DNA from: a virus
IMG/VR virus record: IMGVR_UViG_3300025687_000221
Coordinates: 1-29,193 of that record
Direction: 5' to 3' (one strand)
Length of the DNA: 29,193 bases
Below, in pieces: positions 1 to 29,193 of the stretch. The position numbers and the translations under genes are program-made. The notes under the pieces are model-generated. The model was given only the letters and a program-made list of their open reading frames with translations. It had not been told where the DNA came from and searched no databases. The first letter of the stretch is position 1. Each line of letters opens with the position of its first letter.

Positions 1-111
1 TTTGGATTTCACTTTAAAATAATTAAAAAATACTATGAAAACACTCAACAAAGAATTAAAGCAAAAGCTGATAGTGGAAATAAAAAAACACATGGAAGCA
101 GATCAGATTGA
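1..111 (+). CDS. Possible 3' end of an upstream gene (partial)
   Basis: Frame 1 is open from the window edge to a TGA at 109-111 and would encode 36 residues, rich in Lys and Asn, beginning [12 protein letters not shown]. It overlaps the methyltransferase ORF that starts at 35. Because the upstream part lies outside the window, it could be the tail of the preceding gene, perhaps the N-terminal partner of the methyltransferase, or simply a chance open frame. I recognise no motif in it. Confidence 0.3.
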
Positions 112-358
112 TGGAAACTCAGAATACACAAGCACTATCTCTGCAAGATACTATAAAGATGGCTCTGAGATTTTGATTAAACAGCGTGGGAAAAATCCGA
201 GAAAAGTTACTCCTAGAGAAGCCGCAAGACTACAAGGTTTTCCAGACAACTTCAAGATTACTGTTAGTGATACTCAGGCATATCGACAGTTTGGTAATAG
301 CGTTGCAGTTCCAGTTATCAGAGGGATAGCTAAAGAAATACATAAAGTACTAACTTAA
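35..358 (+). CDS. C-terminal half of a DNA cytosine-C5 methyltransferase
   Basis: The 107-residue product carries the last conserved motifs of cytosine-C5 DNA methyltransferases: [12 protein letters not shown] leading into motif IX ([18 protein letters not shown], residues about 56-73) and motif X ([21 protein letters not shown], near the C-terminus). The catalytic Pro-Cys, the SAM-binding FxGxG and the ENV motifs are absent, because a complete enzyme is usually above 300 residues. A TAA in the same frame at 20-22 separates this ORF from anything upstream, and the ATG is preceded by T like other starts here. It may be the second subunit of a split enzyme, or the remnant left by a frameshift or insertion. 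The domain assignment is firm; activity is not. Confidence 0.75.
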
Positions 359-406
359 ATCTATGAATGATAAGGATTTCTTTTTAGTCTTTCCACTAGC
401 TCTATA

Positions 407-435
407 TTTGTAGGGCGAATTGGGGGGATTATAAA
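407..435 (+). promoter_or_regulatory. Weak promoter candidate before the zinc/HNH cassette
   Basis: TATAAA at 430-435 lies 17 bases after TTTGTA at 407-412. The -35 match is poor. The position just before the SD-bearing gene at 451 is the main argument. Confidence 0.3.
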
Positions 436-438
436 CAA

Positions 439-453
439 AAGGAGGAAAACATG
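439..453 (+). promoter_or_regulatory. Strong Shine-Dalgarno site (AAAGGAGG)
   Basis: AAAGGAGG followed by a short A-rich spacer precedes the ATG at 451. It is one of the few canonical ribosome binding sites in the window; the structural genes have none. It supports the start and marks the cassette as different from its surroundings. Confidence 0.75.
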
Positions 454-654
454 TATTGCTTTTGCAAGTTTTGCAGAAACGATACGCAAACAATCGAGCG
501 TGTCTATCATTTTGGTAGATATGCTGGTCGCATTGTGCGATATTGTGAAGCGTGTCAAGCCATCAAAGAGGTAGCTAGTGAGACGGGATCAAAAGACTCG
601 AAAGAGGAAAAGAAGGAAGCATGCGACGTGCCATCATATCATTCCACGCTCTAG
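451..654 (+). CDS. Small cysteine-rich zinc-finger protein
   Basis: The 67-residue product has clustered cysteines at residues 3, 5 and 8 and a second CxxC (CEAC) near residues 32-35, consistent with one zinc site. The C-terminus is charged and low in complexity. It starts behind a strong SD site and overlaps the next gene by 77 bases in another frame. The base composition is visibly richer in G+C than the rest of the window, as in the two following genes. I do not recognise the family. The zinc-binding call is inferred from cysteine spacing only. Confidence 0.6.
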   Translation: MYCFCKFCRNDTQTIERVYHFGRYAGRIVRYCEACQAIKEVASETGSKDSKEEKKEACDVPSYHSTL

Positions 655-883
655 GGGCGGAGTGAACGAAGATAACACGACGTACCTCCCCGAAAACATC
701 CATATGCACTGGCATGCAATCTTTGATGATCTGACTATCGAAGAAGCCCATGTGTTCATTGACATCGTCATGACGAGTGGAACTCGATGGACGGGGAGAA
801 AACTTTGCCAACTTCGGGAGACGATCAAGTCTACTGAGGAGGTGGAGATCAACATCACCATCAAGATGAGGAGGAATAGGTGA
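578..883 (+). CDS. Small HNH-like zinc protein
   Basis: The 101-residue product has a basic N-terminus, then CHHIIPRSRGGVNEDN (residues about 18-33) and NIHMHWHAIFDDLTIEEA, which fit the His...Asn...His arrangement of the HNH/beta-beta-alpha-metal fold. Small proteins with a CHHI.PRSRGG core and a W-H-x-x-F segment are, to my knowledge, common in Patescibacteria genomes. The GTG start at 578 is preceded by AAAGAGG. The stop overlaps the next GTG start, so translation is probably coupled. It could be a nicking or homing-type nuclease, or a non-catalytic nucleic-acid-binding protein. Confidence 0.65.
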   Translation: MRRDQKTRKRKRRKHATCHHIIPRSRGGVNEDNTTYLPENIHMHWHAIFDDLTIEEAHVFIDIVMTSGTRWTGRKLCQLRETIKSTEEVEINITIKMRRNR

Positions 884-1017
884 ACAACATCTGCAAGAAG
901 TGCGGCGGCTGGTGCGGTCTGTCTGGGATGTTCGTTGTCCGTGTGAACGGCAAGAACAGCAAGACCTTTCTGTACAAGTGCGGAAAGTGTGGGAACACCC
1001 ACAAGATCGAGAAGTAA
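880..1017 (+). CDS. 45-residue zinc-ribbon peptide
   Basis: A GTG start at 880 overlaps the stop of the HNH-like gene and follows a GAGGAGG SD site at 868-874. The product has two Cys pairs, CKKC at residues 5-8 (plus Cys12) and CGKC at residues 34-37, as in a small zinc ribbon. Codon use is G/C-rich and unlike the structural genes. Coupling to the HNH-like gene suggests they act together. No family is recognised. The other frames across this stretch look like shadows. Confidence 0.65.
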   Translation: MNNICKKCGGWCGLSGMFVVRVNGKNSKTFLYKCGKCGNTHKIEK

Positions 1018-1026
1018 AAAGGCTTT

Positions 1027-1052
1027 TAGGAGTGTGCCTTCAAACACTCCTA
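1027..1052 (+). terminator. Hairpin after the zinc/HNH cassette
   Basis: A perfect 9-bp stem (TAGGAGTGT / ACACTCCTA, 8-base loop) lies ten bases after the cassette stop. No T-tract follows, so it may be an RNA-stabilising or factor-dependent end rather than an intrinsic terminator. Confidence 0.4.
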
Positions 1053-1077
1053 CAATTAATGCTTGTCAAAAAATTAT

Positions 1078-1404
1078 ATGCGTTGCAAAGAATGTGGTAG
1101 ATCATGCACAAATACTCTTTGTGCTAAACATATGACTTTATTTATTCGTTCAATGTTTGGGAAAACGTCATATCAAAAAAAATTGTTATTCTATAAAATG
1201 AAAATATCCTCCTACTCTTCATACCGTTTACAATTAGAAAAAGCAGAACTAAAACAAAATATTGATTCTCTACTACATGAAGCAAAAAAATGTGTTAATA
1301 GAGGATTATCCACACACTATGATAACTTGTGGATAGAAATTGATCTTAATACAGCAAAATTACTACATATACAGTATAGACTTGAAAATGATTCTTTGCT
1401 ATAA
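1078..1404 (+). CDS. Hypothetical protein with N-terminal zinc finger
   Basis: The product of 108 residues opens with MRCKECGRSCTNTLCAKH, a CxxC...C...CxxH cluster that should bind one zinc ion. The remainder is a basic, largely helical region with a possible coiled coil around residues 45-75. I chose the ATG at 1078 (context TTATATG) because it matches the start context of nearly all genes here; a TTG five codons upstream is possible. It is back in the A/T-rich composition of the phage. No function is assigned. Confidence 0.6.
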   Translation: MRCKECGRSCTNTLCAKHMTLFIRSMFGKTSYQKKLLFYKMKISSYSSYRLQLEKAELKQNIDSLLHEAKKCVNRGLSTHYDNLWIEIDLNTAKLLHIQYRLENDSLL

Positions 1405-1442
1405 TAAGGGAAGAAGTCAAAAAAACTGATCCTTTTAGAATA

Positions 1443-1522
1443 AAATACTGCCAACATGCTTTTTGAATATATCTAGCTAGATATTCAAAGGGGTTACTGG
1501 CAGTGTTTCCCGATAGAATATC
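1443..1522 (+). ncRNA. Structured RNA element upstream of a terminator
   Basis: AAATACTGCC (1443-1452) pairs with GGCAGTGTTT (1499-1508), ten pairs including one G-T. Inside, TTTGAATAT (1462-1470) pairs with ATATTCAAA (1481-1489), leaving a symmetric 6x6 internal loop (1453-1458 against 1493-1498). A small GATA/TATC hairpin (1512-1522) follows, then the terminator. The 240 bases between the genes at 1404 and 1643 hold only this and the terminator. It could be a riboswitch-like leader or a short RNA ending an upstream transcript. I do not recognise a known class. Confidence 0.5.
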
Positions 1523-1525
1523 AAT

Positions 1526-1555
1526 CCCGCTCAAAAGGCGGGTATTTTTATTTTT
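1526..1555 (+). terminator. Intrinsic terminator
   Basis: CCCGC (1526-1530) and GCGGG (1538-1542) form a GC-only stem with a 7-base loop, followed by TATTTTTATTTTT. This is a textbook rho-independent terminator for the + strand and would end transcripts from the first 1.5 kb. Confidence 0.8.
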
Positions 1556-1642
1556 ACAGAGTAACATCACAGCGTTTCAGCATAGACAAACATGTTTCTA
1601 TTGACTGAGCGATCAGGGGTATTACCCTGTAAGAATGAAAAT

Positions 1643-1879
1643 ATGGTTTTATTTATTTCTTTATTAAATTTTTTGTTATTAGTACTTCTTGTATTTTTAA
1701 CAGTCACAAAAAAAGAATTTGAAAAAGTGAAACGGAATATATTCTTTGAAAAAACTCAAATAGTAAAGAAAAGACCAATTTTGATAAACCCAATATCAAA
1801 AAGACAAGATGAAGTTAATAAGCTCATAGAAGAGAATGAGCGTATTGGAAAACCTACAGAACTAAAAGACATGCTATGA
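1643..1879 (+). CDS. Small single-pass membrane protein
   Basis: The 78-residue product starts with a hydrophobic segment (residues about 2-21), followed by a basic cytoplasmic-type stretch and a charged C-terminal helix. I prefer the ATG at 1643 (context AAATATG) over an ATG 17 codons upstream, because the upstream segment is not hydrophobic and the chosen start matches the local start context. Its TGA stop overlaps the next ATG (ATGA), implying coupled translation. Function unknown. Confidence 0.5.
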   Translation: MVLFISLLNFLLLVLLVFLTVTKKEFEKVKRNIFFEKTQIVKKRPILINPISKRQDEVNKLIEENERIGKPTELKDML

Positions 1880-2259
1880 AAAGAGAAATCGGCTATTGCC
1901 CTAGTAATGTGTCAACACTTCATGGCAATTATATTGTTCTTCAAGATGATTGGTACGGGTTGCATGAAGGTTGCCAGTATTGTGGTTATGAAATAAAACT
2001 GAGAAAAGATGCAAAGGGTAATATAATTGAACAAGATAAGTATACAAAATTTCATGCAGCAGATTTTGTTCAAAGAGATGATACAGAATTGTTTAATATG
2101 ATTTATGGTGAAGGGCAAGCAGAGAAGACAAAAAAAGAAGTGGAACACATCGCAAAAAAGAAAAAAGAAAAACTTGTTTTTGATGAAGAGATAAAAGAAG
2201 CAAAAGAATATAAAAAAGAAATTCAATCAGGAAAACTCACAATAGGTATGTATGGGTAA
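1876..2259 (+). CDS. Hypothetical protein with CxxC motif
   Basis: The 127-residue product has CQYCGYEI at residues 33-40, with another Cys near residue 8, suggesting one zinc site. The C-terminal half is Lys/Glu-rich and probably a long helix. It overlaps the membrane protein gene by four bases and the ParB-methyltransferase gene by eight, so it belongs to the same transcription unit. I recognise no family. The similarity in style to the other small zinc proteins in the first 2 kb is notable. Confidence 0.6.
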   Translation: MKREIGYCPSNVSTLHGNYIVLQDDWYGLHEGCQYCGYEIKLRKDAKGNIIEQDKYTKFHAADFVQRDDTELFNMIYGEGQAEKTKKEVEHIAKKKKEKLVFDEEIKEAKEYKKEIQSGKLTIGMYG

Positions 2260-3508
2260 ACAAAGTAAAATGGTAAATATAGTTGAATATAAAAAAATAT
2301 CTGAGATTTTTCCATATAAAAAAAATGCAAAAAAGCACCCTAAAAAACAAGTTAAACAGGTTGCTGAAAGCATAGAAGAGTTTGGTTTTAATCAGCCCAT
2401 TGTTGTAGATAAAGATAACGTGATTATTGTAGGACATGGAAGACTAGAGGCCGCAAAATACTTAAAGATAAAAGAGGTTCCAGTTTTGAAAGTAAACCTT
2501 ACACAAGAACAGGCAAACGCTTATCGTTTAGCAGATAATAAATTAAACGAGAGCGAATGGGATATGGACTTGGTCGTGGAGGAATTAAAAGGCCTTTCTA
2601 TCCCAATGCTAGAACTTACTGGATTTGATAAAGATTTAATTATAGAGTCAGAAGAGAGAGATGACTTGGTGCCTGATGTACAAGAAGAACCTAAAAGCAA
2701 GCTAGGGGATATTTACCAGCTAGGGGAGCATCGGCTTATGTGTGGAAGCAGTACTGAAGAAAAAGATGTACAGGCACTCATGAACGGTGAACTATGTGAG
2801 ATGGTATGGACTGACCCACCCTACAATGTGGACTACGAAGGTGGTACAGGTCTAAAAATACAAAACGACAACATGGATGACGGTACCTTTTACCAATTCT
2901 TGTACGATTTTTATTCAAGGGCAAAAGACATAATGCATAACGGATGCCCAATATACGTCGCACATGCAGACTCTGAAGGCGTAAATTTTAGAAAAGCCCT
3001 GAAGGACGCAGGAATTGAACTAAAACAGTGTGTTATATGGGTAAAAAATAGTTTAGTGCTCGGAAGGCAGGACTATCAATGGCAACACGAACCAATATTA
3101 TATGGATGGAAACCGGGTGCGGCACATAGGTGGTATGGAATGTTTGATAAGACAACAGTTATTGATGATGAAGTAGATATTAAAAAGCTAAAAAAAGAGG
3201 AGTTGCAAGAACTTGTGCAACATTTGCGAAATGAAAGAAAAACAACAGTTGTAAGAGAAAACAAACCAGCAAGAAACGCAGAGCATCCAACGATGAAGCC
3301 AGTAAGTCTTATAGTCAAGTTTCTGATGAACAGTAGCAGACAAGGGGATATTATATATGATGGCTTTGGAGGAAGCGGAAGCACCCTCATAGCAGCAGAA
3401 AAGCTAAACCGTAAGTGCTATATGATGGAGCTTGATCCACGGTATGTGGACGTTATTATAAAAAGATACGAAGACTACACAGGACAAGCTGCAATAAAAG
3501 TTAATTAG
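2252..3508 (+). CDS. ParB-like domain fused to N4/N6 DNA methyltransferase
   Basis: Residues about 10-115 are a ParB/Spo0J-type domain, with GHGRLEAAKYL at 61-71 and the segment YRLADNKLNESEWD typical of phage ParB-methyltransferase fusions. The methyltransferase follows: motif IV DPPY at 188-191 and the SAM-binding DGFGGSGSTLIAAEKL at 370-385 near the C-terminus. Motif IV before motif I is the beta-class order. It should transfer methyl groups to an exocyclic amine of adenine or cytosine. It lies directly before the packaging genes, as in many phages where methylation protects DNA from host nucleases. Target sequence unknown. Confidence 0.9.
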   Translation: MGKQSKMVNIVEYKKISEIFPYKKNAKKHPKKQVKQVAESIEEFGFNQPIVVDKDNVIIVGHGRLEAAKYLKIKEVPVLKVNLTQEQANAYRLADNKLNESEWDMDLVVEELKGLSIPMLELTGFDKDLIIESEERDDLVPDVQEEPKSKLGDIYQLGEHRLMCGSSTEEKDVQALMNGELCEMVWTDPPYNVDYEGGTGLKIQNDNMDDGTFYQFLYDFYSRAKDIMHNGCPIYVAHADSEGVNFRKALKDAGIELKQCVIWVKNSLVLGRQDYQWQHEPILYGWKPGAAHRWYGMFDKTTVIDDEVDIKKLKKEELQELVQHLRNERKTTVVRENKPARNAEHPTMKPVSLIVKFLMNSSRQGDIIYDGFGGSGSTLIAAEKLNRKCYMMELDPRYVDVIIKRYEDYTGQAAIKVN

Positions 3509-3509
3509 T

Positions 3510-3938
3510 ATGGAAAAAGCGAATAAAAACGTGGAACAAACGACAGAAAACGGGTGGACTGACACAGAAACAGGTAAATTTGTAAAAGGAAACCGTGGCG
3601 GTGGAAGACCAAAAGGGAGTGAGAACTTTAAAACCAAAATGTTTAAAGCAATGGAGAAGATAGCGGAGATGAACGGTGAGGATGTAACAGTGGATGATAT
3701 TGAAGAGCAGTTACTATTGGTAGGGTATAAGAAAGCTAAAGAAGGTGATTATCAATTTTATAGAGACTTATTTGATCGTATATACGGAAAGCCTCAGCAA
3801 TATATTGATCATACTACGAATGAAGAATCTCTTAATAAAACTTCAACACTTGATGATTTAGCCGTTGACTTTGTAATAGCAAACAAGAAAAAGTATGAAA
3901 CTAAGCAAAAGCCAAAAAGAAAGTCTGATGGCGTCTAG
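3510..3938 (+). CDS. Small terminase subunit candidate (DUF5681-like)
   Basis: The 142-residue product carries GKFVKGNRGGGRPKGSENF near residues 22-41, a Gly/Arg-rich motif seen in small proteins encoded just before phage large terminases, and a helical segment with YRDLFDRIYGKPQQ. Its end overlaps the start of the large terminase by 44 bases. Small terminase subunits recognise packaging sites and load the motor, and position and motif both point that way. Sequence similarity alone would not prove it, and a host-like DNA-binding role is the alternative. Confidence 0.6.
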   Translation: MEKANKNVEQTTENGWTDTETGKFVKGNRGGGRPKGSENFKTKMFKAMEKIAEMNGEDVTVDDIEEQLLLVGYKKAKEGDYQFYRDLFDRIYGKPQQYIDHTTNEESLNKTSTLDDLAVDFVIANKKKYETKQKPKRKSDGV

Positions 3939-5487
3939 TCCAGTACTTTGGATTGAAGAGAATGTAATCAAAAATGAACAAGGGACAAAAATAGATTTTT
4001 ATGAGCATTTGTTTCAATACGATATCTATGAAGATCTTAGCCCTAAACAGGTTATTTATAAACCAGCACAAGTTGGTTTTAGTACAATGGTGATCCTTAA
4101 AACTTTATGGCTTGCGAATTATAGAGATATGGATATTATCTATACTCTACCTACTGCCAATGATGTTAAAGACTTTGTTGGCGGTAAAGTGAATCGTTTA
4201 ATAGCCCAAAATCCAATACTCTCAGAATGGGTATCAGATAAAGATAGTATTGAACAAAAACGGATCAATGGGAATGTTATTTATTATCGTGGTACTTGGA
4301 CACAGAAAGCAGCAATGATGGTATCTAGTGATTTGAATGCTTATGACGAAGTAGATACGAGTAAACAAGATGTTATTGATCAATATTCTACTCGTTTACA
4401 ACACTCTAAGCATGGATGGGAATGGTATTTCTCTCATCCATCCGTACACGGAAATGGAGTGGCTAGATTCTGGGATCTTTCAGATCAAAAACATTGGTTT
4501 ATAAAATGTTCTCATTGCAATAAAAAGCAATATATGGATTTTCCAGATAATATTGACTTAGAAAAGAAAATTTATATATGCAAACATTGCAAAAAAGAAT
4601 TAAAGGAAGAAGATCGAAGAGTTGGTGAATGGGTAAAAAAATATAAAGATAGGGAATATTCTGGGTATTGGATCAATTTAATGATGTGTCCGTGGGTTCC
4701 AGCGAGTAAGATTGTCCATGATTATCAAACAAAAACAGAAGAACAATTTTATAATAAAGTTCTCGGCCTTCCTTACTCTGGAAGTGGAAACGTTGTTTTA
4801 GAGGATGATATTTTGAAAAATCTAACAGAAGAAATATTTCAACCACATGATGATAATGAAAGAATAGTGATAGGGGTAGATACTGGTGTAAAGATTTGGT
4901 ACGTAGTAGGTAATCATGATGGACTGTTTTATCATGGGTGTTCAGATGGATATGAAGAGATTGAAAAACTAATGGAGCAATACCCTAAAGCTATAGCGGT
5001 ATTTGACCAAGGTGGTGACCTTATATATCCAAGACAGTTGAGAGAAAAATATAAAGGTAGAGTCTTTTTGTGCCATTATTCAGTAGACAGAAAAACAATG
5101 CAATTGGTGAGATGGGGGAAAAACAAAGAAAGTGGCAACGTAATTGTTGATAGAAATAGAATGATACAACTGATTGTAGATGAATTTAAAGATGGAAGAA
5201 TTGCTTTACAAGGTAACAAAAATGATTGGTGGGATTATTGGTTACATTTTAATAATATATACAGAAAAAGAGAAGAAAATAATTTGGGTGTTCTGACAAA
5301 TAAATGGGAAAGAAAAGGGGACGATCACTTAGTACATGCAACCGTTTACTATCGTGCTGGTATTAGTGAGTTTTCTAAAGGGAATCCAAAAATTGTATAT
5401 CCTAATAGTCAGCCATGGTTTAGTAGAGGTGTGGTAATGGAAGACGGGAGACATAAAATAAATTTGATAAAAGACACATACAAATAA
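3895..5487 (+). CDS. terL: Terminase large subunit (GpA-like)
   Basis: This 530-residue ATPase-nuclease would drive DNA into the procapsid. The Walker A-type loop is KPAQVGFST (56-64) and the Walker B acidic pair DE is at 151-152. A zinc ribbon with CSHC (205-208) and CKHC (229-232) sits between motor and nuclease, as in lambda GpA-like terminases. Acidic residues expected for the RNase H-like nuclease appear at GVDTG (D329), VFDQGGD (D371) and GDDHLVHA near residue 480. The length fits the family. The ATG overlaps the upstream gene, so the two are probably co-translated. Confidence 0.93.
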   Translation: MKLSKSQKESLMASSPVLWIEENVIKNEQGTKIDFYEHLFQYDIYEDLSPKQVIYKPAQVGFSTMVILKTLWLANYRDMDIIYTLPTANDVKDFVGGKVNRLIAQNPILSEWVSDKDSIEQKRINGNVIYYRGTWTQKAAMMVSSDLNAYDEVDTSKQDVIDQYSTRLQHSKHGWEWYFSHPSVHGNGVARFWDLSDQKHWFIKCSHCNKKQYMDFPDNIDLEKKIYICKHCKKELKEEDRRVGEWVKKYKDREYSGYWINLMMCPWVPASKIVHDYQTKTEEQFYNKVLGLPYSGSGNVVLEDDILKNLTEEIFQPHDDNERIVIGVDTGVKIWYVVGNHDGLFYHGCSDGYEEIEKLMEQYPKAIAVFDQGGDLIYPRQLREKYKGRVFLCHYSVDRKTMQLVRWGKNKESGNVIVDRNRMIQLIVDEFKDGRIALQGNKNDWWDYWLHFNNIYRKREENNLGVLTNKWERKGDDHLVHATVYYRAGISEFSKGNPKIVYPNSQPWFSRGVVMEDGRHKINLIKDTYK

Positions 5488-5488
5488 T

Positions 5489-7279
5489 ATGGGAATCAAT
5501 CCGTTTAAAGTAATGGAATCATTACAAAGTACTACGAATAAGGTAAAAGACTTTTCTTTATCTGATGACGGGGTTATTGGTGATTTGTTAGAAGAGCTTA
5601 AACTTGAGCTTAGTGATGATGAACTTATTACTAGGAAAAAAGCATGGGAAAAAGCATGGGAGAAAGAAACTGAAAACCTTTCATTACAACAAAAAGAGAA
5701 TTATAACTATTGGATCGGGGATCAAGTAAATAAAAAAAATATTGATGCTTCTGATGACACAACGGTTGATAACCGTATCTTCATGGCTGTTGAAACTTTA
5801 TTGCCTATCGCAACGAGAGAAAACCCAGAGCCTACAATAGATACAGATGAATCAGAAAGCAGTCAATTGGTTGCTGAAAATTACAAAAAACATCTTGTAC
5901 ACTTGGCTGATACTGAAAGACTTAAATTAGTTATTAAATCTGTTACAAGACACTGGTTACTTTATAGATTCGGAATAGCACAAGTTGGGTGGGATGAAGA
6001 AAAAGATGACGTGACAATTGATGTTATTTTACCAACTGATATTATCCTTGACCCAGATTCAACTGTAAAAAATGGGGTTACTTATACTGGTGAATACATT
6101 GGTAGAAAAAAGAAAGCTACTGCTTCTGAGCTTAAAGACAGATTTCCAAAACAACAAGAGTTAATTGATAGTATTGTTAACAAAAAAACTGGGACAAAAC
6201 TTCAATATATTGAATGGTGGACAAAAGAATTTGTATTTTGGACATTAGGTAATAATGTTCTTGGAAAAATGAAGAATCCTCATTGGGATTATGGTTCAAC
6301 TGAGACAAGCGTTAATGAATTTGGTGAAGAGTTTACATATGAAACAAATGGAGTGAACCACTTTAATACTCCACAAATTCCTTTCATTGTTCTTTCTATA
6401 TTTAATACTGGTATACGCCCTTATGATGATACTAGTTTAATTGAACAAACTAAGTGTATACAAGATATTGTCAACAAAAGATACCGACAAATTGACAAAA
6501 ATATTGACTCTGTAAATGGTGTAAACGTATTTAATAGTGATTTTTCAGTAAGTCAAGCAACTCAAGCTAATTATGTTCTTAGAAAAGGTGGTGCTTTAGT
6601 TCTTCCTACTAAAGATCTTTCCTCTTTTCAACAGATCACTGGGCAAGGACTTCCAGCGGATGTATATGAAAATCTTTCTGATTCAAGAAATGAGATTGAC
6701 AATGTTTTTGGTACACACTCGACAACAAGAGGTGAAAGAGGATCATCAGAAACAGCAAGAGGGCGTATCTTATTAAAAGGAAGTGATGAGTCAAGAATAG
6801 GCGGAGGAATAACTGAATATTTAGAACAATTTGCTGATTTGGTATTTAATTGGTGGGTTCAACTCATGTTTGTATATTACACAGATCAACACCATGTAAG
6901 TGTTTTGGGGGAAGAACTTGCTGAAAAACATGAAAATGCTGATATAAAACAATTGGCAAAAAGTAGAAAACTTAGAATTTCTGTACGTGAAGGTAGCCTT
7001 GTCCCTAAAGATGAGCTAACACAAAGAAATGAGGCTATGGATTTATGGAGTGCAGGGGCTATTTCTATTATAGATCTGTATAAAGCTCTAAAGCATCCAA
7101 ATCCAAAAGACGCAGCTCAAAGATGGGTTTTACAACAGCAACAGCAATATGACTTGCTAATTGATGAAGATAGACCACAAGCAGACATTGGACAAAATAT
7201 GGATTTAGAAGAAGAGCCTACAAATGACCAAATGATCGAGCAAGATCTTAATCAGCAACTTAATGAATTAACACCATAA
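5489..7279 (+). CDS. Portal protein
   Basis: The 596-residue product follows the terminase by one base, the usual place for a portal. It has a charged N-terminal helical region, a mixed alpha/beta body, and a C-terminal third with the signature-like stretch of a portal stem (IDNVFGTHSTTRGERGSSE and ARGRILLKGSDESRIGG, about residues 405-440). The C-terminus is acidic and Gln-rich. Portals form the dodecameric ring at one capsid vertex through which DNA enters and leaves. Length is within the range for podovirus portals. Confidence 0.88.
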   Translation: MGINPFKVMESLQSTTNKVKDFSLSDDGVIGDLLEELKLELSDDELITRKKAWEKAWEKETENLSLQQKENYNYWIGDQVNKKNIDASDDTTVDNRIFMAVETLLPIATRENPEPTIDTDESESSQLVAENYKKHLVHLADTERLKLVIKSVTRHWLLYRFGIAQVGWDEEKDDVTIDVILPTDIILDPDSTVKNGVTYTGEYIGRKKKATASELKDRFPKQQELIDSIVNKKTGTKLQYIEWWTKEFVFWTLGNNVLGKMKNPHWDYGSTETSVNEFGEEFTYETNGVNHFNTPQIPFIVLSIFNTGIRPYDDTSLIEQTKCIQDIVNKRYRQIDKNIDSVNGVNVFNSDFSVSQATQANYVLRKGGALVLPTKDLSSFQQITGQGLPADVYENLSDSRNEIDNVFGTHSTTRGERGSSETARGRILLKGSDESRIGGGITEYLEQFADLVFNWWVQLMFVYYTDQHHVSVLGEELAEKHENADIKQLAKSRKLRISVREGSLVPKDELTQRNEAMDLWSAGAISIIDLYKALKHPNPKDAAQRWVLQQQQQYDLLIDEDRPQADIGQNMDLEEEPTNDQMIEQDLNQQLNELTP

Positions 7280-7280
7280 T

Positions 7281-7556
7281 ATGCGTAGTTTACCAGAACA
7301 GATCATGGCGATAAAAAGTGTCATGAAACCAAAGTTTACTATTGAAATGGATAAAATAAAGGGATCTAATGATTGGAAAGTTGGGGAAACGTATACCATT
7401 GAAATGGAAGTCACACAGGTCGCAGTGGAAATGGTAGAAGACAAAAAGATAGTAACTTTTGAGATTGAGGACATAAAAGAAAACAAAAAAAATGATGTAA
7501 TGAGTTCTATTGAAAAAAGATTGATGGAGATAGAAAACAATTACGAAACAGCGTAA
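7281..7556 (+). CDS. Small conserved-type hypothetical protein between portal and scaffold
   Basis: The 91-residue product is predicted mostly beta-strand in its middle (alternating hydrophobic residues in ETYTIEMEVTQVAVEM) with a helical C-terminus. It begins one base after the portal stop. Small proteins of this style are often found between portal and scaffold genes in environmental phages, but I cannot assign a function. It could be a virion accessory or assembly factor. Confidence 0.65.
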   Translation: MRSLPEQIMAIKSVMKPKFTIEMDKIKGSNDWKVGETYTIEMEVTQVAVEMVEDKKIVTFEIEDIKENKKNDVMSSIEKRLMEIENNYETA

Positions 7557-7568
7557 AAGTAAAATAAT

Positions 7569-7606
7569 TTGTGGGTGCTAATTTGTGACCTCACCCCATC
7601 ACACAA
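7569..7606 (+). other. Hairpin in the leader of the scaffold gene
   Basis: TTGT-GGGTG (7569-7577) can pair with CACCC (7592-7596) and ACAA (7603-7606). It is followed by TAAAAAAA, so it is not an intrinsic terminator. It may be an RNA processing or stability element that separates head-gene transcripts. The pairing is seen directly; the role is a guess. Confidence 0.35.
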
Positions 7607-7618
7607 TAAAAAAACAGT

Positions 7619-8434
7619 ATGAATACTGTAGATGAACTATTCGCGAATGTGCCCTTTGAAGGTGGAGCTTTTAGCTTAACCGGAGAAGAAGACACACAGG
7701 AGAATGAAACTTCTGAGGAGTCGCTTCCTGAACTAAATGATGAAGTGGACGAGCCATCACATGAGGGCGGAAATCAAATTCAAAATGAAAAAATTGAAGA
7801 TGATAATACTCAAGTGGATAATACTGTACCTTTTCATGAACATCCTCGTTTTAAAGAATTGATCTCACAAAAAAATGAGATCAAAGAACGATTCGAGGAG
7901 CAGACAAAGCAACTAGAGGAATTAAAATCTCTTATTGCAAATCAATCGTCTCAACCAACAAAAGAAGAGACAAACGTTGACCCTGAACTTATTCCCCTAC
8001 TTGGCGATGACCCCAAAATACACGCTCAATGGAAAAAAGTTCTACAAAATGAGAGGGATCAAATGTTGAGAGAGTTTAGAGAACAACAATCCAAAGAATA
8101 CCAACAGCAATATGAACAACAAGCTCGTTGGGATAATTGGGTGAAAGAAAGTGTTTCAGCTCTAAAAGAGCAAGGGAAAACTTTTGATGAAAATAAACTC
8201 TTAAAAATTGCAATTGATTATAAGCCTACTGATGATCAAGGAAATATTGATTTTTATAAAGCATATGAAATCATGAAAGCACTTGAACCAGCAAAGGATG
8301 AATCAAAAAAGATTGCAAAACAAAAAATTGCTTCTCAAACAATGAAAGGGTCGTCTTCCTCTAATATTTCAGAGGAAAAAGTTATCCGCTCAATTGATTT
8401 AAAAAATAAAAGTTGGACGGATTTATTTACTTAA
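7619..8434 (+). CDS. Capsid scaffold protein candidate
   Basis: The 271-residue product is very acidic at its N-terminus (Glu, Asp, Asn and Gln runs over residues 20-70), then strongly helical with a likely coiled coil at about 75-105, a Pro/Asp hinge, a Gln-rich helix at about 140-165 and a basic C-terminus. Position between portal and major capsid gene, high charge and coiled-coil content are typical of scaffolding proteins, which shape the procapsid and then leave. There is no catalytic motif of a maturation protease. The call rests on position and composition. Confidence 0.75.
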   Translation: MNTVDELFANVPFEGGAFSLTGEEDTQENETSEESLPELNDEVDEPSHEGGNQIQNEKIEDDNTQVDNTVPFHEHPRFKELISQKNEIKERFEEQTKQLEELKSLIANQSSQPTKEETNVDPELIPLLGDDPKIHAQWKKVLQNERDQMLREFREQQSKEYQQQYEQQARWDNWVKESVSALKEQGKTFDENKLLKIAIDYKPTDDQGNIDFYKAYEIMKALEPAKDESKKIAKQKIASQTMKGSSSSNISEEKVIRSIDLKNKSWTDLFT

Positions 8435-8449
8435 TAAATATTATCTTAT

Positions 8450-9481
8450 ATGTCATTAAATGGCAGTAATAGAATTTTGACAACTACACAGGACAAATTA
8501 GCTCCAAAACTAGTTGACACAGTTCTTAACAGCAATGTTTTTGCTTCTAAAATGCTTGCACAAGCAAAACCTTGGGCTGGTGAACAATACAAAGTACCAA
8601 TCAAGGTTTCAAAAAATACAAACGGTGGTTCTTTTGATGGATTCGACACTTTTAATACAAGTGCTGTTGATACTCGAAGACGTCTAGCGTTTGATCCAGC
8701 TTATTACCAAATTTCTGTAACTCTTCCTTTGACTGAAATAGCGGGTAATGATGTTAGTGAAACAAAAGTACTTAATCTTGTTTCTATTGAAATGGCATCA
8801 ACAGCTCAAGACGCTGCTGATGATATTGGTACTATGTTTTACGGTGACGGAACAGGAAATGAAGGAAAAGATTTTCTTGGTCTAGCAGCTCTTGTTGATG
8901 ATGGTACAAATGTTTCTACTATTGGTGGTCTTTCAAGATCTACATTTCCAACACTTCAATCAACTGTTACAGATTCTGGTGGGACTCTTTCTCTTGCTAA
9001 AATGGCGACACTTTACAATGATGTAACAAGTGGGTCTCATCGACCTACAATGGGTGTTTGTAATGATGCTGCTTTTGCCCTTTATGAAAGCCTACTTGAA
9101 CCAAAACTAAGAATTAACAAGAATGTTGGTCTTGGAATTGGGGAAGGTCTTAAAGGAGGAACAGGATTTACAGGTCTTGATTATAAAGGAATGCCAATTC
9201 TGCAAGATGAAAAAGCAACTGCTCAAACACTATTTTTCTTAAATGAAAATTTTATTGAATGGCGAGCTTTGCCAGTGCCTATGGGGCAACCTGTAAACTT
9301 CATGGCTTCTTCTATTGAAGGAAATGACTATTCAAATGTTAAAGGTCTAGGATTTTCTTGGTCTGGATTTATTAAATCTATCAATGCTGCTGCTATCGTT
9401 GGGCATATTTACCTTGGTGGTAACCTAATTTGTACTAATCCGAAACGACAAGGGAAACTTACAGGGATCACATCAGTATAG
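8450..9481 (+). CDS. Major capsid protein (HK97-fold type)
   Basis: The 343-residue product follows the scaffold candidate. It shows an N-terminal arm (residues 1-40), an extended loop with KVPIKVSKNTNGGSFDGFD, a helical segment with EMASTAQDAADDIGTMFYGDGTGN typical of the capsid spine helix, and a C-terminal P/A-domain-like region with repeated beta-strands. Length and layout fit HK97-fold capsid proteins of podoviruses and siphoviruses. It would form the icosahedral shell. The start has an A/T-only leader (CTTATATG) although this must be among the most highly translated genes. Confidence 0.88.
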   Translation: MSLNGSNRILTTTQDKLAPKLVDTVLNSNVFASKMLAQAKPWAGEQYKVPIKVSKNTNGGSFDGFDTFNTSAVDTRRRLAFDPAYYQISVTLPLTEIAGNDVSETKVLNLVSIEMASTAQDAADDIGTMFYGDGTGNEGKDFLGLAALVDDGTNVSTIGGLSRSTFPTLQSTVTDSGGTLSLAKMATLYNDVTSGSHRPTMGVCNDAAFALYESLLEPKLRINKNVGLGIGEGLKGGTGFTGLDYKGMPILQDEKATAQTLFFLNENFIEWRALPVPMGQPVNFMASSIEGNDYSNVKGLGFSWSGFIKSINAAAIVGHIYLGGNLICTNPKRQGKLTGITSV

Positions 9482-9523
9482 TAATCACTTTCTAATAAGT
9501 AATTAACCTTAATTAAAAATATT

Positions 9524-10189
9524 ATGGCAAATGAATTTGGGAAAGGGTTACAAGATTATGATCCTGTAATGAAAGATCTTGGGATTCAAATTTACAAAAG
9601 TGATGGTACACCAACGGCAAGCGGCCCAGCTACTGGAGCAATTGTTGTAGATACTACAAATGGTCTTTTGTACCAAAATACTGGTACAGCTGATTCAGCT
9701 ACATGGTCTCAAGTTGGAAATGTGGCTGATGGTGCCGTGACAACTGCTAAATTAGCAGATGACGCAGTAACCGAAGCTAAAGTAGCAGACGCAGCTGGTG
9801 TGGCTGGTCTATATGTCCAAAAGTATGCAATCATGGTCTATGATTGTTCTGCAGATGGTGGTGCAACTGGGACAATCACACCAACAAATTCTCCAACACT
9901 ACCAGATAATGCGGTTGTTTTAGGTGAACAAATTGCGATTGATGTGCTTACTACCTTTACTTCTGATACAAATGCAGGGCAAGTATCAATCGGTTTTGCA
10001 ACAGATGGAGATATTGTTGCGTCAATTGCAATCAGTGACGCTTCTTCTCCTTGGGGCGCAGGATTATCTAGTCTTATTGGTACAAAATTAAAATTGACAG
10101 CAGCACGACAAATGAAAATCGATGTTTCAGTAGAAGCATTGACTGCTGGAAAAATGGTCGTGTATGTACCTTACTTGGTAAGTCAATAA
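9524..10189 (+). CDS. Head fibre or decoration-like virion protein
   Basis: The 221-residue product has an N-terminal segment resembling the attachment region of head or tail fibres, a short repeat unit (VADGAVTTAKLADDAVTEAKV, residues 66-86; this DGAVTTAKL-type repeat is common in phage fibres), and a C-terminal beta-sandwich-like domain rich in Thr, Ala, Gly and Val. Position directly after the major capsid gene suggests it decorates the head. It could equally be a receptor-binding fibre. No enzyme motif is seen. Confidence 0.65.
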   Translation: MANEFGKGLQDYDPVMKDLGIQIYKSDGTPTASGPATGAIVVDTTNGLLYQNTGTADSATWSQVGNVADGAVTTAKLADDAVTEAKVADAAGVAGLYVQKYAIMVYDCSADGGATGTITPTNSPTLPDNAVVLGEQIAIDVLTTFTSDTNAGQVSIGFATDGDIVASIAISDASSPWGAGLSSLIGTKLKLTAARQMKIDVSVEALTAGKMVVYVPYLVSQ

Positions 10190-10213
10190 AATTAAATTAA
10201 ATAATAAAATTAT

Positions 10214-10933
10214 ATGAGTCTAAGTGGACACGTACAATTGTTTGATAATGATATTCACGATACAACTTCTACAAAAAAACATCCTATCGGGACTATTGGT
10301 GTAACAGTTGATGGAAAAAAATATCGTTATACAGAAAACGGAGGAACAGCTCTTGCAGCTGGTAAACTTTGCGTAGCTGCTACACAAGTAGCTAATCACG
10401 AAAATATTGCAGTAGCTAGTGCCGCGAGTGTTGACGCTACTGAAGTAACAGTAACACTTGGTGCTACAGCTGTTTCAGAAAATGACTATGCTGGGGGGTA
10501 TATGGTTGTAAATGACGCAGCTGGTGAGGGGATTGCTTACCGAGTAAGTGGACATGCAGCAGCTGATGCTTCTGCTAGTCTTACTGTTAAGCTCCATGAA
10601 CCATTAAAAGTGGCTCTTACAACTTCATCAGAAGTTACTCTTGTAAAAAATCCTTGGAAAGACGTAGTTATTTCAGCTGTAGATCAAGCAGATATGCCGG
10701 TAGGTGTTCCTAATGTTGCAATTGCAGCAAATGAATATGGATGGTTACAAACTGGTGGTGTTTGCTCTGTTCTAGCAGATGAAGCAATCACAGCAGGTCT
10801 TCAAGTAACTACAGGTACAAGCGTTGCTGGTGCTGTAGAAGCTGTTGACGCAGTTGGTGAACCAAATGTTGGTGTCGCTATTCAAGCAGCAGTAGATACA
10901 GAATATCGAGCTGTTTACCTACAAATCGACTAA
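10214..10933 (+). CDS. Capsid decoration-like protein
   Basis: The 239-residue product is Ala/Val/Thr-rich and predicted almost entirely beta. The N-terminus has the segment KHPIGTIGVTVDGKKYRYTENGG, and the C-terminal half has YGWLQTGGVCSVLADEAITAG, resembling beta-rich proteins that follow capsid genes in many environmental phages and probably bind the capsid surface. It follows the fibre-like gene by 24 A/T-only bases. The decoration role is inferred from position, composition and resemblance. Confidence 0.65.
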   Translation: MSLSGHVQLFDNDIHDTTSTKKHPIGTIGVTVDGKKYRYTENGGTALAAGKLCVAATQVANHENIAVASAASVDATEVTVTLGATAVSENDYAGGYMVVNDAAGEGIAYRVSGHAAADASASLTVKLHEPLKVALTTSSEVTLVKNPWKDVVISAVDQADMPVGVPNVAIAANEYGWLQTGGVCSVLADEAITAGLQVTTGTSVAGAVEAVDAVGEPNVGVAIQAAVDTEYRAVYLQID

Positions 10934-10942
10934 TTTTTATAT

Positions 10943-10962
10943 GGGGAGGGGTAACTCTCCCC
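10943..10962 (+). other. GC-rich hairpin between virion genes
   Basis: GGGGAG (10943-10948) pairs with CTCCCC (10957-10962). The following bases are TATTAAATTATATA, not a clean T-tract. It could be a partial terminator that lowers expression of downstream genes relative to the capsid genes, or a stabiliser of the capsid mRNA 3' end. Confidence 0.4.
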
Positions 10963-10977
10963 TATTAAATTATATAT

Positions 10978-11352
10978 ATGCAAAAAAAAATTGTTACATT
11001 CGTAAACTTTTCTGATGAAGATTTCACATATACTTGGGATGGACACCCTATGTCTTTTAAAGCAAAAGAAGCTAAAGAAATTGAAGAATATCTTGCTATT
11101 CATTTTGCCAAACACCTTGTTAATCGTGAGATGAATAAAAGAAATTTAAGAACTGATCATTTTTCAAGACAAGAATTTATTGAAAAATGTTTTGTTATAG
11201 AAGATGAAATTACAGAAGAATTGAAATCAGAAAAAAAAGTAGGTTGTGATGATTGTGGAAGTAAAGGGTATAGACACAAAAAAGATTGCCCTACAATTGG
11301 AGACAGTCTTGAACAAGATATGACAGAGGAGTTTGCTGACTTATCAGAATAA
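10978..11352 (+). CDS. Hypothetical virion-associated protein with zinc-knuckle-like motif
   Basis: The 124-residue product begins with a beta-rich domain containing FTYTWDGHPMSFKAKEAKEI and EYLAIHFAKHLVNREMNK, a pattern I associate with small proteins after capsid and decoration genes in podovirus-like genomes. Residues about 90-105 form CDDCGSKGYRHKKDCP, which could bind zinc. The C-terminus is acidic. It probably has a head-related role. The zinc site is inferred from residue spacing. Confidence 0.6.
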   Translation: MQKKIVTFVNFSDEDFTYTWDGHPMSFKAKEAKEIEEYLAIHFAKHLVNREMNKRNLRTDHFSRQEFIEKCFVIEDEITEELKSEKKVGCDDCGSKGYRHKKDCPTIGDSLEQDMTEEFADLSE

Positions 11353-11395
11353 ATTTATTTTCATACAGTATTTTATAAAGTGTTTTTACTAATAT

Positions 11396-11824
11396 ATGGA
11401 CGAAAGACTTAAATTTGACGCAAATAAAGAAAAGGTAATGGGTGGGGTGACAAATGACGCAAATTTAGAAATTCGTAATATTAGGGTTGACCCTGTTACT
11501 AATAGACTATTAGTTTCAACAGACGCAGATGAAGGTTTAAATGGTACAGGGCAAGACGGAAGTGTCACGCTAACAAGTGCAAATACATGGTTACAAATTC
11601 CTAACACAATCCCAACAAATAAATACGTTTTATGTGTAACAAAAGAATCAGAGACTGGGACAATTAGATGGTCTTTTGATAATGACGGTGTACCTAGTTC
11701 AACAAATGGTAATAAAATGCTAAGTGATGAAATAACTTTTGTTCTTGGTGCGAGTGAGGTTATTTATTTTGGTAGCGATGATGCAACTGACATAGTTAAT
11801 TGGACAACAAAAGAAATAGATTGA
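11396..11824 (+). CDS. Small beta-rich virion protein
   Basis: The 142-residue product resembles the N-terminal attachment domains of fibre proteins: a polar start, the segment LEIRNIRVDPVTNRLLVSTDAD, then a compact beta domain. It ends in TGA one base before the next fibre gene's TATG. It may link a fibre to the particle, or form a short fibre itself. No catalytic motif is visible. Confidence 0.55.
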   Translation: MDERLKFDANKEKVMGGVTNDANLEIRNIRVDPVTNRLLVSTDADEGLNGTGQDGSVTLTSANTWLQIPNTIPTNKYVLCVTKESETGTIRWSFDNDGVPSSTNGNKMLSDEITFVLGASEVIYFGSDDATDIVNWTTKEID

Positions 11825-11825
11825 T

Positions 11826-13097
11826 ATGTCTCAAAAATCTTTTGTACATTTTTCTGGTATAAGTCTTCAAACTTTAAATGGTCTTTTTCTTCGTCTAGAC
11901 ACAACAAATAATCCCCTCACAGGAGTGCTTAGGGGAGTAAATGGATCAGCCTCAGCACCTGCTTTTGCAAATGCGAATAATACAGGAAGTGGGATGTATT
12001 GGGACATTGAAGGTAATACGATCTTTTCAACAAAAGGACTATCAATGATGAAAATCCAGTCCACTCCTCCTCGTATCTTTGTAGGTGAAAATGCTGGGGC
12101 TGGTATTCCTCTTAATACCTTACACATGGAAGGAGAGAGTGCTTCTGGACGTTTCAACAGAACGATCAATGCAGAATCAGCACTTACTCTCGTTGTACAA
12201 GGGACAGGAGGAGGAACACTACGAGGGATGGTCGCAGGGGGTGTCCGTATCACTGACGCTTCTGCTTCTATCGAAATTGCACGTTTAACACTTGGAACTA
12301 ACGGAGGTCTACAAGTAGGTACGATCGTACAAGATGCAACGTTTAGAATCCAACAAAAAGCAGGAGCAACAGTTGTGCCAATGATTGTACAGTCAGTAGC
12401 AGGTTTCAGAACTGTCATGTATCAAAGCGGTCGGGTTGGTATTTTCCAACCTACGACAGCGACAGAAGGTCTTGCCTCTTTCATCGTTTCTGGTGGGAAT
12501 AACGGAACAGGGAATGCAACAGCAACTCTAAGAATGGGGAGAAACTCAAGCGGAGATACTAGACAAAACCATTATTTCTCAACAAATCATAGTGCGAGTA
12601 ATAATGATGTGAATATCGTCAGATTATGGACTTATGATATAGGAGGATCTGGGACGGCTACAGATTTTCCAAATGACTGTAAGATCACTTGGTCGGCTGG
12701 TAATGGGAAAATGGTAATAAATAGTCAAACACTATCAACAAATGTAAATTTTGCGGTAAATGGGAGTAGAGGGCTAAAGGTTACCGTTTTAGACGCAACT
12801 ACACTAACACTTGATAATACACATGAAGTTATTGCAGTTGATCATACAGATACAGCAGCAGTAACAATCACTTTGCCAAGTGCCTCATCATCCTTTGATA
12901 CTACAAATAGTGTAGGGAGAACTTATTTAATAAAAGATACAGGAGCGAATGCTTCGGTGAATAATATTACAATCAACAGAGCAGGAAGCGATACGATTAT
13001 AACGGATAATACAAGTGATACGAGTATTGTAATAACTGGTGATGGTGATGCTGTACGCTTGACAGCAATTAGTACTACTCAATGGATTTTACATTAA
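11826..13097 (+). CDS. Tail fibre or tailspike-like protein
   Basis: The 423-residue product is rich in Gly, Thr, Asn and Ser, with repeating short beta-strands typical of trimeric fibres, and a C-terminal segment (HEVIAVDHTDTAAVTITLPSA onwards, about residues 335-423) that matches a domain common at the end of phage and bacterial surface fibres. No pectate-lyase or sialidase motif is obvious. Receptor binding is the likely role. It heads a run of small beta-rich genes that may be accessory fibre parts. Confidence 0.65.
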   Translation: MSQKSFVHFSGISLQTLNGLFLRLDTTNNPLTGVLRGVNGSASAPAFANANNTGSGMYWDIEGNTIFSTKGLSMMKIQSTPPRIFVGENAGAGIPLNTLHMEGESASGRFNRTINAESALTLVVQGTGGGTLRGMVAGGVRITDASASIEIARLTLGTNGGLQVGTIVQDATFRIQQKAGATVVPMIVQSVAGFRTVMYQSGRVGIFQPTTATEGLASFIVSGGNNGTGNATATLRMGRNSSGDTRQNHYFSTNHSASNNDVNIVRLWTYDIGGSGTATDFPNDCKITWSAGNGKMVINSQTLSTNVNFAVNGSRGLKVTVLDATTLTLDNTHEVIAVDHTDTAAVTITLPSASSSFDTTNSVGRTYLIKDTGANASVNNITINRAGSDTIITDNTSDTSIVITGDGDAVRLTAISTTQWILH

Positions 13098-13100
13098 TAT

Positions 13101-13232
13101 ATGGCATTTTTTACTAAACAAAAAATAAGCAAATCAGCGTTTGGAGAAACAAATACTGTTTCTGACGAAGCGTATATTGGAGGTGCAACAACGGATTTTG
13201 CTGGTACAGTGACTTGGTATGAAGATTTATAA
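13101..13232 (+). CDS. 43-residue hypothetical peptide
   Basis: A short ORF fills the gap between two virion genes, starts in the local context (ATATATG) three bases after the previous stop and ends nine bases before the next start. Composition is Thr/Ala/Gly-rich with aromatic residues near the end (VTWYEDL). Its fit in the tightly packed operon and its start context are the evidence. Function unknown; it may be a small virion component. Confidence 0.55.
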   Translation: MAFFTKQKISKSAFGETNTVSDEAYIGGATTDFAGTVTWYEDL

Positions 13233-13241
13233 TGCAAATAT

Positions 13242-13616
13242 ATGCCAAAACATTTTTCAATAACAACAGGTGATCCGCTAGACACAACAACAACATTCAC
13301 CGCTTACATTTTTATCATTAATGTCAGTATTTTTCCGGTAAACGATTCTTGTGAAGTTTTGCTAGGCTTTTATAGATCAACTAATTCTAATAAGCCTGGT
13401 GGGGCGTTAGTGGGACAGCCTATTTCTATCGTTGGTACAGATACGGCAACGACGGACACAGATGGCAATACAATTTCAGTTCTATACTCTAGTTGGCTAG
13501 ATGGAAACGGAAATATCAACTTTGAGAATATATATAGCAACTTGCAAACACTATCTGTTATATGGCCAAGCACTGGTGAAGTTATAGACCTTACCACTGC
13601 GACAACGCTACCTTAA
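13242..13616 (+). CDS. Beta-rich hypothetical virion protein
   Basis: The 124-residue product is Thr/Ser/Ile-rich and predicted as a single beta domain, with PGGALVGQPISIVGTDTATT in the middle. It sits in the run of fibre-associated genes. It has the look of a carbohydrate-binding or fibre-tip domain, but there is no recognisable motif. Role inferred from neighbours only. Confidence 0.55.
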   Translation: MPKHFSITTGDPLDTTTTFTAYIFIINVSIFPVNDSCEVLLGFYRSTNSNKPGGALVGQPISIVGTDTATTDTDGNTISVLYSSWLDGNGNINFENIYSNLQTLSVIWPSTGEVIDLTTATTLP

Positions 13617-13643
13617 TTAATTTATTAAATAATATAAAAATAT

Positions 13644-13892
13644 ATGGCAATCATTCCACTAAACGGGCGAGTACTCGCTACAGGAGACACAACACAATCA
13701 ACAATCATTAACGGAGTAGGATATGTTCAGTTTACTGTAACAAATTCATCTGGATCAACAATGTTTCAAGATAACGATGTGATCTATGTGACTGAGCCGA
13801 ACTATATCGACGCTAATTTGTTTGATAGTACTATTGCTCCAAATACTGAATATGTAATTGAAGACAACGACGCAGTTGTAGAAGTTGTATAG
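13644..13892 (+). CDS. Small beta-rich virion protein
   Basis: The 82-residue product has alternating polar and hydrophobic residues over its length (INGVGYVQFTVTNSSGSTM and VIYVTEPNYIDANLF), fitting a compact beta barrel or sandwich. It starts with ATATATG and ends one base before the next start. Probably a fibre or decoration accessory. I cannot name a family. Confidence 0.5.
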   Translation: MAIIPLNGRVLATGDTTQSTIINGVGYVQFTVTNSSGSTMFQDNDVIYVTEPNYIDANLFDSTIAPNTEYVIEDNDAVVEVV

Positions 13893-13893
13893 T

Positions 13894-14040
13894 ATGAAAT
13901 TAGAATTAACAAAAGAAGAGCTGGAATTTTTATTGTTAGTTATTGGTTCATTAACGTTCTCAATTGCTGATGAAAAGAGTTTTGAGCAGTCTGCTTTGGC
14001 AAAGAGTGCATATGACAAAATCAAAAAAGCTAACACCTGA
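13894..14040 (+). CDS. 48-residue hypothetical peptide before the lysis block
   Basis: The short ORF starts one base after the previous stop (context TAGTATG) and ends in TGA at 14038-14040. It has an acidic N-terminal helix, a hydrophobic stretch (FLLLVIGSLTFSIA, residues 12-25) and a basic tail. It overlaps the next gene by 29 bases. A role in lysis control is possible from position, but the hydrophobic part is short for a membrane segment. Confidence 0.5.
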   Translation: MKLELTKEELEFLLLVIGSLTFSIADEKSFEQSALAKSAYDKIKKANT

Positions 14041-14491
14041 TGAGCAATATCTACAATTAAAAGAATCTGGATACTTTGACAACAAAATCATTGAACACAA
14101 GATGAGTAAAGAGACAAAAGAAGAGTTCGATAAGATGAGAACACATATTCATTCGGAGGTTATGGATATCAAGGGAGATATTAGGCAATTCAAAGAAGAG
14201 GTGAACAAAAAACTTGACCACTTTTCTGGGAGCATTGATTCAAAAGCCCCAAGAAGTACGATGTTTTGGATATTTGGGGTGCTTATTTCTGTCATGACTA
14301 CTCTTCTAGGTGTTCAATACAAAGAAATTCGTCAAATAAATGATACAACCCAACATGCAACTGAACGGTTTTATCAGACGATTCAAGAGATTAAATTAGA
14401 AACATTAAAGCAGAGTAAAGATATTGAATATCTCAGTGAAAATGTTTCTGATGTCGTTGACCAGCTCAAAGAACTAGAATTGTATGAATAG
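14012..14491 (+). CDS. Membrane-anchored coiled-coil protein (lysis block)
   Basis: The 159-residue product has an N-terminal helical, coiled-coil-prone region (30-72), one clear transmembrane segment (83-102, TMFWIFGVLISVMTTLLG) and a C-terminal helix. This layout resembles XhlA-like or spanin-type lysis accessory proteins rather than a classic multi-span holin. The ATG at 14012 (GCATATG) is chosen over an upstream ATG inside the previous gene. It overlaps the basic peptide gene by eight bases. Confidence 0.6.
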   Translation: MTKSKKLTPDEQYLQLKESGYFDNKIIEHKMSKETKEEFDKMRTHIHSEVMDIKGDIRQFKEEVNKKLDHFSGSIDSKAPRSTMFWIFGVLISVMTTLLGVQYKEIRQINDTTQHATERFYQTIQEIKLETLKQSKDIEYLSENVSDVVDQLKELELYE

Positions 14492-14606
14492 GAAAATAAA
14501 AAAAGGAACTAAAGTCTTAAAAGTTAAAAAGGTAAAGCCTATATCAAAGGCTAAAACACGTGTTAAGCGTGCTTATCCTAAAAAATTAAGAACAAAATAT
14601 GTCTAA
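14484..14606 (+). CDS. 40-residue very basic peptide
   Basis: The ORF overlaps the previous gene by eight bases and the endolysin gene by eight bases, with the start in context TGTATG. The product has roughly one Lys or Arg in every two to three residues (VLKVKKVKPISKAKTRVKR in the middle) and no acidic residue. It could bind nucleic acid or membrane phospholipid, or mainly serve to couple translation. The tight double overlap supports it being real. Confidence 0.5.
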   Translation: MNRKIKKGTKVLKVKKVKPISKAKTRVKRAYPKKLRTKYV

Positions 14607-15747
14607 ATTTCCTCTCGAAAACTGGTTTTCACTAAAAAGAACATATACACACGGTGTAAAAACTTTTTATAATGACTTTCACCTTGGTGTTGACGTCATT
14701 GTTCCTACAGGAACGCCTCTTTTTGCTCCTGTTTCTGGTGAGATACTAGCTTTCGAGGGGAATATGGGGGGAAAAACTATTCAGTTATACAATAAAAAAC
14801 TAGATCTAGTCTTTAGATTCCTTCACCTTGATACATTTTCAGTGAACACTGGTGACAAAGTAAAAGCAGGTGATCAGATCGGAACGACTGGAAATACTGG
14901 AATGTCTACAGCACCACACTTACACCATGATATTTGTAAATATCCTATTTCTCTAGTAGATAGTTCAAGGTTCATTGATCCCGATAAGTACTATAACCGT
15001 TATGTTGTGTACCCTAATCGTATAATCAATCGCCGTATGTCACTTAAAAGCATAGCAAAACATGTTCAAAGTAAAGTACAAGGAACTAATACAGGGCATA
15101 GCTTAGATTTTAAAGATAGACGTGACTGGATCCTTAATAGTCAACAACTTCCTGAAAAAAACCCTGTCATTTTTGACAATTCTTATGTTTTAGATCAAAA
15201 ACAACAAACAACATGTTCAGCACATGCTCTAACAGTTGGTTTATCTCTTCAAGACGGTACAAAATACGATGTAAATTGGACGATAAAGGCGATGAGACAC
15301 TTTGGATACTCTGACTATCAATATAAGAGTAATCCTCGTGATATGGCCAAATTTGCGTGCAAAATAGGCCTTCTTGAAGAAGGGCATGATATCGATCCAT
15401 TTTCTGAATGGACAAAAAAAGATGAACAGCTTCTTAAATCATGTAAAAAGTTCAATTCTTTCTTTAGTGTTAATACAAGAAGAAAAGCAATTGATGCTTT
15501 TGATAAAGGGTATTGTGTCTTTGCTTCTATGAATTGGTATAAGGATGACCAAAATCCATCAAAACCTAGTTACACTATTTCTCATACTGGTAAATTCCTC
15601 AGTCCGCATATTGTTTTCTTCTATGAGCGTGATTCTCTAGGGTATGTCTTTGTAAATTCACACGGAAAAAAATGGGGAGATAAAGGGAGAGCAAGAGTGC
15701 GAGATATTTTATCAAAAGAGGTTAATTCACTATACGTAATTAAATAA
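14599..15747 (+). CDS. Endolysin: M23 peptidase fused to a papain-like cysteine protease
   Basis: The N-terminal domain (about 10-115) is an M23 zinc endopeptidase, with HLGVD giving ligands H28 and D32, H76 in FLHLD, and the HxH pair H107/H109. This family cuts peptide bridges in peptidoglycan. The C-terminal domain (about 170-382) has the papain set: Q200 in DQKQQTTC, nucleophile C206, H337 in SPHIVFF and N353 in VNSHGKKWGDKGRARV. No signal peptide is seen, so release through a holin is expected. The holin candidate follows by one base. The 382-residue length suits two domains. Confidence 0.85.
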   Translation: MSKFPLENWFSLKRTYTHGVKTFYNDFHLGVDVIVPTGTPLFAPVSGEILAFEGNMGGKTIQLYNKKLDLVFRFLHLDTFSVNTGDKVKAGDQIGTTGNTGMSTAPHLHHDICKYPISLVDSSRFIDPDKYYNRYVVYPNRIINRRMSLKSIAKHVQSKVQGTNTGHSLDFKDRRDWILNSQQLPEKNPVIFDNSYVLDQKQQTTCSAHALTVGLSLQDGTKYDVNWTIKAMRHFGYSDYQYKSNPRDMAKFACKIGLLEEGHDIDPFSEWTKKDEQLLKSCKKFNSFFSVNTRRKAIDAFDKGYCVFASMNWYKDDQNPSKPSYTISHTGKFLSPHIVFFYERDSLGYVFVNSHGKKWGDKGRARVRDILSKEVNSLYVIK

Positions 15748-15748
15748 T

Positions 15749-15946
15749 ATGAAAAACAATCATAAAAAAAGGTATTTCGTAAGTAGTATTATCACATTCG
15801 TTTCAGTCTTTCTTGTTTCATTCGGTACTGAACTTGGTGATATTACAAGTAACATTGAGACTGGGATTATTCTTGGGGCTTTTGGGGTTGCTGTTCGTGC
15901 TGGGGTAAAAGCAGTTTTTGAATATTTTATCAAAGAAACATTCTAA
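15749..15946 (+). CDS. Holin candidate
   Basis: The 65-residue product has a basic N-terminus, two hydrophobic segments (about 10-27 and 38-56) separated by a short acidic turn (ELGDITSNIE), and ends EYFIKETF. Size, two-span layout and position one base after the endolysin are typical of small phage holins, which open the membrane at a set time. No family signature is certain. Confidence 0.7.
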   Translation: MKNNHKKRYFVSSIITFVSVFLVSFGTELGDITSNIETGIILGAFGVAVRAGVKAVFEYFIKETF

Positions 15947-15947
15947 T

Positions 15948-16661
15948 ATGGATCTTTTGTCTAAAAAACAAATAAAAGACAAAAAAAATAAAGAAAAAGA
16001 CTTCCTTGATAAAGAGCTTGCTTTATTAAACAAAAAAGTAATTAAAAAAAGGGAAGATGTAAATAAAGAATTGCAAGAACTACAAAACTTACTACTTGAA
16101 AAACAAAAAGACTTTGATTATTTCTTACAAGAGTTAGAAGATAATAAAAACAATGCACTTTTGGATATTAAAAAGCTAGAAGAATATAAAGAAAATATAC
16201 AGCCATCTATAGATCAAAGCCTACAATATATCGAGCAAGAAAAACAATATATCGAGCAAGAAAAACAATATATTGAAAAAAATAAACTATTCATTGAACA
16301 AAAAATACTAGAACTTTCAAAAGAACAAAAAAAGTATACAGACAAAAAAGAAGAATTAGAATTAGAAAACAAAAAATTTGAACAAGAACAAGCGGTTTTT
16401 AAAAAAAACAAAATAGAGTTATTAGAGGAAAGGAGTCGTTTTCTTGAGAATTTGGGAGATTTTGAAGAAAAAAAACAAAAATTTCAAAAAATAAAAAATA
16501 AAAGGATTACACAGATCAATAAGGCAACCACCCTATTAAATATTAAAGAAAAAGATTTATTGTTAAAAGAAAATAATCTTATTACTTTAGACAAAAAAAT
16601 TAAAAACCAAATTTTAAGAATGAAGATTCATAATAATAAATATGGCAACAGATCAAAATAA
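15948..16661 (+). CDS. Long coiled-coil protein with heptad duplication
   Basis: The 237-residue product is almost wholly Lys/Glu/Gln/Leu-rich helix and should form one long coiled coil. Residues 93-113 are three tandem copies of a QYIEQEK heptad, encoded by 21-bp DNA repeats. There is no membrane segment. The ATG at 15948 (TAATATG) fits the local context. It overlaps the next gene by 20 bases. A rigid spacer, fibre stalk or internal virion role is possible; it is too short for a typical tape measure. Confidence 0.6.
   Translation: MDLLSKKQIKDKKNKEKDFLDKELALLNKKVIKKREDVNKELQELQNLLLEKQKDFDYFLQELEDNKNNALLDIKKLEEYKENIQPSIDQSLQYIEQEKQYIEQEKQYIEKNKLFIEQKILELSKEQKKYTDKKEELELENKKFEQEQAVFKKNKIELLEERSRFLENLGDFEEKKQKFQKIKNKRITQINKATTLLNIKEKDLLLKENNLITLDKKIKNQILRMKIHNNKYGNRSK
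16224..16286 (+). repeat. Three tandem 21-bp repeats
   Basis: Two identical copies (16224-16244 and 16245-16265) and one diverged copy (16266-16286) encode successive coiled-coil heptads. A fourth, more diverged unit (16287-16307) can be seen at the protein level. Near-identity of the first two copies points to recent duplication. Confidence 0.85.
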
Positions 16662-16905
16662 TAAGGGGGTTACTTTTGTGGAATCAGATAATGGGGTTAA
16701 AGTACAACTTTTATGCGATGAATCTACAGATGAACTAGTTATCAAAATGTTTTCTTCATCTTCTTCTACAAAAGGGGTAAAACAAATAGATCAAAACTAT
16801 AAACCTGTAGATTTTGTTGAAGACTCAACAGGTGGTCTTTCGCCTCTTATGTGTGATGACACAGGGAGACTTTATATAGATTCTTCTGGATTAACAAAGA
16901 TATAA
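16642..16905 (+). CDS. Small virion-type hypothetical protein
   Basis: The 87-residue product contains two similar halves, GVTFVESDNGVKVQLLCDES and PVDFVEDSTGGLSPLMCDDT, so it looks like an internal duplication of one beta unit. It overlaps the coiled-coil gene and precedes a fibre gene by three bases. It may be an attachment piece of that fibre. No known family is recognised. Confidence 0.55.
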   Translation: MATDQNNKGVTFVESDNGVKVQLLCDESTDELVIKMFSSSSSTKGVKQIDQNYKPVDFVEDSTGGLSPLMCDDTGRLYIDSSGLTKI

Positions 16906-16908
16906 TAT

Positions 16909-18090
16909 ATGGCAAATGAAACAGCTAAAATTGACGATAATTACCAAAAATCACTTACTGGTGTATCTGATATTACTGGCGAAATTAGAAAATTAAAAGC
17001 AGACGATACAACTGGTGCTTTAAAAGTTGTAGGTACATTAACAGTAGATAATTTGGATGAAATTGGTGATGTAAATGTTGGCTCACCAAGTGCTGGTGAC
17101 GATGGCAAAGCTCTTGTTTGGGATAACGCAACTGGTACTTTTATTCTTGGTACAAGTGGGAGTGGAGACGTTGTAGGCCCTGTTAGTTCAACAGATAATG
17201 CTATCGCAAGATTTGATTTAACTACAGGTAAACTTTTGCAAAATTCTGGCGTAACAATTGATGACTCAAATAATATCGCAGGGGCTAATTCTATTGCTGT
17301 TGGGAACACAGGGCTTACTGTTGGATCATCAGTCCCTTTTAGTGATACGGCAGGAACTTTAACACTACAGAACATTGACGCTATAGACGCCACAACGGAA
17401 ACCACACTTGAATCAGCTATTGATTCTTTGGCAAATTTGACTACTGTTGGGACATTAACAAGTGGTAACGCTGATCAGATTGTAACAGATGCACAAGCAG
17501 ATGGCACAACAAAAGGAAAAGCTGCCTTTAATGCTAATGACTTTAATGACGCAGCTGGTGTAATTTCTCTTGATTATACAAATGGACAAAAGGCAACAAC
17601 TTCTCAAGCTGGTTATGTTTCAGAACTTGCAACTTCTGCTGAAACAACAACTGGGACAGACACAAGCCGTGTTATAACGCCTGACGGTCTCGCTGGAAGT
17701 GATTACGGTAAAAGAGTAGTGACACTATTAATCGCTGGTGCAGGCAGTTCTCTATCTGTTGGCGATGGCGCTTCTGGTCTTTTTTATCGTATTCCTTCAA
17801 TTATGAATGGGTATAATCTAGTAGACGTTGCTGCACATGTACAGACGGCTGGTACTACAGGTACGCTTGATATTCAAATTCATAATGTTACTGATGCTGT
17901 AGACATGTTGAGTACAAAATTAACAATAGATAGTGGAGAAAAAGACAGTTTAACAGCAGCAACCCCAGCAGTTATAAATACAGCAAATGATGATGTGTCT
18001 ACTGGTGATGAATTGCGTGTTGATATTGATGCCGTACACACTACACCAGCTACTGGATTAGTAGTTGAGTTAACATTCCAATTACCATAA
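16909..18090 (+). CDS. Tail fibre-like protein
   Basis: The 393-residue product starts with a segment (IDDNYQKSLTGVSDITGEIRKL) similar in style to neighbouring fibre N-termini. A Gly/Thr/Asp-rich repeat region follows, and a C-terminal beta-sandwich-like domain (about 270-393) that resembles tip domains of environmental phage fibres. Two cohesive segments, VVGPVSSTDNAIARFD and KLLQNSGVTIDDSNNI, are widespread in phage fibre proteins. Receptor binding is inferred. Confidence 0.7.
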   Translation: MANETAKIDDNYQKSLTGVSDITGEIRKLKADDTTGALKVVGTLTVDNLDEIGDVNVGSPSAGDDGKALVWDNATGTFILGTSGSGDVVGPVSSTDNAIARFDLTTGKLLQNSGVTIDDSNNIAGANSIAVGNTGLTVGSSVPFSDTAGTLTLQNIDAIDATTETTLESAIDSLANLTTVGTLTSGNADQIVTDAQADGTTKGKAAFNANDFNDAAGVISLDYTNGQKATTSQAGYVSELATSAETTTGTDTSRVITPDGLAGSDYGKRVVTLLIAGAGSSLSVGDGASGLFYRIPSIMNGYNLVDVAAHVQTAGTTGTLDIQIHNVTDAVDMLSTKLTIDSGEKDSLTAATPAVINTANDDVSTGDELRVDIDAVHTTPATGLVVELTFQLP

Positions 18091-18091
18091 T

Positions 18092-19150
18092 ATGGCAATA
18101 GTACCTTGGTACAATTTTTCTTGGCAATATCGGGTAAAGATTACAAGTGATAATACAAAAGTATCTAGTGCAAACGATAATTTGTATGTAGATTTGTCTG
18201 ATCTCCCTAGTAGTTTTTTTTCTAATGTTCGTTCAGATGGTGGTGACATACGAGTTACAAAATCAGACGGGGTTACAGAAGTTGCTAGAGAAGTTGTTAC
18301 AATTGACACGGGTGGGTCTACTGGTGAATTGCATTTTGATAGTACAGGGCTTTCAACAAGTTCTGATACAGAATGGTATATCTATTATGGGAATGCTTCT
18401 GCTACTGATTACGCCCCTTCTGATACTTATGGTGCAGAAAATGTATGGAATAGCAATTTTCTGCTTGTATACCATATGCAACAAGACCCATCTGGAACGG
18501 CACCTCAAATGATTGACAGTACTTCTAATGGAAACGACGGGACTACTTCTGGGACAATGACTTCTGGTGATCTTGTAACTTCAAAAATAGAAAAAGGGAT
18601 TGACTTTGATGGTACTGATGATTCAATTGATACTGGTGCAGCTCTTTTTTCAACATCAAACAATGCAGCCCCTTATACTATTTCATGTTGGGTAAATACT
18701 ACAGCAACTAATGATGGTGGGATTGTTACTCAATATTCTGATTCTGCCCCAGTAGATCGGTTTGGTTTTCGTTTAAATTCTGGAAAAATTGCATGGTGGA
18801 AAGGTGGTACATTCTTAGCTTCTTCGACAACCTCAGTAAACACAGGGGCTAATGTGTTTGTTGCAGGGACAAAGTCTTCTGGCCAAACAGTACAAATGTA
18901 TGTAAATGGAGCAGCAAACGGCTCAAGTGGAACTGATAGTGATGATTTTGATACTGCTAATGTAGCGATTGCTAATTTTGATCCTGGTGTCGCACAATAT
19001 GATGGTATTATTGATGAAATAAGAATTTCTGATGTTCAAAGATCAGCAAATTGGCTATTAACAGAATATAATAATCAAAATTCTCCTAGTACTTTTTGGA
19101 CAATTGGTAGTCAAGAAGATGTATTTATTCCACAAATAATTATTTCATAA
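18092..19150 (+). CDS. DUF2341-LamG (concanavalin A-like) surface protein
   Basis: The N-terminal 120 residues (YNFSWQYRVKITSDN, LPSSFF, EWYIYYGNASATDY) match the DUF2341 domain. Residues about 125-340 form a LamG/concanavalin A-like domain with FDGTDDSIDTG, ISCWVNTT, QMYVNGAANGS and DGIIDEIRISDVQRSANWL. Such domains bind sugars or surface proteins, so this is a strong candidate for the host-recognition protein. The same pair is common in Patescibacteria surface proteins, so it may have been taken from a host. No catalytic motif is seen. Confidence 0.88.
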   Translation: MAIVPWYNFSWQYRVKITSDNTKVSSANDNLYVDLSDLPSSFFSNVRSDGGDIRVTKSDGVTEVAREVVTIDTGGSTGELHFDSTGLSTSSDTEWYIYYGNASATDYAPSDTYGAENVWNSNFLLVYHMQQDPSGTAPQMIDSTSNGNDGTTSGTMTSGDLVTSKIEKGIDFDGTDDSIDTGAALFSTSNNAAPYTISCWVNTTATNDGGIVTQYSDSAPVDRFGFRLNSGKIAWWKGGTFLASSTTSVNTGANVFVAGTKSSGQTVQMYVNGAANGSSGTDSDDFDTANVAIANFDPGVAQYDGIIDEIRISDVQRSANWLLTEYNNQNSPSTFWTIGSQEDVFIPQIIIS

Positions 19151-19151
19151 T

Positions 19152-20027
19152 ATGAAATCATACTCAGAACTTATAAACTTATACGAAGAGCTGACAAACA
19201 ATACTGAAACAGCAAACACAACACTTGGGAAAGAGCTGATCAACGATGGTATTAGACTTTGCCATTCAAAAATGCCAAGTGACTGGTGGTTTTTAGAGGA
19301 TTCAATTACTGAAACAACAGTTGCCTCTCAGCAAGCGTATAACTTGAGACATAATTTTGAGAAAGTTATAACCGTTACTGTTTTAGTTGGAACGACAAGT
19401 TACACACTGAAAGAGGTAACAAGTCAAAATCAATGGGAACAACTTAATCAAACAAGTTATTCTTCTGATACAGCTTCGCATTTTAGAATTTTCAACAAAC
19501 AAATAGAGTTATACCCTATTCCCTCTTCTTCTGGAAATACTATTACTGTTTTTATGAAAAAGAAAGTAAAAAATATAGGGCAAGCAGATTATACAACTGG
19601 TACAATAACAGCAACGAATGGAAGTGCTACTATCACAGGAAGCGGTACTACTTTTACCTCTGGCATGGTTGGCAGATTTTTGAAAGTTGACGATGACGGA
19701 GAGTGGTATGAAATAGATTCTTTCTCAAGCACAACGAGTATCACTTTAAAAACAAAGTACCAAGGCACAACTGTATCTGGGGCGAGTTATACTATAGGAG
19801 AAATGCCTGCTTTACCTGAAAATTTTCATATGCTTCCTGTTTATTACGCTGTTTCAATTTACTATTCAACAAAAAATACTCAAACAGATAAGTTTAGTAT
19901 TTATGATTCTTTATGGGTAGAAGGTAAAGAAGATATGAAGCTAGATAATAGGAGTCGGTCGAATAGTTTAATAGTAAGTGATACCTCAACACCACTAGAA
20001 AACCCTAATTTATTTGTCCAATTATAA
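19152..20027 (+). CDS. Tail adaptor / head-tail connector protein
   Basis: The 291-residue product begins with a helical region (ELINLYEELTNNTET, CHSKMPSDWWF) and has FRIFNKQIELYPIPSSSGNTI and LPENFHMLPVYYAVSIYY, a pattern shared with adaptor proteins of podoviruses (roles like P22 gp4 or T7 gp11). A beta-rich insertion lies at about 145-215. Such proteins form a ring below the portal. Position before the nozzle-like protein supports it. Confidence 0.7.
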   Translation: MKSYSELINLYEELTNNTETANTTLGKELINDGIRLCHSKMPSDWWFLEDSITETTVASQQAYNLRHNFEKVITVTVLVGTTSYTLKEVTSQNQWEQLNQTSYSSDTASHFRIFNKQIELYPIPSSSGNTITVFMKKKVKNIGQADYTTGTITATNGSATITGSGTTFTSGMVGRFLKVDDDGEWYEIDSFSSTTSITLKTKYQGTTVSGASYTIGEMPALPENFHMLPVYYAVSIYYSTKNTQTDKFSIYDSLWVEGKEDMKLDNRSRSNSLIVSDTSTPLENPNLFVQL

Positions 20028-20028
20028 T

Positions 20029-21798
20029 ATGGCTTCAAGAGGAAGTATTGAAATAAAAGACTTTCAAAAAGGAATAAGCGATTCTTATTTAGGTGATTTT
20101 GCAGAAATAAGAAATATTGACGTTTATTCTACTGCTGGTGTTGCTTTGATAAATAAAAAAATGGCAAAGACAACTCCTGAACCGTCTACATATTCAGCAC
20201 AAACATTTACAGCAGACGCTGGGACAGACCAGCTGACTATTTCATCGCATGGGTTTATTTCTTCTGGGCATGCTGTTACTGTTTCTTCTACTGGGACACT
20301 CCCAACAGGATTATCAGCTTCAACAACTTATTATGTTATTTTTATTGATCAAAACACGATTAAACTAGCTTCTTCATTATCTAATTTGAATAGTCTTACA
20401 CCTATAAATATTACTAGTGCTGGTACTGGGACGCATTCAATTACAGGTATAGAAATGAAAAAAGTACTGAAAATAGTGCGAAACCCAAAAAGATCATCAG
20501 CAAATTTTGAATTTTTTGCTGTTGATGCTTTACAAAATATTTGGACAAATTTTTCGCAGACTTGGACACTTGTAGATGGTAACACCGCAGGGCAAGGACA
20601 AGGGATTGAAATATGGAAAGATTATCTTTTTTCTTTTATAAATTCAACAATCGAAGTTTTCGGGCCATTGTCGAGCATAACAGCTGGGACAGCAGCGTGG
20701 ACAACTTCTTGGAAAAGTTTCAATACAGGTGATGCTCTGTATCATCCTTCTTTAATTGGGCAAGATGATATTCTCTACGTTGGAGATGGTTTTAATATCA
20801 TGTCATTATCTGAAGTCACAACCTTTGACCCAGCAAGTGCTGGTACGTATTCATTTAATAATAATGCGTTAGACTTGCCTTCACAGTACAGAATAAAATG
20901 TTTAGCAGAACTTGGGAAAAACTTAGTAATGGGTACTTTTGTCGGATCAAATGAGGGGACTACAAATATTGCAGATCTATTTTTCTGGGATCGAATTTCT
21001 GATTCTTTTGAATTCCCTATCCAAGTAAAAGAAGAAGGAATCAATGCAATAATTTCAGTAGAAAATTTAATTTATTTTTTTGCTGGTTTTGATGGGAATG
21101 TATATGTAACAAATGGAGTTTCTGTTGATTTATTCAAAAAAATTCCTGATTCTTTATTGGATAGACAACAAACAACTGAACAAATTGAAGTACTTCCTAA
21201 TGCAATTATAAAAGTAAACGGGCGTATATATTTTGGACTAAGTAATGAGCAGGCTGGGAGTTCAGAAACTCTATCCCCTCTTGGTATATATAGCTTAACA
21301 CCTGACGGACGGCTTACTTTAGAACACACAATTTCTGGGGGTAATGACGGAAGTTCTGGTAGTGTTTCTTTTGGAGCTTTATACTCTAAATCAAGTAAAA
21401 CTATATATGCTGCTTATTTAGATGCATCACAAACACCTAGTGAATCCGCAATTGATCTTATTGAAACATCAAAAAGATATGATGAATCAGAAGCACAGAT
21501 ATTAACTGGCTTAATTCATGTGTCTGATAATGCAGAAGAAGTAACACTGGAACAAACAGAAATATACCTTTCAAAAAATATATCTTCTGGACAATCTGTT
21601 ACTGTAAGTTACCGAAAAAATTTGTCTGATTCTTTTACAGAAATAGGAAGTATTAGTTTTAGTAATGATGGGGCAACCAGCAAAAAAACAATTAGAAAAT
21701 CAATTAAAGTATCAGAGATACAATTTAAAATTGTGCTTGATACTGGTTTAGATGCAACGGATACTCCTGAACTAACGAGAGTAGTATTAAGAAAATAA
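20029..21798 (+). CDS. Tail nozzle / tail tubular-like protein
   Basis: The 589-residue product starts with SIEIKDFQKGISDSYLGDF, typical of large beta-propeller-like nozzle or stabilisation proteins of podoviruses, and has repeated beta blades with YFFAGFDGNVYVTNG and RIYFGLSNEQAG. Residues about 50-130 look like an inserted beta domain. The C-terminal 130 residues form a separate beta sandwich. I take the ATG at 20029 (TAATATG) rather than an upstream alternative overlapping the adaptor gene. Confidence 0.72.
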   Translation: MASRGSIEIKDFQKGISDSYLGDFAEIRNIDVYSTAGVALINKKMAKTTPEPSTYSAQTFTADAGTDQLTISSHGFISSGHAVTVSSTGTLPTGLSASTTYYVIFIDQNTIKLASSLSNLNSLTPINITSAGTGTHSITGIEMKKVLKIVRNPKRSSANFEFFAVDALQNIWTNFSQTWTLVDGNTAGQGQGIEIWKDYLFSFINSTIEVFGPLSSITAGTAAWTTSWKSFNTGDALYHPSLIGQDDILYVGDGFNIMSLSEVTTFDPASAGTYSFNNNALDLPSQYRIKCLAELGKNLVMGTFVGSNEGTTNIADLFFWDRISDSFEFPIQVKEEGINAIISVENLIYFFAGFDGNVYVTNGVSVDLFKKIPDSLLDRQQTTEQIEVLPNAIIKVNGRIYFGLSNEQAGSSETLSPLGIYSLTPDGRLTLEHTISGGNDGSSGSVSFGALYSKSSKTIYAAYLDASQTPSESAIDLIETSKRYDESEAQILTGLIHVSDNAEEVTLEQTEIYLSKNISSGQSVTVSYRKNLSDSFTEIGSISFSNDGATSKKTIRKSIKVSEIQFKIVLDTGLDATDTPELTRVVLRK

Positions 21799-21799
21799 T

Positions 21800-22003
21800 A
21801 TGGAAAAAATACCAAGACATGAACATAACGGTATAGATTCACCAAGGCTACAAGCAAAAAACCTTTCTGGATTTCCCATCTTTTCTTCTGTGCCATCACA
21901 CGTAGCGGAAGAAGGAACAATAGTATTATATGATGACGGTGGGGGTACTTATGGGTTATATGTATACATAAATTCTGACTGGAGAACAGTCACATTAACT
22001 TAA
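21800..22003 (+). CDS. Small tail-associated protein
   Basis: The 67-residue product has PRHEHNGIDSPRLQAKNL near the N-terminus and ends in a short beta segment (YGLYVYINSDWRTVTL). Small proteins with an H-x-H-x-G-x-D-S-P motif are found next to tail genes in many environmental phages, and the pattern resembles metal-binding fibre tips. It begins one base after the nozzle-like gene. Precise role unknown. Confidence 0.6.
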   Translation: MEKIPRHEHNGIDSPRLQAKNLSGFPIFSSVPSHVAEEGTIVLYDDGGGTYGLYVYINSDWRTVTLT

Positions 22004-22008
22004 TAAAT

Positions 22009-23955
22009 ATGGAATTTAAAAGTAAAACATCAACACCACAATTTGGGTTTACCCCAAAAAGAAATGTGAGTAGTTTAATGGACGTACAAAATCAAGCCAG
22101 ATCTGCTTTTTCTGGATTATTAAAAAAAGATACTCCGACAGCCAACCCACCAAGAGTCCAAGCAATTGTTTCACGTGAAACACCAAAACCAATTCAGCAA
22201 CCAATACGTCCACCTCAGCAAAATATACAACAGACCCCACAATCAAAACCAGCGTTGGGGCTTTCAATGACAGAACAGACCCAACAAAGACGTATTAGCC
22301 CTATGGCAAGAACTGTCTCAGGAACTACACAACAAAGACCTATGAGACCTGCTATTAGCCAATTGCCAGAACAACAAACATCTCCTGCATCTATTCCACC
22401 ATCTATCACTCCGACACAACCGATGGGATTACGAGAAACTCAAGAGCCAATGCAACAAGTTCCACAAACTCAACAAGATATTCAATCAACTTTTTCCACC
22501 AGTCCACAAGAACAAGCGATTTTGGATCAATTAACACAATTACAAGCTCAGCGAGCTAACTTAGAAGGATCTGCTCAGGCTGGGTTAAATAGAATTTTAG
22601 ATCAACCCATCCCAATGCAATTTATTACAGGCCAAGCAGCGTCTCTTGAAAGAAGAGCTAATGCTTTAGCCGATGTGCAAACAAGACAAGAGCAAACACT
22701 TGCCCAACAGCTTGCTCAATTACAAGCACAAAGAGAATCACAAAGACAAGCCTTACAACAACAACAAGAGTTTCAAGAACGACAAGATATTAGGCAAACT
22801 GAACAAGATATAAGACAATCAGAAGAGCAAAAACCTGAGAGATTTGAAATTAACGGAAGAATTATTGAGATTTCTCCTGAAAGTGTTGCTACCGAGATTT
22901 ATCAACCACCTACTCAAGAGGTCGCTCCTGAAGGGTTTACTCTTAGTGAAGGGCAAGCGAGATATGATGCTGATGGTAATCTTATTGCTAGTCGAGAAAA
23001 AACAACAGTGCCTACAACTAGTTCCCCACCTAAGGTTGAAAAATTCGGTGATGAATATTTTACTTGGGATGCCAACACAGGCACATTCAATAAGTTAAAT
23101 ATCCCAACAAAGGACATTGAAAAACAAAAACAACAATTATTTGATATTCAAACACTTGTTGAAGAGATTGCTTCTGATCCTTCCATCTACAAAGCAGTAG
23201 GGACTATCCAAGGTCTTCTTCCTTCTTTAAATAAAAAAGTTGTTGATTTGCGTAATAAAATTGTACGGTTACAAAATCTTTTGACTTTGGATAATCTTGA
23301 TTTGATGAGTGGTGTTTTGTCAGAAACAGATGTTTTAATACTATCTAAAGCCGCTACAAGTCTTAATACAGTTGGTTCAGAAGAAGCATTCTTTGACGAA
23401 TTGAATAAAATTATGGCAAGAGTTTCTGGATCTGATGATTCAATTCCTGAAAACGATATCCAAGAATTTATGCAAGAAAGAGGGGTTGACCGAGATACAG
23501 CAAAAGCATCTCTCAGAAATGCACTTAGGCAAGGAGATTATTCTGTAGATTTTAGTCTTGACCTGAGCAGGTCACAAAACGGCTTGGATACTATTGCAAA
23601 TGCTATTGGACAAAATGAAAGTGGAGGGAATTATAATGCTCGTGGTGCTGATGGTGAAATAGGTAAATATCAAATTATGCCTTCTAATTATAGAGCTTGG
23701 GCAAATGAAATAGGTGCTGACCCTAATGATACAAGCCCACAGACACAAGAAGCAATTGCTAGGCATAAATTAAGCCAATACTCACAAAGGTACCAAGGAG
23801 ATCCAACGGCAATTGCAATAGCATGGAATGCTGGGCAAGGAAGAGCTGACCAATATTTTCAAACAGGGCAAATCCCTCAATTGAGAGGGATAAGCCAAGG
23901 TGGGGCTGGCTTTGATGTTCCAAAATACGTTAATAACATATTAGCTTTAATTTAA
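22009..23955 (+). CDS. Virion protein with C-terminal lytic transglycosylase domain
   Basis: The 648-residue product starts with a Pro/Gln-rich disordered region (1-160), then a Gln-rich coiled coil (about 165-275), a beta segment (280-370), a helical region (375-520), and a lysozyme-like SLT domain from about residue 525. In that domain GQNESGGNY gives the catalytic Glu537, followed by GEIGKYQIMP and the AIAWNAGQG motif. It would cut glycan strands as the tail crosses the cell wall. Lack of a signal peptide and its place among tail genes fit a particle-borne enzyme. Confidence 0.82.
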   Translation: MEFKSKTSTPQFGFTPKRNVSSLMDVQNQARSAFSGLLKKDTPTANPPRVQAIVSRETPKPIQQPIRPPQQNIQQTPQSKPALGLSMTEQTQQRRISPMARTVSGTTQQRPMRPAISQLPEQQTSPASIPPSITPTQPMGLRETQEPMQQVPQTQQDIQSTFSTSPQEQAILDQLTQLQAQRANLEGSAQAGLNRILDQPIPMQFITGQAASLERRANALADVQTRQEQTLAQQLAQLQAQRESQRQALQQQQEFQERQDIRQTEQDIRQSEEQKPERFEINGRIIEISPESVATEIYQPPTQEVAPEGFTLSEGQARYDADGNLIASREKTTVPTTSSPPKVEKFGDEYFTWDANTGTFNKLNIPTKDIEKQKQQLFDIQTLVEEIASDPSIYKAVGTIQGLLPSLNKKVVDLRNKIVRLQNLLTLDNLDLMSGVLSETDVLILSKAATSLNTVGSEEAFFDELNKIMARVSGSDDSIPENDIQEFMQERGVDRDTAKASLRNALRQGDYSVDFSLDLSRSQNGLDTIANAIGQNESGGNYNARGADGEIGKYQIMPSNYRAWANEIGADPNDTSPQTQEAIARHKLSQYSQRYQGDPTAIAIAWNAGQGRADQYFQTGQIPQLRGISQGGAGFDVPKYVNNILALI

Positions 23956-23956
23956 T

Positions 23957-25672
23957 ATGGGAAGATTCGACAATATAGAAATTGTTTCACCTGAAACAAA
24001 TAAACAAAAAAAAGGTAGGTTTTCTGATATTGAAATAGTTAGCGGTAAATTAGAATTACCTGAAAAGCCAGAGGGGACAATAAAAAAGTTAACAAAAGCA
24101 GCGGCTAGTCCATTTACAAAAACTGCAGCAACAGGTATTCGAGCTGCACAAGCTATCGGAAAAACAGCGATTGCTGGTGGTCAAAGATTATTAGGAGACA
24201 AACAAGGAGCAATTGAAACCATTACAGAAGCAGGACAACTTGCTGAAAAACCTGTCAATTTTCCTTTCTTTGGTGAGACAAAACCTGTAACAACACCAAA
24301 AGAATCTATTGGGGTTGGTTTGCAATTAGGCACTTCTTTGGTTGGTGGAAGTGGTGCTTTAGGGAGAGGAGCACTCGGTGCTACTAGTAAGGTTTTAGCA
24401 AGAACACCAAAAATTGCATCTCCTTTAGCAAGATTAGCAGGATCTAAAACCGCAGGTGTAGCAACAGAATTTGCTGGTTTAAGCGGTGGTTTTGAATTAG
24501 GTAGACAAATTGAAGAGGGGGAACCTCTATCAGCAAAAAAAATAGCCACTTCAGCAGCAGCTGGGGCTGCTTTACCAATTGCTGGTAAATTAGCAAAAGG
24601 CACAATAAAAACCACAGGGAAACTTGGAGCTGAAATTTTAGGAACAAGTACTGGGGCAGGCTCAACCAGCTTTAGAAGATTATTTAATAATCCAGAAGCT
24701 ATTCAATTTAATCGTTTAGCAAGAAAAGAGGGATCAGAAGAAATGATTGATACAGCATTAAATGCAACAAAAACAGGGTTAAGCAAATTGGCAGAAAAAA
24801 GATTAACAGAGTACAGAAAAATTTTAGAAAAAATTAAACTAGACCGTAGACAACAAGATGAAATATTAAACGGTGTACGTTCAAAAGTAAAAAATGTTTT
24901 ATTAGATAGAGGGATAAGCGTCAAAAAGCAAGGTGGTGCTTTAGGCAAAACATTAAATGAGTTTGATTTTTCAAAAAGTACCATTGTATCTAATGAGGAA
25001 TCTATTCAGCGTGCTTTTAATGAGGTATTAAATTGGAATAATACAACAGCTGAGGGTCTTGATGTTCTTAAAAAGAGATTACAAGAATATATCGACGGCA
25101 TTCCTGAAAAAAAAGCCCCAGCAAAATCCATGCTCATTGATATAAAAAATAATCTTGTTGAATCATTAAACAAAAATGTTGATGGCTACGCGGAAATGAC
25201 AAGATCTTATGCAAAAGCAAAACAGCTAGAAGACGAAATTACAAGAGCATTAAGTATTAGTAATAAAAATCAAAAAGAAACAGCGGTAAGAAAATTATTA
25301 CAAACGATGAGAAGAGACGATGATTCAAGACGTACACTTTTGATGACACTTGAAGATATTACAGGTGAGCCAATTCAAGACCGTATTGTAGGTGCATTAA
25401 CAGCACAAGGAACACCACGAGGACTTGTCGGTGCTTTGACTCCTGGTCTAAGTGCTGGTGCTATTATTTCACCTGCGTCAATTCCTGCTTTAATGCCCGT
25501 ATTTGCCATGACTTCTCCTAAACTAATGGCAGAATTTGTTGCAATTCTTGGTAGAATCAATCAACAAATGACAAAAACTGGGCAATTAAGCCCACAAATT
25601 CAAACAGCATTACGCTTACTTTTGCAACAAGCGATTGAAGAACTTAATCAAAAACCGACAGAAAGTAAATAA
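23957..25672 (+). CDS. Internal virion / DNA-ejection protein candidate
   Basis: The 571-residue product is Ala/Gly/Lys-rich. Two short repeats at the N-terminus (GRFDNIEIVS and GRFSDIEIVS) precede a long Ala/Gly-rich amphipathic region (about 45-230) that could insert in membranes. A helical region (about 240-440) and a second Ala/Gly/Pro hydrophobic stretch follow (about 475-525). Large helical proteins encoded last in the virion block of podoviruses are commonly ejected with the DNA. There is no enzyme motif. The duplicated N-terminal tag may be a docking or packaging signal. Confidence 0.6.
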   Translation: MGRFDNIEIVSPETNKQKKGRFSDIEIVSGKLELPEKPEGTIKKLTKAAASPFTKTAATGIRAAQAIGKTAIAGGQRLLGDKQGAIETITEAGQLAEKPVNFPFFGETKPVTTPKESIGVGLQLGTSLVGGSGALGRGALGATSKVLARTPKIASPLARLAGSKTAGVATEFAGLSGGFELGRQIEEGEPLSAKKIATSAAAGAALPIAGKLAKGTIKTTGKLGAEILGTSTGAGSTSFRRLFNNPEAIQFNRLARKEGSEEMIDTALNATKTGLSKLAEKRLTEYRKILEKIKLDRRQQDEILNGVRSKVKNVLLDRGISVKKQGGALGKTLNEFDFSKSTIVSNEESIQRAFNEVLNWNNTTAEGLDVLKKRLQEYIDGIPEKKAPAKSMLIDIKNNLVESLNKNVDGYAEMTRSYAKAKQLEDEITRALSISNKNQKETAVRKLLQTMRRDDDSRRTLLMTLEDITGEPIQDRIVGALTAQGTPRGLVGALTPGLSAGAIISPASIPALMPVFAMTSPKLMAEFVAILGRINQQMTKTGQLSPQIQTALRLLLQQAIEELNQKPTESK

Positions 25673-25800
25673 AACAAAGACAAACACCAGAAAAAAACAG
25701 AAATGTCATTTCTGACAAATAATAAAGTAATTGTACTACTTATTATTAGGAATAGTCCCATATCGAATAAATTAAAAACATCAACAATAGACCATATTAT

Positions 25801-25828
25801 TTGACTTTTGTCAATACCTTGGTATACT
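25801..25828 (+). promoter_or_regulatory. Promoter candidate P1
   Basis: TTGACT (25801-25806) and TATACT (25823-25828) are 16 bases apart. A TGGAAAC site lies at 25841-25847, just after the expected start point. The stretch 25673-25800 before it holds no gene I can support. Confidence 0.6.
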
Positions 25829-25834
25829 TTACTT

Positions 25835-25904
25835 GGATAATGGAAACGTAGTAATGTTTTTCTATTCATATTTTGCAAAAAGACCGATGACGATCGGTTT
25901 TTTT
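25835..25904 (+). ncRNA. Possible 70-nt RNA between P1 and a terminator
   Basis: The expected start of P1 (about 25835) and the end of the terminator (25904) would define a transcript of about 70 nt with no convincing ORF. It could be a small regulatory RNA, or the arrangement may only insulate the regulator from the late operon. Confidence 0.35.
25883..25904 (+). terminator. Intrinsic terminator
   Basis: ACCGAT (25883-25888) and ATCGGT (25893-25898) form a stem with a GACG loop, followed by seven T. The A-run before it would also allow some termination from the opposite strand. It would stop both late-operon read-through and P1 transcripts. Confidence 0.75.
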
Positions 25905-25917
25905 GTTTCCAAAAATA

Positions 25918-25946
25918 TTGACAAAAATAGAATAAAAATGTAGTAT
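25918..25946 (+). promoter_or_regulatory. Promoter candidate P2 for the HTH gene
   Basis: A consensus TTGACA (25918-25923) is 17 bases from TAGTAT (25941-25946). TGGAAAC sites lie on both sides (25905 and 25953). Transcription would start just before the HTH gene at 25977. Confidence 0.72.
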
Positions 25947-25976
25947 GAAAAGTGGAAACCTTACAAACAAATAACT

Positions 25977-26138
25977 ATGCTCAAAAAGAAAAGATTAAAG
26001 GGTTTAAGAAAAAGAAAAAAAATAGCTAAATATAGGCAAAAAGGACTCTCATATAGAGAGATTGGCAGACTCATGAAACTATCACATACTGCTATTATGA
26101 AGCTACATAAAAGTGGAAACCTTTATCCACAGAAATAG
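25977..26138 (+). CDS. 53-residue helix-turn-helix regulator
   Basis: The product has a very basic N-terminus (MLKKKRLKGLRKRKK) followed by YRQKGLSYREIGRLMKLSHTAIMKL, which reads as a helix-turn-helix of the resolvase/sigma-region-4 type (first helix about 17-23, recognition helix about 35-44). It starts in context ACTATG behind a good promoter and is too short for most gene callers. The cluster of TGGAAAC sites around it suggests autoregulation and control of the next promoter, whose TTGACA begins two bases after its stop. Activator or repressor cannot be told. Confidence 0.68.
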   Translation: MLKKKRLKGLRKRKKIAKYRQKGLSYREIGRLMKLSHTAIMKLHKSGNLYPQK

Positions 26139-26139
26139 T

Positions 26140-26168
26140 TTGACAATAGTTTCCAGTATTGGTACTAT
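26140..26168 (+). promoter_or_regulatory. Promoter candidate P3 for the long structured RNA
   Basis: TTGACA (26140-26145) and TACTAT (26163-26168) are 17 bases apart. A GTTTCCA site (26149-26155) lies within the spacer and TGGAAAC (26114) lies just upstream. Transcription should start near 26175. Confidence 0.72.
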
Positions 26169-26174
26169 AAGAAT

Positions 26175-26520
26175 GTTGAACATTACAACTCAACACGAGG
26201 CCGTTGCAAGCCCATCATAAAGATAATATTATCTAGCAACGCCTCACAAGGGCGTTGTTTGCTTCTGTGAGGTGATAAGAGGCTCCCGATGAGGGTTATG
26301 GCCAATTGCAACCTTATCGCCTCACACAAGCCAAAATTAAGCTGAATAATGACGTGCTAGATACACAGTAAACCTTACAGGAATGTAAGAGACCTAGTAT
26401 CGCTAAAGTAGCGCATTGTATGGCTTAAATGGTTACAGCATAGCCCGTAGATAAGCTCTTTGTTCGCCTATATGGGAACTGACTCTTGGTATGTAGTCAA
26501 GACACTATTTACGGGCTTTT
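26175..26520 (+). ncRNA. Long multi-helix non-coding RNA, about 345 nt
   Basis: No ORF fits this gene-free stretch, but many helices do. GAGGCCGTTGC (26197-26207) pairs with GCAACGCCTC (26236-26245), with an inner AGATAATATTATCT hairpin. TGTGAGGTGATAAG (26266-26279) pairs with CTTATCGCCTCACA (26313-26326). AAGCC (26328-26332) and ATACA (26361-26365) pair with TGTAT-GGCTT (26417-26426), enclosing a GGAA-tetraloop hairpin (26374-26389) and CGCTA/TAGCG (26401-26413). AGCCCGTAGATA (26442-26453) pairs with TATTTACGGGCT (26506-26517), enclosing two hairpins (26462-26479, 26480-26499). I see no tmRNA, tRNA or group I intron signature. It could regulate, prime replication or act in packaging. Confidence 0.68.
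26442..26520 (+). terminator. Closing stem and possible terminator of the long RNA
   Basis: A 12-bp stem with one G-T pair ends in TTTT (26517-26520). The T-tract is short and the loop holds two hairpins, so termination may be incomplete and let early genes be transcribed from P3. Confidence 0.45.
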
Positions 26521-26555
26521 GCTGGCAATTAATTTATTAACTAACACCCTGCAAT

Positions 26556-26750
26556 ATGTTAGAAAACACACTACAGTGGCTCAATAATCAACAACTAACA
26601 CTTGATGAAGCACTAGAGCCAGATATAACCGTTTTACCTATCAAAGGTAAATTACACGAACAAATAATGGCCGAAAAAGTAGACCGAATGATTGATGAAG
26701 CAAAAGAAAGAGGAAAAGATGGCCGACTCATTATTAGATCAAATTATTAA
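26556..26750 (+). CDS. Hypothetical early protein, 64 residues
   Basis: The product is acidic in the middle (LDEALEPDITVLPIKGK) and helical at both ends, ending in KERGKDGRLIIRSNY. It starts in context CAATATG, 36 bases after the long RNA's closing stem, and is the first gene of the early operon. No motif is recognised. Small early phage proteins like this often take over or inhibit host functions; that is only an inference from position. Confidence 0.55.
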   Translation: MLENTLQWLNNQQLTLDEALEPDITVLPIKGKLHEQIMAEKVDRMIDEAKERGKDGRLIIRSNY

Positions 26751-26767
26751 TTCACAATACATACAGT

Positions 26768-27028
26768 ATGAAAAAAACACTTGGGATGTGCTTCCATGAA
26801 AGCATACAAAAAAACCCTCCACGGTCAATGAAGGGTAAATTCGCTAGATTCGCAAGAAAGATCAATGCGATAACTAGAATGTCTTTATTCGATAATCAAA
26901 AAGATTCTATCAGATTAAAAATGGTTCGTCAACGGTATAAGGCAGCTCTTAGAGAGAACCAAATCTTAAAAGAATATATTGATGAGATTTATAGACAAGC
27001 TGGTCAGCAAGAAACAATAATTCACTAG
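26768..27028 (+). CDS. Hypothetical basic early protein, 86 residues
   Basis: From residue 21 the product is a basic helical protein (MKGKFARFARKINAITRMSLF) with a coiled-coil-prone second half (RQRYKAALRENQILKEYIDEI). The first ATG (context CAGTATG) fits the local start rule, but the first 20 residues look unlike the rest. An internal ATG at 26828 is reachable through a chain of overlapping tiny ORFs (26719-26799 and 26796-26831). Nucleic-acid binding is plausible from charge. No family is recognised. Confidence 0.5.
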   Translation: MKKTLGMCFHESIQKNPPRSMKGKFARFARKINAITRMSLFDNQKDSIRLKMVRQRYKAALRENQILKEYIDEIYRQAGQQETIIH

Positions 27029-27031
27029 AAT

Positions 27032-27517
27032 ATGGAAGAAATTAAGAAAAAATTACCTATATCATTAGAGGAAATGCTTAAAAAACCACTTCCTAGCGCA
27101 GCAATTAAACAACATAGCCAAAAAAAATATCTGTCTACTATTGATCCAGCATATATAATTGAAAGACTTAACGATGTATTTGGGATAGGCGGATGGCATG
27201 TTGAGCATGAAATTATTCTAAGTAATGATTCACAAATTGTTGTACGAGGAAGACTCGAAATTCCACACTATGAGATTAAAACTTCTTATCAATATGGAGG
27301 TTGGCAAGATAAAAATGAAAAAATGGAAATTGGAGATCGTTATAAAGCTGCTGTTACTGATTGTTTTGGAAAATGCGCTAGTTATTTAGGAATTGGGCTT
27401 GACGTTTACAAAGGCATTCAAAAACCAAAACAAGAATCACAACAAAAGACAAACCAAACAACTAGAGAGCCCGACGTATCAAACGAAGAACTAACTAATT
27501 CATATATTCCTTTCTAA
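27032..27517 (+). CDS. RAD52-like single-strand annealing protein
   Basis: The 161-residue product carries the RAD52/RAD22 core: YIIERLNDVFGIGGWHVEHE (about 41-60), VVRGRLEI, SYQYGGW and EIGDRYKAAVTDCFGKCASY, followed by LGIGLDVYKG. Phage members anneal complementary single strands during recombination-dependent replication. The tail after residue about 130 is Gln/Lys/Asn/Thr-rich and disordered, ending NSYIPF, like the tip of SSB proteins. It is followed at once by an SSB-like gene ending DDIPF, suggesting both use a shared SSB-interaction partner. Length is typical of short phage RAD52-like proteins. Confidence 0.88.
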   Translation: MEEIKKKLPISLEEMLKKPLPSAAIKQHSQKKYLSTIDPAYIIERLNDVFGIGGWHVEHEIILSNDSQIVVRGRLEIPHYEIKTSYQYGGWQDKNEKMEIGDRYKAAVTDCFGKCASYLGIGLDVYKGIQKPKQESQQKTNQTTREPDVSNEELTNSYIPF

Positions 27518-27518
27518 T

Positions 27519-27848
27519 ATGATTTTTAAAAAAGTAAAACTAGAAGCTGTAAACACAAAAGACGAAAAACAAGTAGGTATTTGTGTAAAAGACAATAACG
27601 GGAATGATTTTTGGATGAATGCTTGGAAAGACTCAAGAACATCAGCATTAAATAAAGGCGAAACTATCCATATCTGGTATTTCCAAACTACAGGAAATAC
27701 AGGAAAAGTATTTCATAACTTCAAACTCCCTAGCGTAGACCACCTGCTCGCTATGGGTGGGAAAGAAGTAACATTAGAAGACGCAGCAGAAGCTATCGGT
27801 GGAACAGTAGAAAAGAAAAAAATTACAGTAGATGACATTCCTTTTTAA
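27519..27848 (+). CDS. SSB-like protein with DDIPF tail
   Basis: The 109-residue product has a beta-rich OB-fold-like body (FKKVKLEAVNTKDEKQVGI, DFWMNAW and ETIHIWYFQT) and ends VTLEDAA...TVDDIPF. The terminal DDIPF matches the tip of bacterial SSB, used to recruit repair and replication proteins. Sequence outside the tail is too diverged for certain assignment, but size, tail and the RAD52-like neighbour all agree. It would coat single-stranded DNA made during phage replication. It starts in context TAATATG one base after the RAD52-like stop. Confidence 0.75.
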   Translation: MIFKKVKLEAVNTKDEKQVGICVKDNNGNDFWMNAWKDSRTSALNKGETIHIWYFQTTGNTGKVFHNFKLPSVDHLLAMGGKEVTLEDAAEAIGGTVEKKKITVDDIPF

Positions 27849-28004
27849 CCACTACGTGGATTACAATAACCATTACAGAACTATCTCGGTTCTGTACCGC
27901 CTTATCATTCTTAGAGTGCCCCCTCCTTCACTCTACATGTTTGATAAGGCGATACAGGGTTGAGAGGAGCTGCTAGCGCTAGCCAATGCAGCTCTATTCT
28001 CCCC
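27849..28004 (+). ncRNA. Folded region with four hairpins after the SSB-like gene
   Basis: Directly after the stop come CCAC/GTGG (27849-27859), CAGAAC/GTTCTG (27876-27894), a 10-bp stem CGCCTTATCA / TGATAAGGCG (27898-27907, 27942-27951) holding an inner AGAGTG/CACTCT hairpin, and GAGCTGC/GCAGCTC (27967-27973, 27988-27994), extended by GGG-GAGA/TCTC-CCC pairing. Its loop region overlaps the palindrome GCTAGCGCTAGC (27972-27983). No ORF fits. No T-tract follows. It could be a 3' protective structure for early mRNA, a separate RNA, or a protein-binding DNA site. Confidence 0.5.
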
Positions 28005-28033
28005 TACACAACTAACCGATAATCATGTATAAT
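28005..28033 (+). promoter_or_regulatory. Promoter candidate P4 before the replication genes
   Basis: A perfect TATAAT (28028-28033) is 17 bases from TACACA (28005-28010), which matches four of six -35 consensus bases. Transcription should start near 28040, at the head of the pseudoknotted leader. Confidence 0.65.
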
Positions 28034-28039
28034 AAAGGC

Positions 28040-28164
28040 ACAACTCAACTTCCCCAAGCAAAGAACGATAAAAAGACTATAAGAGTGATTCACCGATACG
28101 GTAGCCAATCCGTAGCCCTTTCTTTGCAGGGTGGGAACGGTGAATTACTCCTATAGTTTTTTTT
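28040..28164 (+). ncRNA. Pseudoknotted leader RNA with terminator
   Basis: A long outer stem (28076-28095 with 28138-28157; one mismatch, one G-T) encloses TACGG/CCGTA (28097-28101, 28110-28114) and CCCT/AGGG (28116-28119, 28128-28131). The latter has an 8-base loop, TTCTTTGC (28120-28127), fully complementary to GCAAAGAA at 28058-28065 upstream, giving a pseudoknot. Eight T follow the outer stem. The layout is that of a riboswitch or attenuator gating the genes at 28168 and 28373; a free-standing small RNA or replication-primer RNA is the alternative. No known class is recognised. Confidence 0.65.
28076..28164 (+). terminator. Intrinsic terminator / attenuator before replication genes
   Basis: The outer stem of about 20 pairs and T(8) at 28157-28164 lie three bases before the start codon at 28168. 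Genes behind it need read-through, antitermination or refolding of the leader. Confidence 0.72.
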
Positions 28165-28167
28165 ATT

Positions 28168-28380
28168 ATGAATATTCAATTCTCGCAAATACCCATCTCA
28201 TTTATGGAAGACCATAGTCTCTCTCTTGAGCTTAAAGGTTTACTTTCAATGATTATAGCTTACGGTGATGACTGGGAAATAAACATTGATGAGCTACTAA
28301 AATATACAAAAGAAACATCTAGAGAACATATCACTAGTTTACTTTATGAATTGAAAGAAAGGGGGTTTTTGTATGAATAA
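28168..28380 (+). CDS. Small winged-helix protein
   Basis: The 70-residue product resembles the N-terminal winged-helix domain of phage replication proteins: SFMEDHSLSLELKGLLSMI, then WEINIDELLKYTKETSREHI with the recognition helix near 46-57, and ELKERGFLYE as the wing. It overlaps the initiator gene by eight bases (ATGAATAA), so translation is coupled. It may bind the origin or regulate the initiator. It could also be a domain that split from a longer initiator. Confidence 0.68.
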   Translation: MNIQFSQIPISFMEDHSLSLELKGLLSMIIAYGDDWEINIDELLKYTKETSREHITSLLYELKERGFLYE

Positions 28381-29193
28381 TGGATGGATCAAAATACATA
28401 GAAAGATTTTACAGTGGGAATGGTATACAGACGCTAATACCTTTAGACTGTTCGTCCACTGCTTACTCAAAGCAAATCATGAGCCTAAAAAATGGCGTGG
28501 ACATCCTGTTGATAAGGGTGAATTTATTACAAGTTTATCCACATTATCGAAAGAATTAGGCATGAATATTCAACAAATTCGTACCTCATTAAACAAACTA
28601 TCACTAACACACCAACTAACACACCAAACTAACACAAAATTTAGCTTAATAAAGGTAAAAAATTACGATTTTTATCAAGACACTAACACACCAACTAACA
28701 CACGGGTAACACACAAATCAACACACCAACTAACACACAAATCAACACACCAACTAACACACCAAAATAGCCAAAATAAACAGTCAACACAGCCAAAAAA
28801 TACAAAAAAAGAAGAGACGACTAACACACCAACTAACACACCACCTAACACACAAATCAACACACAACCTAACAACAAACAAGAATATAAGAATATAAGA
28901 AATAATATATATACATCAAATTCATCAAAAGAATCTTTTAAGTCATCAAAGATGACTGTGAGTAACTTTGAAGATTTTTGGAAAGAGTACCCAAGGAAAA
29001 TAGCAAAGGCTACAGTGAGGAGTAAGTACTTGAAGCTTCCTAGTGAATTACAAGAAACGATACTTGAATCCGTTAGGAGGTATAAGCAGACCAAACAGTG
29101 GCAAGAGAATAACGGCCAATATATACCCCATCCTACTACTTGGGTAAATCAAAGACGCTGGGAAGATGAACTCAATGCTTGTCAGTTCAAATC
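28373..29193 (+). CDS. Replication initiator / replisome organizer (partial, runs off the window)
   Basis: At least 273 residues in an open frame to the window edge. The N-terminal domain (1-85: GWIKIHRKILQWEWYTD, GEFITSLSTLSKELGMN, QQIRTSLNKL) is a winged helix of phage replisome organizers. A Thr/Asn/His/Pro/Gln repeat linker (about 80-165) follows, then a conserved C-terminal domain starting FEDFWKEYPRKIAKATVRSKY, with YIPHPTTWVNQRRWEDEL. Such proteins bind origin repeats and load helicase. The linker is encoded by DNA repeats that look like the origin itself. Start ATG is in context TGTATG. Confidence 0.8.
   Translation, partial: MNNGWIKIHRKILQWEWYTDANTFRLFVHCLLKANHEPKKWRGHPVDKGEFITSLSTLSKELGMNIQQIRTSLNKLSLTHQLTHQTNTKFSLIKVKNYDFYQDTNTPTNTRVTHKSTHQLTHKSTHQLTHQNSQNKQSTQPKNTKKEETTNTPTNTPPNTQINTQPNNKQEYKNIRNNIYTSNSSKESFKSSKMTVSNFEDFWKEYPRKIAKATVRSKYLKLPSELQETILESVRRYKQTKQWQENNGQYIPHPTTWVNQRRWEDELNACQFK
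28604..28868 (+). repeat. Fourteen copies of a 12-bp repeat: probable origin iterons
   Basis: Near-copies of CTAACACACCAA begin at 28604, 28616, 28629, 28683, 28695, 28706, 28718, 28730, 28742, 28754, 28821, 28833, 28845 and 28857. Seven are read as Leu-Thr-His-Gln-type codons and seven as Thr-Asn-Thr-Pro-type codons, so the DNA is conserved while the encoded peptide is not. This is the expected signature of protein-binding iterons in a replication initiator gene. Confidence 0.8.
28881..28914 (+). other. AT-rich stretch beside the iterons (unwinding element candidate)
   Basis: Apart from a few G and C the 34 bases are all A and T, with two copies of AGAATATA followed by ATAATATATATA. Lying 12 bases after the last iteron, it is a natural site for first strand opening at an origin. 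Confidence 0.55.

Follow-up and report, generated by a model that had tools for sequence, protein, structure and literature searches.

The window analysed here is a linear virus record taken over its whole length of 29,193 bases, in which structural genes (~2.2–25.7 kb) are followed by a small helix-turn-helix (HTH) gene and then by recombination and replication genes; the features described below lie on the plus strand unless stated otherwise. The late (structural) operon is closed by a hairpin with a T run at 25882–25906 (AAAAAGACCGATGACGATCGGTTTTTTT), whose stem is palindromic and which the scan listed on the minus strand. Behind it, a promoter-like site (25918–25946; TTGACA-17-TAGTAT, 10/12) precedes the small gene at 25977–26138, which encodes a 53-aa HTH protein, likely a regulator, matching Pfam HTH_38 at an E value just above the cut-off (2.9e-6) and also giving PHROG HTH matches. 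Two copies of a 15-nt exact repeat, AAAAGTGGAAACCTT, with an operator-like TGGAAAC core, are found at 25948–25962 and 26109–26123, and five of the ten TGGAAAC sites present on both strands of the window fall within 25841–26155, around this gene. Judged from sequence, the TGGAAAC cluster, the 15-nt repeat and the HTH gene together look like an autoregulated switch. Downstream, an operon begins with a 64-aa ORF of no known family (26556–26750), followed by an 86-aa ORF that begins MKKTLGMCFHES (26768–27028), a Rad52-like single-strand annealing protein (27032–27517; Pfam PF04098, E 1.1e-8) and, further on, a 70-aa winged HTH protein of the replication-initiation type (28168–28380; phrog_4707, E 1.5e-8). 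The DnaD-like replication gene contains repeated AACACACCAACT units at 28600–28880, possibly an origin or linker region.

The gap between the HTH gene and the 64-aa ORF (26139–26555) contains no ORF of at least 50 aa, in agreement with the initial annotation, which had described 26140–26520 as free of genes and preceded by a good promoter. That promoter (26140–26168) is of the sigma-70 type, TTGACA-17-TACTAT, scoring 10/12 with TG before the −10 element. Behind it lies a predicted structured leader RNA, which we call RNA1 (26172–26521; predicted start ~26175, length ~345–350 nt), with a GC content of 0.429 compared with 0.357 for the whole window. Given that TGGAAAC sites cluster at the HTH gene and that the spacer of RNA1's promoter contains an inverted copy (26149), the sequence suggests that the 53-aa HTH protein may control this promoter. 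The closing hairpin of RNA1 ends 35 nt before the ORF at 26556, and the promoter scan listed no promoter between the two, which suggests that expression of the operon relies on read-through. A putative leader peptide of 15 codons at 26172 was rejected, its length being expected by chance.

The fold of 26168–26524 reaches −117.9 kcal/mol (z −5.24), a value equalled by none of 100 shuffles, and 26201–26400 on the plus strand had the top z (−6.5) among 580 windows of 200 nt covering both strands of the whole stretch; all four RNA1 sub-domains also beat their own shuffles (z −3.1 to −5.2). Although conservation of RNA1 is not detectable, these values, the raised GC content and the lineage-wide excess of structured gaps described below make it highly unlikely that RNA1 is functionless, with a structure arising from chance or from drifting duplicated pieces. 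We also consider it very unlikely that the inverted repeats work at the DNA level, either within a replication origin or as a protein-binding site, with the RNA fold as a by-product. RNA1 does adjoin recombination and replication genes, the direct repeat AAAAGTGGAAACCTT is nearby, repeated AAGTTGTCAC occurs in a gap of this kind in the relative G003, and the minus strand folds well too (z −5.8). However, the fold of the plus strand is the better one (z −7.4 versus −5.8; −6.5 versus −2.9 at 26201–26400), RNA1 contains no iterons, and several key helices include G-U pairs, which on the opposite strand would be A-C mismatches.

Within RNA1, all three long helices reported initially (14, 12 and 10 bp) were located, and several pairings exclude one another. 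Helix H1 (26197–26245), formed by GAGGCCGUUGC (26197–26207) and GCAACGCCUC, has a sub-domain z of −5.14, appears earliest in growing-chain folds and is mutually exclusive with the 10-bp hairpin PB (26235–26259; arms 26235–26244/26250–26259). The 9-bp helix PC (26240–26274), in which CGCCUCACA pairs with UGUGAGGUG (26266–26274), excludes both PB and the 14-bp helix PA (26266–26326; arms 26266–26279/26313–26326; −20.9 kcal/mol). The segment GCAACGCCUCACA (26236–26248) has three partners, namely GAGGCCGUUGC upstream (H1), GGGCGUUG just downstream (PB) and UGUGAGGUG (PC), while the best partner of UGUGAGGUG is the second CGCCUCACA copy (PA). The sequence said to end two tandem stems is indeed present twice (CGCCTCACA, at ~26240–26248 and ~26319–26327), and the alternative pairing of CAACGCC with GGCGTTG, noted earlier, is a real feature of the sequence: it belongs to the minimum-energy fold and competes with GAGGCCGUUGC and UGUGAGGUG. 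Forced full-length folds gave −113.9 kcal/mol for H1 with PA, −112.9 for PC and −117.9 for PB with PA, the competing helices differing by only ~4–5 kcal/mol, and the minimum-energy folds of the growing chain passed from H1 to alternating PB and PC and then to PB with PA. These folding models make a structural switch among H1, PB and PC possible. The remainder of RNA1 comprises a long, branched domain that includes a hairpin capped by GGAA (26328–26433; z −3.05) and a 12-bp closing hairpin followed by TTTT (26442–26520; arms 26442–26453/26506–26517; z −4.11).

The closing stem and its TTTT were present as first described, but the terminator is weaker than that description implied. Only four T stand behind the stem, and the hairpin encloses a 52-nt branched loop, which is why a simple terminator scan missed it; it looks like a weak intrinsic terminator. 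An 8-bp helix (26293–26300/26439–26446; −9.7 versus −16.5 for the closing stem) shares bases with the 5′ arm of this hairpin and is a candidate anti-terminator that, taken alone, is not beyond chance. For the closing hairpin (26442–26517), no significant flank-to-loop pseudoknot was found (p 0.71; second test, p 0.58).

Judged by its position, promoter, structure and closing hairpin, RNA1 most likely serves as a leader adjusting how much transcription reads through into the recombination genes, and with roughly even confidence we infer that RNA1 is a cis-acting leader or attenuator of the operon beginning at 26556. Transcription would start at the promoter at 26140–26168, and a structured RNA of ~345 nt would be made, followed by the closing hairpin and a short U run before 26556. 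The mutually exclusive helices (H1, PB or PC, followed by PA and the closing hairpin) would set how frequently polymerase reads through, and the leader would act as an attenuator or early-expression timer, while the truncated leader may be a stable small RNA as well. We infer the transcription and termination of RNA1, the switch and its trigger from sequence and predicted folds. Among the functions offered initially, a regulatory role fits best because RNA1 lies between a promoter and an operon and the leaders of relatives are similarly placed, while nothing points to packaging. The lambda pR′ leader, with 6S RNA and tR′, resembles RNA1 in combining its own promoter, a structured RNA several hundred nt long, a terminator and an operon; it stands before late genes and depends on protein Q, whereas RNA1 stands before recombination genes.

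With its own promoter, a closing hairpin with a U run, a significant fold and a high GC content within an AT-rich genome, RNA1 could instead be a free-standing, trans-acting small RNA (antisense, host-factor decoy or 6S-like) equipped with its own promoter and terminator. We regard this as unlikely, since the 64-aa ORF lying 35 nt downstream without a listed promoter suits a leader better, Rfam offers no match, and complementarity between RNA1 and the second structured element, RNA2, extends over 7–8 nt only. It is quite unlikely that RNA1 acts like put of phage HK022, the nascent RNA binding the elongating polymerase with the result that early-operon terminators are ignored. Put is much shorter than RNA1, and the host polymerase is a different one. 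On the other hand, RNA1 lies right behind an early-type promoter, and several stable stem-loops could form during growth of its chain. HK022 put is likewise a structured nascent RNA from a phage early region and works as nascent RNA alone (PMC9378689).

As the initial annotation had judged by eye for GOLLD and ROOL, RNA1 matches no known family: Rfam returned no match at the gathering cut-off in the whole window and none at E up to 5 for 25900–26800 (GOLLD, ROOL, group I intron and tmRNA included), and ARAGORN found no tRNA or tmRNA. GOLLD and ROOL are, like RNA1, large structured phage RNAs, but RNA1 is shorter and has no Rfam match. The further claim of a new RNA class was not supported: searches with blastn, DNA patterns and covariance models brought up no second member. 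With blastn, GenBank phages, related loci and related phage records (~85 related sequences) contained no RNA1 homologue, and a DNA search of 380 genomes of one Patescibacteria-type phylum gave only chance-like matches of 22–31 nt. Stem and DNA patterns in IMG/VR recovered no homologue either. Single-sequence covariance models of two RNA1 sub-domains found no second member in 1.34 Mb of related phages, and covariance model R1 had no match over the 380 genomes, in a search run without a positive control. Bait proteins (Rad52-like, 86-aa ORF and terminase) yielded few or no contigs extending into the RNA1 region, and the same-species contigs L002 and L003 end short of it. Across all searches, RNA1 thus appears at present to be a singleton.

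Several candidates from the pattern searches were rejected. Seven IMG/VR stem-pattern matches had little in common beyond the pattern, their number was not above a rough chance estimate, and the sole one checked (L009) lay inside an ORF. The GGAA-hairpin pattern had four matches in IMG/VR, near the chance number; two of these adjoin motifs recalling group I introns, and Rfam detected no group I intron at those matches.

Relatives of the major capsid protein occur in a TM7 phage, in a Manatee Spring phage and in 182 IMG/VR stretches (the best 80 of the 182 were kept). Two bacterial MAGs, one of Berkelbacteria and one of Jorgensenbacteria, also encode relatives, and both belong to the candidate phyla radiation. 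Because these relatives include the TM7 phage and the two MAGs, the phage probably infects Patescibacteria, which are very small parasitic bacteria. A Shine-Dalgarno-like core was found upstream of 1 of the 34 window genes inspected, and a weak one at that. Shine-Dalgarno-bearing genes make up 0–14% in most close relatives (26% in G017) and 42–74% in distant capsid relatives (G042, G045, G040, G044, the TM7 phage and the Manatee phage); the window and its close relatives are a Shine-Dalgarno-poor phage clade. One record of 56139 bases (G007; L130–L132) carries capsid, portal and terminase homologues in two sets and, by this gene content, reads as two joined phages or tandem prophages.

Structured gaps are frequent among the relatives, with z below −5 in 28 of 156 intergenic pieces from 22 relatives, which were chosen by capsid gene and not by structure, versus 2 of 54 from five unrelated phages; gap calling was simple (ATG ORFs of at least 45 aa, 15 shuffles per gap) and the control set consisted of five phages. 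One of the two control gaps below −5 is lambda 44816–45185 (L178; z −7.0), which we take to be the 6S/tR′ leader region. Rfam found nothing in the lineage records tested. Several structured gaps open with a near-consensus promoter and run up to a start codon, as seen ahead of the G016 portal gene and the G004 replication gene. G016 also has a structured gap followed by a hairpin with a T run abutting an ATG, a 68-aa ORF and an ORF with the motif KTLxxCxHxS, which is shared with the 86-aa window ORF at 26768 over an alignment of 19 residues (E 4e-4, small sequence set). On this gene order, the G016 gap is a possible positional counterpart of RNA1. It is most likely that the lineage has a habit of placing intricate RNA structures, some of them pseudoknotted, in front of genes, RNA1 included.

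The second structured gap of the window, RNA2 (27849–28167), lies 1.3 kb downstream of RNA1, just before the replication-initiation gene, and has a stronger z (−8.25). It contains a promoter-like site (28005–28033; TACACA-17-TATAAT, 10/12) and a pseudoknotted T-tailed hairpin (28052–28163; stem 28070–28095/28138–28163), in which CCCC..GCAAAGAA (28052–28065) is predicted to pair with the loop sequence TTCTTTGC.GGG (28120–28131). Promoter, 5′ segment, long hairpin with complementary loop, U run and ATG follow in this order, with the start codon (28168) 4 nt past the hairpin. The flank-loop helix of RNA2 has 8 bp (p 0.037). Among near-start T-tailed non-coding hairpins (ATG within 30 nt, n=11), the flank-loop match beat loop swapping (p 0.001), and among other T-tailed hairpins (n=35) it was not above loop swapping (p 0.66); these layout p-values are somewhat optimistic because the layout was spotted by eye before being tested on overlapping data. 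A duplex-energy test of the pseudoknot was not discriminating, and contiguous-helix tests were used instead. Relatives have the same order of elements in unrelated sequences, and the layout precedes replication-initiation or DnaD-like genes at 28168 in the window, 34830 in G004 (an element that fell out of the final scan and was measured on its own), 7632 in G012 and 10611 in G013, four genes whose best matches are different PHROG families.

Comparable elements cited in PMC10724649 are the ColIb-P9/IncI repZ leader, which has a pseudoknot, and attenuators of the pT181 type; they share with RNA2 a pseudoknot or an attenuator-type hairpin placed immediately ahead of a gene for a replication initiator. 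RNA2 differs in being phage-borne and in that its pseudoknot links the loop of the T-tailed hairpin with the sequence on the 5′ side of that hairpin, and an antisense promoter was not found: no minus-strand promoter of at least 9/12, as for the antisense RNA of IncI-type control, was listed in 27849–28400.

Tentatively, Shine-Dalgarno-poor Patescibacteria phages might use leader RNAs that are conserved in architecture and divergent in sequence for recombination and replication genes, the family being pseudoknotted T-tailed hairpins near start codons and RNA1 an enlarged multi-state version. To our knowledge, gene regulation in Patescibacteria phages is almost unstudied. If true, lineage-wide structured leaders before replication genes would imply RNA-level control of phage replication in reduced-genome hosts, a reading for which the Shine-Dalgarno-poor genomes of most members would provide a context, and RNA1 and RNA2 are concrete elements on which it can be tested. 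Elsewhere among the relatives, iteron-like repeats (AAGTTGTCAC/GTGACAACTT) occur within a structured gap of G003 (L147, 6742–7189), and in the TM7 phage two divergent genes flank a gap with very strong structure (L008, 13947–14253; z −12).
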